A DNA stretch of 64,000 nucleotides from contig CM055095.1 of the NCBI GenBank assembly GCA_029204225.1, forward strand, positions 66,179,940 through 66,243,939, given 5' to 3'. Numbering within the stretch: the stretch's first letter is position 1; each line of letters begins with the position of its first letter. This DNA comes from Diphasiastrum complanatum. Lineage: Eukaryota > Streptophyta > Lycopodiopsida > Lycopodiales > Lycopodiaceae. The notes under the pieces are model-generated. The model saw nothing but the letters and a program-made list of their open reading frames with translations. It was not told the origin of the DNA and ran no database searches. Below, in pieces: positions 1 through 64,000 of this stretch. The position numbers were made by a program, and so were the translations under genes.

Positions 1-277
1 CACGCATTAAAAGGTAGTAGAAACCACTCATAAGAGCTGCAAATAAGAGTCCTAAAGAGACACTTGCACTTTTTTCCATCCCACTGTTACCTCTTTCCAC
101 ATGGAATATTTTATTTCAGAAATGAGTGGCATACATATACATAATTCTGAGATCACACTGAAGTTACACTAAAAAATACAGCAATGTTTTGGGTACACAA
201 ATAGCATCTGTGATAATCACAGGCTATTTGCTTTTGTTGGCACTTTCTTTCAGTGACTCCTCAGCAACTTTGACTGC
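1..277 (-). other. 3' flank / probable 3' UTR of the first ATL gene
   Basis: This stretch lies directly downstream of the ATL stop codon. It resembles the sequence downstream of the second ATL copy (about 20140-20398): both contain an AAAGAGA-CACTTGCACTTTT-like block, an AGAAATGAGT block and the segment leading to the stop. That similarity outside the coding region shows that the duplication unit included the 3' end of the gene. No poly(A) signal was assigned with confidence. Confidence 0.45.
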
Positions 278-1468
278 TTAAAGAAAAACTGTATGTCCCT
301 CCCCTTTCATGTGCTGAAGAGGCCTAGTAATCTGTTTTCTCTCCTTGCCCAGGATCCAGCTGAGTGTACTTTTGACAATTGGCAACCATTTCTGTGACTG
401 TTCATCTTGTTTCTTTGGATGGCTTCCTTGAGCTAGTTTACCATCACATGCATTGTGGTGATCAGACCGGGGATATCTCTGGAATCCAGTGATCTCAGAC
501 ATGGATCTTTGGTCTGAGAACAACAATTCCTTGCCCTCGTAAGCGCAGCTGGCCTCAGGATCAATATTCATCCCGCCATGACCATCTTTGGGAGGTGCGA
601 TTAAGTTCTGCTTCTTCATTAGGGTTAGCAGATCAGCCGGTACGAAATTGCTCCATCGGTGCTGCATTAGCACGTCTGAGACAATGATCGTGTGGCTAAA
701 TCGCCTCAGCATTGAGCTTGCCTCATCAGTCAAGGGTGTTGTCCCGACTCCTCCTATATGGCTGGGCATGTTATCTGGTAGCAGCGACAGCGGGTTTCTA
801 TCAAATCTTCGATTAGGCTCTCCCGCACCATCTCGCTGTACAATAATTTGGAATCCCCCGGTCTCTAATGAGCGCCTAGGTGTTGACCCTTGCTCTAACA
901 CAATATCTAATGAACCTCGAGCACTAGATGTCCCATCTGCAAACACTTGATCCTCCGTCGTAACTTGACACCTACAAAGAGGACAATTGGATTTGGAAAG
1001 AAGCCAATTATCCACGCAGTCGATATGGAAAGCATGTCTACACCTTGAGAGTAGCCGGAGTACATCAGTATCCACGTATTTGCCTAAACAAACTGCGCAC
1101 TCTAGCCCTTCTTTGTTCCCTTTCAAAGATGAGAAAGAAAACTTTGGCAGTGATTGTATGATAGCCTCATCAATTCCATTATCAGTGCTGTTTGCAAATT
1201 CAGGATGATCAGCATCCACATCAAGAACAAGTTCGGAAAGAAGTCTTCCCCTTCGCAATGCCCTTTTCATGACATACATTGCATACACAACCACTAGAAA
1301 CACCGACCAGAAAATCCCAGTGATGATACCAATTATCAAGATGAATTTAGGCCTGAAAGTATCTTTGAAGATGGAGCCAGGAGGGACAGCAGCTGTTGGT
1401 GAGAAGGTGCTGTTTGAAAGGTGCCTGTCATGAAAGGATTGCCACAAAGCGAGATCCATCTTCCACAT
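278..1468 (-). CDS. ATL-type RING-H2 E3 ubiquitin ligase, ATL42-like (396 aa, intact)
   Basis: This is a membrane-anchored RING-H2 E3 ligase of the plant ATL family, expected to recruit a ubiquitin-charged E2 and mark a client protein at a membrane. A hydrophobic segment lies at about residues 41-65, followed by a basic KRALRRGR stretch. A GLD-like motif, GIDEAIIQSLP, spans 98-108. The RING-H2 ligands are Cys124, Cys127, Cys143, His145, His148, Cys151, Cys162 and Cys165, with the E2-contacting Trp155. The C-terminal region keeps the IIVSD and RWSNFVPADLL signatures that, as I recall them, belong to the ATL42/43 subgroup. The N-terminus before the membrane segment is not a clear signal peptide, so the true start could lie in an upstream exon. 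The gene is intronless as read, which is typical of ATLs. A paralogue with a frameshift lies at 20399-21542 in the same orientation. The family call is secure; the client and pathway cannot be read from sequence. Confidence 0.9.
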   Translation of the reverse strand: MWKMDLALWQSFHDRHLSNSTFSPTAAVPPGSIFKDTFRPKFILIIGIITGIFWSVFLVVVYAMYVMKRALRRGRLLSELVLDVDADHPEFANSTDNGIDEAIIQSLPKFSFSSLKGNKEGLECAVCLGKYVDTDVLRLLSRCRHAFHIDCVDNWLLSKSNCPLCRCQVTTEDQVFADGTSSARGSLDIVLEQGSTPRRSLETGGFQIIVQRDGAGEPNRRFDRNPLSLLPDNMPSHIGGVGTTPLTDEASSMLRRFSHTIIVSDVLMQHRWSNFVPADLLTLMKKQNLIAPPKDGHGGMNIDPEASCAYEGKELLFSDQRSMSEITGFQRYPRSDHHNACDGKLAQGSHPKKQDEQSQKWLPIVKSTLSWILGKERKQITRPLQHMKGEGHTVFL

Positions 1469-1780
1469 ATTTCTATCTCGGTCACATAATCAATATTTAT
1501 GAATTGTCTACCTGCATAGTCGATCATGAAGCAAAAGCAAAATTCATTCAACTTACACCTGCATAGACTCAATAGTACTGTTCACGTTTTATTTCTCATA
1601 TAACTGATCACGACTCGGACAACCCAGCTTCAAGGCGACGATGAGTACACATCAGAGCTATAATTTAAGCTGTTTTTGGATGGCGCAAAATGGGTTGGAT
1701 GGAGTTGCCGCAACCATCATCTCGGATAGCAAGGCCACAAGGAGGGTAGGTTGAAAAACTCAACCTCCTGCCTCCTTCCT
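1469..1780. other. Upstream region of the first ATL gene
   Basis: This should hold the 5' UTR and promoter of the minus-strand ATL gene. An AT-rich TATAATTTAA-like stretch near 1659 is a possible TATA element, but nothing fixes the transcription start. No convincing reading frame is present. Confidence 0.25.
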
Positions 1781-1784
1781 ACCT

Positions 1785-1911
1785 CCACAAACTCTTTTTT
1801 CTCTCTCCTTCGAACCTCCACATTTTACTCCCTATGAATATGGGGAGTCCACAAACTCTTTTTTTTCTCTCCTTAGAACCTCCACATTTTACTCCCTATG
1901 AAGATGTGGGA
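1785..1911. repeat. Two-copy direct tandem repeat, unit about 63 bp
   Basis: The block CCACAAACTCTTTTTT ... CCTCCACATTTTACTCCCTATGA occurs twice back to back, starting near 1785 and near 1850. The copies differ by a few bases and by T-run length. Function unknown. Confidence 0.8.
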
Positions 1912-2156
1912 GATAGGTGATGCTTATGACATGTGGCTCACCGCCTCATTTCAGGAGGCTACCACCGGTGGTACCCTCGAACATGTGACCCAGGTCTTCC
2001 TCATCCAAGGCGTGACGAAGCAAAGCAAGAGGCAAAAGGTAAGAGGCGAGCGAGTGAGAAATGGCATAATCTCATAACTGGGCCACATGATGATGCTGCA
2101 ACCGGTTTGTTGCCTCTCGTCACAGCCTCCAAAAATTTGGGAGCAAGCCACTTGTC

Positions 2157-2188
2157 GGAGGTAGCACCGAAGGTAGAGTGCTACCTCC
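2157..2188. repeat. Perfect 11-bp stem inverted repeat (hairpin)
   Basis: GGAGGTAGCAC at 2157-2167 is exactly complementary to GTGCTACCTCC at 2178-2188 around a 10-nt loop. The same GGAGGTAG / CTACCTCC words recur nearby at about 1744, 2290-2345 and 2383, so the hairpin belongs to a locally repetitive sequence. Confidence 0.7.
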
Positions 2189-2388
2189 AACCTATGTGTC
2201 GTGATCTTATTGGGCATAATTCTGTAAGTTGGCAGAGGCTGACTCTAGAGGTTGGCATGCCTCTAAAGGTATACTTTTTTAACTTCCAAAGGTCAGAGCC
2301 AACCTCCGAAGGTAGGAGGGAATATCCTCTCCTACCTCCTCCATGTGGCCCGGCCTTCGGTCTCAACTCACACTTAGGACTGAGGAGG

Positions 2389-2740
2389 TATGCTAAAGTA
2401 TTAACACTAATTTTGTCACATTGTTATGGACTAGACCATGGATGTTTGTCCTTAAGAATATAATGGCACTTCCTTTACTCTTGGTGAGTAGGTGATTGAT
2501 TATAAGGTAAAATATTCTCACTAATTCTGTCCACATTATCGTGGACTAAATAATGAGTGTTTGTCGAGAAGGATAAAATGGTTCATCCTCTTGTCTCAGC
2601 AAGAAGGTCATGACTCACATGTAGGTCTTTCTTGTCTCGGCAAGACGGTCATGACTCACATGTACGACTTAGGACATATGATAAAATATTCGCATTAATT
2701 TTGTTCACTAATTATTATGGACTCGGTAATGGGTGTTTGT
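2389..2740. repeat. Degenerate repeats of about 60 bp, three copies
   Basis: Three stretches (about 2389-2450, 2503-2557 and 2680-2740) share the order A-AAGTATT/ATATTC, TAATTNTGT, TTATGGACT, TAATG-GTGTTTGTC. Between the second and third lies a short duplicated block around GGTCATGACTCACATGTA. It looks like decayed intergenic satellite or LTR DNA; no gene is visible. Confidence 0.5.
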
Positions 2741-3609
2741 CGGTAATGATGTAATCGCTCATCGTCTCATCTAAGCGAGATGAGGGTCGAGACGTCATCT
2801 TGCTGAGATGAGAGGATGAGTCGCTATATCCTTACTATGGGCCAAAACCACCCTCAAAATCTTACAAAAAATAAAATAAAATCATGTTCAAAACATAATT
2901 AATGATTCCATCCGTGAGCACTACTTATTTCCAATATTTTATTCATGAGGCCTATGTATTTCAAAATTACATCTATGAGGGTAGTATTTTTCAAGATTCC
3001 ATTCATGAGAACTTTCTATTTTGAGGGCTAAAAATTATAGCCAATCAAATTTGTAGAAAATAATGAGGTCCTATTATTATGCCATAGGTAACGGTGGTCC
3101 CCAAATTCAATTGGGACTATTAGATTCATGTAAGATTGGACTAGACACACATTATGTAGGTACTAGATACTAGGAGGTTACCTCAGAATCTTCGCACTAC
3201 TTCATTCATGACCTTAGATACTAGGACGTACGGTAGCAAATTCACACTAATTCATTCCTACCTAAGAGGTAAAGAGCAGGTCCCCATGGTCAACAAACAA
3301 TAAGAGGGATCTCCTTCACTAATCTAGTGCTTGAGTATTTCGAAAGTGAGCACATTGAGATGGTGGGTCCATTGAAGTCACTATTCAATAGTTTACATAA
3401 GTTTTGGAAATTCAAGCTCCACAACTCTTTCAAGGGGGGAGGATGGGGATGAAGTGGAAATAAGTGGATGAACTGCAAGTTTTGGGGCCATGGCCATGTG
3501 GCATAAAACTTCTTGAACTAAGAAAGGCACCTGTTTAATGAAAACACTATATAGACATCATTGAAACTTAACTCAATGCTCATTACACGATATTGGCAAA
3601 TGCATTAAA

Positions 3610-4300
3610 CTTTTAAACTTCAAAGACTTTATCCTTTTACATGGGCCACCATAAGAGCCTTGCCCCTAATTTTAAAATTTAAACAATTAGCCAAGATCAG
3701 CCTTGCAGTTTGACAGCCGTATTGACCGTCAAAAGCCATTTTGGCCATAGAATATAGGCGTACTAAAAATTTGGCCGTCATAGCAGACAGGCACATACAA
3801 TTCAAAAACGTCATGTTGACATGTGCCTTTGTTTTTTTACTTGTATATATTCACAATAAATATATTATACACCACTTGAAACTTCATAAAAATCTCAGCA
3901 CAAACTTTGACATTCATGATTCAACTTTCAACCCTTCTAAGTTGGCAGCTCATCTTTGAAATTCGTACCCATCTCTAAACTATCAAATTCCAGATTTGAA
4001 GGTCAAATGGTTTTTCAAACAGTCACTGAAAAAAGCATGACAGGCAGTCTAGACCGTCAAACTGCAAGGCATGCCAAGATGCCAATTCCTTCAACTTTAC
4101 AAAATTTAAACTTCAAAGACTTGATAATATAATATCCTTTAGCATGGGCCACCATAAGAGCCTTGCCCATAAATTTAAAATTTAAACAATGGGCCAAGAT
4201 GCCAATTCCTTCAACTTTACAAACTTTAAACTTCAAAGACTTAATAATATCCTTTAGCATGGGCCACCATAAAAAGAGCCAAATGCCAATTACTTCAACT
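3610..4300. repeat. Three related copies of a 100-120 bp repeat
   Basis: A unit containing AAACTTCAAAGACTT, ATCCTTT-CATGGGCCACCATAAGAGCC and TTTAAAATTTAAACAAT occurs near 3613-3700, 4073-4191 and 4192-4300, the last two in tandem. Reading frames seen here are by-products of the repeat. It lies in a gene-free stretch from about 2750 to 5540 where I see nothing else recognisable apart from the GCGTCAGTCC duplication near 4448-4470 and the 12-bp palindrome TGCCACGTGGCA at about 4481-4492. Confidence 0.7.
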
Positions 4301-4380
4301 TTCAACTTAGTACTATCCATCATCTCCCACAAATGTAATTGATTTTTTGTGAGTATTTTGCCCAATTTTTGGGCTCCTTA

Positions 4381-5540
4381 AAAAGGACCTTAAAAAGGAG
4401 AATATGTCACTTTTTTTTTTTTAAGAATATGACACCCATTCCAGCCTGCGCGTCAGTCCGCGTCAGTCCACATGCGTCAACCTGCCACGTGGCAATTTTT
4501 GACTGGTAAAAAAAAAAAATCAAACTGCTGATTATGCTTTATAAATGACATGTGGAAAAGTCAAAGAATCCATTACGCGATGGAATGGGCCGGCGGGCAC
4601 AAGCCATTCTGCTCGGTAAGGATTTCCAGAAATTTTTTAGGCGAGGCCTTCACCAAAAAAAATCCTAGAAATCCTTATTGGGCAAAATGGCATGTGCCCC
4701 GATCCATTCCATAGTATGTTATAGTTCATTCCAACTTTCAAACTTCCAAAGATTCAGCTTCAGTTTTCGTGTGTTCGTTGCAGTCCGAACTTCATGGAAG
4801 GTAAAAGATCTTTGTCACATACATGTAGATTCTACGTTTGTAGCCTTCACTTTCTTTTAATACATGCATTACTTGGAATTTGATATGATGTAAATAGGTA
4901 CAGTTTGATAAATTCTTCACTAATATAATACTGAAAATTTTAAGAAAAAATTTGCATGAATGTACATCATATTTAACATGAAATTTGAAGGGAAAATTCT
5001 ATGTAAAGATATTACATGAAGGTCATGAACATTGTGAAAGACATCATGGAAATAGAGCACAAAGGAAAACCATGATTGTCAAATTTCAACATTGACTCCA
5101 AACGAGGTGATGATTAAGAAAGTCTCATTGGAATGTAAGACACTTGGGGAGCTATTTTTTCTTCCACTAAAGACATGATGAAATCTTTCCTAGAGTTGAT
5201 GCCTTGTCTCTAGTTGTTGGTTTTAGGTCCATGGTTGTTGAAGAATAAGAAAGATAGTTCTAACATCTATAGGTGGAAATATCCTCTTTTTTGGCTTTGT
5301 CTTTTTCTCTCACTCATCTTTCCTCCTAACCTTCTACATTCATATCTCAAGCCCTTTTCAATCCTTCAACTCTCAAGGCGGCCCACTCCTATTTTTGGAA
5401 ACTCCAGATATATAGACTTATAAAGTATCTTTTTTTTTTAGCAAATCGACAAAGGGTGGTAATTAGACATAAATTGATGTCAAAATAGTTGTCAATAAAA
5501 AATGTCATGTGTTGTGTTTAGAAAAAAAATCAATCAAGTC
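4381..5540. other. Gene-free intergenic stretch
   Basis: I see no domain-bearing reading frame on either strand. The sequence is AT-rich with short homopolymer runs, a duplicated GCGTCAGTCC word and one G-box palindrome. It ends where a decayed copia RNase H segment begins. Confidence 0.5.
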
Positions 5541-5547
5541 TCCTTGT

Positions 5548-5984
5548 TCAAAACTTTATCTCAGTATTCTTGGTCCTAGAATAGCCTCTATGATTAAGTG
5601 ACAACGCTATTGTATTTCTTTTTTTGTCATAGAACATAGTAGCTGGATTATTTGAAGAAGGTCTAATGCTAGATAATAAAAGTCTTAACCATATTGCTTC
5701 CTTAGTTACAAAGGAAGTAGCTACATATTCTAATTCAATTAAAGACAAAGCTATAGAGGTTTGCCTTCTACTATTTTTGTCCACATCACTTGCCTAGTTA
5801 GCATCTATGAAGCCCTGCATGACACGATTGTTTTTTATAGTTGGTCCTCCATACAAAATGCATTGACCTTTGGTGGCTTGTAGATACCTTATAACCCTCA
5901 CAAGGTCTTTCCAATGGATAATCATAATATTGGACATGAACTGACTCACAGGGTAGATATATACTCTCCACCATTGTCACTCCT
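5548..5984 (-). pseudogene. Copia RNase H remnant
   Basis: Translation shows the copia end-of-pol signature: a K/R-rich HWKDL-like segment, then GFIDAN with an in-frame stop, RRQTSIALSLIELEYVA, and KEAIWLRLLL. It is out of frame with the integrase segment upstream and broken by stops. No catalytic activity is expected. Confidence 0.7.
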
Positions 5985-6753
5985 TGTGGAAAAATTGGTT
6001 CTCCCTTGCATTCTTGAACTTAAGAAAGACATCATACACTTCACTTTTGTTCAGTAGTGGATAGATCCAACAAAATCTACTAAAATCATCAATGAAAGTT
6101 ACATACATCTTAGCTCCACTATTGCTAATTGTAGTAATTCCATTAATATCCGAATGTACAACTTGCAAAGACTTTGTAGATCAAGATGTAGATCTAGTAT
6201 AAGGTAGTCTATGTGACTTTGACAAAGCACAAGACTCACAAACATGATAGATACTTTTTAAAGGACTTGGAAGACCTATCACAACTTGCTTCCTAGCCAT
6301 TACCTCCAATGACTTGAAGTTCGGGTCTCCCATCCTTTTATGCCAAACCTCTTGAATAAGTATTCGCTCTCTTGCAACACATCCAACTTGGCTAGCCATA
6401 ACACAAGCATCTAGTTTGAACAACTTCCCTTGCCTTTCACCTTTTGCAATCAAGATATCCTTCCTTTTGATCATACAAGCATCTACATCAAACTCAACTT
6501 TGAGGCCTTTACTTAGCAATTGACTCACACTAAGTAAATTCTTGGTAATAGATGGAATAATGGACAAAACATCCTCCAAATGAACATTCCTATTTGTAGA
6601 GAGAGAAATAGGAATTGTGCTAATCCCTTTGATTGCACACTCACCATCATTGGCTGGGTAGATCACCCTCTTGTCATCTCCATATGCCAACAAAGAACTA
6701 AAGTACTCCTTGTGAAAAGTCATGTGTGAACTTGCTCCACTATAAATCCACAT
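5977..6753 (-). pseudogene. Copia protease / GAG-pre-integrase / integrase N-terminal remnant
   Basis: The segment starts at the aspartic protease motif, but the catalytic triad reads YSG instead of DSG, so the active-site Asp is lost. It continues with a GAG-pre-integrase zinc-binding region (WHKRMGDPN ... CESCALSKSHRLPY) and the first integrase block (HSDINGITT ... FIDDFSRFCW) before breaking off. One stop separates the two long frames (near 6178-6183). It is closely similar to the same region of the intact element at 48662-54523. Confidence 0.8.
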
Positions 6754-7489
6754 GGATCTAGATCTCCATCATTAGCAAGGATACATGAAGACATCACAAA
6801 AGCATCATCATTTGAATGGAAACACTTTGAACAAAGTTAGCATGAGCATCCAACAAACCATTACGAATGTACTCTAAGACATACATAGCAGAAGAGCCTA
6901 TGTATAACTCAGCTGATCCAAAAGGCGCGACTGTTTCAATGCACAAAGCACTCCTTTGAACAAAAACAAATGTTTTAAAAGGAAATCACAAACATATGAA
7001 ACTACGCAGTTCTCTTCTAGCACTTATACCAAGCAAATCAACACATAGAATAGTGAAATCTTGATCAACCTATGATCTATCCTCATTATAGTGACTCTTG
7101 CCACTTCCTAAGATTGAAACACACTCAAATGAAGTTCAGTAACCTCATAATCTAGAGATCCAATTAAAATTAGAGTTTTGACAAAATCACAAAAAATTGA
7201 ATATTTCAAAATCTACATGCAATTGTCTATATCTTGATATGCAATCTTGTAGACACCACTTAGGCTTTTTCAATGCTCAAAAAAATGGCCAAATCCAACA
7301 TGTATGCTGATAAATCGGAATTGATCAAGACTATAACCCTATTTAAAGTTTTGATCTACAAAAGATCTAATCTATTTATGCAAGAAACTCGATTTTGGTG
7401 TAGAATCCAATCTAGCATGCTCTAGCATTGATATCTTCTTTAAATCATTGACAGATGTGATTGGCTCCTTCATAACCTGAAACACAAGA

Positions 7490-7499
7490 TCTGATACCA
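7490..7499 (-). other. Primer binding site (initiator tRNA-Met)
   Basis: On the minus strand TGGTATCAGA follows directly on the LTR terminal CA. This is the usual plant copia primer binding site. Confidence 0.8.
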
Positions 7500-8154
7500 T
7501 GTGAAAGATTTTAGATCAATCAAGATCTAAATCCATAAAACGATCTTGGGTTAGAAAGACAACATATCACCAATCTTGCCAATGTAGAAAAATTAGCATC
7601 TACTCTAAAAATGAGATACAAACTCTAATAGATCTTAATCAAACATGAACCAAAACATAAAATAATTTTGTTGTTTGTACAATAATAATAAGCTATTATA
7701 TTTCACATGTGTGGGTCTGAAAATAGCATTTATTGAACATTCTACACATAGAATTGCAAGATATCACAACTATAGTGCACCACTGGATAGTAGAACCCAA
7801 GAGAACCATGTATAAACATGAATGAGATAAAAGAGAGAGAGAGAGAGAGTGATCCCTCTTCCCAAGGGTTACATCCTTTTATAATAGGTCCAAGATCTAA
7901 ATTGCCACTTGGTTTCCCTCCATAATGAAAAACCCTACTATTTTTGGGACTAGATTCAATGTACCCAACTTTCAAATTTGAAACTACTAAAACACGACTT
8001 CTACTTTTCCCACATTTTCAAAAAGTGTTTAATCAAATACTTTTAGACATATATAACTTTGAAAAGTCAACATCTAAGTCTATTATGAAATTGGCCTCAA
8101 ATGCCAAATAATTAAATGTAGCAAATATGACTAAACCAGTTGAAAACTTTCACA
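7500..8154 (-). repeat. Copia LTR (655 bp)
   Basis: Read on the minus strand it starts TGTGAAAG-like and ends CA next to the primer binding site; on the plus strand it runs TGTGAAAG ... TTTCACA. It contains a (GA)n run near 7830-7852 and a CACATGTGTGG G-box-like word near 7714. No matching second LTR was found in the window. Confidence 0.65.
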
Positions 8155-8162
8155 CTATATTC

Positions 8163-9480
8163 ACAAAAAGACTAAAGAGTACATATACATAGTCTTAATT
8201 TTGGAGGGCACCACTGCATGGTGTTATGGTCCTCGTTATAGAAGGCATGTCCCGACTCTACTCAATATGTATCGTCAAATTGGCACACATGCGAACTGTT
8301 ACATAAACAAAATTAACTTAAAATCACTACTTAAATAGGAAATAGTCATTGAACCATAAAAGAAACTTGGGCTTACTTATTCTAACACTCTCTCTTAAGC
8401 CCTACTTTATCTTTCTTACATAGAGTGTTTCTCTAAAAAAACTCAAACTTATCAATACTTAAAATTTTAGTAAGTATGCCAACTAACTGATCCTATGTCT
8501 TACAATGCACTATATTTATTTCATTAGATAATAATTTCTCTCTAATAAAATGATATTTTACCTCTATGTGCTTTGTGCATGCATGGAATACAATATTCTT
8601 AGCTAGCTGTATAGCGCTCTGGCTATCACATTTGATTACAGTAGGCTTCTTCATGTGAAATTCCAATGTCTTCTAACATCCTTCTTAGCCAAACTGATTC
8701 ATGTGTAGCTGATAGTGCTTTGTATTCTACTTTTGTGGTAGAAAGAGCAACTGTGTCACAACCTGCCCAATCTGAATCAACAAAGCCCTGTAAAATTGGT
8801 AAAGCCCATTGCCTCTCATATAATCCATGGGTTAATGTCCCTTTCACATAACAAAGAGTCCTCTTCGCTGCTTTCCAATGAATTTCCCTAGGAGTAGCCA
8901 TGAATTGACTCACATCACTTACAACATAACTTATATCAAGACAAGTAGTTGTGAGATAAATTAGCATCAACTAGTGCATTCTCATCCTGGTTAGATAGTT
9001 TATTACCAACATCCACAAGTGTAGACATTGGCTTGTTGTTGCACATTTTGAAATGCTTCAGAATATTGTTCACGTACTTTGTTTGTGTTAGTGTGATGCT
9101 AGTATGCCTTTGCTAGATTTCCACTTCTAAACAGTAGTGCATCAAACCAAGATCAATCATATCGAAACTGGTGGATAGATCCTTCTTGATTGCACTAATA
9201 AAATCATCATCATTACTTGTGATTATGAGAACCTCGTCTAGTATGACACAATTAGTGTGATGGTAGAGTCATGAGAAAAGTAGTAAAGATTGAAATCTGA
9301 AGAAGTGTGTGTCAAACCTCTAGACGAGAGATACTCATCAAAGTGGTTGTACCAAGCATGTGGTCTTCCTTCAATCCATACAAGGCCTTATTTAGTTTGC
9401 ATACATTGTTTTCCATGCCATGTACCACAAAACCACTAGGTTGGAACGTTGGAAAGGCAAGTCCGATGATGAGGACACTT
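8163..9480 (-). mobile_element. Decayed copia fragment: RT C-terminus, RNase H, partial 3' LTR
   Basis: From right to left on the minus strand: an RT piece encoding the KLNKALYGLK motif (about 9400), the RT palm region with the DLGLMHYCL motif (about 9130-9250), and RNase H (8626-8970, with FVDSDWAGCD and ALSTTKVEYKALS). Then come the terminal CTKHIEVKYHFIRE segment, a polypurine tract, and an LTR starting TGTTAGAATAAG at 8387 going down. The LTR is cut at about 8163 by the neighbouring element. Several stops and frame breaks. Confidence 0.7.
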
Positions 9481-9543
9481 GGAGGAGAAAGGACTATTTT
9501 AGACTGAACTTCCCTGGTTTGCCTCCTTTAGGAAGAGACTCTT

Positions 9544-9860
9544 AGAGGGGGAGGGAATGTTATGTACCCATAAGGGCATGCAACAGGAAACTTGAGGTGA
9601 CGGTCTCTTTATGGGACAAAACGCTGATTTGGAGCTATAGGTCTTTTGGGTGCCACATGTCAATGTCTTATTGGCTCGCAATGACTCGTTGTTATGGACC
9701 CGCGTCAGTGTGCACAACTGCCTCGTGCCGTTGTGGTCATGCGTGAGATGACCCCACCTGGGCTATGTATATAGAGGTGGATCTTCATGAGCTTGTCATT
9801 CATTCTCTCCTTGAGAATGAATAGCTCTTCCACTGGTGGTCAGGTTAGGACAATTATATA
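9544..9860 (+). repeat. Possible gypsy-type LTR with polypurine tract
   Basis: A purine tract (AGAGGGGGAGGGA, 9544-9556) is followed by TGTTATGTACCC at 9558, the arrangement of a polypurine tract and 3' LTR start on the plus strand. A TATA-like TATGTATATAGAGG lies near 9763. The right end, a second copy and a target duplication were not found, so this is tentative. Confidence 0.35.
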
Positions 9861-10065
9861 GGCCTCAAGATGTAGGTAGACGAGGGTCGTGGGTAAGGCA
9901 TGGTTGGCATGGGACACCATGGCTTACATGAGATTCGAGCTTGCTTGATGGTGGTTTATAACTCCAGTGCACGGGAGGTGGCAGAAGACCCAAGACATGG
10001 AGGTCGAGAGCAAGGATGGAACATCAAGTTCAAAAGGCAAGAGCAAGAAGGACAAGAAGAAGCTG

Positions 10066-10170
10066 AAATGTTTCTTTTGTGTTAAGAAATGACACTTTGC
10101 ATCCAAGTGTTACAAGAAAAAGAATGTCCAAGAGAAGGACAATCAAAGTAATCTTGGCTTGAGGAGGAGG
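10066..10170 (+). pseudogene. Copia gag zinc-knuckle remnant
   Basis: The plus strand encodes KCFFCVKK, a stop, then HFASKCYKKK, a CCHC zinc knuckle of the copia gag type with one in-frame stop. The lysine-rich segment before it (from about 10000) fits the gag spacer. Nothing else of the element is clearly attached. Confidence 0.55.
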
Positions 10171-11238
10171 ATGAATGCAACTCATCATTAATGACATCCA
10201 TAACTCCAACATCTAATCAAAACACTTGTGCCTTGTGCATGGTTTTTTTTTTTATGCTTATAGTTGATTTGGTGCATGTTACCGATTGGACAACAGTTTG
10301 AAAAATTGCATGAATGTCCAATCGATGGTTTGCATGCCGGTTGATTGAGGTTTTCTTAGGGCTTGACAAGTGGTAATTTTCAAGTTGGTTCCAAATTTGA
10401 TTCGGAATTAATTTGAAAATTTTAGTTACAAGCACCTAGTTAGAGGAACTTTGGTTTCTTGGTGCTCTATAGTCAATGCTGTAACCTTGCCATTTTGAAA
10501 GTAGCTTCCCGGTCTTGGCAGGAGGAATTTAGTTTTTCTTCTATGGGCAATATGCATGCTTGAGTTTTTATCAACTTGACAATCACTCGTAAGCCTAGTT
10601 TTTTGAGAACTTAATACTGTTGTTTTGTGTCAAGCTATAATAATCAGTCTAAATTTTAGTAAACCGATCTGCACAAAATAATGGTAGTGGTTTGGTTCTC
10701 CGGGCAAGTACCTAGTTAGTGGGGATTCTGGGTCCCTGGTACTGTGCTTTTTATCGATTTAACTCTGGAGTAAGATTACTCCCAGTAATTTGAGCTAAAT
10801 GGTATTATTAAGGTTCTTCCTTCTCAACTTCGGTGTTGCACCGATAGGTCCTAAAAGATACTTGTAAAAGTGAATTAATGGGATAAGGTCGTAATCTTTG
10901 GGAGGTAGTTCTATATTCGTTAAAAAAAAACAAGTGTATCGAATATACAAAGAATCACCACCGGGACCAAATTTTATTGATTTTCCATTGATTTGGGCAA
11001 TTTTAATGAAGTAATGAAAATTGACCGGATGATCAAAAAGGAAGTAGCCTAACATTTACTTGTGTCAAAGGAATTTTTGGGGACCCTTGCTAATGAAATA
11101 TTTCGGGTGACCAAAAATCTAAGGGACCCAGAAAATGAGACACCTTAGTAGGTAAATGTGATAGTGTTGTGTAATTTGGATTGCTTAGTGAATTTATTTT
11201 GAATATTCATAGGACCATGAGTTGACCCTATTTGTTAT
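10171..11238. other. Stretch without recognised gene
   Basis: An 86-codon minus-strand frame at 10795-11055 is open, but I recognise no domain in it. The rest is T-rich sequence. It may be internal or LTR DNA of the copia remnant that follows. Confidence 0.4.
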
Positions 11239-12874
11239 GTGGAAATTGTATTATGGAACGAGTCTAGTGAGCAGGGAGAGCTTAGAAGATCAAGTAGAAA
11301 TCGAAAACCTCCTGCAAGATTAGAGATGAATCTAGCCCTAATGGGTTTTGTGCTCAAGGCTCAAGAACCAAAAACTTTTGATAAAGCAAAGGAGCACGAG
11401 GAGTGGCGTGAAATATGGAAACAGAAATGGAAGCTATATCAAAAAATAGGACTTGGAACTTGGTTGAGCTACCTGATGGTAAGACGCCTATCACTTGCAA
11501 ATGGATATACAAGATCAAATATGGAGCTGATAGGCAACTCAACAAATACACAGCACGGTTGGTTGCGAGAGGATTTGAGCAGCAGGAAGGTATTGATTTT
11601 GAGAAAACCTTCACACCCGTAGCTAAGATGGTAACTATACGTTCTGTCATTGCTATTTCTACTTTCTATGGTTGGAAGATCCAGCAAATAGATGTTAAAT
11701 CTGCTTTTCTTAATGGAGTGATGGATGGAGAGGTGTACTTAGTACAACCTCAAGGATTTATTGAACCAGGGAGAGAGCACCTTGTTTGTAAGCTCAACAA
11801 AGCTATTTATGGATTGAAGCAAGCACCACGGGCGTGATACTCTTGCATTGATGAACACTTTAAGCGAAGGGAAATGGTAAAGAGTGATGTTGATCCTAAT
11901 CTTTACATTCTAAGGCAAGATTCAGATATAGTATTCATTGTGTTGTATAGGGATGATTTGATTATTACAGGAAGTAATGAGAGCTTAATTGATGAAATCA
12001 AATCAGATCTTTCCAATGCTTTTGACATGAGCGATCTAGGATTGATGCACTATTGTCTTGGCATTGAAGTATGGCAAAAGGAAAACGTGGTCTTTCTTAC
12101 ACAAAGCAAATATGCACAAGATCTGCTTTATAAGTTCAATATGCAGGATTGTAAGCCTTTGAGTACATCTATGGATGTCAATACGAAGCTTATTGCATAT
12201 GATGAATTTGAGAAAGTGGATGCTTATTTGTATAGATAGCTGGTGGGTAGTTTGATTTATTTGACACACACACGACCTGATATTTCTTATGTTGTTGGTG
12301 TTGTTAGTCAATTTATGCAAGATCCTAGTCAAACACACTGGAAGTTTGCTAAACATATTCTCAGATACATTCGAGGGACATTGAATTTTAGTTTGAAGTA
12401 TGATCAGCCTGAAGCACCAATATTGATAAGGTATATAGATGCTGATTGGGCAGGTAATATTGATGACAGAAGGTCTACCAATGGTCATACATTCAGTTAT
12501 GGTACAGTTGCAGTTTCATGGAACAGCAAAAAGCAACCTACAGTAGCCTTATCACGGAAGCTGAATATCGAGCACTCAGCAATATTGCACAAGAAGCGGT
12601 ATGGTTACGAAGATTGCTTTAGGATTTAGGTCAACTATAGGTGGATGCGATTGGTATATTTTGCAACAATCAAAGCTGCATTCACCTTGCCAAAAATCCA
12701 GTTTTATATGTTCGAACCAAGCACATCGAAATACATTGTCATTTTGTTCAAGAGAAAATTCTTGATGGAGCCATTGATCTTATTTTCTGTAAATCTGAAG
12801 ATCAAGTGGCAGATATTTTTACTAAGTCATTAAGTATATGTAAATTTGAAAAGCTTGTACTCTACCAAGAATAG
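11239..12874 (+). pseudogene. Copia RT-RNase H with three disabling breaks
   Basis: The order of domains is normal, but there is a frameshift near 11410 and a TGA at 11835-11837 where the conserved Trp after KQAPRA is expected. The RT active-site motif reads YRDD instead of YVDD, a TAG at 12237-12239 stands before LVGSLIYL where Gln is usual, and there is a frameshift near 12555. RNase H shows IDADWAG and the final RTKHIEIHCHFV and VADIFTK blocks. Inactive remnant. Confidence 0.85.
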
Positions 12875-12903
12875 AAGAATGTAATTCTATCATTGAGGGA
12901 GAG

Positions 12904-13110
12904 TGTTAGAAATCAGTGATAAACTTCATTGTTAGACTTCTTAGTTACTATTTACGATGTACTTTATTACTAGCTGTAACTAGCCGTAGGCTAGTCTAGT
13001 AGTCTACTCCTAGGTTTTTTTCTCTCTATCAGGGTTCAGGGTTTATATGTACATTCTACATTCAGTATGCGTTAGTGTGATAGATTTATAGTGCGTGTTC
13101 TTCTTCCGGC
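12904..13110 (+). repeat. Copia 3' LTR (start defined, end not)
   Basis: TGTTAGAA follows the purine tract GAGGGAGAG directly. The downstream limit is a guess because no second copy exists in the window. Confidence 0.5.
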
Positions 13111-13360
13111 TTCTTTGGTGATTGCTATGGTGAATGTTTGATGTTGCATATCTTATTATTGATAGATCCTACTCTCTATATATTGAGGTAGTGATTATCA
13201 CGTCGACGACTTTGGTCTAGGTTAACTGTGAGCTCTTCTCCTCTTGTTGTCACATTGGCATAGCTTGGGGGCTAGATCCAGGAGGGTTCTAGGTTTGGTT
13301 GGGTGGTTTTGCTCCATATTCTCTCTTGTGTTTTCCTATCCTCATCTTAGGGGATTGTTC

Positions 13361-13711
13361 CTAGTGGTCTTTACAATTGTCGTCCCATCTTAGATAGGTA
13401 AGTTGATCTTTTAGATGCATTATCTGATTTCGTGACTTGGTCTGAAATCTACTAAAGAGTGTATCCCACATCTCTCTAACATTAGAGATTGATGTGAGGT
13501 CAAGGGTAATGTTGTCTTCGATGGGAGAGGAGATGGCAGCTACTGCTTTGTCGTTCTTCTCTTTCCACTCCCAAACATCTTTGCATGTGCTGATTGGCAT
13601 CTCTTCGGTGCCATCCACCCATGGCCATAATGCTTCTCCTCTTAGGATAAGTGATGCAGTCACTTTTTTATCAAAATGCAAAAAATGCGAACTGTGCGAC
13701 AAACAGTTCAA
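13361..13711 (-). pseudogene. Copia gag fragment
   Basis: 116 codons with the gag polyprotein pattern: ALWPWVDGTEEMP, a WKEKNDKAVAAI block, and ISNVREMWDTLFSRFQTKS, as in plant copia gag (UBN2 / retrotran_gag type). It runs opposite to the copia remnant on its left, so it belongs to another insertion. No zinc knuckle or pol follows. Confidence 0.65.
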
Positions 13712-14140
13712 ATATGCAGACTGTGCAAAAACTAGTTAAAATATGCAGCAATCTAAAAAGACAAGAAAAAATACCAAGGCTTTAAAGTAAAAACTTAATG
13801 TTTCTTCAAACTTGCGTGGAGAGTTATTAGTCTAGCTGTTAACAACTAATATTTAGTCTTGTCTTTCGCGAATCATTCGCGACTGATTATCAATCGAGCT
13901 CAATCTATCTCTTTGCAAATCATTCACAACAAATAATTTGTCTAGTTGTTCGTGACAAATTATTCTTCTGATGTTTTGTTAATGTTTGGCTACGTAATCA
14001 GAATGACCGTGATTTCTATCACTAACGTTTTGTTCGTTTCTGATAGGCATAGTCATGCTTAGGGAAAGAGTTATATAGCTCATTCCACTGCGCACGAACA
14101 CTTTCTGTTCGAGTTCGTTTCTCGTTTGAGTTTCGAGTTC
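13712..14140. other. Stretch without recognised gene
   Basis: The stretch contains repeated TTCGCGA-ATCATTC and TTCGTGACAAATTATTC-like words (13865-13970) of alternating orientation. No coding content seen. Confidence 0.4.
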
Positions 14141-14700
14141 GCTTCTTCCTATTGGAGGAATTTTTCGTGATCCATCGATTCAGCACACCATATTATCCTC
14201 ACGGTAATGGGCAGGTAGAGTCATCCAACAAGATCTTGTGTAGCGTTATAACGAAAACAATCGAAGCTAGCAGATCTGATTGGGAACATAAACTACATGC
14301 TGCTCTATGGGCATTCAAGATAACAAGGGAAGCATTGATCAAACGTCATTCCAACTGGTTTATGGTAAGGATGGCATAATGCCAGTGGAGTTTTGGGTAC
14401 CATCATTAAGAGCTGCCACTATATAGCGTCTTGATAAGTCCAAATCTCTACAATTGCGCCATGAAGCCTTACACAAACTTTGAGACATGCCTATTGGTTG
14501 TGCATGCATTGGCAACTAAAAAAGCAAACCAAGTCGATCAAGGGAAAGTTGAAGTTCACAAGCAACGGCCCGTATCCTGTCAAGAAGATCCTTAGCCATG
14601 GAGCCATGAACCTTGAACAACTTTATGGGATGCCATTTGATACACCCATCAATGGTAGCCAACTTCACAAGTATTAGCCACCACAATACATAGATCCAGC
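14140..14700 (+). pseudogene. Ty3/gypsy integrase C-terminal remnant
   Basis: The plus strand encodes FSTPYYPHGNGQVESSNK, the conserved gypsy integrase motif around the catalytic Glu, followed by SDWEHKLHAALWAFK. Then, after stops near 14378 and 14425, comes a KLKFTSNGPYPVKKIL segment typical of the integrase C-terminus. Only this part of the element survives here. Confidence 0.75.
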
Positions 14701-14744
14701 TTGGTGATGACAACTAGCACATACATGGATCAGATTATGCATTA

Positions 14745-14895
14745 CAAGAAGTCATCACAACTAGATCTAATGAAATCAAGCCAGATCTAATGAGATCTAG
14801 ACAGATCAAGTAAGATCCAACACGATCCATCCAGATCAAGCAAGATCTACCAAGATCCAAGTAGGATCCAGGACCAGATAGGATCAACAAGGTAG
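14745..14895 (+). repeat. AGATC-rich degenerate short repeat
   Basis: Words of the form AGATCNAA / AGATCAAG recur about every 10-16 bases (for example CCAGATCTAATGA, CCAGATCAAGC, CCAAGATCCAAG). Probably LTR or 3' DNA of the adjacent gypsy remnant. Confidence 0.6.
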
Positions 14896-16190
14896 AAGAC
14901 CAACATTAAGAAACACTTAGTCTCAAAAAATGAAAAATTGATTTGAAGATATCAAGAAAAAATACCAAAAATAGAGGCAAAAATCACTTGAACTAATGGA
15001 TCAACTACTAGATCTCATAAGAACTCTCACAGGACTCACCATAGTCAGATCTGATCTAGATGGACCTACAAAAATCTCTGCGAGAGTTACTTGTGAGAAA
15101 TTAGTCAAAAAAGAGCCTCTACGAGAGTTCAGATGAGCAGAACCTAAGAAATTCTCGCATGCCATCAAGATCACCAAACTAACTTACGCAGGCAGCAAAA
15201 ATGAAATTTGAGCAGTGAAATTGACCTACCTATGTGTCATATCTTGAAAATCATAAAAATTGAGCAAGTTGTGCGAGAGTTCTCTCCCCGAGAGTGTCGA
15301 ATCCTCGTAGAACCTTCGTAGGGCAGCCAAAACAACTTATGAACTTTCGCAAACTTCTCTGAGGACTTAGAATTTTGTGAAGAAGGCCCTACAAAATTTG
15401 GTATGGAACTAAGCAGTGGAAAGTGCACTTCTCCTATTACGCACTCTAATTCTCCTCTATATAACCAGGGAATTCGAGTCATTTCTCACTTTCTCAGTGA
15501 AGATCTTGCCAAATTTTCAACCGAATTATCAACTATCTTTGTTTGCAACCAAACTTCACACACACCTTCCTCAACACTCATAACTGTGAGAAATATCAGC
15601 TAGTTTAGTCATATTGGCAATTTAGGCCAATATGCATTACTTAGAGATAGATATTTCAAAGTTATATTATTCTAAATGTTTTTGAATTGCCACTTTCGAA
15701 AAGTGAGAGAAAGTAAGTAGGCGAGTTTGGACCCATTCAAATTTGAATGATTGGTACATTGAATCTAGTCCATATTGAGAGTAGGTTTTGGATCTAGAAG
15801 TACATTCAAAATAGGGCATAGACTGTTAGCAACTGTGCAAACACAGAGAAAATATAAAAAAGAAATAAAACTCCACGACATGTGTTTTGTAAGCCCACGA
15901 ATGAGTATTTGCCAATAAACTTCTACTATGGCATGTGTTTTGTAAGTCCATGGGTATAAGCTTAAAACAATAAAATAACTTAAACTTAGGATTAGAACTT
16001 AGACTTAAGAAACTTAAGCTTAGAAATATTCTAAGATATCTTCAGTAAGTCCCAAGTTAGAAACTTTTTAAAGTTCTAAGATCTAAGTTGGAAGTTTTAG
16101 AAGCCTTAGAATGGCTAGTTTGAAACTTATCTCATAAGTTAGTGGATACTTATGGAAGGACCTTTTTGCTTTAAGAAGAGAGGAATTTTC
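14896..16190. other. Stretch without recognised gene
   Basis: Short frames at 15237-15482 (minus) and 15403-15603 (plus) carry no recognisable domain. The region may be further gypsy LTR DNA. A repeated GACATGTGTTTTGTAAG word appears near 15876 and 15932. Confidence 0.4.
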
Positions 16191-16891
16191 TATGAAAGTA
16201 CTATACTTTAGGACCATAAATGGATCTACAAAAGATCCACAAGAGTGATTGGATGCTTGCTTAACAATCTATCAAAAAACTAGACACAAAAAAGTTGATC
16301 TAGATTGGCAATTTGACAAACAACAAGCATTAACAATCAAAAGACTTGATCAACATTGAAATCCGATCCCATATGTGTGTACTACAGGCTGTAGTATGGC
16401 CTTTAACCTGAGAAACAAGTAGAAATTGAGTTGGTTTCATTTGGATCACAAAAACTCAATGTACATAGTGAACTAGCTTGAGATTGCCAATGAGCTCCAA
16501 AAAATTTCTATCTTCTCACTATGGAGAGAGGGAATACATAGCAAATTCAACTTCCTTCTTGAATTTAGGTGGATTTTCGGCATGTAATAAGGAAGTTAAC
16601 TTACTCTCCTTGACCTAAAATGAAACCCTAGCCTAGATCCTAGAGTTATGCTTGGTAGGTAGTCAGTTGGTCAAATTTTCACCTTAAACTTAGGTGTAGG
16701 TCCTATAAAGTAGGGATGACCACCAAATAGACATGACCAACTCTCTTGACTTGACCTAACCTACATTAGGAGTGGATTGCCACGTGGCATTTTGGCCATA
16801 CATGTGTGGAACCCAATTATGTACAAAATTTACACTATTCTTCATGGTTTTTTATCAAGCTAGATTTGTCAGTTTTTGGCAATTCTTCGCA
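16191..16891 (-). repeat. LTR (701 bp) of the deletion derivative
   Basis: It matches 17365-17999 over most of its length with few differences, and matches the LTR at 60448-60823 on the opposite strand. It contains the palindrome TACTACAGGCTGTAGTA at 16380-16396 and a CCACGTGGCA G-box word near 16780. Confidence 0.75.
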
Positions 16892-17364
16892 CTCCTCCTC
16901 AATTTTAGCTTGATCTATTTACAACTCTCTTTCTAAATGAATGAGTGCTTTTTTTTGGACAATAACATGACTAAATCTTTCACACACTCTTTGATGTACT
17001 TTCAAGACCTATAAAACAAGTTTAGAGGACCTGATTTCAGCCTAGATTAATTAGATTTCATAACCCTATGTTAAATCTAATCAATGGCACTCAATCTTGG
17101 TAGCTTATCCTAAGATTTTCACCAAAAATTACATCAAAAGCTCACAAATTGAATTTCTTTGGATAAAATGAATACCATGCATTAAATGCAGGTTCAGAGG
17201 TGCCCACACATGTGGACAGTACGGACCCCTACCAAGTTTGGGATCCTCAACAAAATCAAGATTCTAGCTTGCCCTCTCAATACTAGTTATTAGCACCAAA
17301 ACTTGCTAAAAATGGATTTGCATTAGATCAATGGCTTATGCTCTTGTACTTGGCTCTAATACCA

Positions 17365-17999
17365 TGTAAGTACTTTAGGACCATAAATGGATCTACAAAA
17401 GATCCACAAGAGTGATTGGATGCTTGCTTAACAATCTATCAAAAATCTAGACACAAAAAAATTGATTTTGACAAACAACAAGCATTAACAATCAAAAGAC
17501 TTGATCAACATTGAAATCCAAGCCCACACGTGTGTACTACAGCTGTAGTATGGCCTTCAACCTGAGAAAGAAGTAGAAATTGAGTTGGTTTCATTTGGAT
17601 CACAAAAACTCAATGTACATAGTGAACTAGCTTGAGATTGCCAATGAGCTCCAAACATTTTCTATCTTCTCACTATGGAGAGAGGGAATATATAGCAAAT
17701 TCGACTTCCTTCTTGAATTTAAATGGATTTTCGGCATGTAATAAGGAAGTTAACTTACTCTCCTTGACCTAAAATGAAACCCTAGCCTAGAACCTAGAGT
17801 TATGCTTGGTAGGTAGCTAGTTGGTCAAATTTTCACCTTAAACTTAGGTGTAGGTCCTATAAAATAGGGATGACCACCAAATAGACATGACCAACTCTCT
17901 TGACTTGACCTAACCTACATTAGGAGTGGATTTCCACGTGGTCTTTTGGCCATACATGTGTGGAACCCAATTATGTACAAAATTTACACTATTCTTCAT
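17365..17999 (-). repeat. Truncated LTR of the deletion derivative
   Basis: It starts at the degenerate primer binding site and ends at CTTCAT, short of the left copy's end. It carries CACACGTGTG (17525-17534) immediately followed by TACTACAGCTGTAGTA (17535-17550), two perfect palindromes side by side. Confidence 0.7.
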
Positions 18000-18640
18000 T
18001 AAATTAGGATCTAGTTTTTGTTAACCTTGGCTAGTTGAGTAAGCCTTAGTCAAGTTAGTTTTTTATTTCTGTTACGAGCACTAGTTGGAAAGCCTTGGTG
18101 CTTCCTTCCTCCTTGTTTATACTCTACAGTTGAAAGCTATTTGTAGGACATCATTACCTACAGGGTCTTCTTCATCAAACCTATGCATCTCATCAAAGAT
18201 GACATCTTTACTAATTTGTATGGAGGACTTTTCTCTTTTGATTCTATATCTATCTCTTGCATATTTCTCTTGATCTTTTCAGTTCTAATCTGTGGAATCT
18301 AATTTTTTTGTTGTACTTGAATCTACACGAGTGAAGGATGTTGTACTATTGATGTTGTATGGACAGAGACAGTACTATATCATATCTTAGTGATTATGTT
18401 GAGTTATGCATGTATTTTCAAAATCTATGAATGGTAGATGCATGATTTCTAGCTTGTAGATGAATCTAAATGTGCATCAAATTTAGCTAAAGATCTATTG
18501 ATCCATTTGTGATGTTTTGGATCTGATTTTTTCACAGGAGGTTTAGTGTAGGGTGTACGGTTTAGGGTGTAGTATATAAAAATTCGAGTTTAGGCCCCAG
18601 TGTCACTGTGCGGCAGTCCATATCATGAGGGGAAGGGGGG
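18000..18640. other. Stretch without recognised gene
   Basis: No domain-bearing frame. A 62-codon plus-strand frame at 18085-18273 has no recognisable feature. Confidence 0.4.
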
Positions 18641-18650
18641 GGGAGGGGGG

Positions 18651-18696
<46 letters not shown>
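18629..18696. repeat. G-run and (GA)n microsatellite
   Basis: A G-rich tract with two long G runs is followed by more than 20 GA dinucleotides. Confidence 0.95.
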
Positions 18697-18698
<2 letters not shown>

Positions 18699-19274
18699 CA
18701 ACTTACCTATAGTATCTCTTGCTATTAGTACTTATCATGCTTCCGAGAAGTTTTTAGTCTTGTGAGTTTACGTTTCTTTTTTTAATTTTGTATGTACCTT
18801 AGCTATGGTCACCAACGAAATCGAACTCCATATCTGAAGTTGACAAAGATGCCAACCATTAGGGCACATTTAATGAGCTCAAATTTTAGAATGTTTTCAG
18901 AAATGTAATCTTGATCAAAACTGGAAAAATTGTACTCTTGTATCAAGTCCACAACAAGCTCATATAACCAAGTGAAATTTGCAAATTAGCAGCAAGTCAT
19001 TGATTTCATTTTGTCAATATGATTCTAGCTTTATTTCTGCCACCGTAATCTCATTTTTACCTTTTTAATGAAGAAAAAAAGGGAGGCGCCTCATAAAACG
19101 TAATTTGTGTGCCTCCCCTTTTATTTTTGAGTTTCTTTTTACATGCACCTTCCCGATGCAGCACCTTCCCGATGCAGTAAGGTGTGTGAAAAAAACATTT
19201 ATGACAAAAAAGTCATTAAAACAAGTAAAAACTGAAATTACGGAAGGTCACCTTCACAGGCATCCCGCCTTTCA

Positions 19275-19775
19275 TATATCTTTTGGCTGGAGGGCATCAT
19301 TCTTTCCAGAATTTTAAAGCTCACAATTTTCCTTTTCAATGGATAACATCACTCTATAAAGCTGTACACAGGTAGAGACTGTCAAGTATCAATGGCTGAA
19401 GGGAACAAATATCAGATTAGGCCGGCTTCAACCCCTCCCCCCCCAATATTATATATAGAGGACATCATTCTTTCCAGAATTTTAAAGCTCACAATTTTTC
19501 TTTTCAATGGATAACATCACTCTATAAAGCTGTACACAGGTAGAGACTGTCAAGTATCAATGGCTGAAGGGAACAAATATCAGATTAGGCCGGCTTCAAC
19601 CCCTCCCCCCCCCAATATTATATATATATCTTTTGGCTGGAGGACATCATTCTTTCCAGAATTTTAAAGCTCACAATTTTTCTTTTCAATGGATAACATC
19701 ACTCTATAAAGCTGTACACAGGTAGAGACTGTCAAGTATCAATGGCTGAAGGGAACAAATATCAGATTAGGCCTA
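19275..19775. repeat. Three-copy tandem repeat, unit about 170-180 bp
   Basis: Copies start near 19275, 19458 and 19625. Each contains GGACATCATTCTTTCCAG, GGATAACATCACTCTATAAA and GTCAAGTATCAATGGCTGAA and ends with a C-rich tract and TATTATATATA; the third stops at ATTAGGCC. The array lies about 0.6 kb downstream of the second ATL copy, so it postdates or accompanies that duplication. Nearby, CACCTTCCCGATGCAG is duplicated at about 19145-19177. Confidence 0.9.
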
Positions 19776-20398
19776 ACCACAAATAGAGATGAACATCAAC
19801 TGAAGGACCCCACTCATCATGCCAACAACAAGAGGAATGACAACTTATGAAATTGTGAGTCAGCATCAAAGCTAAATAACAAACCCATTAAGATATGGGC
19901 CGCACCTTGAGAAAGGATCCTGATTCCTTTCCTTGCACAAAACGCACTCCCATTACCCAAGCCTGTAGAAATTAAAAAATTACTGTTTTGTTTCATGGTT
20001 GAGAAAACGGATGTGATGGTTTATCTATTTCCAAATTTTTGCAACTAGTTACAGAAGCTCAAGACGTGCAGGTGACTTTAATCAGAAAAATAGTTAGACT
20101 AGAAATAAAATGGCATTCCCGAAGAGATGTGAATAATAGTGATTGTAAAGAGATACTTGCACTTTTCCATCCCTAGGTGCTTCTTGCAATGAAGGGCAGA
20201 TAGAAAACCAGAAAGTTTTGTTAGAAATGAGTAGCTTCAGTGACAGTACTGACACATGCTGTAATTGTAAACAGCTGAAGTTACAGCAATAATGATTCAG
20301 CCTCTTGGATTAAGGAAGGAGATCTAGAATTTTGACAGACTAATTGCTTTTGTTTGCAGTTCCTTTCAGTGTCCTCAGCAATTTTGACTGCTTATCTC

Positions 20399-21542
20399 TT
20401 AAAGAAAAACACTATTCCCCTGCAGTTTCCTGTGAGGAGGTTTGGTAATCTGTTTTCTCTCTCCGCCCATTATCCAGCTCAATCTCGTTTTGACGATTGG
20501 AAGCCATTTCTGTGTCTGTTCATCTTGTTTCTCTGCATAACTATCTTGAGCTGATTTATCATCAAATGCACCCTTGTTGATGTTAGACCAGGCAAATCTC
20601 TGTAATCCAGTGATCTCAGACATGGATCTTTGGTCTGAGAAAGATGAGTCCTTATCCTCGTAGGCCAATATCCCAGCCTCAGGATTTTTCGTCTTGCCAT
20701 CATCAGCTTTTGCGTTTAAACCATTAATTTGGTTCTTTCTATCTGAATTTGTGCGTGAGATTAAGTTTTGCTTTTTCATTAGGAATAGTAAATCAGCTGG
20801 TACGAAATTGCTCCATCTGGGCTGCATTAGCACAGGATCTGAAACGATGATCCTGTGGCTCATCAGTAAAGGGTGCTGTCCCAGCTCCCCATCTATCACT
20901 GGGCATTTTGTCCGGTAGCCGCGTCTGACGCCTTCGTCCAGCTCTTGCGGAAGTCTCTCCCGCATCTCGCTCCACAATTATCTGGAAACCCCCAATCTCT
21001 AATGAGCGCCTGGGTGTTGACAATGCCATATCTGATGAGACTCTAGCACTACGTATTCCATCTGCAAGCAAATATGGATCTTCCTCCGTAATTTGACACC
21101 TACAAAGAGGACAGGTAGAATGGGAATGAAGCCAAGTGTCCACGCAGTCGACATGAAAAGCATGTTTACATGTTGAGAGCATCCGGAGAACATCACAATC
21201 CGCATATCTGACTAAGCAGACTGCGCACTCTAGCCCTTCTTTGTTCCCTTTCAAAGATGAGAAAGAAAAAGTAGGCAAAACTCGAATGATAGCCTCATCA
21301 ACACCACATTCACTGCTATTTGCTTGAAGCTGATCAGCAGTCACTTCGGCATCAAGTCCTTGACGTCTTCGTAGTATCTTTGTCATGTGATGTATCGCGC
21401 ACACAACCACTACAAACGCCACCCAACAAATGGCATTGATTACTCCAACATATATCCAGACAGAGTAAGTATTGGAATGGGAGCTAAAAGCGATAGGTGG
21501 TGACGAGGGCGTTGATAGAAGCCTACCATCAGAAGTTTCCAT
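20399..21542 (-). pseudogene. Second ATL RING-H2 gene, broken by a frameshift
   Basis: This is a tandem paralogue of the gene at 278-1468. The first frame (21542-20793, 249 codons) has a membrane segment at about residues 27-49, VDEAIIRVLP, and a complete RING-H2 set (Cys106, Cys109, Cys125, His127, His130, Cys133, Cys144, Cys147). Relative to copy 1, 26 bases are missing after the codons for FTDE, near 20860. This shifts the frame; the conserved C-terminal part (SHRIIVSD, RWSNFVPADLL) continues in another frame (20977-20399). The first frame then runs into a short unrelated tail. A truncated protein would still hold membrane segment and RING, so residual ligase activity is conceivable. I call it a pseudogene because the conserved C-terminal third is lost. 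Confidence 0.8.
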
Positions 21543-22700
21543 CCTGTAGGCTCATCAGTAATTTCTTAAAAATCTCTTTGTCTATTAACATTGACAAGTA
21601 TGTCATCACTGTTGATTTTTATTATCTCTTGCAACGTTGTGAAGTTGTAAACAAAGAATTTAAAAAAGAGTCTCACCAAATTTGCACATTATTTTATTGA
21701 TCATGGACCATGGTTTTCAAGAGGGGGCTCAAACGTGGGACCAAAGAAACTTTGGATGCCAAGCTAACCAACAACCAACCCTATTGATTGTTTTATAAAT
21801 AATGGTGATTGTCAAATTTGGATTCTTTCGAACATTGGGATAGTTTAAAACTATTTTGGATTCTATGCCCCTATGCTTTTTGTAATAGTCTGCAGAATTA
21901 CTCGCAATCTACTGTAGTCTACATATTTACTGCCCAACTTGCAAAAATACACTACATTTGACTGTAGGTATCGCATTTATAGCAAACCTAACGAAAAAGG
22001 GTGAATGCCTCAACAATTGCATCAACTATCACATTTCTAGAAGAATTTTTTTCCTCAAACATGTTAATGCGAATATCATAGATATCACATTTGAATGTCT
22101 GAGCTATTGCAACCATCGCATATCAAGAAGTCCTTTGATCTCGGACATGTCTATTATATATATTACCCTTTTACCACAAAGTGCAAATGTCTCATCTATT
22201 GCAACTATCACATTTTTCTAAAAATGCAAATTCATTATTTTTTGAGAGATCCTAAGTGAAAAATTCAATATTCAAAAAGTCGACGCATTTGTTTTATTTG
22301 TATAGAATGGTTGAGCTTGCTTACATCGTTCTGAAGCAGAGCTTTGACATCTGGCTCCGCTTAGGGAGTGCACTGCATGCAATCTCTGACAGGCGTCAGG
22401 GAGTGCAGTGGTGCACAATCCCTCCTCGCCCATGATTGTTCTCTCGGCCAGCCACCTCTCTCATCTCGTCCCGTTTGCAAAAAGACGTCCAAACGTTTGC
22501 AGGAAGGCATCTCGTTTGTAGCATGTTGGTGAAGTGAACTCACAAGCTTCGTTTGCTAGTCTGCGTACAGTTTGCAACTCCAGCCAGCGGCCACAGACCT
22601 CCCTCAAGCGTGCCACATCATTTCTTTTTTATATTAACTAAAAAATAATAATAGAGTACAAATAAAAGTATAGCAAACAAAAAAAATAACAAGTACAGAA
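21543..22700. other. Upstream region of the second ATL copy; no gene recognised
   Basis: It should contain the former promoter of the ATL pseudogene. Small frames at 21958-22221 and 22361-22543 show no domain. The stretch ends at a copia gag remnant. Confidence 0.4.
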
Positions 22701-22715
22701 ACAGAAGAGATGGAT

Positions 22716-23112
22716 TGCAGCTAATTGTGAAGGTGCATGATTGAAACTGCAGTCCTCACTTCATACTTCTGTTTTAATCTTTCCCACGCTTCATGGCTAC
22801 TTTCACAGTCTTCAATCTGTATGAGTAGATCTTCATTTATGGATGAAACGATGATCATAATTGCGTGCTCATCCTTTCTGATCCATTCAGCTCTCCTCGG
22901 GTCTCCCTCTGGAGGCTGCACCTCTGAGAGTTCGGTCACCGACCAGATGCCTTCGTCCTTCAAAAGTGTTTTGGTTTTGAATTTCTAGATTCTGTAATTT
23001 GCGCCATCAAGACTGATTGCTTCTCTTGTCTAGATTGTTGTAGTCATATTGTGTTGTCTGGAAGAATCACTGTTGGGATATCAGTAGTGATAACCTATCA
23101 GCTCTGATACCA
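22716..23112 (-). pseudogene. Copia gag N-terminal remnant with leader and primer binding site
   Basis: The minus strand encodes LDGANYRI, a stop, KFKTKTLLKDEGIW, and then HEAWERLKQKYEVRT, a plant copia gag N-terminus. The TAG at 22985-22987 stands where Trp is expected. A primer binding site (GCTCTGATACCA on the plus strand, 23101-23112) and an LTR start follow to the right. The rest of gag and all of pol are missing. Confidence 0.7.
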
Positions 23113-23940
23113 TGTCGCAGAAGCAGAAAACTCTGTTGGATTTCGCTAGAGCAAAATTGTTTCGTTTTTGTTTTCGTCTTCTTAATCATGAACGATTTTA
23201 TGTCTTTGAATTTTTTTTTGCGGAGAAGCTTTTACAGGATCCTAGACACGCGACTGCACATCACAGAACACATTCTATTCTAGCAATCAAGACACACAGC
23301 ACAAGACAAGAAGATGCACAAAAAAAAAGAGCGATTGTATTATCAACTCAATTTTAGAGCGAGATCATCAATGTCTCGCTCGTTGGCGGAGTGACACTCT
23401 GCTCTTTTGCTGTGTTCTGCTCGTTGGCAGACTTTAATGGACAGCTCTAGTATTTTTATTTTTCTGGTCTACTCGCTACATCTCTCTCTATCTCTTACAG
23501 ATCTCTCTTTCCAGATTTTCTCTTCACATCAGTTTATGATCCAGAGATGATCGTTTTTACCTCCACAGTGTGGAGTTTACAAGATAGCTAAACGTAGAAT
23601 CACAAGACTAGTTAACGCTAATCAACTAGTTAGTTAGTCTCCATCGTTGCCTCTCGTTTCACCTGGGCGTGAAGTTTACGACTCCAAGCCCGTTGAGCTA
23701 CCAGTTGGCAGCGCGAAAGATTCTCCTTTGTTTGTTTCGTAATCTCTCGTTTGCTTTTGTTTCTTTCGTAGTTTGTCGTTTTGCGTCCCTTTGCGGTTTG
23801 CGGTCCTGGAGGTGTGTCTATGATTCACGAATCGTTCGTGCTTTGAGTCAAGGGACATTGACTATCGCGAATCGTTCTCGTTCGACCTTCGTTTCTTGTT
23901 CGTGTTGCAAAAAAATTGCAGGAGTTCACCATTTTTGACA
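23113..23940 (-). repeat. Copia LTR next to the primer binding site (outer end tentative)
   Basis: TGTCGCAGAAG starts directly after the primer binding site. The segment up to TTTTTGACA at 23940 would give a TG...CA LTR of 828 bp, and the next base begins a different copia fragment. No second copy is present, so the outer end is tentative. Words such as GCGAATCGTTCTCG recall the stretch at 13860-14150. Confidence 0.4.
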
Positions 23941-24590
23941 CTCCATAGGTGTATCTATGCCTTTACAGTTTTCCATTTGGAATTTCTTGAGCATGGAAAG
24001 TGCATATCTACTTTGGCTTATAAATGCATGACCATTCCAAAAATCTATTTCAAGGCCTAGAATATAGTGAAGAACACCTAAGTCTTGCATCTTAAACTCA
24101 CTACCAAGTGCATGCTTAGTTTCTTCAACTAGCTTCTCATTATTTCCACAATGAATGATATCATCTACATAGATGAGAAGTATAATTACAAAGTTATCTA
24201 CAAACTTATAGTATAGAGAAGGGTCATATTCACTTCGAATAAATTTAGGTGATATGAGATAGGAGTTGTGCCTTGCATACCAAGACCTTGGTGCCTGTTT
24301 CAGTCCATACAGACTTTTGAACAAAAGACAAACTTTTGATTCATCACCTTCCTTCACAAAACCTAGAGGCTGCTCCATGTAAATCTCCTCCTCAAGGTAA
24401 CCATTGAGAAATGCATTTGAAACATCAAGTTGGAACATACTCCATTTGTCAAAACATGCAAGAGATGAGTATTCGGATTGTTACCATCTTTGCAACTGGT
24501 GCAAAGTATCTTCATAATCAAGACCTTTGATTTGTGAGTAGCCTGTGGCACAAATTCTTGCTTTATACTTATTGATAGCATATCCCACGA
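23941..24590 (-). pseudogene. Copia reverse transcriptase fragment (minus strand)
   Basis: It encodes QLDVSNAFLNGYLEEEIYM, SLYGLKQAPRSWYA, LLIYVDDII and the LGVLHYILGLEI block. The last part (24480-24590) continues upstream in other frames (YKARICATGYSQ). It is very similar, in opposite orientation, to 27130-27709 of the neighbouring element, but keeps about 80 bp that the plus-strand copy lacks. Confidence 0.8.
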
Positions 24591-24599
24591 GTTGAGTAC

Positions 24600-27500
24600 T
24601 CTCTCAAACTCTCTGATTGCCTAAAACTCTTCTAAAAACAAATCAAATCGGTTTAGAAACTCGAGCAACACATTCTACTCTTCAATACCTATCCAACAAG
24701 CTAGAGATCATCAAATTTGGACAATTTCTCATAGAGAAAATGTCTTCATCTAGTTCACATTTCTTGGAGCATAGTGAGAGATTAACATCTTCCAATTATG
24801 CAATGTGGAAGATTAGAATGAAATCATTATTGATTCTATAGATGTAATGGACATTGTGAGTGGAGCTGAAGAAGAACCTGCAACACCTAATGAAGCTGCA
24901 TCATTCAATAAAAGAACCAGAATTGCCCTTCATTTCATAAAAATGAATGTCACAAATGAAGTGTTAAGAGAGATCAGTACATGCACCACTGCCAAGGAGG
25001 CTTGGGACACTCTAAAAAAAATCTATGAAATTAAAAATACTTCTAGATTGCTTTCACTTCGAAACCAAATCTTTCTAAGTTATCAGAGAGTAGATGAGAG
25101 TGCTTCATCTTATGTAATGAGAGTAAAGGATCTCGCTGAGGATCATTAGACTTTCATTAAAAGATGGTGGAGATGACAAAGCACTCTTCACCAAGGACAA
25201 GTCAAGAGGCAAGGGCAAAGGTCAACAACACTTCAAGAAGGACAAAGCCAAAGAAGGTGGTGAGGATCAATCCTCACAAGTTGCAACATCCAGTGATAAT
25301 AAGAAGTTGTCAAAGATCAAATGTTTTTTCTGTGGCCAGAAAGGCCACTATGCATCAAACTGTTTCAAGAAGAAAAACCAATCTAAGCAAGCTAACCTTA
25401 CTAATGAGGAAGAGTGTGAGGGTGTTGAGAGTGAAAGAGATGATTCTTTAATGATGTCTAGTTTTTCATCTTTTCCTTTCAAGAATGAAGAAATCTGGTG
25501 GATAGATAGTAGGGCAAGTTCCCATATGTCTAGTTCTAGAAACTCTTTCACAAGTCTCATGCCATATCTAGGTGCAAAAAGATCAATCAGTGTAGAATTA
25601 AAGGAATAGGTAGTATTCCACTGCATGCATCATCTTCAAAATCTTTCAAGTTTGCATGATGTACTTTATGTACCTAGACCAACCAAAAATCTCATTAGTG
25701 TAGGACATTTGTTTGATAGTGGATTGGATGTCAAGTTTCATGTTGACAAGTGTATAATCTCAAGAGAAAATGAATTTATTGCTAGAGGATCTAGAATTGG
25801 AAAGTTGTACAAACTAGATTCTAGGGAGAGTGCTAATATTTCAGATATTGCTTATGAGACCAAGGTTCAATAGGAGGATCTGTGGCATAAGAGATTGGGA
25901 CATCCCAATTTCAAAGCCATGCAATATATGGTCAAGGAAGGAAAAGTTGTTGGACTACCAAAGACACTGTCAAAGGAGCTTCAACCTTGTGAAGCTTGTG
26001 TTTTGGCAAAATCACACAGAAGGCCTTTTCCAAGATCAAGCATCAAAACACAACATCCATTTGAACTCATGCACTCTGATGTTCATTTCTCTTCAACCAA
26101 AAGCAAAGGAGGAGAAAATTGCTTTGTTACCTTTGTAGATGATTATACCTGATATTCTTGGATCTATATGCTATCTTCTAAAGCCATGGTTTATGCTGTT
26201 TTTCTTACTTTCAAAGCTTATGTAGAAAAGTAGTTTACTTTCAAGTTGAAAGCTTTGAGAAGTGATAGTGGAGGTGAATACACCTCCAATAAGTTTAAAG
26301 ACTTTGTGAGAGAGAGGGAATACAAAGATTTTTTGTTCTTATACTCCTCAGCAAAATGGAGTTGCTGAGAGAAAAAATAGAACTTTGTGTGAATGTGCAA
26401 AAGCCATTAGGCTAGAAGCATCTCTGCCTAAAGAATTTTGGGGAGAAGCAGTTGCATGTGCAAATTATCTTTGTAATAGGCTTTCTAATCTTGCAATAGA
26501 AGGAAGAACACCATTTGAGATGTTGTATAAGAAAAAGCCTAAGGTAGATCATCTTAGGGTCTTTGATTGTGTATGCTTTGTGCATGTACCTTTAGAGACT
26601 AAGAAGAAGGATGATCCTAGTGCTGTTAAAGGAATTTTTGTAGGATATGCTTCTACTAAAAAAAGCATATAAAGTATATCTTCTCTCTACTAACAAGAAT
26701 GTTGTAAGTAGAGATGTGATCTTTCATGAAGATCAAAAGTTTAACTTGGATGAAGCACATATCAAGGAGTCTCATACAAGGTCTATAATCATCAATCTTG
26801 ATGCTTCTCAAGAAGTGGTGAGGCTGAGGCTTGAGGAGGAGCAACTTCAAGCACCTACACCATGAAGATCTACAAGAGAAAGATCTGAGCCAAGAAGGCT
26901 TACATATGATGAGGAAGGAAGGCAAGTGGAAGGTGAAACTTCCTATTATGTTCTCTTCATATCAAATGAAGAGCCTAAAGATCTCCAAGAGGCACTTCAA
27001 TCCAAGAAGTGGGTTGAAGCAATGACCCAAGAGTTTGAAGCCTTGATGTCAAACAACACATGGGAGCTTGTGGAGCCACCAAACAACATGCATGTAATTG
27101 GATGTAAGTGGGTTTTCAGGATCAAGTATAACAATGATGGATCCATCAACAAATATAAAACAAGACTTTGTGCTAAAAGCTACTCTCAAATCAAAGGTCT
27201 TGACTATGGAGGATGTTTTAGCTTGATGTTTCTAATAACTTTCTCAATGGTTACTTTGAGGAGAAGATTTACATGGAGCAACCACCTGGATTTTTGAAAG
27301 AAGGTGAAGAATCAAAAGTTTGTCTTTTGTTCAAAAGTCTCTATGGACTAAAACAAGCACCAAGGTCTTGGTATGAAAGGCTCAACTCCTTTCTCATATC
27401 ACTCGGATTTTGTCTTAGTGAATATGACCCCTCTTTGTATATTAAGTTTGTAAGTAACTTTGTAGTTATTCTTCTCGTCTATGTAGATGATATCATTCTT

Positions 27501-28700
27501 TGTGAAAATAATGAGAAGCTAGTTGAAGAAACTAAGCATGCACTTGGTAGTGAATTTAAGATGCAAGACTTAGGAGTTCTTCACTATATTTTAGGCCTTG
27601 AAATTGACTTTTGGAAAGGTCATGCCTTCATAAGTCAAAGTAGATATGCACTTTCCATGCTCAAGAAATTTCAAATGGAAAACTGTAAAGGCATAGATAC
27701 ACCAATGGAGCACATTGTAAAAGTTCCTATGAAAGATGATGAAAAAACCTTTGAGGACATCGCTCTTTATAGGAGTCTTATTGGCTCACTTATATGGTTA
27801 ACTGTGACAAGGCCTGATCTAAGCTTTAGTGTGCATAAGCTAAGTCAACACATGCAGAATCCAAAGATATATCATTGGAAGTTGGCTAAAAGAATCTTGA
27901 GGTATATATCTTCTACCTTAGACTATGGATTAATCTACAAAGGAGAAGATCTGACTTTGGTTGCTTTTTCAGATTCAGATTTTGCAAGATACGGGTTGGA
28001 TAGAAAATCCACAAGTGCTTACACAATTTTTCTTGGAGGGAATCTAGTTTCTTGGCTATCAAAGAAGCAAGCAACTATATCCTTATCATCTTGTGAAGCT
28101 GAATATCTTACAACCACAACAAAAGAGATTTTATGGATCAAAAGGCTACTCTTGGAGCTAAAGTGTTATGGAGATGAAGACCCTCCAATTATAAAAATTG
28201 ATAGCATCTCAACTCAGGCTCTTGCAAATAATCCTGTATTCCATGCAAGGAGCAAACACATCAAGGTAGCTCATCATTTTGTAAGAGAAAAAGTTATTGG
28301 GAGAGAGATCTTATTGGAGCATGTTGAATCTTAAAATTGTGTTGCAGATCTTCTCACCAAGCCATTGCTCAAGAATGTTTTTATCAAGATGAGGTCTAAC
28401 CTTGGCCTAATTTCAAAGTCTATGTTGGATAGGAACATATATTTTAAGGAGGAGTGTGAAGATTAGTAAAATTATATCTTCCTATCGCGAGTTTTGGGGC
28501 CATGCTATTGTTTCTCTATGGAATTTCTTGAGTGAACACTCTAAAGACTTGGAATCATTAGGGCAACCCTGCTCTAGGCCTCAGATCATGCTCAAATCGA
28601 TCCACAGGCGAGTTAGATCAAACAAAAATCAGTGTGGGGAGGTGCGGTCGCAGACAAGGAGGCCGCGGATTGTTCGTGGAACCAGGGTGAGAGCGTAGCG
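24600..28700 (+). mobile_element. Decayed near-full-length copia element, 5' LTR missing
   Basis: On the plus strand: gag (from ATG at 24740), zinc knuckle (about 25316), protease (about 25498), GAG-pre-integrase, integrase (25895-26700), RT (26926-27720) and RNase H (to 28334). Then come the VADLLTKPL tail, a polypurine tract (AAGGAGGAG) and a 3' LTR starting TGTGAAGATTAG at 28455. Neither a primer binding site nor a 5' LTR is visible upstream of gag. The LTR's right end is not defined; 28700 is a placeholder. Confidence 0.8.
24740..28334 (+). pseudogene. Copia gag-pol with many frameshifts and stops
   Basis: All domains can be traced, but the frame is broken near 24841 and 25149. There are stops near 25607, 25873 and 26150 and at 26234, further breaks near 26320, 26670 and 26864, and a deletion near 27215 removing part of the RT palm. 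The zinc knuckle (CFFCGQKGHYASNC) is intact. The protease motif reads DSR instead of DSG. The RT motif YVDD (near 27480) is intact within a 353-codon open frame (27273-28334) that runs through RNase H. Inactive as a whole. Confidence 0.85.
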
Positions 28701-29340
28701 CTTCAAAGTGGACAGTGTCTACAAGACTCTCCATTGGTGCACATAAGTGCTCAAATCTGTTGGATAGAGGAGTTACAAGATTGACGACTCAGATTGTGCT
28801 ACTTAGAAGGGATATCCATGGTTGGATCAGATTCAACCATTGGATGGAGTCTGAAGGGTTGTTGAAGAGGGCCCTGAAGAAGTGAAGTGAATTTTAGCCT
28901 TCAACTTCATTAAAAATTTTCATACTAAAATTGGAGTTGGGTCCCTTCACAAGTGAAGAGTGAAGTTTCTTCAAGGTGAAGAAACAATTCAAAAACTAGA
29001 AAAGTCCCTATTTTTGGGTCCTTTGCCCGTTTTGACCCAAACGAAAGGCTATAACCTCCAAACAAAGGGCACCCGGACTGTACCTACAAGTACGGTACAG
29101 CAAAACAGAGTGATTGCAGTGGAGAAAGTGTTCAGATTATGCCAGAAGTGATTTCACCATTCCACTGGGCATGTTGTTGAGAGTTGACGACTGAGTGCAT
29201 TTCGGAAGGCGACGTCGATTTGGCTTTCAAATTGGTGGAAAAGTGGCGAGTGGCCTGGTAAGGGAAAAAGTACAGGTCATTATCTTCAACTTATGACATC
29301 ACTGTTGGCCTCGGCATACTGTTTTTAGCCTACGGCAGAA
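28455..29340 (+). other. 3' LTR and following stretch without defined boundary
   Basis: The LTR of the preceding element starts at 28455. Somewhere before 29359 it gives way to the leader of the next copia remnant. I could not find a TG...CA partner or a primer binding site, so the boundary is unknown. No other gene seen. Confidence 0.4.
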
Positions 29341-29358
29341 GTTTCAAGCAGTTTTGCG

Positions 29359-31628
29359 ATGGCAAACATGGGAGAGTCCATTGTGAGTGAAAGTAACAAA
29401 TTGGACGAGATTTCTAACTATGCAGTGTGGAAATTCAAAATGAAAAACATACTGATGGAGAAAGACATGTGGGAAGTCGTCACAAGTGATGAGAAAAGGC
29501 TGCCAAATGAAGTAGATATCAACGTGTTTGACAAAAAGATGAGGAAAGCTTTGACCTTCATTAACTTGTCAGTGAAGGATCACATCATTACCCACATTTG
29601 TGATGTTGTTACACCTACACAGGCATGGGATGTGCTGAAGGAGCATTCGAGACTTCAAATCCATCAGGAATCATGTTTCTGAAGTCAAAGTTGAATAGTG
29701 CCCGCATGAAACAAGGAGAGCATATTCAGACGTACATGACCAGAATCAAGACAATGAGAGATGAACTGCATTCTATTGGTGAGCACATACGTGTTGTGGA
29801 GCTAGTGCACAATGCATTGTGCGGCATTGCAGAATCCTATTAGATGTTTGTGAGCGGAATAGCATCAAGAGAAAGATTGCCAACCTTTGACGAGCTCACA
29901 GGAATCTTGATACAGGAAGAGCAATGACGAGAAATGGTGAAAGCTAGACGTCAAAATACTGACGATCAGGCACTTGCGACCTGCCAAAAACAAGGCAAGG
30001 GCAAGGGCAAGGGCAAGAAGAAGTCTAAGTAGCAATTTGCCAAGTCTTAGGAGGACGAGGGATCTTCCAGTAAAACTAAGAAGAAAGGCAAGTGCTTCCA
30101 TTGTGGTAAAAAGGGCCATTGGAAGAGTGAATGTCGCAAATTCCTGGCAGAACAAGGCAAGGGAAAACCAAAACAAGCACGTAACCTTGTTGATGAGGGT
30201 GAGATTGAAGACTCTAGCATCTTCATATCTACGTTGTCATCTAATCAAGTTGATCAAACATGGTATATTGACTCGGGAGCCACAAGACACATGACAGGTA
30301 ACAAGAATTGGTTCAATAGTTTGAAGGTGTTGGATAATGGAACATTTGTTTCACAAGCAAATGGTGAGGTGTGCAAGATCAAGGGGATAGGCACCGTTGC
30401 AATCCAACTACCTGATGGCAAAAGCAGGATGATCAGGGAGGTACTTTACATACCAGGCTTGAAGAAAAATCTACTTTCTATTGGAATCATTACTGATCAA
30501 AAGCTGAAAGTAGAATTCGCCCATGATCGTTGCTTTGTGAAAAATGTGAACCAAAAGTTCAAAGTTATTGCGGATGGAGTAAGAGAGCCCAATACAAAAT
30601 TGTACAGGTTGAATGCTACAATTAGTGGGCAACACGGACTTGTATCATCCATTCCATCACAAACTGAGTTGTGGCATAAGAGACTTGGTCACTTGAACTT
30701 GGGAAGCCTCAGTTTGATGAGAAAATTGGAGATGGTAATAGGATTGCCTACCATAGAAGATCACTTGAAATCGATGTGCGAATCCTGTGTATATGGGAAG
30801 CAGCATCGAGAGAAGTTCAATAAAGAGGGTGTTGCAAGAGCAAAGAATATCCTGGATTTAATCCACACAGATTTATGCGTGCCTATGAGGACCATGTCCT
30901 TAGGTAAAGCCTTCTATTTCATGACCTTTATTGATGATATGTCACGTAAGACGTGGATCTACTTCTTGAAAAAGAAATCAGATGCATTTGATAACTTCAA
31001 GAGCTTTAAAGCATTGGTCAAAAATTAGATAGGTAGGAAGATCAAAGTCCTAAGATCAGATAGTGGAGGTGAGTACAAGTCTAATGACTTCAATGATCTT
31101 TGTGATCAATGTGGAATTAAAATACAATTTACGCAAGCTCATACTCCTGCTCTCAATGGTGTAGCTGAGTGCAAGAATCGTACGATTGTGGAAAGTGCCA
31201 GATCTATGCTAGCTGAGATGAAACTACCAAAAGATTTTTGGTCAGAAGCATGTAGCATGACAGTCTATCTTCAAAATAGAAGTCCTACCATTGCCATACC
31301 AAAGATAACACCTGAGGAAGCATTCACGAAGAAGAAGCCAAAGGTGAACCACTTGTGAATCTTTGGATGTAAGGCCTTTGTACACATTCCTAAGGAAGAG
31401 AGACATAAACTTGATGTAAAAGCTATCAAGTGCATATTCCTAGGATATGATGATCGTGTGAAGGGCTATAGATGTTTTGATCCAGTCAAAAACAAAATCC
31501 ATATAAGCCGTGATGTTATCTTTAATGAATCCAAGATGTATGAAGACGAGGATGCTGAGAAGATAGAAACATCCATTGGGAAAGATGGTATAGTGAGGAT
31601 ACTACCTGATGATGATCCATGGAAATGA
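29359..31628 (+). pseudogene. Copia gag-protease-integrase remnant
   Basis: Gag is interrupted by frameshifts near 29650 and by stops at 29841 and 30030. The protease to GAG-pre-integrase part (30234-31028) is open: WYIDSGATRHMT, LWHKRLGHLNLGSL, CESCVYGKQHR, then HTDLCVPM. A TAG at 31026-31028 stands where a Gln is usual. Integrase continues with LRSDSGGEYKS and NGVAECKNRT. The catalytic Glu is kept, but the next conserved Arg is Cys. Another stop is near 31357. Confidence 0.8.
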
Positions 31629-31640
31629 AACCTTCTCCTG
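29359..31640 (+). mobile_element. 3'-truncated copia element: gag, protease, integrase
   Basis: Gag starts at 29359 (MANMGESIVSESNKLDEISNYAVWKFKMK in translation, split here: MANMGESIVSESNKLDE then ISNYAVWKFKMK). It is of a different copia lineage from the elements at 24.6 and 49 kb. Zinc knuckle CFHCGKKGHWKSEC lies near 30090, the DSGATRHM protease motif near 30270, and integrase up to about 31630. RT and RNase H are absent. Neither LTR was identified. Confidence 0.75.
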
Positions 31641-31888
31641 CCCTCCACGCTCCAAAGAGTACCAGCGAGATCATGCAAGTATCCAGAAGTATAGATATCT
31701 GATCTGATGACATGATGTTAGCAAATACATTTTAGGTCATGGCTAATCTGCCACTCTTGTAATTCTCTGATTAGTTGTAGATGCTTAATCACTCTAATCT
31801 CAGATTTACATAGAGCGTCTATACTTACTAGATGATACTTGACATATAGATTAACAGAATACATCCTAGACATACATTCATGAGAGAA
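31640..31888. other. Short stretch without gene
   Basis: No coding content recognised between the truncated copia element and the direct repeat that follows. Confidence 0.3.
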
Positions 31889-32650
31889 GTGTATCTCTCT
31901 CACGCCAACGCACTGCGTGGATTTGCATGCAGTGCTTGAAGAAATCAGAGAAAGATCAATATAGACGATTTTTCTTGTTGTGTCTGATCTCGAATGCAAA
32001 TGCGTCTGATGTTATTCGTATGTCTGAGCTTTCTTGTTCATTTGAATTTCGCACCTTGGTTGAAACTATGTTGAATGCTACATTAATTTTATAAACGTAG
32101 ATCAACAGTGCCTGACTAAATTCTGGAGGATTGTAGGAGTGATTCAGCTGGCAATGTCCAGCGATCGCAGCTGAACTCCATCCAAAGTGCAAGAGAATCG
32201 TGGTTCCTTCGCGAAAGCTTCACGACTACGAAATCCCCTTTCATTCTCATCAGTCCATCTGTGTGCAAAGACAATTCTATCTAGGATCTGAAGATCCAAC
32301 TGTCTGCTAGTAAAGCGAGATGATCACTAGAACCGTATTTCTCCCACGCCAGCGCACTACATGGATTTGCATGTAGTGCTTGAAGAATCAGAGAAAGATC
32401 AATATAGATGATTTTTCTTGTCGTGTCTGATCTCGAATGCAAATGTGTCTACTGTTACTTGTGTGTCTGAGTTTTCTTGTTCATTTTAATTCCGCACCTT
32501 GGTTGAAACTATGTTGAATACTGCATTAATTTTATAAACGTAGATCAGTGGTGCCTGACTACACTCTGGAGGACTGTAGGAGTGATTTAGCCGGCAATGT
32601 CCAGCGATCGCATCTGAACTCTATCCGAATCGCAAGAGAGTCCTGGTTGA
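31889..32650. repeat. Direct repeat of about 320 bp, spaced 448 bp apart
   Basis: Copies run from about 31889 to 32215 and from 32337 to 32650. Shared blocks include AGAGAAAGATCAATATAGA, TTGTGTCTGATCTCGAATG-like, GGTTGAAACTATGTTGAAT and GGCAATGTCCAGCGATCGCA. Identity is roughly 85-90 percent by eye. They could be LTR pieces or a small tandem duplication; no TG...CA ends were found. Confidence 0.75.
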
Positions 32651-32808
32651 GTCACAGTCGCGACAGTTTCACTAAGGTTTTGCGATTTCTTCACCGATTC
32701 TCATCAGTGGCATGTAGAGCATATCACACTCATCAAATTTTTGCTGATCCACCTTTGCCAATGATTTGTCTGGTTGGCCCCTCATTAGGTAGTCAACTAT
32801 ATTGGCTG

Positions 32809-34480
32809 CTATGTCAACGTAAAATAAAGAAGCATCGGGTAGCTCATCATCGGGTTAGATTGCAATCTCCTTTCCTTGATACGCGATACATGATCTGCCA
32901 TGTAGTGTTGTTTTCCCTTTCGAACCACTGTCCAAAAATCAAACTCTAACAATAGAAGTAGCCATCGAGTGATTCTCCCTGTGTTGCAGGTTTTGTTAAC
33001 AAGATAGAGCAAGGGTTGATGGTCCGTAAAAAAGACAAAGTGTGTGGCCATCAGGTAATAACGAAACTTCTTAACCGCACATATCATTGTCAGTGCTTCC
33101 CGCTTTGTGGTTAAATTATTCATTTCTGTATCACTAAGCTGTCGACTTTCAAATCGAATCAGAAAATCTTTTTTGTGTTCTCCTGACTGGCTTAAGACTG
33201 CTGCAACTGCATACTTCGATGCGTCCGTATGCACATAAAACTCAATGGACCAATTGGGTGGATGTAGGATTGGTGCTGAGACCAATGCATCTTTAAGTTT
33301 TTGGAAAGCCTTTAGGATTTTCTCATTCCAATGTGGATCCGTTGTGAGTTTGTAAATTGGTCATGCCAACTCCGCAAAATTTGGAATGAAAATCCTGTAA
33401 TAGTTAGCATGACCCATAAAAATGTAGACCTCGTGGATCGTTCCAGGAGGTGGTAGATCAACAATGATCCTGATTTTTTATAGGTTTGTGGCGATCCCAT
33501 GTCTATACACTATACGGCCGAGAATCAAGCCATGTGTAACCCAAAATTGACATTTTTCTGGATTCAAGGAGATCTGGAATTCGCGACATTTTTTTGTAGC
33601 ACCTTCTCTAGATTGGATAAGTGTTCAGAATCTGGTCCATGTACGCACAGATCGTCCAAGAAAATTTCCAGAATTTTTTGCAAATACTCTTTGAATGCCG
33701 CCTGTATGACTCACTGGAAGGTACTTGGGGCATTACAAAGTCCGAATGGCATCAGTGTATAGCCATAGGTTCTTCATTTCGTGGCAAATGATGTCTTATA
33801 CTGGTCTTGGGGTGCTATCTTCACTTGGTTGTAACTGCTAAAGCCGTCTAAAAAACTGTAGGCTTCGGCTCCAGCTACTCTGTCAAGGACACTTTCCGTA
33901 AAGGGCAAAGGAAGATGATCCTTTTTGGTGACTGCGTTTAGCACCTTCAGATTCACACATATTCGAATTTTTCCATTCTTCTTGGGTACTATAACTATCG
34001 GCGATACCTATTTAGTGTGTTCAATTTTGTAAATGAAATCTGCATCTAACAGCTTCTGCAATTTCTGCTTGATTAGTTCCGTGTAGTTTGGGTTGCAGCG
34101 GTAGTAATGACTCACCTTGGGGGCTGCTCCATCCACCAAGGGTATGGTGTGTTGGACTACTGTTGGTGGGATTCCCTTCAGATCACTGTAATTCTAGGCA
34201 AAACAATTCCTATACTCTACCAACAATGATCGTAGCCGCTTGAATTGTGTGGGTGTTACCTGTTCCCCCACATGCACTATCTTTTCTTCTTCACCTAGCT
34301 CGGTAAGATTCATTGGTTACGTTTGTGCAGGTCCCTTGAAGACTTGTTACGTTGGTGTTTGACTTTGATCAGGTTCTCACTGGGCTTGTGACAACATAAT
34401 TACCACATCGTCCAAGGTATAATTTTTGAAAGTCTCAGACATCTCGTGAATGGGTGCTCGTTGAAATTTCTCCTTCAGCA
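32809..34480 (-). pseudogene. Gypsy RT and RNase H remnant
   Basis: RT motifs: VPKKNGKIRICVNLKVLN, FLDGFSSYNQVKIAP, the palm site read as FLDD after EIF, and LHMAWFSA with stops. RNase H starts at ILHPPNWSIEFYVHTDASKYA and continues with KREALTMICAVKKFRYYL and FFTDHQPLLYLV, the gypsy RT_RNaseH pattern. RNase H is open for 158 codons (33285-32809); RT is broken. Confidence 0.85.
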
Positions 34481-34494
34481 TATTGATCTTAGCC

Positions 34495-35440
34495 CTACAC
34501 CTTTTGATTCTTCATCATCTGAGTAGAGGATGACGCTGCATCAGAGTTCATTCTGATTGACTTCAAGGAATCTGACACATTCTTCTTGTCTCTTTTTGTC
34601 ATATCGGTGGATTCGTCCTTGTTGTCTTTCTTCAAAACTGGTGTGACATTCGTCTCATGGTTGGGAGTATCGACATCCACTGTAGCTATAGCTTCTTCAG
34701 GTAGATCACTCCATTGGATCACCTGGTTGTAGTGTTGTTTCAACTGGTTCTTCTTGTTTGTAGGTGCCTTTGGTGGATCTATCCTTGAAACTTTGGCCAT
34801 AGTAGATTTTTGCGACGGTTGAGCTGGTACTCTCTTAGTTCCATGATGATCCGGGTCCATGTGCTGTAGGACCTGCTCATCAGTTAGTTCAATCTCTTTA
34901 TTGTAAGTCAAAGCATGTTGCCAAGGGACTAAGTCATCGTCCACTAGGTTCTCAATAGATTCCGCTCACAGCCATGCTACGCTTATCATATTCACTCCAA
35001 ATGTAATTGGCATATCCATGGTGTAACACTTGGGTGAAGATGTGCTGGGTTCAGGATCCGATTCATGTTGACATGCTTGGTAGTCAATCGTTGCTAATGC
35101 ATCCGTCCATATCACGGCGTCTGTCTCTAAATCGTAGTGACCACCCTTGGGTTGCCTTGGGCGATCGATTGTATGATCTGTCATGGATAATCCGTCATCA
35201 ACCTTGGGTGCAATAGGCTTCACCGCCCATGTGGTTGGATTGACCTTTCCAGCCTGCTCTCTATTCTCAAATGTGAGTTTTCCCATATCCCAGTTGTGTA
35301 CTCTTGCGCAATCCTCAACCATGGTCATCCCAGTAAAACACGGTATGCAGATCGAGACTCAGGTATATCCATTACCACAAAGGTGATCATAAAACGGGGG
35401 CATGGAAATGTTGCTTTTCCGGTAGCATCTCTACTGGAAC
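34495..35440 (-). pseudogene. Gypsy protease C-terminus and acidic spacer
   Basis: A segment encoding IPESRSAYRVLLG, a TGA, then PWL and VHNWDMGKLTF matches the retropepsin C-terminal block (LLGRPWL type). The stop stands where the conserved Arg (CGA) is expected. A charged, Asp/Lys-rich spacer follows in frames 35328-34966 and 34944-34495. Confidence 0.6.
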
Positions 35441-35446
35441 TGTTGC

Positions 35447-36125
35447 TCATTGTATTGCAATGAAGTTCAATGGCGCACTGACCCCAGGTCTCAATGGACA
35501 ATTCTTGAAGCAGTGTCCATAATCGCGATCCCGGTAGAAGGATGTATATTGTCCCTTATAAGGACATTCAGCAATTCTGTGTCCTTCGCCACATCTATAG
35601 CAGCCATAATTTCTTTCGTCTTGACGCTGAGTTTGAGCTGCATAGGCTGCAATATATTCATTTATGGCAGGATTCATATATGTGCATCTGGCCCATACCA
35701 TTGTTGCTGCTCAGGTTGAGGTGGAATTGGCATCTCTGGTTCTGCTGTTGTCAAGTTTACGTGTGCCACTTGTTAATTAGCTGGCCCTGGTGGTGCAGGT
35801 AAGGCCATGCGTTGTTGATTGATCAGTGCACCATACCTCGGTGTCGTGCCCCTTGATGATATGGATAAGAAGTCTGACAAGGACTCATCTTCTGTTGGAC
35901 AATCCGGGGGTTAAATGGGCAAAAGGCCGTATCATGCGATGTTGCGTTGCACAAATGGCAAAATCTATGGATCAGTCTCAGATTTTGTTTTAGGACTATG
36001 CACTCGTTCGTAGTATGATTTTGTGTGCATACTGAACACCGTACATTTTTGCAATGAAGATATTGTAGCTGGTTTTCCTCTACTAGATTTTTCGAGTGAG
36101 GAATGGATTTCTCTTGATGCAGCAA
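35447..36125 (-). pseudogene. Gypsy gag with several CCHC-type knuckles
   Basis: Three Cys/His knuckles are visible. CSVCTQNHTTNEC and CYRCGEGHRIAEC have C-x2-C-x3-H-x4-C spacing; CHLCNATSHDTAFC has the usual C-x2-C-x4-H-x4-C. A fourth Cys/His cluster (YGHCFKNC) is degenerate. They lie in two frames, 36125-35823 and 35701-35447, separated by stops. Confidence 0.65.
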
Positions 36126-36373
36126 TTTCAGAAAGCTTTTGACCTAGGCTATATATTGATATTCAGATTATATTAAAATGCAGCACTGGATCAAACAATG
36201 TTTATTTGTAAGCACTTGAGTGCTGATATAATCGTCGAGTTGTTGGATGATGGTTGGGATACAAAACAAAATCAGCAAGTTGAGTGCAGAGTATATTACT
36301 CATCCATGACATTTAGATATTACATCAAAAAGCAAATGCTCACTTTGCTGCTGTATTATAGAAGATGGATTAA

Positions 36374-36740
36374 ATGCAAAAATGTTTGAAGCCACTTGAT
36401 CAAGATTTTGGTATAAACCCTCAAGAGCAACTTCAGATAATAATGAAAAGAAATGACAACATTCTTGCAAAGGTTGAAGTCGAGGAAGATTGGTGTCTCA
36501 ATCACATTCGATCAGAACTAGACATGTTGCAATTCGATCTACCTCAGTACTATCAATTTCGATTGAATGGTGTAAAGGTACGTTATGCCATATAAATATA
36601 TTCTTTTTTTTCTATTTCTAAGTGAATTAGTTTCATAAAATATATAACTAACAGTTTCTCTTGTGCAGATAAGAGTAAGGCATGAAGAGAATATAAAATG
36701 CAAAGACATTGGAACATCCATCGAAATTGAAGATCCATAG
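36374..36740 (+). CDS. Small two-exon gene of unknown function (91 aa as read)
   Basis: Exon A (36374-36577) starts at ATG and is open for 68 codons. A GTACGT donor follows at 36578, and the intron (91 bp, AT-rich) ends with the pyrimidine-rich acceptor TTTCTCTTGTGCAG at 36668. Exon B (36669-36740) continues in phase to TAG. The protein is acidic and polar, with segments EVEEDWCLNHIRSELDMLQ and YYQFRLNGVK joined across the splice to IRVRHEENIKCKD. I recognise no domain. The frame is closed by TAA just before the ATG, so either this is the start or an upstream exon joins inside. It converges on the histone-fold/protease gene on the other strand. It could be an accessory gene of the same mobile unit or a fragment of a larger one. 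Confidence 0.4.
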
Positions 36741-36841
36741 ATTATGAACTATGGAATTTTGTATTATGTAATACAATTTTTTGTATACATCATTTAAGAA
36801 TATATATAAACCACTTTTTCTATGAGACTCATTCATTTCTA

Positions 36842-36970
36842 TGATCTTAATTTCCATGGTGCAAACACAATGTAATTGCAACTGATAATATGAGTTTTCG
36901 ATAGCAAGATTCATTGTCTCCTGCAGGAAATGCACTATCTCCATTGGGGAGACCTTCAGTCACTTGAACT
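36842..36970 (-). pseudogene. Degenerate second copy of the last protease exon
   Basis: The minus strand encodes LEFK, a stop, LKVSPMEIVHFLQET and IENSY, matching the exon at 37565-37407 (EFKCPKVSPMEIMHFRQET ... IKNSY). The copies have diverged considerably outside the VSPMEI core. It is a downstream tandem copy of the terminal exon. Confidence 0.6.
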
Positions 36971-37406
36971 CCAGTTGAACGCTTGCCCTTGTTGAAGTCT
37001 CTTATATCGCTTGTATTTTTTGTCTTCATTGCCTTGGTCTGTATTGTCCTTGTCTTGGCATATTTGGATATGTTGAGATGATGATCTGATCAAAGCTTTG
37101 TTGTGACAAATCTAAGTGAACTAATGTCGCATGTTTGGATTAGTTGTGGCAAAGGTTCGGTCAGATCATCATTCGGAACTTATCCAAAAAAAGACCATGG
37201 CAAAGGCAAGGCAGACCAAGGCTATGAAACACAAACATGTCAAAAGATAGTAAAATTTGAAGATGAATGAATCATAATCTGAATTGATAAGAGGAAAAAA
37301 AAAAAACATGTAAGAACAACCATAGAAAAACTGTAAGTATATTTCTATTATAATTTTTTGTACATGTGTCTCATCCACATAAAGTGAGACGAATATTTAA
37401 ACTGAA
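36971..37406. other. Stretch between exon copies; no gene recognised
   Basis: AT-rich, with an A-run near 37296-37307. A 69-codon minus-strand frame (37378-37169) is strongly hydrophobic but has no recognised family. Confidence 0.35.
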
Positions 37407-39392
37407 TCAATTATCTATGATCTCTAAATCCATTTCTCCATTTGGAAGTAGCTTGGGTGGAGAACACTCGGCCACTGCAATTGGATATGAATTTTTGATC
37501 ACAATCTTTATGGTCTCCTGCCTGAAGTGCATTATCTCCATTGGGGAGACCTTCGGACATTTAAACTGAAAAAAAAAAAAACATAAACACAGTTAAATGT
37601 AATTAAACAAAGATCACTTAATAGGAGTTTGTATATGAAAAAAATAAAAACACAATTAAAAGTAATCAATCAAATATTACCTCTTCCAAATTTGGAAGTC
37701 CATCTTGTAATGAAAGCCAATTAAAAAAGTGTTTGGCATTGCATATGGTATACCAGCCACAGTTGACAGAATCAATTTGTTGGGAGGACTGTAGAATCCA
37801 AATTTGAACATTATGAGATATCGGATCAATGCGTAGGATGTAAGAATAAAATCTACAATGAAAACAAGCGTGCGTCGATCCAATATCAAAAAAATTTGAT
37901 TGAATATCGGATCAGCGCGCACGTTGGAAAAATAAATCAATTGATAACTACAAGGGCGCGTCGAACCAATATTGAAAAATTTATAACTCTGCATCAACCA
38001 TTTTCAGCTTCGAGTATGCTTTTGCATTTGGTACTAGAAATAGTTCCAGTATTTTCTGTGTATGGGTCCTGACAATTTTGTGTGCGTGTGTGTAATAGAG
38101 TTCATCTTCAAACAAACTGGATTATACACACCCTCATCATTGACGTACAAGGACAACACATATAAGCTCCAATGATCACTGAAATCAGAAAACAAGAAAT
38201 TTATGTAAATCAATGTGAAATCAAAATTCATATAAAAAATTCAATAAAATAAAATCTGAAAAATAGTCACTTACTTTGTTATGTATGGCAGCACGAGAAT
38301 TGGAGTCCCCAGTCTGACGTATTGGAGCATATCATCGTGTAGACTTTTGAAATCAGGAAAATCAAATGCTACCATGAATTGAAGGGAAAACAATGCAACA
38401 TCTATAAACCATGGGGTCTAGAAGAACTCCATCCAGTACTGAATGGCCCCACCTCCTACATTGTCCCCTAGCATTTTATCCCTACTTTCTAATTAAGCAG
38501 TATCTAAAATAGAAAGGGGGAGACCAGCATTGGTCTTCGGCATCCTAAAACTGTATCGAGGACCTAAACCTTTAAGATACGTATTTAATAATTGGTCATA
38601 CTGTACATATTGAGGACTATTTACAAAGGCAAGTGCAGGGGGTGCCGAAAGTAACACAAATAAATCACATAAATAATTGTCATTCAAAATTGATTCTACC
38701 TTTACACTAATAAAATCATCTAAATCACTTCCAATAACAGGAGGAGGGGAACTAATATTTACGGGTTTAGAAGGAGGAGGAGATTTAGGAGGTGGAGATT
38801 TATTAGGAGAGGAAGATTTAGCAGGAGAAGTTAAAGATGGAGTGGAAGGAGACTTAGGAGGAGAAGAAGGAGAATTAGGAGGGGAATGAATAGAAGAAAG
38901 AATAGTATTCAGAGGAGTTGGCTTGGAAAAATCCCTCGCTTTAGATGGAGAGTCAAGATACCTCCTCTTCTTTGAAACACTCCCGCTCTGTATACAAATA
39001 ACAAGCCGGGTTGGTTGAGATTGCTTGCATTTTCTCCTCTCTGAATCTTGTTTTGGAGGAGAGGAGGGAGCAGGTCTAAAGTATTCAGCAAACTTGTCAT
39101 ATGTATCCCGAAGCCTGAACACTATGTTGAAATCCTTGGGCATGATGGTCGCCCTCTTGGCATGGACAGCTGCAACAACAGTATCCGAAAAAAACTTCAC
39201 CTAGAAATCCTCATATGCTGTGTGCAGCGCCTCAATTGCCGTTACCGTCCATCTCACATCTGTAGATAGACTTCTTGTCACCTGTCTGATGGACCTCTGT
39301 ATGTGAGATTTCGAAATCAGAAGATTATTTGTCTTCTGAAGCTTCTGAATATCCTTGAGCCATGGAGGGTGGCTGTGATCAATAGGAATTGG
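37407..39392 (-). pseudogene. Spliced gene joining a histone H3-type fold, a Pro-rich linker and a Ulp1/C48-like protease
   Basis: Four exons can be read. Exon 1 (39392-38275) stays in one frame apart from three stops (TAG 39201-39203, TAA 38493-38495, TAG 38418-38420). It begins at the alpha-N part of a histone H3 fold (KDIQKLQKTNNLLI, DVRWTVTAIEAL, FFSDT, HAKRATIMPKDF), which aligns with canonical H3 over about 87 residues without a gap. A Pro/Ser/Lys linker follows (about 38900-38755), then a YWMEFF / FMVAFDFPDF region. Introns: 38274-38179 (GTAAGT...TTTCAG), 38117-37789 and 37680-37566 (donor GTAATA, T-rich tract, CAG). Exon 2 (38178-38118) holds DHWSLYVL with the protease His; exon 3 (37788-37681) holds QQIDSVNCGWYTI with Gln and catalytic Cys (codon 37761-37759). 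Exon 4 (37565-37407) ends at TGA. All splice phases agree. The catalytic Asp is not evident, and the spacing between His and Cys is short, so an exon may be lost. The exon upstream of 39392 was not found. Confidence 0.7.
37865..37974. repeat. Cluster of three GATAT...CGCGC motifs within an intron
   Basis: About 22-bp copies of a motif with consensus GATATYGRWTCRRCGCGC lie at 37865-37887, 37902-37927 and 37951-37974, in mixed orientation. The cluster is inside the second intron of the histone-fold/protease gene. Confidence 0.65.
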
Positions 39393-39478
39393 CTATAAAT
39401 ATGTGCACCACTTGCCTTATTTTGATTTCGTAATCTTTTATTCAGAACTCTCTAGCCTTCTTGTTTTTCTTCATTCTC

Positions 39479-39670
39479 CCGATATTGAATCGACGCGCGC
39501 CAACCCTTGCTGTGCATGCTCGTATTCATTCAGGCGTGCTGAATCGATATCAGCCACTGCCGACCAGTTCTTTTTGGAAAATTTCATTCTCGGCCTTACC
39601 ATATCAAATCAGCACGCGCACTTTGCTTTATTCTTCTACCGATATTTATTTGTCACGTTGAACCGATATC
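39479..39670. repeat. Cluster of four GATAT...CGCGC motifs upstream of exon 1
   Basis: Copies at about 39479-39502, 39533-39551, 39599-39620 and 39653-39670 alternate in orientation and match the intronic cluster at 37865-37974. They lie between the histone-fold exon (minus strand) and a divergent plus-strand reading frame at 39680. Confidence 0.65.
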
Positions 39671-39679
39671 AGATTCAAT

Positions 39680-40032
39680 ATGGCTAGTTCCTCCATGGCC
39701 TCAGATGACATACTTATGGATTTTTTTAATGCCAGTCACATTCCATCTGACAAATTAAGTATTTTGCTAGTATTTTTTTTGTTTCCTTCGATATCGATAA
39801 GCTAGTTTATGAGAATCATTATAGTTTAATTTCTTATCTTGATAATCTTTCTCAGATTATTAGTCCTCCTGTCATGGATGTAGATAATTTTTGTTTCGTT
39901 AATTTTCAGGACCTTGTACATTCCCAACCATCCTCTAAGCATAAACACAATACTTTATGGTATGTGGATCTGCTCATTTCATATCGTTGCTTTCATCTCT
40001 TTGCTACATATGAATGGTATCAAGCTTTCTAG
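39680..40032 (+). pseudogene. Unknown plus-strand reading frame with one frameshift in a T8 run
   Basis: An ATG at 39680 opens a frame (MASSSMASDDILMDFFNASH and so on) that runs to a run of eight T at 39773-39780. After a one-base shift there the next frame is open to the TAG at 40030-40032 (FDIDKLVYENHYSL ... LWYVDLLISYRCFHLF). Together this gives about 117 codons without any other stop. I recognise no domain. It is head-to-head with the histone-fold/protease gene, with the motif cluster between them. It may be a further exon set of the same mobile unit, or chance. Confidence 0.3.
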
Positions 40033-40056
40033 GTGATAAACGTGATGGTATGAATC

Positions 40057-40294
40057 TGTTATCCAGCGATGAATCAGCAAGGGTTCATACACATTTTTGT
40101 ATGATGCTTTTTTATAAATACTATCCGCTGTCCAGCGATGGACCAGCGATGAAGCATGCTCAACTGTGTAGAAGTTTTTTGAAGATATATGGGTTGTTGT
40201 CCAACGATGGACCTGCAACGATTTGTCTTGAGTTAGATACTCAAAAAATGGATATATATGGTAAGTTGTCCACTAGCGATGGACCAGCCATGAA
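40057..40294. repeat. Four copies of a GTCCAGCGATGGACCAGCGATG motif
   Basis: Imperfect inverted motifs of about 26 bp at 40057-40082, 40128-40154, 40197-40222 and 40266-40294, spaced about 70 bp apart. The core GTCCA-GCGA-TGGAC is itself a short inverted repeat. Confidence 0.7.
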
Positions 40295-41150
40295 ACTAGT
40301 GCTTCCTTCCACATACTTTGTAAGCATGATAATGATAGGTATGCATCACATATGGTAGGTTGAGACGAAAGCTTCTTAATGACCATCGATAAAGCACTTC
40401 TTACCTTATGAATGGTTGTGTGGATTCAAACTCCTTATCATAGATATGAAAGGATGAAAGTTTGGTTTGATAACTACGATATACAATAGGCTTTACTATC
40501 CTTCAAAGCACAGTATGAATGTTTGGTTGTTCCATAAGTAACGAAAGGTTACATACATACTCCAGAGACGAAGCCATTGTAGTATCATGCCATTATACAA
40601 AAGATACAACTCAGACACTGGCACGTTCTGATTATGATTAGTATACCTCATGCTTTAACCTGTTTGCTATCATACTTTTGAATGATTGCTATTTCAAAGG
40701 GAATACTACTGTTCTAAGCACTAACAAATAAAACTTGTGCTCTTTGTAGCATCGAATATTACTACTATCTTTGTTTTCGATTAGGTTCGGTTTCGAACCT
40801 TAAAGCTATAAGCGTTTGCACAGGTATGCACATTAAACCATTCGCTTCAGACTTATATTATTTTTTATTTCAAATTAATCAAAAAACATGGATAGAGCAT
40901 GGTAATTATGGAAGTGCAAAGAAGAGGCCATATTTAATAGTATGTATCAATTTTGTGCATGCAATGGCAAGTGAGTTGAGAGAAGCTGGTTATGGCGCAC
41001 ACAAAAACAATATCATGCAAGGTTTTATATATATCTGATCTATGCATTGTGGGAAGAGAGACTCAAGAACAAGCTATCTTCACACAAATAGAATCAATAT
41101 TACAAAAATCAAGACAAAACAAATGAAACAATAAATTGATCATAGTTACA
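40295..41150. other. Stretch with one unassigned open frame
   Basis: A 70-codon plus-strand frame at 40826-41038 follows an AG at 40825 that could be a splice acceptor. Its residues (ASELREAGYGAHKNN) look protein-like, but I recognise no family. Nothing else is seen. Confidence 0.3.
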
Positions 41151-41721
41151 CATTTTATATATATTCAATCTCCATCACTTTGTTGCTCCTCCTCAATCCT
41201 TGCAAGATCATTGACACCAAGGTTGTTGATTTCACTTTCATTCACACAAGATACTAGATGGATCCAAGCATCTCTTGTATAAACATCTAAGAATGTTTCA
41301 TGCATCTTATCATCACTACTTGGTACATGAGGAAAAGAGTGTACATTTGAATAAATGATTTCCTCTTTTGCCATAACAATTTTAGCATCCAACTTAAACA
41401 AACTACCTTGTTTAACACCCTTCGCTTACAAATATCATTCTTCATGATGGAACAAACTCCATGCTTGAAGTGAACATCTAAACCATCATCCATTAGTTGT
41501 CCAACACTAAGCAAGCTCATGGTAATTGATGGTACAAAAAGGACATTGTCTAGATCCATCCTTTTGCTAGATCCTAGACTTAATGAGATGGTACCAATAC
41601 CATCTATCTTACATTCTTGATTTTGTTGGTTTGCGATCTGGCATGTTATGCTTTTCCAACAGCTTTTGATTTGTTGAAATTCAGACATAAAGGACCTAAA
41701 ATTGATCCATTTAGTCCCCAA
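41150..41721 (-). pseudogene. Copia fragment around protease and GAG-pre-integrase
   Basis: It encodes QECKIDGIGTISLSLGSSKR, NVLFVPSI and LLSVGQLMDDGLDVHFKHGV, nearly the same as the outer nested element (ECKISGIGTIPLYVGSSKR, LLSVGQLMDNGLDVQFKHGV). After a frameshift near 41420 it continues with FKLDAKIV. A deletion then jumps to SNVHSFPHVPSSD and a further piece of the integrase-RT linker (NDLARIEEE). Remnant only. Confidence 0.7.
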
Positions 41722-41824
41722 GAGGGATGGGATGCATTGATTTCAATGATTCTCTAACACAAGCGATCATTTGTTAGAAAACAAGCAAGAACAATCAATT
41801 TCCAAGTGTTTATGACCAAAATAG

Positions 41825-41842
41825 CCTTCACACGTGTGAAGG
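41825..41842. other. 18-bp perfect palindrome with a G-box core
   Basis: CCTTCACACGTGTGAAGG is its own reverse complement. The same core (TTCACACGTGTGAA) occurs in both LTRs of the intact copia element, so this is probably an LTR remnant of that family. Confidence 0.7.
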
Positions 41843-41926
41843 ACAACCTAGTGTCCAAACAATCATGCTAAAAAATTAAGATAAAATTTTTTAAGAATAT
41901 ATTCAAATTTGCACATATTCTAAAAG

Positions 41927-41986
41927 AACTAAGAACTGAGAAATGAATACTGAGAAATGAGAACTGAGAACTGAGAAATGAGCCAG
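41927..41986. repeat. Short tandem repeat of GAACTGAGAAATGA-like words
   Basis: GAACTGAGAAATGA and AATACTGAGAAATGA words repeat about five times. Simple-sequence origin. Confidence 0.75.
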
Positions 41987-43520
41987 CGGATCCTCCCTTT
42001 ATGCAGCACATTGTAACTTGCATCACATTGTCATCCATGTTTAACCTTTCTGAATTGTCTGACCTGCAAGTAACAAGTAGCAAGCAATTCAGAAAGCTGA
42101 TCAGGCAATTCAAAAAGCTTGTGTAAGTTTCAATCGAAGGCACAGATCTGTAGGAATTGATAGATTAAAGCATTGACAGTGTTTTTAAAATAATTGTGAA
42201 AATGAAACAGGGATCAAGGAGTGAGAAGCAAGTTATAATGTGATGCATAAAGGGAGGATTCATGCACAAGTTTGGTTGTGGAAGAATTGCCATAGCATAC
42301 CACATTGTACTCTTCACTTTTCGCACAATTGTACTCTTGGAATAATGCTGAAAGTTGGTAAGTGCATTTTTACGTTCCTCACATTGTCTAATATGTTTTT
42401 GTCTTAACTCAAACTTCATGTATTTTTTAATCTTTTGGCTAACTTTGTCCATGAAATGAAAGAGACACAAGTGCTCTTTTGCATATACATGAGAGTAAGA
42501 AAAGAGTAAGAGCATATACATGGTGTAAGACCATCAAATAGCATGAATTTTCACTCTATTTTCTACTTCCACTCAAATGACAGTTATTGGCACCAAAAAG
42601 TTTTTGTGTAATACCCATTTGCAGTTTTCCAAAACAACGTTAAGTACACTTTGAGAATTTACATTATAGAATAGTATTAAAGACAAAACTAAAAGTATCA
42701 CAAGTTATAACTTTTTACTCGTCACATACCTTCCTATTGCTCTAAAGCATTTGTGCCAAAGCAAGATTTCAAATAAATAGCTATAGTGGAATTGTGAAAA
42801 GAGAAAAATATACTCATTCAAAAAATTATACACACTAAGCATTGCTTGCCTCAGAATGGTCATTAACTATGCTTTGGGAGCTCACGATAAAAAATCATTT
42901 CAAAGACAAAGCTGATTTTTAATAAGTTACAACTTGCTACTCTTAGTCTAAAGTCTTTTATCGTTAACAAATCTACCTTTGACGGAGAAAAATAGTCATC
43001 CAGTAGAATTTGTTCTTGTTGAAGCCAACTACGTCATGTAGTAGTTTGCCATGAAGAAGAAAAACATAATGTAATTTACATCCGATGATTGGAAAAGAGT
43101 ACAACACATCCCTCAAAATTGTGCTCTGGACTCTATAAATGTGGCCTTCGACCTATTTGCAATCCAGTGAAGCAATTTAAATTAGCATGCTTAGCAAATA
43201 TCATGCAAAAATAAACAAGTATATCAAACTAAATTATGGTAAAGAAAAACTATTTCATTAAAAAAAAAATCACTTGCTTGCTACATGTTGATCTCATTTT
43301 GTCATTTTATGTAGCTGAGAAATCATTTTTTGTCTCCCTTTTCCTCTTTGAGGTTCTTTCCATGACTCCAAATGTGCATCTCCTAATTGGCCATGAGATG
43401 GCTTTTTTCTTTTTCCACCAAGTACTAGCTCAACCAATGGTCGTGCCCTTTGCAATGTGTTGTTGCTTCAAGGGGTTCTAATACCACGTCCTCAATGTGC
43501 CTCGTAGTATGCTTGCTACT
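41987..43520. other. Stretch without recognised gene
   Basis: Open frames at 42165-42521 (minus) and 43236-43481 (plus) have no recognisable domain. The right part may be the 3' flank of the transposase pseudogene that follows. Confidence 0.4.
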
Positions 43521-46290
43521 TTAACATGAACCTCTAATGTGAAGAAGCTGTGACACAACATTATCCATCAATAAAGTGTCTGCAGTATTAGAGATCATCT
43601 TCTCAATTTCTGCCCACACGCTCTTAGCCTCTAGGAGTTTACATTTCATATAATCCTGGGTCCTTTGTCCTTCTTCACATGATTTAGGGGCTTCCACAAA
43701 AAGTAAATGTGGGGTGTCATTCAAATCAAACCTTGGCTCCCTATTTTGGGATGTGTGGTCGAAATCAAACAACGTTGAGCAACCACCACGGTCAATTTCC
43801 CAACAAGTGCCCAAGCTTCGCACAATGTGACCCTCCCCCACTCCTATTAGCATTTGCAGTACCTTCACTTGATGCTTGCACACATTACCCTTTTCTGCCC
43901 ATTCACAAGTGCAAAATGCCCATTTTGTATCAACATTATACACTGGATGAGCTTTGGATGGATTAGAGCTACGGACCACAATTGACGGAATTGTGGGATC
44001 AATGGAAAGAGAGACATGTGAATCTGGAATTTTATGAGCTCGAAAAAGAGCATGCTTGACTAATTTCTCTCGTGTGCTATTTGAGACAAAACCATATGAC
44101 TTGCAAAAATCCAAATAAGCATAATGGTTTTCTACGTCAGTCAAGAGTATGTATAGCAACCAATCAACTCTTCTATTTTTCATAGGTTTCTTGGTAAGAA
44201 GATGACGACCTTTGAGATTTGCATGATATGCTTCGATAGCCCCATTTCTGTCTTGGTTCGCAAGTGGCGTATTTCTTGTTGCTTTGATCCACATATCTAA
44301 AAAATTTGTAACAAAACGTTAGACAAAATCATAATGAGGTTACTTGAGAGACGCATGAACTCTTCAAAAAACAAAATGAATTTGAAACCTTTACCGATTT
44401 GAAAAAGCCATATTTCCTTGAAGTATGACATAAATGCCACTTCTTCTGGAAATCTATGCATAAAAACTTGAAGAAGTGCATGACCGCATTCTCCATTTGG
44501 GTCCATTTCCGGCCGTTCATAGTTTCCCATATACATTATTTCTCCCAACATCCAAAACATTTCTACTCTAGTATTCCAAGCTCCCACTATTTGCATGAGC
44601 ATCTTCAACCAACATCTTGTCACATGCCAAAGAAAAAGAAAGATCCAACAACGAAACACGCATCTACAAAACAACATGAAATGACTGAATGATGAGAAAA
44701 GAATATCATCAAAAAATGAATAGCCAAGAAACCAAAGACAATATATGTTGAAATGTTTTCCAATTTGACTATGCACCTCAGAGCATTTATCTCACAATCT
44801 GCATTGTCTACCATGAATCTATTTGGTTGCCAATCTACTTTTAATCCGCACATCTTCTCCTTAAGTTGTTGCAACCAAGGAATGATATCTTGAGCCTTAG
44901 AACTGCTTGTGAGCACCCATGCTACAGGTATGCCATTTTGGAACGCATCAAATGCCAAAATTGTGAGAGTTGGTACTACACACAACACAATGTGGTGAGA
45001 AGTGACAATGTCACAATAAATTCAACTTCACACAAGTAAAGTAATCAATTGTATTCTAACCTTGAATTTGTTTGTCCCAAATGTAGCATCCATGGCTAGG
45101 ATGTTGTTATGGCCAAGAGAGAGCATCTTCTCTATTTGAAATTTTGTTTGGATGCCCAATATGAATGGCGTCTTTTCCATCTTGCTAAATGTTTGATAGA
45201 GAAAAACTCTCTTCACATTTTGTATTGTCCATAAATGGACACTACGTGCATCATCTTTGTGCAACTCAAATGTCTCTTTTGACAATTTCATAGATAAGTT
45301 TAAAATATCTTGTTTGGTGAGAAAATCATCTCTCGATGGGAGAAAGCTAGTTTCAGAACTTCTTTTGCTAGCTAGCATTGCTTTGTGCTCATTGATGATC
45401 TGATTTGGGTTTGCCTTCTTGTAAAGTTTGCACAATACCCAATGCTTTTTCTCTTTCGACAACCTATGGGCAAATTGAGCTCTAGAATGAAGTGATGATA
45501 CATCCAAAGGACCATGACATGGTTGTCCATTTTTATCGACATGACATCTCTCGAAATAACACACTTTCGCAACAGCAGGCCACTAATATAGTTGCTTAAT
45601 AGAAAAATTACATTGGCAACCTCTTGACAAGCTCTCACCTCGACTTACCAAGCTTCGTCTACTTCCTGGACCCTGTTTCGACCTTTGGGACCTATCTTCT
45701 AAATTGGGACCTATCCACATTTCTATTGTCATTTGGTCCATACATACACCAATACCTGCAACACAATAAATAGAAATATTAAGTCCAAACAATAATCACA
45801 ATCTAACAAAAAAAACGTAACCCTGTTTATACCATATATTTTCTACTTACCATGTACGCTGTAGAAAACTATCTGGCTTTGCCATGTTTCAAATCCCCAG
45901 GTGCACTTGACTTTATATGATACTTTGAGAAATTTGTGGGTGCCTTATCATTTTTTTCCTCACCCTCAATGAATTGCTCAACTCGCGAGTATGGAATATA
46001 TGCAACTTCAGATTGAAATTATTTTCCCTCACGATTTTGAGTTGTAACATTCTCCCATTCCAAATCTGTAAAGCACAATGTGACAAGGGGCGGTTCTTGT
46101 ACAACTCTAAAAGGGGGCTCTATGGCCCTAAATCCTGCATGCAATAATTTTGAATTGATAAATCATTCTACAAAAACACACTGTCATTCATAACCTCATG
46201 CCAAACCGTCTTACCTTCAATAGAATTATCTCTCGATGCCACTTCAGGAGGCAGAGACACTTCTTTATTCAGAAACATAACTCCTCATCG
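43521..46290 (-). pseudogene. MULE-type transposase with SWIM zinc finger, multi-exon and decayed
   Basis: A mutator-like DDE transposase relative. Readable exons on the minus strand: up to 46215 (donor GTAAGA), 46134-45851 (donor GTAAGT), 45755-45061 (donor GTTAGA), 44975-44777, 44663-44395 and 44296-43521. The DDE residues are visible as MDATFGTN, FMVDNADCEI and NGAIEAYHANLKGR. The SWIM finger is CTC...CKH near 43913-43873 (Cys, Cys, Cys, His spacing CxC-x8-CxH). The junction 44395/44296 keeps phase perfectly (FQI-D-MWIK). Disabling changes: TAA and TAG stops in the exon 46134-45851, several stops and a frame change in 45755-45540 (including LY-stop-WPAV near 45583), and a one-base loss at the start of exon 44975. 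Inactive as read. No terminal inverted repeats were identified. Confidence 0.75.
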
Positions 46291-46800
46291 CAATTTCTAC
46301 AAGTGCAAGAGATTTGTCAATTTTCACAAGTACGTTAATCTTGGTCTCAACAACATATGGATGAATGAATACGTCCAGAATCAAGCATTTTGCCATTAGG
46401 GAGATCCATCCTACCTCCGTCAAGAGTGTCTCTCACGGACTTCATGAGGCAGAAACATGCCAATGTCATTGCTTGATATCGAGCGTGGTGCTTCAAAATA
46501 GCTAGTAGTTGTAGCCTCTACGAAGTGCAAGTGCATTATGGTTAAATAGGTGTAGTCTTACAAAATGCTTACATATCGTAAGTTTATAATTATTGTACAC
46601 GTAGACATTAGGGAGATCCATCTTACCTCCAGTAAAAGTATCTCTCAAAGCAACTTCATGAAATGGAAACACACCAACTTCATTTTTTGATATCCAGTGT
46701 GGAGCTCCAGAATAAGTAGTCAAGAGTATCTCTCGATGCAACATCATGAGGCGAAAACACGCGAACATCAAAATAACTCCTAGTTGTAGCTTCTACAAGT
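46206..46800 (-). repeat. Degenerate repeats of the transposase 5' exon region
   Basis: Four related stretches (about 46206-46270, 46395-46460, 46610-46680 and 46715-46780) share, on the minus strand, TTTC-CCTCATGAAGT, GAGAGATAC-CTT and GGAGGTAAGATGGATCTCCC. One copy encodes FHEVALRDTFTGGKMDLPNV, matching LPPEVASRDNSIEG of the exon at 46215. They look like duplicated 5' exons of the transposase pseudogene. Confidence 0.55.
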
Positions 46801-47095
46801 GCAAGTCATTCATAGTTTAAAAAATACAAATGCAAGTAAGTCATAGTCAAAGAGAAACAATCATACACATTTCTTAGCTTTTGTGGTTTTATTTATAATT
46901 AGTTATGATCATTAGAAAAAAAAAAAACGAGCAAACCTTTGCGGGCAATAAAGTGAAGTTTATCCTTTTGGATTCAAGCACTTTTTCATGATTGTATTGC
47001 TTCCACTTGCAATTGTAGAGTAAAAAACTAAAATGGACTTTTGCTAAAAGTATTTTTTTTCCAATAAGATTTATGGTCCTTAAATATTTTTGAAT
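46801..47095. other. Stretch without recognised gene
   Basis: AT-rich, up to the target duplication of the outer copia element. Before that insertion it was continuous with 58936 onward. Confidence 0.4.
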
Positions 47096-47100
47096 CTAAC

Positions 47101-47791
47101 TGTGAAAAGTACAATACTAAGGACCATAAATGGATCTTTGAATGATCCACAAGGTGATTGTATGCTTGTTAAACAATCTATCAGAAACTAGTCATCAGAA
47201 AACAAGATCTAGTTTAGCAGCTTGATAGGAAACAAGTAGAGACAATCAAAGCATTGATCAATCAGTATAATCCAACTCCACACGTGTGGAAATAAGGCTG
47301 GAGTACGGCCTATAGACAGTGTTTACAAAGTGCCAAAGCTGGGTTTCATTGGAAAAATAGAGTAATCACCATACAATGAGAGGAAACTCGAGTTTCTCCT
47401 TGAGGCTCCAAAAAGTTTCTATCTTCTCACTATGGAGAATGGGAGTACATAGTAAAACACACTTCCTTTGCAAAGTTAGGTGAAAATCCAGCATGTAATA
47501 AGGAAGTAGACTCCACTTTCTTGCCCTAATGTGAAAACCCTAGCCTAGATCCAAGAGTCATGCTTGGTAGGTGCATGGTAGGTACAAATCTCATCATAAA
47601 TCATGGTCTAGATCCTACAAAGTAGGAATCACTACCAAATAGACACAACCACTCCTCTTGACTCGTGGTAACCTACTTTAGGTGTGTATGTACAAGTGGC
47701 ACTTTGGCCATTGAAGTAACCAACAAACAATATTGACAAAATGTACAATATTCTACATGGCTAGATTTGCCAATGTAGGCAATTTTTCACA
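47101..47791 (-). repeat. 3' LTR of the outer copia element (691 bp)
   Basis: TGTGAAAAGTAC ... TTTTTCACA on the plus strand. It contains the 14-bp palindrome TCCACACGTGTGGA at 47277-47290. A polypurine tract lies at 47792-47804 (reverse complement ATTTGAGGAGGAG). The pol frame reads 13 codons into this LTR before its stop at 47753. Confidence 0.95.
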
Positions 47792-48661
47792 CTCCTCCTC
47801 AAATCTAGCCTTGGAGATCACAATGCTTATATCAATAACTCCAATTGAAGGTCTAAGCTTGACAAATGAATCTTTAGGTAAAGGTTTAGTAAACAAATCA
47901 GCCAAGCAACTTGATGATGGCACGTGTTGGAGCTTGATCTCTTTAGCTTGCACTTTTTCCCTCACGAAATGATGAGCAATTTCGATGTGTTTGCTCCTTG
48001 CATGGAATGTAGGATTAGTTGCAAGTGATTGGGCTGATTGGTTGTCACAATAGATGATAGGGATCTCCTCCTCCATGACATGAAGCTCCACCAATAGCCT
48101 TTTGAGCCATAAGACCTCCTTGCATGTTGATGTCAAGGCCTTGTATTTGGATTCTGTGGAAGATAGGGAGATGGTATCTTGCTTTTTGGAAAGCCATGAT
48201 ACTACTCCATCACATAGAAAGGTGGCAAAGGCACTTGTTGATCTTCTATCCACTTTGTCACCTGCAAAATCCGAGTCACTATAGGCTCTTAAGCCAAGAT
48301 TAGTTCCTCTATACAAAATACCAAAATTCTTAGTGAATGAAATGTATCTAAGAACTCTTTTGGCCATCTTCCAATGTGAAACTAGAGGACTTTGTATGAA
48401 TTGGCTTAACTTTCCAACACTATAACTAAGATCAGGTCTAGTTATAGTTAAATAGACCAAGGAGCCAATAAGCCTTCTATATAATGTGATGTCCTCAAAG
48501 GATGCTTCATCACAACCAATAGATGCTTTTACATATTGCTCCATTGGTGTCTCAATGCCTTTACAATTCTTCATTCCAAATCTATCTAGGATGGATGTAG
48601 CATATTTAGATTGACAAATGAAGCTAAAATCACATCCTCTAATAACCTCTAATCCAAGAAT
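47753..48661 (-). pseudogene. Outer copia: end of RT and RNase H
   Basis: Open from the insertion point to the stop inside the 3' LTR. It encodes GLEVIRG, TRPDLSYSVGKLSQF, HWKMAKRVLRYIS, YSDSDFAGDKVDRRST, SSTESKYKAL, YCDNQSAQSLA and RSKHIEIAHHFVRE, the standard copia RT end and RNase H with its acidic residues kept. The frame is continuous with LTR codons of the nested element on its 5' side. Confidence 0.9.
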
Positions 48662-49314
48662 TGTGAAAAACTCAGATCCAAAAGATGCTAAAGTTTCATA
48701 AAGATCTTGGCCATGGAAGTTATGCACATCTAGATTGAAAAAATGATAGAAATTGTGATGTTAAGCATACTAAACATCAACTAAACATCAAAATCTGATC
48801 ATAAGCTTCCACAAACAGAAACTTGCTGTCCCTGTCCGTACTTCAGAGCCTACAACCTGCATTTCACACGTGTGAAGCCATAGCAACAAAGAAATCACAA
48901 TTCTAGTGGCTAGAATGCAAGATATGAACAAAAAAGTGAGAGAGAAGAAGATGGACCTTCAAAGAGCATAACATTCATTCAATAGAATGAAAATGAGATA
49001 TGTACATACTCGTGGAGATGGCTATTTATAGCAGCCATAGTGCCTCTTGGCCACTTGTCTTATGATAGGCTAAAATTGGGGTCCAATAGGATTCACCCAT
49101 ATACCTAGAAATTTGGTCAAATAGGAATGCACCAAATTATGAGCCAATAGAAGAGCTCCACACTCAACCTCCTCTAATTATTGTGACCTCAAAAGTAGTG
49201 TACACATACTTTGGGCCTCTACATACATGTATGAACCTATCTCTAACTTTTATTTGGCCATAGGCCTACAAAATCTCAAGTTAGGAAAATACTACTAGTT
49301 GACAATTTTTCACA
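48662..49314 (-). repeat. 3' LTR of the intact copia element
   Basis: Ends TGTGAAAAA ... TTTTTCACA. It contains the 14-bp palindrome TTCACACGTGTGAA (48863-48876) and CTATTTATAG (49022-49031), the reverse complement of a TATA box. Confidence 0.95.
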
Positions 49315-52300
49315 CTCCCTCTTCAACTAGTTTTAGCATAGATTTAGAAAGTACACCAAGACTTGTTCTATGCTTGAAAAATAAGTCCTTTCCCAATGCT
49401 TTGGTAAAGATATCAGCCACACATTCCTTTGATGGGACATGTTCAAGCTTGATCTCTTTTGCCAACACTTGTTCTCTCACAAAATGGTAAGCCACCTCGA
49501 TATGTTTGCTCCTTGCATGGAAAACCGGATTGCTTGCTAGACTTTGGGCTGAAAGGTTGTCATAAAAGATGATTGGACTCTCTGAAAAATCCAGCAAATG
49601 AAGCTCCATAATCATCCTCTTGATCCACACCATCTCCTTTGTGCATGATGTCAAAGCTTTGTACTCGGCCTCACTAGAAGAAAGTGATATAGTTGCTTGT
49701 TTCTTCGACATCCATGAGATAGCTCCATCACCTATGAAAATAGCATGTGCATTTATGGATTTTCTATCCATAAGGTCTCCTGCAAAATCTGAATCTGAAA
49801 AACCAAATAAGTTAGGTGATGAGCCTCTATAAACAATGCCAAAATCTTTTGTTCCCGAGATGTATCTCAAGATCCTCTTTCCTAGTTTCCAATGTTCTAT
49901 GCTAGGATCTTGCATGAATTGGCTTAATCTACCAACACAATAAGATAAATCAGGTCTTGTGATGGTTAGATATATAAGAGAACCTATTAGCTTCCTATAG
50001 AGAGTAATGTCCTCGAAGGATCTTTCATTACTTCTTATAGTTAGCTTTACATGTGATTCCATAGGTGTATCAATAGGATTTGCATCTACCATATGAAATC
50101 TATTGAGAATAGAAATAGCATACTTCTCTTGTGAAATAAAAGTGATTTGAGAAGTTCTAATTACTTCTATTCCTAAGATATAGCTCAAAAGACCAAGATC
50201 ATGCACTTCAAATTCCTTTTTTAGTGCTTTCTTGATATCTTCTATATCTTCCTTGTTCCCTCCACTTAAAATAATGTCATCCACATAAATTAGAAGGATT
50301 GTAACATCATTAGCACTAATTCTAAAGTAAAGTGAATGATCATACTCACTCATAGTGAAGTTTTGAGAAAGTAGAAAAGAGTTAAGCCTAGCATACCAAC
50401 TCCTTGGTGCTTGCTTAAGACCATACAAACTTTTTTGTAGAAAACACACATGATTAGGCTTGCTATGAGAAACATAGCTCTCGGGTTGCTCCATGTAGAC
50501 TTCCTCTTCAAGATCACCATTCAAGAAAGCATTAGAAATGTCTAATTGCCAAAGATCCCATCCATAAAGAGTTGCAAGGGAAATGATTACTCTTATGCTC
50601 ACCATCTTTGCCACGGGTGCAAAGGTTTCCTCATAGTCAATGCCATGCTCTTGAGCATAACCTTTAGCCACCAACCTTGCCTTCAACTTGTTGATAGATC
50701 CATCTTGATTTGTCTTTACCTTGAAGATCCATTTGCATCCAATTGCACTTTTGCCCTTTGGAAGCTCCACCAATCTCCATGTGTTGTTTTTCATAAGTGC
50801 TTCAAACTCAAGATCCATTGCTTGGATCCATTCCTCTTTTTGCCTTGCTTCATCTACACATGAAGGTACATCAAAAGAAGTTAGGAAAGCATAGTTGGAT
50901 CCATCCACCACTTGCTTACCTTTGCCATCATAAGTGAGCCTTGAGGGTTTCACTTTATGCCTTGGAGTTCTCCTTGGAATTTGACTTGAAGAGGCTTCTT
51001 CAACATCCACATCCAATGTGTCATCAACTCCATTGTCATCAAGCACATTAGTTGCAACAACACCATCATCACTTGAAACAACTTTTGGAATGTTACTTTC
51101 ATCAAAAATGACATCCCTACTTGTGAACACTTTCTTGATTGAAGGAACATAAATCCTATATGCTTTGCTTACTTCACTATAACCAACAAAAATGCCCTTT
51201 CTTGAAGATGGATCCTCCTTAGTTCTATCATCAAGAGTAATGTTGAAGTAGCAAATGCATCCAAAAGTTCTTAGAAACTTGACATTAGGCTTCGTACCAA
51301 ACAAAGCTTCAAAAGGGGTTTTTCCTTCCAATACAACACTTGGCCATCTATTGCATAGGAAATTTGCACACAACAAAGCATCACTCCAAAAAGGTTTAGG
51401 AAGATTAGCATTCAATCTCATTGCCTTTGCACTCTCACACAAGGTTCTATTCTTCCTCTCGGCCACTCCATTTTGTTGTGGTGTTCTTGGACATGTGTAC
51501 TCCCTCTTGATCCCATGCTCATCGCAAAAGGCTTTGAATTTGTTAGAAATGTATTCACCACCATTGTCGCTCCTCAAGCATTTGATTTTGGTTGTAAATT
51601 GAGTCTCAATAGCAACTTTGAACTTGACAAACACATCAAACACCTCATCCTTGCTCTTTAGTAGATAAACCCAACAAAATCTACTAAAATCATCAATGAA
51701 AGTTACATACATCTTAGCACCTCCATTGCTAATTGTAGTAACACCATGAATATCCGAATGCAAGAGAGAAAAAGGCATCTTAGATCTAGATATAGATCTA
51801 GTATATGGCAATCTATGTGATTTAGACAAAGCACATTCTTCACAAACATGATTCAAGCAAGTAAGAGACTTGGGAAGTCCCCTTACTACCTCCTTTTTGG
51901 CTATTACCTCCAAGGCCTTGTAGTTGAGATGTCCCATCCTTTTATGCCATACCTCTTGAATTGACATTTGTTCATTTGCCATGCATCCAACTTGGTTAGC
52001 AACAACACATGCATCAAGCTTGAACAATTTCCCTTGCCTTTTCCCTTTTGCAATGATACTACACCCCTTTTTGATCAAGCAAGCATCACCATCAAACTCA
52101 ACTTTGAATCCTTTGTCAAGCATTTGGCTTACACTAAGTAAGTTCTTGGTAATGGATGGAATGAGCAAAACATCTTTCAATTCTATATTCCTATTTGTAG
52201 AAAGTGAAATAGGAATTGTGCCAATCCCCTTGATTGCACACTCACCATCATTTGCGGTATAGATTACCTTCCTATCACCATCAAATGCCATTAAAGATGA

Positions 52301-53260
52301 AAAATACTCTTTATGATATGTCATATGAGAAGTGGCTCCACTATCAATCCACCAAGGATCAATGTCTCCATGATTAGCCAACAAGCAAGATGACATAACA
52401 AAAGCATCATTTGAAAGAAGCTCATCCCCACCCTCATCAATAGTTAGATTGGTTTGCTTTTCCCCTTGATCCCTCTTTTTCTTAAAACAATCACTAGCAA
52501 AATGCCCTTTGACTCCACAATAGAAACATTTTAGCTTAGATCTATCCTTCTTTTTGCCAAAAGTAGAGTGCTCACCTTGGTCTTGCCCTTTAGACCAATT
52601 GCTTTTACCTTTGCCCTTGAACTTGCCTTTAGAGAACATTGCCTCCTCTTCTCCTCCTTGAGATGTAGAAGATGCTCCCACTCTTGCTTGCAACCTGAAT
52701 TCTTCAGCCAACAAGACCTCTTGCAAGTCTCCAACACTTGGTAAACATTTTTGGATAGCATAACTTTGAACAAGATTAGCATGATCATCCAACAAGCCAT
52801 TGAGAATCACTTGAACAAGCTCCTCATTATTTATGCCATCATTAATGCATGCTAACTCATCATTCAATGCTTTAACTCTCAAAACAAAAGCATGTCCATT
52901 CTCACTCTTCTTTTGCATACAAGAAAAGATTTGCCTTCTTAAAGTCAACACTCTAGAAGTAGACTTGGATTCATAAACCTTCTTCAAGGCTTCCCAAGCT
53001 TCACTAGATGATGTGCACTTACCAACCTCTTTGATAAGCTCATTTGTCACATTCATCTTGATCATGTGAAGGGCTTTCTTTGCCCTCTTGTCATACCTCA
53101 ATTGTTCTTGAGGTGCCAAAGGTCTCTCCTCCACACCTACAACAATATCCATCAACTCATTCATCTCAAGCAAAGACTCCATCCTTACTTTCCAAGTAGA
53201 ATAGTTGAGGGAGGTAAGCCTATCATTGCTTTCCAACATGTAGCCTCCATTTGTAGCCAT
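49310..53260 (-). CDS. Copia gag-pol polyprotein, 1316 aa, intact
   Basis: A single frame encodes, in order: gag (1 to about 240); a CCHC zinc knuckle CFYCGVKGHFASDC (245-258); aspartic protease with DSG at 306-308; GAG-pre-integrase with WHKRMGHLN and CEECALSKSH; integrase with Asp503, Asp565 and Glu601 (35 residues between the last two); RT with YVDD at 992-995; and RNase H with SDSDFAG (about 1155-1161), SSSEAEY (to 1200) and YDN (about 1233-1235). The ATG is at 53258-53260; the stop TGA is formed by the first bases of the 3' LTR (TGTGA), so pol overlaps the polypurine tract. It is within the usual length range for plant copia. Gag and pol share one frame, so no frameshift signal is needed; the protease would cut the product. 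Transcription should start in the right-hand LTR. No broken motif was seen. Confidence 0.97.
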   Translation of the reverse strand: MATNGGYMLESNDRLTSLNYSTWKVRMESLLEMNELMDIVVGVEERPLAPQEQLRYDKRAKKALHMIKMNVTNELIKEVGKCTSSSEAWEALKKVYESKSTSRVLTLRRQIFSCMQKKSENGHAFVLRVKALNDELACINDGINNEELVQVILNGLLDDHANLVQSYAIQKCLPSVGDLQEVLLAEEFRLQARVGASSTSQGGEEEAMFSKGKFKGKGKSNWSKGQDQGEHSTFGKKKDRSKLKCFYCGVKGHFASDCFKKKRDQGEKQTNLTIDEGGDELLSNDAFVMSSCLLANHGDIDPWWIDSGATSHMTYHKEYFSSLMAFDGDRKVIYTANDGECAIKGIGTIPISLSTNRNIELKDVLLIPSITKNLLSVSQMLDKGFKVEFDGDACLIKKGCSIIAKGKRQGKLFKLDACVVANQVGCMANEQMSIQEVWHKRMGHLNYKALEVIAKKEVVRGLPKSLTCLNHVCEECALSKSHRLPYTRSISRSKMPFSLLHSDIHGVTTISNGGAKMYVTFIDDFSRFCWVYLLKSKDEVFDVFVKFKVAIETQFTTKIKCLRSDNGGEYISNKFKAFCDEHGIKREYTCPRTPQQNGVAERKNRTLCESAKAMRLNANLPKPFWSDALLCANFLCNRWPSVVLEGKTPFEALFGTKPNVKFLRTFGCICYFNITLDDRTKEDPSSRKGIFVGYSEVSKAYRIYVPSIKKVFTSRDVIFDESNIPKVVSSDDGVVATNVLDDNGVDDTLDVDVEEASSSQIPRRTPRHKVKPSRLTYDGKGKQVVDGSNYAFLTSFDVPSCVDEARQKEEWIQAMDLEFEALMKNNTWRLVELPKGKSAIGCKWIFKVKTNQDGSINKLKARLVAKGYAQEHGIDYEETFAPVAKMVSIRVIISLATLYGWDLWQLDISNAFLNGDLEEEVYMEQPESYVSHSKPNHVCFLQKSLYGLKQAPRSWYARLNSFLLSQNFTMSEYDHSLYFRISANDVTILLIYVDDIILSGGNKEDIEDIKKALKKEFEVHDLGLLSYILGIEVIRTSQITFISQEKYAISILNRFHMVDANPIDTPMESHVKLTIRSNERSFEDITLYRKLIGSLIYLTITRPDLSYCVGRLSQFMQDPSIEHWKLGKRILRYISGTKDFGIVYRGSSPNLFGFSDSDFAGDLMDRKSINAHAIFIGDGAISWMSKKQATISLSSSEAEYKALTSCTKEMVWIKRMIMELHLLDFSESPIIFYDNLSAQSLASNPVFHARSKHIEVAYHFVREQVLAKEIKLEHVPSKECVADIFTKALGKDLFFKHRTSLGVLSKSMLKLVEEGV
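49315..49326 (-). other. Polypurine tract of the intact copia element
   Basis: TTGAAGAGGGAG on the minus strand directly precedes the 3' LTR. It is the plus-strand DNA primer site and also encodes the last residues of pol (EEG). Confidence 0.85.
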
Positions 53261-53858
53261 GTTGCAATGATTGATCTCTGATCTTTGACTTGTTCCAATG
53301 CACTAAGCACTCTCTTGAATCAACAAATGAAACACAAGAAGAAATCACAAAGATTTGGAACCTAAAACCTTACTTTTTCTCTCTTTTCCTCACTTTTTCC
53401 TTAATTTTAGCCACTAGTTTTATGATTTCTTGATCAAACCAAGACCAAACCTCAATATACTTGCTTTTCCCTCACTCCTAAGATTGAAATACACTCTTGA
53501 ATCATTCAGCAAACTGAAAATCAGAGGGTTACATCAATTTTGAAGTTTTTGACATGAAGAAGCAAGAAATTGAATCAAAAAAACTATATGCTAGAATGGA
53601 AAACTAATAGGATCTTGTTGGATCTTGCATCTCCCTCTTTCCAAAACAATTTTTGTCTCCTTATTCTGATAAGTACAGAGGGAATTCGCCCTACTTCAAT
53701 TGAAATGCATACAAATGATGTTTTGATCACAAAGATCCAATTTCTACACATAAATCAACAAGATTTTTAGCTAGAAACTTGATTGGAATGCTACAAAAGC
53801 AAACTCGCCCACAAATCTCTTCTAAATCTGGCAAAACCTGCACATTTGGCCGCCTAAT
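53261..53858 (-). other. 5' leader of the intact copia element
   Basis: Non-coding leader between primer binding site and gag. Packaging and dimerisation signals would be expected here; none can be named from sequence. Confidence 0.6.
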
Positions 53859-53870
53859 GCTCTGATACCA
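53859..53870 (-). other. Primer binding site of the intact copia element
   Basis: TGGTATCAGAGC on the minus strand directly follows the 5' LTR end and is complementary to the 3' end of initiator tRNA-Met. Confidence 0.95.
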
Positions 53871-54523
53871 TGTGAAAAACTCAGATCCAAAAGATGCTAA
53901 AGTTTCATAAAGATCTTGGCCATGGAAGTTATGCACATCTAGATTGAAAAAATGATAGAAATTGTGATGTTAAGCATACTAAACATCAACTAAACATCAA
54001 AATCTGATCATAAGCTTCCACAAACAGAAACTTGCTGTCCCTGTCCGTACTTCAGAGCCTACAACCTGCATTTCACACGTGTGAAGCCATAGCAACAAAG
54101 AAATCACAATTCTAGTGGCTAGAATGCAAGATATGAACAAAAAAGTGAGAGAGAAGAAGATGGACCTTCAAAGAGCATAACATTCATTCAATAGAATGAA
54201 AATGAGATATGTACATACTCGTGGAGATGGCTATTTATAGCAGCCATAGTGCCTCTTGGCCACTTGTCTTATGATAGGCTAAAATTGGGGTCCAATAGGA
54301 TTCACCCATATACCTAGAAATTTGGTCAAATAGGAATGCACCAAATTATGAGCCAATAGAAGAGCTCCACACTCGACCTCCTCTAATTATTGTGACCTCA
54401 AAAGTAGTGTACACATACTTTGGGCCTCTACATACATGTATGAACCTATCTCTAACTTTTATTTGGCCATAGGCCTACAAAATCTCAAGTTAGGAAAATA
54501 CTACTAGTTGACAATTTTTCACA
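53871..54523 (-). repeat. 5' LTR of the intact copia element
   Basis: Identical to 48662-49314 except for one base. It drives transcription of the element on the minus strand. It includes the palindrome TTCACACGTGTGAA at 54072-54085. Confidence 0.95.
54231..54240 (-). promoter_or_regulatory. TATA box in the 5' LTR
   Basis: CTATAAATAG on the minus strand, a canonical plant TATA box, lies in the middle of the LTR. Transcription of the full-length RNA should start roughly 30 bases beyond it, toward 54200. Confidence 0.75.
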
Positions 54524-56703
54524 AGAATGAAGCTCAATAGGCCGAGATCTACCATCTTAAACTCTTTTGCTAAAGCAATTTTTACATCTCTAATTCCATC
54601 TAGATCATTACCACTCAAGATAATGTCATCTACATACAAAACAAGAATAATGATCATGCCATCATGAAAACTTATATACAATGATGGATCATAGGCACTC
54701 ATTACAAAATTGATGGAAATGAGAAAAGAGTTTAGCCTAGAGTACCATGCTCTAGGTGCTTGCTTGAGCCCATAAAGGCTCTTCTTCAAAAAACATACCT
54801 TTCCTTCATGCTTTGCCTTGATGAAGCCCTCGGGTTGCCTCATGTAGATCTCTTCCTCCAAATAACCATTGAGGAATGCATTTGTGAAGTCAAGTTGGAA
54901 TAGCTCCCAATTGAAGGTTGTAGCAAGACTAATGATCAACCTGATAGTAACAAGCTTAGCCACAGGAGCAAAAGTCTCATCATAGTCAATGCCTTTGGTT
55001 TGTAAAAAACCTTTGGCAACAAGCCTAGCTTTATGCTTGCTTATTGATCCATCTTGATTATACTTCAATCTAAACACCCACTTGCAATCAAGAGGTTTCT
55101 TCCCTTGAGGAAGTTCCATAAGATCCCATGTATGATTCTCAATAAGAGCATCATACTCTACTTGCATAGCATCCATCCAACTTTTAGACTTACAAGCATC
55201 TTCATAGCATGTTGGCTCATCTAACATTGAAGTAAGAAAGGTGTAAGATGTGAAAGATGATGAGCCTTCCCTTTGATCACCTTGACCATCATAGGTGAGC
55301 CTCAATGGCTCGGATCTTGCCCTTGTAGATCTTCTTGGAGATCTTGGAGTTCTTGCATCTTGAGGTGGATCCTCAAGTTCTTCTTCACTTGGAAGCTCCT
55401 CCTCCATCCTAGCATGATCCTTGGCATCAAGATGATTAGTAGCATTATCATCCAAATCACAAGCATGTCCTTCATCAAAAATAACATCCCTACTCACTAT
55501 CACCTTGCTAGTGATGGGATTGAAGACTCTATAACCTTTGCTATTCTCAACATATCCCACAAAGATGCCTTTGATGGATGTTGCATCATCCTTCCTTCTC
55601 TTATCCAAGGATTGGTGTACATAGCAAGTGGATCCAAAAACTTTGAGATCTTTGATATTGGGTTTCTCTCCAAATAGAGCTTCAAATGGTGTGATTCCTC
55701 CAATGGCTTGGTTTGGCAATCTATTGCACAAATAGTTAGCACAAGTTATTGCTTCACCCCAAAATGGTTTGGATAGAGAAGCATCTAGCCTTAAGGCCTT
55801 AGAACACTCACAAAGAGATCTATTTCTTCTCTCACTCACTCCATTTTGTTGAGGGGTGTATGGACATGACAACTCCCTCTTTATGCCATTAGAACTACAA
55901 AAGTCAATCAACTTATTGGAGATATATTCACCTCCATTATCACTCCTTAATACCTTAATCTTGGTACTAAGTTGATTTTCTACCAAAGTCTTGAACTTTA
56001 CAAAAGAATCAAACACCATTGATTTGCTAGACAAGAGGTACATCCAACAAAATCTAGAATAGTCATCAATGAAGATTACATAGTAATTGGCACCACCATT
56101 AGACTCATGTGAAAAACTATGAACATCCGAATGGATGAGTTCAAGAGGAGAGTTTGATCTTGACGTAGATCTTGAGAAGGGTAGTTTGTGAGCCTTTGAG
56201 AGGCTGCATGCTTCACATCTCTTCCCACACTTTGACAAATGCTTGGGGAGTTCAACTGCAAGCTTCTTTGTAGCCATAGATTCCATGGCTCTGTAGTTGG
56301 GGTGGCCCAACCTTTTGTGCCACAGTTCCACCTTTGCCAAGTTAACACTCTCCACTGCAATATTAGCATCAAGCTTAAACAATCTACCTTGCTTAAAGCC
56401 TTTGGCTATACATTCATCATTTCTAAGGATGGAACAAACTCCATGCTTAAATTGTACATCCAGGCCATTATCCATTAACTGGCCAACACTAAGCAAATTC
56501 TTGGTTAACTTAAGAACATAAAGAACATTATCTAGATTCATCCTTTTGGATGATCCCACATACAAGGGAATTGTTCCTATTCCACTTATCTTACATTCTT
56601 GACTACTTGAAGTATAGATTGATCTATGTAAGTCATTGTAAGAAAGTAAGGTGGAGAATATGTCTTTTTGATATGTCATGTGAGAACTTGTCCCACTATC
56701 AAT
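54524..56703 (-). pseudogene. Outer copia: protease, integrase and most of RT
   Basis: It begins just after a TAG at 56704-56706 that replaces a Trp codon before IDSGTSSHMT. It then stays open through GAG-pre-integrase (WHKRLGHPNYRAM), integrase (HSDVHSF, RSDNGGEYIS, NGVSERRNR) and RT (QLDFTNAFLNGYLEEEIYM, YVDDIILSG, KEFKMVDLGLLSFIL). There the nested element interrupts it and the frame ends after ten LTR-encoded codons (54490). Apart from the stop and the insertion its motifs are intact. Confidence 0.92.
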
Positions 56704-57626
56704 CTACCAAGAATCATTGGTGTTGCTCTTAGATGATGGTGGTTTGTTGGAAACCATCAAGGATGACTCTTCATCCTCCTCTTCCTCCTGATGTGCAGTG
56801 TTGCTTTGTTTGCTCTCTTGTGCCTTCTTCTTCTTGAGACATTCTGATGCAAAATGTCCTTTCTTTCCATAGAAAAAATATTTGTGCTTGGACTTGTCTT
56901 TGATCTTGCCCTTTGAGCTTGAAGCCTCATCCTCCTCCTTGGTCTCCTTGAAGTGCTTCTTCTTGCCATTGGTCTTCTTCTTGTTTTTGAATGAGAAATT
57001 AGCTTTCTCATCACCATCCTGCAGAGAAATAGCATTCATTCTTGCATTGGTATGCAACATCCTACACTCTTCAGCTACTAATACACTGTGTAGCTTTTCT
57101 ATAGTAGGCAAAGTGTCTTGGATTGCAAAGCTTTGGACCAAATTTGTAAAGCACTCCCTAGACCATTTAGGACAATCTGAACAAGCTCACTATCTTGAAT
57201 CTTCTCTCCAATGGAAGCTAACTCCCTATTAAGAGACTTGATTCTTAGCACATAATCCTGTGCACTCTCATCACTCCTCTTCATGCTTTGTAGAATCTGA
57301 TTCCTAAGCATGAGAACCCTCGAAGTGTTACTAGACTCATAGATAGATTTTAAAGATTCCCAAGCCTCTTCAGCACTCTTACATGATGATACTTCCCTTA
57401 AAAGATCATTGCTTACATTCATCTTAATACAGTGAAGTGCAAGCCTAGATCTCTTCTTGTATCTCACTAATTCCTGTGCACCTAGAGGTTCATCTTCATC
57501 ATCTATTAGAAACTCATAAAGATCCTGGAGCACCATTAGTGACTCCATCCTCACTTTCCAAATAGCATAATTGGTAGAATTTAACCTCTCACTAGCTTCT
57601 AGAAGGTAGGCTCCCACTGATCCCAT
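56704..57626 (-). pseudogene. Outer copia: gag
   Basis: ATG at 57626 (MGSVGAYLLEASERLNSTNY). The first frame runs to 57099. A frameshift near 57140, at NGLG, moves it into the frame 57141-56704 (SFAIQDTLPTIEKLHSVLVAEE). In the zinc knuckle the first Cys pair reads YFFYGKKGHFASEC, so the first two cysteines have been lost. The frame ends at the TAG at 56704. Confidence 0.88.
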
Positions 57627-58227
57627 CTTACTAGCAAGATTCTACACACAAGATATAGATTTGTTTGTACCTGAAACTCACAAAGGTTTCTAACTTGCAG
57701 TGTTTCACTCAAATGTTGACTTCTAATCCAATAGTTCTATCACTCCCTCACAAGCTGGAATGAAGATAAGATGAGCTGAAAACTACACTCAAGCAAATCT
57801 TGCCAATCTTGGCTATTCTTGGACAAAAACTGACTCTCTCTCTCTCATTCACTTTGATGTACTTTCAAGACCTAGTTTCCACTTTAAGAAGGTCTGAAAT
57901 CAGCCTAGATTAATTAGTTTTCATGAAACAAATTCAAAACTAATCAATGGCAAGTGATCTTCGTAGCTTATCCTAGGATTTGCACCAAAAATTACATCAA
58001 ACTGACACCAGATGAATTTTCTATGATCCAATGAATATGGGTTATTAAATGCTAGTTCAGAGATGCCCACACATGTGAACAATACAAATTTTGATCCTGA
58101 AAAATTTTGGGATCAAATCTCCTCACCAAAACCTGGATACCAGCTCGCCCTTCCAATACTAGCTTTTTGCACCAAAACCTGCTAAAATTGGATTAGATTC
58201 AAACACAGATCAATGGCCTTGTACTTG
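57627..58227 (-). other. 5' leader of the outer copia element
   Basis: Non-coding. It shares blocks with the internal part of the deletion derivative (16892-17351) and with the leader at 60837-61626, which shows the three elements are relatives. A CT microsatellite lies near 57835. Confidence 0.7.
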
Positions 58228-58239
58228 GCTCTGATACCA
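58228..58239 (-). other. Primer binding site of the outer copia element
   Basis: TGGTATCAGAGC on the minus strand, next to the 5' LTR. Confidence 0.93.
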
Positions 58240-58930
58240 TGTGAAAAGTACAGTACTAAGGACCATAAATGGATCTTTGAATGATCCACAAGGTGATTGT
58301 ATGCTTGTTAAACAATCTATCAGAAACTAGTCATCAGAAAACAAGATCTAGTTTAGCAGCTTGATAGGAAACAAGTAGAGACAATCAAAGCATTGATCAA
58401 TTAGTATAATCCAACACCACACGTGTGGAAATAAGGCTGTAGTACAGCCTGTAGATAGTGTTTACAAAGTGACAAAGCTGGGTTTCATTGGAAAAATAAA
58501 GTAATCACCATACAATGAGAGGAAACTAGAGTTTCTCCTTGAGGCTCCAAAAAATTTCTATCTTCTCACTATGGAGAATGGGAATACATAGTAAAACACA
58601 CTTTCTTTGCAAAGTGAGGTGAAAATCCAGCATGTAATAAGGAAGTAGACTCCACTTTCTTGCCCTAATGTGAAAACCCTAGCCTAGATCCAAGAGTCAT
58701 GCTTGGTAGGTGCATGGTAGGTACAAATCTCATCATAAATCATGGTCTAGATCCTACAAAGTAGGAATCACTACCAAATAGACACAACCACTCCTCTTGA
58801 CTCGTGGTAACCTACTTTAGGTGTGTATGTACAAGTGGCACTTTGGCCATTGAAATAACCAACAAACAATATTGACAAAATGTACAATATTCTACATGGC
58901 TAGATTTGCCAATGTAGGCAATTTTTCACA
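58240..58930 (-). repeat. 5' LTR of the outer copia element (691 bp)
   Basis: Partner of 47101-47791. It carries the 12-bp palindrome CCACACGTGTGG (58427-58438) and, six bases on, the palindrome GGCTGTAGTACAGCC (58445-58459). Confidence 0.95.
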
Positions 58931-58935
58931 CTAAC

Positions 58936-60447
58936 AACAACTCTTTCTTTGGCAAATAACCTTATAAAGCTATATCCCTCATCCCCAAAAAAAAATCTAC
59001 GGTAGAGTTACATTTTGACACAATTGCTTCCAACTAAGCATGGAGAATTGATTCAAAATAGTTAAGTAGACTCAATATACGCATGAATCTTTGTCAATTG
59101 TATACGCTTGAATCTTTGTGGATCAAGAAATCACATAAACTAGTTTATTTACATAAACCATCTCAGATAATGTCTATATTAGATAAAAAAATGCTTTCAA
59201 CATTATGAATCAGCTTGTAAGTCTTCTGAATCGGCTCGCAAAGTTTTTTCAATGATAGCGCAATAAGTAGGCAAAGACAAAAAGACATTGAGCTTAAAAT
59301 GAGAAAAATGAGTTCATTCTCACCTCCACTTTCATAACTCCTTGAAATGATCCTCGAAAATGACAATGTAGAATCAACGTTTTTAGATAACGAAGGCATG
59401 TCAAGATCGAATCTCCAATGTGCTCCATTGTGGTCCTCCATAAGCATATAAGCAATGTCTTTTTTCTCACTCACAGCTTTTCAATGCACCAACAAGCTAA
59501 AAAAAACAATGCACTAAAGCCTAAACCCTCTGAGGCCCTTCCCTCTTCAAAAAGGTTTTATTTACTTTAAAACTATTTGAAATGCCTCATCATGCTCTGT
59601 CTTTCAAAGCAAGCTTCAATCCAAATATTGAAATTCACCTACTTTAACTTATCTTATGAAATCCCTCTAAAAAATAGAATTCGAGCATCCTATTTTTTTA
59701 TAGGTCATCTCTTTCACATGCTTCCCTTGAACATGTTCAATCCCCAATCAATCTAGTAATTGAGCGAGGAAGGCTCCAGCACATCTTTGCTCATCTATAT
59801 GCATGTTCATGGCTTGCTTGCAATCTTTGATCGAGCCCCTTCTGCTAGTTGTTTGCTACACCTACCATCATTTGAGTAATTCTCAAAACTTTTGACAAGC
59901 TTATTTGTCATGCTAGGAAGACATAGGATCTGCACTTAGAGCTACATGCAATCTGCAACATAATGATAATTTGTTTGAATTGTCGTCTTCACATATGTTG
60001 GCTGCAAGGTCACTGACTACATATCTCACTAGTAAGAAATGTGCATAACAGGGGTTGGCACCAAACATACGTCTCCATCATGTTGATGCACTCAGGTGTT
60101 CTTCCTTGGACTTCACTCCACAAGCACGGAGACAGGCTGCGCCCAACCTTCTCACAAAATGTCATTGGACTTATGTAATTGCTACACTATTTGCTTAGCA
60201 CTGGGATTGCAAATGACCTCCAAGTCTGTTGAGGTCTTAAAGCGGGTCCAAGTCACTCGAGTGAGACTCTTTCTCAACTTCAAATGATCAACAAGGGCTC
60301 ATTCGTTCCACTCAATCGTGATAAAAGATCACATTTTTGCATTGAAATTTATAGAGACTTGCCTTTTTTTGTAGTCCAAATATAGAAGAGGGCAGTCATC
60401 CTACCATCATGGATTGCAATGAAGATTGGTCAACATCCCACATATTT
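58936..60447. other. Stretch without recognised gene
   Basis: A 103-codon minus-strand frame at 59163-59474 with a hydrophobic middle, and a 63-codon plus-strand frame at 60096-60287, have no recognised family. Before the outer insertion this DNA was continuous with 47095 and leftward. Confidence 0.4.
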
Positions 60448-60823
60448 TGTGAAAAATTGTCAAATTTGGCAAGTCTAGCAATCATCAAGAGTAATGTTGA
60501 TATAGCAAATGCATCCAAAGTTTTGAAAAACTTGACACTCAGCTCTCTAGTACATTGAGATTTTGTGATTCAAATGCAACCAAGTCAATTTCTACTTCTT
60601 TCTTAGCTTGAAGGCCGTACTACAGCCTGTAGTACACAAGTGTGGGCTCATATTTCAATGTTGATCAATGCTTTTGATTGTTATTGCTTGTTGTTTGTCA
60701 AATTGCCAATCTAGATCAACTTTTTTGTGTCTAGTTTTTTGATAGATTGTTAAGCAAGCATCCAATCCCTCTTGTGGATCTTTTGTAGATTCATTTATGG
60801 TCGTAAAGTATAGTACTTTCACA
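60448..60823 (+). repeat. Shortened 5' LTR (376 bp) carrying a pol fragment
   Basis: Both ends match the LTR family at 16191-16891 (opposite strand), but about 385 bp of the middle is replaced by some 60 bp (60481-60540) that match, in antisense, integrase-end sequence of the intact copia element (51227-51289). It contains the palindrome TACTACAGCCTGTAGTA (60618-60634) next to CACAAGTGTG. Confidence 0.7.
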
Positions 60824-61263
60824 TGTAATCAGAGCCAAGTACAAGAGCATAAGCCACTGATCTAATGCAAATCCATTTTTAGCAAGTTTTGGTGCTAAGA
60901 ACTAGTATTGAGAGGGCAAGCTAGAATCTTGATTTTGGTGAGGAGATTTGATCCCAAACTTGGTAGGTCCAAATCCATACTGTCCACATGTGTGGGAACC
61001 TCTGGACCTACATTTAATGCATGGTATTCATTTGATCCAAAGAAATTCAATTTGTGAGCTTTTGATGTAATTTTTAGTGGAAGTCTTAAGATAACCTACC
61101 AAGATTTAGTGCCATTGATTAGATTTGACATAGGGTCATGAAATCTAATTAATCTAGGCTGAAATCAGATCCTCTAAACTTGGTTCATAGGTCTTTAAAG
61201 TACATCAAAAAGTGTGAGGGAGATTTAGTCATGTTATTGTCCAAAAATAGCCAAAATTGGCAA

Positions 61264-61607
61264 GATTTGATTGTAAGTAGATTTCACATCATCTTATCTT
61301 CATTCCAACTTTGTGAGGGAGTGTTAGAACTAAGATTATAAGTTCATTTGTTGGATTATAAATCTAATTTGAGTGAAACACTACAAGAGAGAAACCTTAG
61401 TGAGTTTCTAGAGACAATCAAATCTATTTCTTGGCAAGATTTGTTTGAAACTTGTTTTCACTTCATCTTATCTTCATTCCAGCTTTGTGAGGGAGTGATA
61501 GAATTGTGATTATAAGTCCATTTGTTGGATTAGAAATCAAATTTGAGTGAAACACTACAAGTGTGAGACCTTTGTGAGTTTCAAGTCAATCAAATCTATT
61601 TCTTGTT
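61264..61607 (+). repeat. Two-copy tandem duplication in the leader (unit about 170 bp)
   Basis: Copies 61264-61437 and 61438-61607 share ATCTTATCTTCATTCCA, CTTTGTGAGGGAGTG, TCATTTGTTGGATTA-like and GAGTGAAACACTACAAG. The leader of the outer nested element has only one copy of this part. Confidence 0.8.
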
Positions 61608-61626
61608 TGTAGAAGTCACTAGTAAG

Positions 61627-62330
61627 ATGGGATCTGCTGGAGCATACCTTCTAGAAGCTAGTGAGAGATTGAATTCTACAAATTATGCTATTTGGAAGGT
61701 TAGGATGGAGTCACTTTTGGTGTTCCAAGACTTTTATGAGTTTTTGATTGAGGATGAAGATGAACCTCTAGGTGCATAGGAATTAGTGAGATACAAAAAG
61801 AGATCTAGGCTAACACTTCATTGTGTGAAAATGAATGTGAGCAATGATCTTTTGAGGGAAGTATCATCATGTAGAAGTGCTAAAAAGGCTTGGGAGTCTT
61901 TAAAATCAATCTATGAATCTAGTAACACTTCAAGAGTACTCATGCTTAGAAATCTGATTTTGCAAAGCATGAGGAGAAGTGAGGAGAGTGCACAGGATTA
62001 TGTACTCAGAATCAAGTCTCTAAATAGGGAGTTGGCTTCCATTGGAGAGAAGATTCACGATGGAGACCTTGTACAAATTGTCCTTAATGGCCTAGGAGAT
62101 GACTTTGCAAATTTGGTCGAAAGTTTTGCCATCGAAGACACTTTGCCAACTATAGAAAAACTTCACAGTGTATTAGTGGCTGAAGAATGTAGGATGCTCC
62201 ATGCAAAATCTAGGATGAGTTCCTTGTCTTTGCAGGATGGTGATGAGAAAACCAATTTCTCATTCATGGGCAAAAATAAGACCAATGGAAAGAATAAGCA
62301 TCCAAAGGACCGAAGAAGAGGATGATGCAT
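61627..62330 (+). pseudogene. Copia gag with a stop and a frameshift
   Basis: ATG at 61627 (MGSAGAYLLEASERLNSTNY). A TAG at 61777-61779 stands where the sibling element has CAG (57474-57476 on the minus strand). The frame then stays open to about 62320, where a shift leads to the zinc knuckle CFFCGKKGHYASEC in the next frame. Confidence 0.88.
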
Positions 62331-62968
62331 CAAGCTCAAAGGATAAGTCAAAGCAAAACTGCTTCTTTTGTGGAAAGAAGGGGCATTATGCATCCGAATG
62401 CTACAAGAGGATAAGAGCAAAAGAGGAGGAGGACAAACAAGGGAACCTTGCATATGAAGAGGATGGAGATGAGGAGATCTCATCTTTGATGGCATCTACA
62501 TCCACTCCAACAAACAAAAGCAACTCAAGGTGGATTGATAGTGGGTCTAGCTCCCACATGACTTTCCAAAAGGACACATTCTCAACCTTACACTCTTTCA
62601 ATGGTGGTAATAAATTTGTTTCTTTAGCAAATGTCTACATTAAAAGAGTAGGAAAAGATTTTGTGATACTGACCATTTTCATGGATGATTCGTTGATGAT
62701 AGGAAATTCCTTGATGCTGATCAAAGACACGAAGGGTCAGATTTTTGAAAGCTACAAAATCACAGATATTGGAGAAGCAACAAAATGCCTAGGGTTGGAG
62801 ATCAGAAGAGATCGAACAAAGGGCGAAATGCACTTGAGTCAATCAGAATATGCCAGAAAAGTGCTAAAACAGTACAACATGATGGACTGCAAAGAAAAGG
62901 CCACACCAATGATAGTTGGAGCCAAGCTCACAAAGCAGAATTGTCCAAAAATGGAAGAGGAAGAATAG
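62327..62968 (+). pseudogene. Chimeric frame: zinc knuckle, protease start, then RT of another lineage
   Basis: After the zinc knuckle and the protease start (RWIDSGSSSHMTFQKD ... FVSLAN) the frame passes without a stop, near 62625, into RT sequence: VYIKRVGKDFVILTIF, MDDSLMIGNS, ITDIGEATKCLGLEIRRD, LSQSEYARKVL. The RT part is not from the family that supplied gag and protease. The catalytic motif reads FMDD. A TAG at 62966 ends it, after which YQNLIGSLM continues the RT pattern briefly. No integrase. Confidence 0.75.
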
Positions 62969-63010
62969 AGGATGGCAGGTATACCCTACCAAAACTTAAT
63001 CGGTAGTCTG

Positions 63011-64000
63011 ATGTGTGGAAAATGCAAAAATAAGCTTGGTAGTGGCCAAAAATCATGTATATAGGATGATTACACATGTGTGGAGCCTGTTCCCACGTGT
63101 GAAAATAGTGTACTTGTCATGTACCATAATGGTGCATTGATTTATTATCTCTGATTTTTTGAGTGCATGTTGAAGTTGAGAGAGATTTTGCTAAAAATCA
63201 TAGATTAAGGAGTGATATGCAAGGTGAGAGGTTGAAATCCATTGTACCATCACTCTAGGTTTGTTCAAGAGTGATAGGGTCAAGTTTAAAAGCATTAATT
63301 TGCTAGAAAACATCCTTGGATCTATCCTCCAAGTGAAACCTTTGAGAGTTTCTAGTGCATATAGAGCATCTATGCAAATCTTTTGTAGAATTTGACATAG
63401 ATTGGCTTAAATTGAGAGTTCTAGAAAAGAGATTGAGATCCAAGTCACATTGTTCAACCCTACTCAATTTGTTTGAGTGATTGTAAGGTTTGAAAAGAGT
63501 CATTAAGGTGTCTATGACAAATGTGTATAGAGATATCCAATTTTCTAAGAGTTCCTTCCTTTGTAGAGGGCAAGATCTAGAGGCTCATTATGTGTTGTTA
63601 TTGGTGAAGAATTTGTCTTCTCTTAGGTGATCAAATCTTTCTAAGTAGTATTAGCTCTTTGAAGCACAATATCTTAGTGAGAAAAATCACAACTTTTGAT
63701 TTTGAATTTCATTCCAAGTCTTAAAAAGTAGAGTAATTGGTGGAATCAAATAGGAGTGATTGAATTCAATTTGTTGAGCAAAAATTGACATAGAACATTT
63801 GAAACTCAAATTAGTTCTATTCAACTTTCTTTGTGAGAGTGTGAGGGTCAATTTGTGATCCCATTTGATGTCTAGAATGAGGAGGAGTCCATATTTGAGT
63901 ATTCATGCATGGTTGAGATCTTTGTGAATCTCTAGTTGTCTAATTTTAAAGTTTTGTGAAAAATTGGTGGTACAATTTGTTTTCAAACCAAATCAAATTC
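63011..64000. other. Stretch without recognised gene
   Basis: It starts with G-box-like words (ACACATGTGT at about 63072-63081 and CCCACGTGTG at about 63092) that resemble the LTR motifs of the neighbouring copia families, so it may be LTR or leader DNA of another element. No coding domain seen up to the window end. Confidence 0.4.

Follow-up and report, generated by a model that had tools for sequence, protein, structure and literature searches.

Two questions are raised by a locus in the 1.74 Gb assembly of Diphasiastrum complanatum: why a histone H3 fold should run into a C48 (Ulp1-like) domain within one gene, and what kind of element bears such a gene. The stretch analyzed, 64,000 nucleotides at C4:66179940-66243939, is referred to here as the window. 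A sequence-only reading had proposed that one minus-strand frame joins the two parts, and that the gene is or was mobile. The frame was confirmed, as the four proposed exons gave 1446 nt when joined, in frame and with three internal stops, and the introns of 96, 329, and 115 nt all had GT-AG ends. The H3 fold running into the C48 domain, broken by these stops, was encoded at 39370-37407 on the minus strand, within one copy of a transposon family, C, which has three related families (A, B, and D) in this genome. The features of this copy were as follows.

36059..36571, plus strand: fragment of a conserved gene without known function, convergent with H3-C48 (tblastn with family-B ORFs, 40-49% identity, best E 1.1e-19)
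36076..39952, no strand: truncated family-C transposon copy (blastn to longer C copies at C7 and C15, 90-95% with gaps)
37407..37565, minus strand: H3-C48 exon 4, the C48 tail, homologous to B exon 4
37681..37788, minus strand: H3-C48 exon 3 with Gln-x5-Cys (QQIDSVNCGWYT; tblastn to B, 59% over 34 aa, E 2.2e-9)
38118..38178, minus strand: H3-C48 exon 2 with the catalytic-type His (DHWSLYVL); coding continues beyond 38118, where VCLKMNS is homologous to B exon 2
38275..39370, minus strand: H3-C48 exon 1, with the H3 core, a Pro/Ser/Lys linker, and the start of C48; internal stops, N-terminal tail deleted
39370..39371, no strand: breakpoint of an internal deletion of ~1.3 kb, which took away the start codon together with the H3 tail (from alignment with the C7 and C15 copies)
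39680..39952, plus strand: 5' fragment of a second gene without known function, divergent from H3-C48 (MASSSMASDDIL...; aligned to a C15 stretch with the start of the gene, and reading frames)

Profile searches agreed with the proposal of a histone fold in exon 1. The window H3 part matched the Pfam Histone family (PF00125) with 70.2 bits and E 2.4e-19 over residues 11-95, and canonical H3 in the PDB with E 3.1e-18 over 84 residues without gaps, which is far beyond chance; a single-sequence fold prediction (pLDDT 48) gave four helices in the expected order, and was too poor for a fold search. The H3-C48 exon of an open family-B copy matched window positions 39374-39006 (tblastn, E 4.5e-19). 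The proposed C48 match stood in part: a spliced B copy with the same order and intron positions as the window matched PF02902 with 44.1 bits and E 2.9e-11, but the window's own degenerate C48 exons gave no Pfam match at E<=10, because the copy is too decayed. Of the two rows compared with PF02902, only that of family B matched and that of family C did not; the two-row C48 profile found SENP2 (E 2.8e-4) and Ulp1 (E 0.002) in the PDB.

The proposed exon limits agreed with B copies elsewhere, except for the end of exon 2 at 38118, since the coding reading VCLKMNS continues there (CVKMNSARNTHK in B). The protein had also been taken to begin at 39392 with 'PIPIDHS', which had to be abandoned. In a genome search, 40 family-C places including the window were scored at 90-100% identity, from roughly 1475 candidates; 33 of the 39 places besides the window began to match at query base 19-31, 25 of them exactly at base 23, and the remaining six began later. 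Other C copies carried ~1.3 kb of extra sequence at window position 39370, including the N-terminus MAQTKQTARGHSGG...PPWLKD; this sequence was therefore lost from the window copy by an internal deletion, and 'PIPIDHS' lies outside the protein. Both terminal repeats were absent from this copy, and the candidate transposase described below was not found in the window (tblastn, E<=1e-4). With three stops, a truncation, and an internal deletion, the copy is the relic it had been taken for.

The TAG within the window H3 was common to the C copies L033 and L034, and L035 had CAG at this place, a difference of the pattern expected from methylated-cytosine decay. Many H3-like copies in the genome carried one or two in-frame TAG codons and few other stops. 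By eye, a motif like GCGCGTCGATTCAATATCGG was repeated at 37856-37960, downstream of exon 2, and at 39470-39660, upstream of the H3-C48 relic, and these could be regulatory repeats; fragments of Gypsy-like and Copia-like retrotransposons, likewise seen by eye, flanked the relic at 33774-35910 and 41165-41742.

The relatives of the window gene were numerous. A search of the genome with an H3 model gave 6325 first-look candidates, a rough count, of which 150 were scored; 13 rows were canonical H3 (163.7-165 bits), from host genes that we take to carry plant-type residues, followed by rows of 95-110 bits on many contigs. All 16 H3-like places that were fetched, 15 picked for open frames and one for score rather than at random, were of the transposon type (eight of A, seven of B, and one of D). 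A 501-bp family-B probe gave roughly 1812 candidates, and the 40 scored places, including the probe, were 97-100% identical, a sign of a recent burst. Because PF02902 and PF00125 were searched in the genome exon by exon, the C48 count of three there does not indicate rarity. Family D was known from one locus (L038) as an H3 exon, with no convincing C48 match downstream of it in the 2 kb examined.

Family B showed that the two domains belong to one gene. In its exon 1, a single open exon, MD(K/R)RKQTRRDFF was followed by the H3 core, then by a basic linker rich in Pro, and finally by the first part of C48; the His exon and the Gln/Cys exon came next, with GT-AG introns. The two parts were thus not merely separate neighboring genes, in B or in C. 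Intact relatives, which the sequence-only reading had expected elsewhere in this genome, were found at C2:20439105-20448409 and L040, where the whole four-exon gene was open over all 470 codons. Three other B copies were damaged, with stops in L037 and L043, a deletion within exon 3 in C22, and altered splice sites in C22 and L043. In L041 (C558:21700-23700), a B-family H3-C48 gene had its 5' part duplicated in tandem. The His, Gln, and Cys of C48 were kept, but B had Lys and C had Asn in place of the catalytic Asp, and neither family had a complete His-Asp-Cys triad with Gln; protease activity of the C48 part is therefore doubtful. In the two full-length copies of family A, C48 was not detected (best tblastn E 9.8). 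The family A H3 (L001 and L003) had ~300 residues between its ARTKQTAR start and the H3 core, a stretch that was acidic and Gln-rich, with a very long poly-Pro.

The guess of a mobile gene was borne out. Families A and B were DNA transposons of 8-9 kb with terminal inverted repeats of 30-37 bp (CATTAG...CTAATG) common to dispersed copies: the two full-length A copies, of 8137 and 8737 bp, had perfect inverted ends of 36-37 bp, a B copy of 9.3 kb had an inverted repeat of 30 bp at 90%, the B right end was common to seven of eight copies, and the C ends, seen in two different copies, looked alike. The family end pattern had 1183 + 1163 exact matches in the genome, and a reversed control had 0 + 0. 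The first 100 end places formed 16 inward neighbor pairs within 12 kb (0.5-10.2 kb apart), no outward pairs, and three on the same strand; nine of the 16 inward pairs were spaced 0.9-1.2 kb and are probable non-autonomous derivatives. A-type end pairs ~1 kb apart were seen, for example, at C1 65845078-65846079. Four insertions were compared with two empty sites each, and three had no base added at the target (six of six comparisons), while the fourth had one extra G (two of two). Integration without target-site duplication (three of four) or with 1 bp (one of four) is an unusual footprint, in a sample of four. Helitrons have no terminal inverted repeats and carry a Rep/helicase gene. A Helitron reading of the A end, suggested by a CTRR-like hairpin, was rejected once the opposite side proved to carry this end in inverted orientation; the inverted repeats of 36-37 bp (A) and 30 bp (B) are also contrary to it, and no Rep or helicase match was found among the ORFs scanned.

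Four genes recurred in these elements: a candidate transposase, two proteins without known function, and H3. With H3 as the reference orientation, the order in B and C was candidate transposase (plus), a gene without known function (minus), H3-C48 (plus), and a second such gene (minus); family A had the same four gene types, with the segment of H3 and its neighbor gene lying in the opposite orientation to the remainder. In its core, the candidate transposase of A was 43% identical to that of B and 41% to that of C. It belonged to no Pfam family (three weak names with one member each, best E 0.0027) and had no convincing match in the PDB (best E 0.22). The motifs KLDEAEIVKG, DLKTLK, and GMEKSH, the last outside the coverage of the C row, would supply D/E, D, and E, which suggests a DDE enzyme; its putative role as transposase is drawn from position and motifs. 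Neither of the two further proteins had a Pfam match above the cut-off, and this included the A and B versions of the gene at 36059..36571. A BAH-domain reading of the gene adjoining H3-C48 was an impression by eye and had no Pfam support. Between the copy at C2:20439105-20448409 and the C22 copy (L005/L007 and L006/L008), the transposase was closely similar (dS up to 0.09), but H3 (dS ~0.45) and C48 (~0.2) were far apart, a mosaic as if the H3 gene had been exchanged between lineages.

The transposon H3 combined a conserved fold with an altered tail. Membership in the H3 fold was clear in A (PF00125, E 8.3e-30) and B (E 4e-27) as in the window, and identity between the transposon H3s and host H3 was 36-53%. 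A motif search, limited to sequences with a tail-like start and so liable to pass over more diverged tails, recovered 14 transposon gene starts, and each kept a version of ARTKQTAR with its first eight residues recognizable. Lys4 was kept in 13 of these 14 (Glu in D), and Lys9 was absent from all 14, with Asp, Gly, or Ala at position 9. The family C tail read AQTKQTARGHSGG against ARTKQTARKSTGG, and its likeness extended beyond position 9 (AQTKQTAR-G-HSGG vs ARTKQTAR-K-STGG); this family therefore lost Lys9 by substitution and not by loss of the tail. The context of Lys27 was not recognizable in the transposon tails. Of 25 positions that we take to be DNA or tetramer contacts or their neighbors, A kept 18, B 17, C 13, and D 17, judged from one row each; in the same rows, R69, R83, H113, K115-I119, K122, D123, and R129 were kept in all four families. 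R63 was Pro in all four rows and R72 varied, so that nucleosome wrapping may differ. The H3s of A, B, C, and D fell on one side of a tree branch (support 91/90), and a CENH3 origin was unsupported, since the tree did not place them with CENH3.

We addressed selection by comparing the B subfamilies B1 (C2, L036, L037, and L040) and B2 (C22, L041, and L043). Between them, dN/dS of H3 was 0.11-0.19, in 12 pairs and again in six pairs with corrected exons; in the latter, C48 had 0.24-0.47 and the linker 0.42-0.60. L036 and L041, whose C48 part was diverged or missing, were left out of the six-pair set, and their H3 values agreed. Within the subfamilies, four pairs gave 0.40-1.43 for H3 and 0.52-0.73 for C48. 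Thus, H3 was clearly constrained between the B subfamilies and C48 moderately so, its constraint being modestly stronger between than within subfamilies. In one pair of B copies, open pieces of the two proteins without known function had dN/dS of 0.27-0.51, and transposase pieces had 0.51-1.74; the latter are uninformative on constraint because changes were few, in a single pair, and one piece had no synonymous change.

Taken together, we proposed that the copy in the window is the dead and truncated remnant of a transposon with terminal inverted repeats whose H3 variant accessory gene, fused to C48 in B and C, may provide an anti-silencing nucleosome component, a reading to which we give an even chance. 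This role is suggested by the tail without Lys9. The H3-C48 protein would pair with host H4 and enter nucleosomes, preferably on transposon DNA. Nucleosomes without Lys9 could not receive H3K9 methylation, the mark on which non-CG DNA methylation and silencing draw in plants, and they would have no recognizable Lys27 context; A, B, and C do retain the Lys4 end of the tail. An active C48 part would strip SUMO or ubiquitin from nearby silencing factors, and an inactive one may bind them; in this way, the genes of the element would remain expressible. Deposition, specificity, and activity of the protein are presumed steps in this scheme. The sequence-only reading had supposed a histone mimic that reaches chromatin and a deSUMOylase that acts there; this supposition is weakened by the replaced catalytic Asp and strengthened, in a form not then stated, by the conserved tail without Lys9. 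In Arabidopsis, H3K9 methylation is described as directing CMT2/CMT3 non-CG methylation (excerpt of PMC10398659), and an H3 that cannot be methylated at Lys9 on element chromatin would interrupt this loop. If true, a transposon has taken histone H3, the very substrate of silencing, and altered the residue that receives the silencing mark, which would offer a direct, testable way around silencing through H3K9 and would parallel, in nature, the H3 Lys9 mutants made in the laboratory (as excerpted from PMC11364623). It would also mean that a histone variant gene is kept by selection on a selfish element.

Other roles for the H3 gene were considered. The H3 part might tether the transposition complex to chromatin, perhaps centromeric, or coat excised DNA, with no anti-silencing role. 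LLIP.APF in A, B, and D resembles the LLIPFAPF of rice CENH3, C has RWT as CENH3 does, and the C H3 was slightly nearer CENH3 (39-43%) than host H3 (36%); we nevertheless consider such a role unlikely, because the tree did not group the transposon H3s with CENH3 and those of A, B, and D were slightly nearer canonical H3. Fusion of C48 directly downstream of H3 in B and C would also suit a processing protease whose role is to release H3, or some other protein of the element, from a ubiquitin-like partner, with chromatin silencing uninvolved. This is quite improbable: the catalytic Asp is replaced, family A manages without a detectable C48, and Pfam showed no ubiquitin-like domain in the other proteins.

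Some DNA viruses encode histones, and an element of several genes with inverted repeats could be an endogenous virus of this kind. Three scans of viral contigs revealed no relative, the scanned proteins matched no virus or capsid family convincingly (Pfam and PHROGs), and the kilobase-size end pairs are as in non-autonomous transposons; this origin is disfavored and very remote indeed. The H3 gene could, alternatively, be a passenger, captured by a transposon and amplified without function, as captured H3 was by hAT elements in fungi (excerpt of PMC6710886), and the failure to find C48 in family A would fit. This is disfavored and improbable given the low H3 dN/dS between B subfamilies, the presence of H3 in all four families with their common placement in the tree, and the retention of the tail start and many fold residues.

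We compared the elements with known systems as excerpts of the cited reports describe them. In Dothideomycete fungi, hAT transposons captured histone H3 and amplified it to tens or hundreds of copies (PMC6710886); H3 on a transposon is therefore not new by itself, and there, as here, a DNA transposon with terminal repeats multiplies an H3 sequence. The fungal elements have 8-bp target duplications and a hAT transposase, and in P. fijiensis their H3 is mostly truncated and RIP-inactivated (PMC6710886), whereas here the duplication was absent at three of four sites (1 bp at the fourth), no hAT domain or other Pfam transposase match was found in the proteins scanned, and H3, which B and C join to C48, was under constraint in B. 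VANDAL elements in Arabidopsis encode VANC anti-silencing proteins (PMC5735166, PMC10398659), which indicates that plant transposons do encode anti-silencing factors (PMC5735166). They resemble the present elements as plant DNA transposons with extra genes, and the silencing-countering function proposed here is that reported for VANC; VANC proteins, however, have DUF1985 and DUF287 and bind specific motifs, whereas the accessory protein here is a histone. Neither DUF had a Pfam match in the proteins scanned, which sets the elements apart from VANDAL.

Mutator-like elements have a MULE transposase and a 9-bp target duplication. The 0-1 bp at our four sites and the lack of a Pfam transposase match among the proteins scanned do not place our elements among Mutator-like transposons with Ulp1. 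A C48/Ulp1 domain borne by a transposon is shared with MULEs and Ginger1 (PMC2836005); in Ginger1 it lies at the transposase C-terminus, whereas in our elements a gene apart from the candidate transposase has it downstream of histone H3, and no known transposase domain was found. Spy transposons, of the PHIS group, likewise have terminal repeats and no target-site duplication (here at three of four sites), and insert within AAATTT (PMC4482050); AAATTT was absent at our four sites, and no PHIS transposase match was found. Fungal DNA transposons encoding a TET/JBP dioxygenase (PMC12730594) show that an epigenetics-related accessory gene can be common to several transposon lineages, theirs being a DNA-methylation enzyme and the present one a histone. 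Thus, in these excerpts, Ulp1 on transposons, insertion without duplication, and epigenetic accessory genes are each already known. In the open-access literature searched, a single library and hence no proof of absence, we found neither a fusion of H3 with C48 nor an H3-bearing transposon from plants. More tentatively, and with somewhat less than even confidence, we suggest that the families may form a new plant transposon superfamily, possibly beyond detection by current Pfam models, with a transposase of no known family, integration without target duplication, and a Lys9-less H3, tied to C48 in some families, that would build silencing-resistant nucleosomes. Relative to the literature and the one plant genome searched, the H3-C48 fusion, the evidence of constraint, the loss of Lys9 across families, and a transposase of no known family with this footprint are new.
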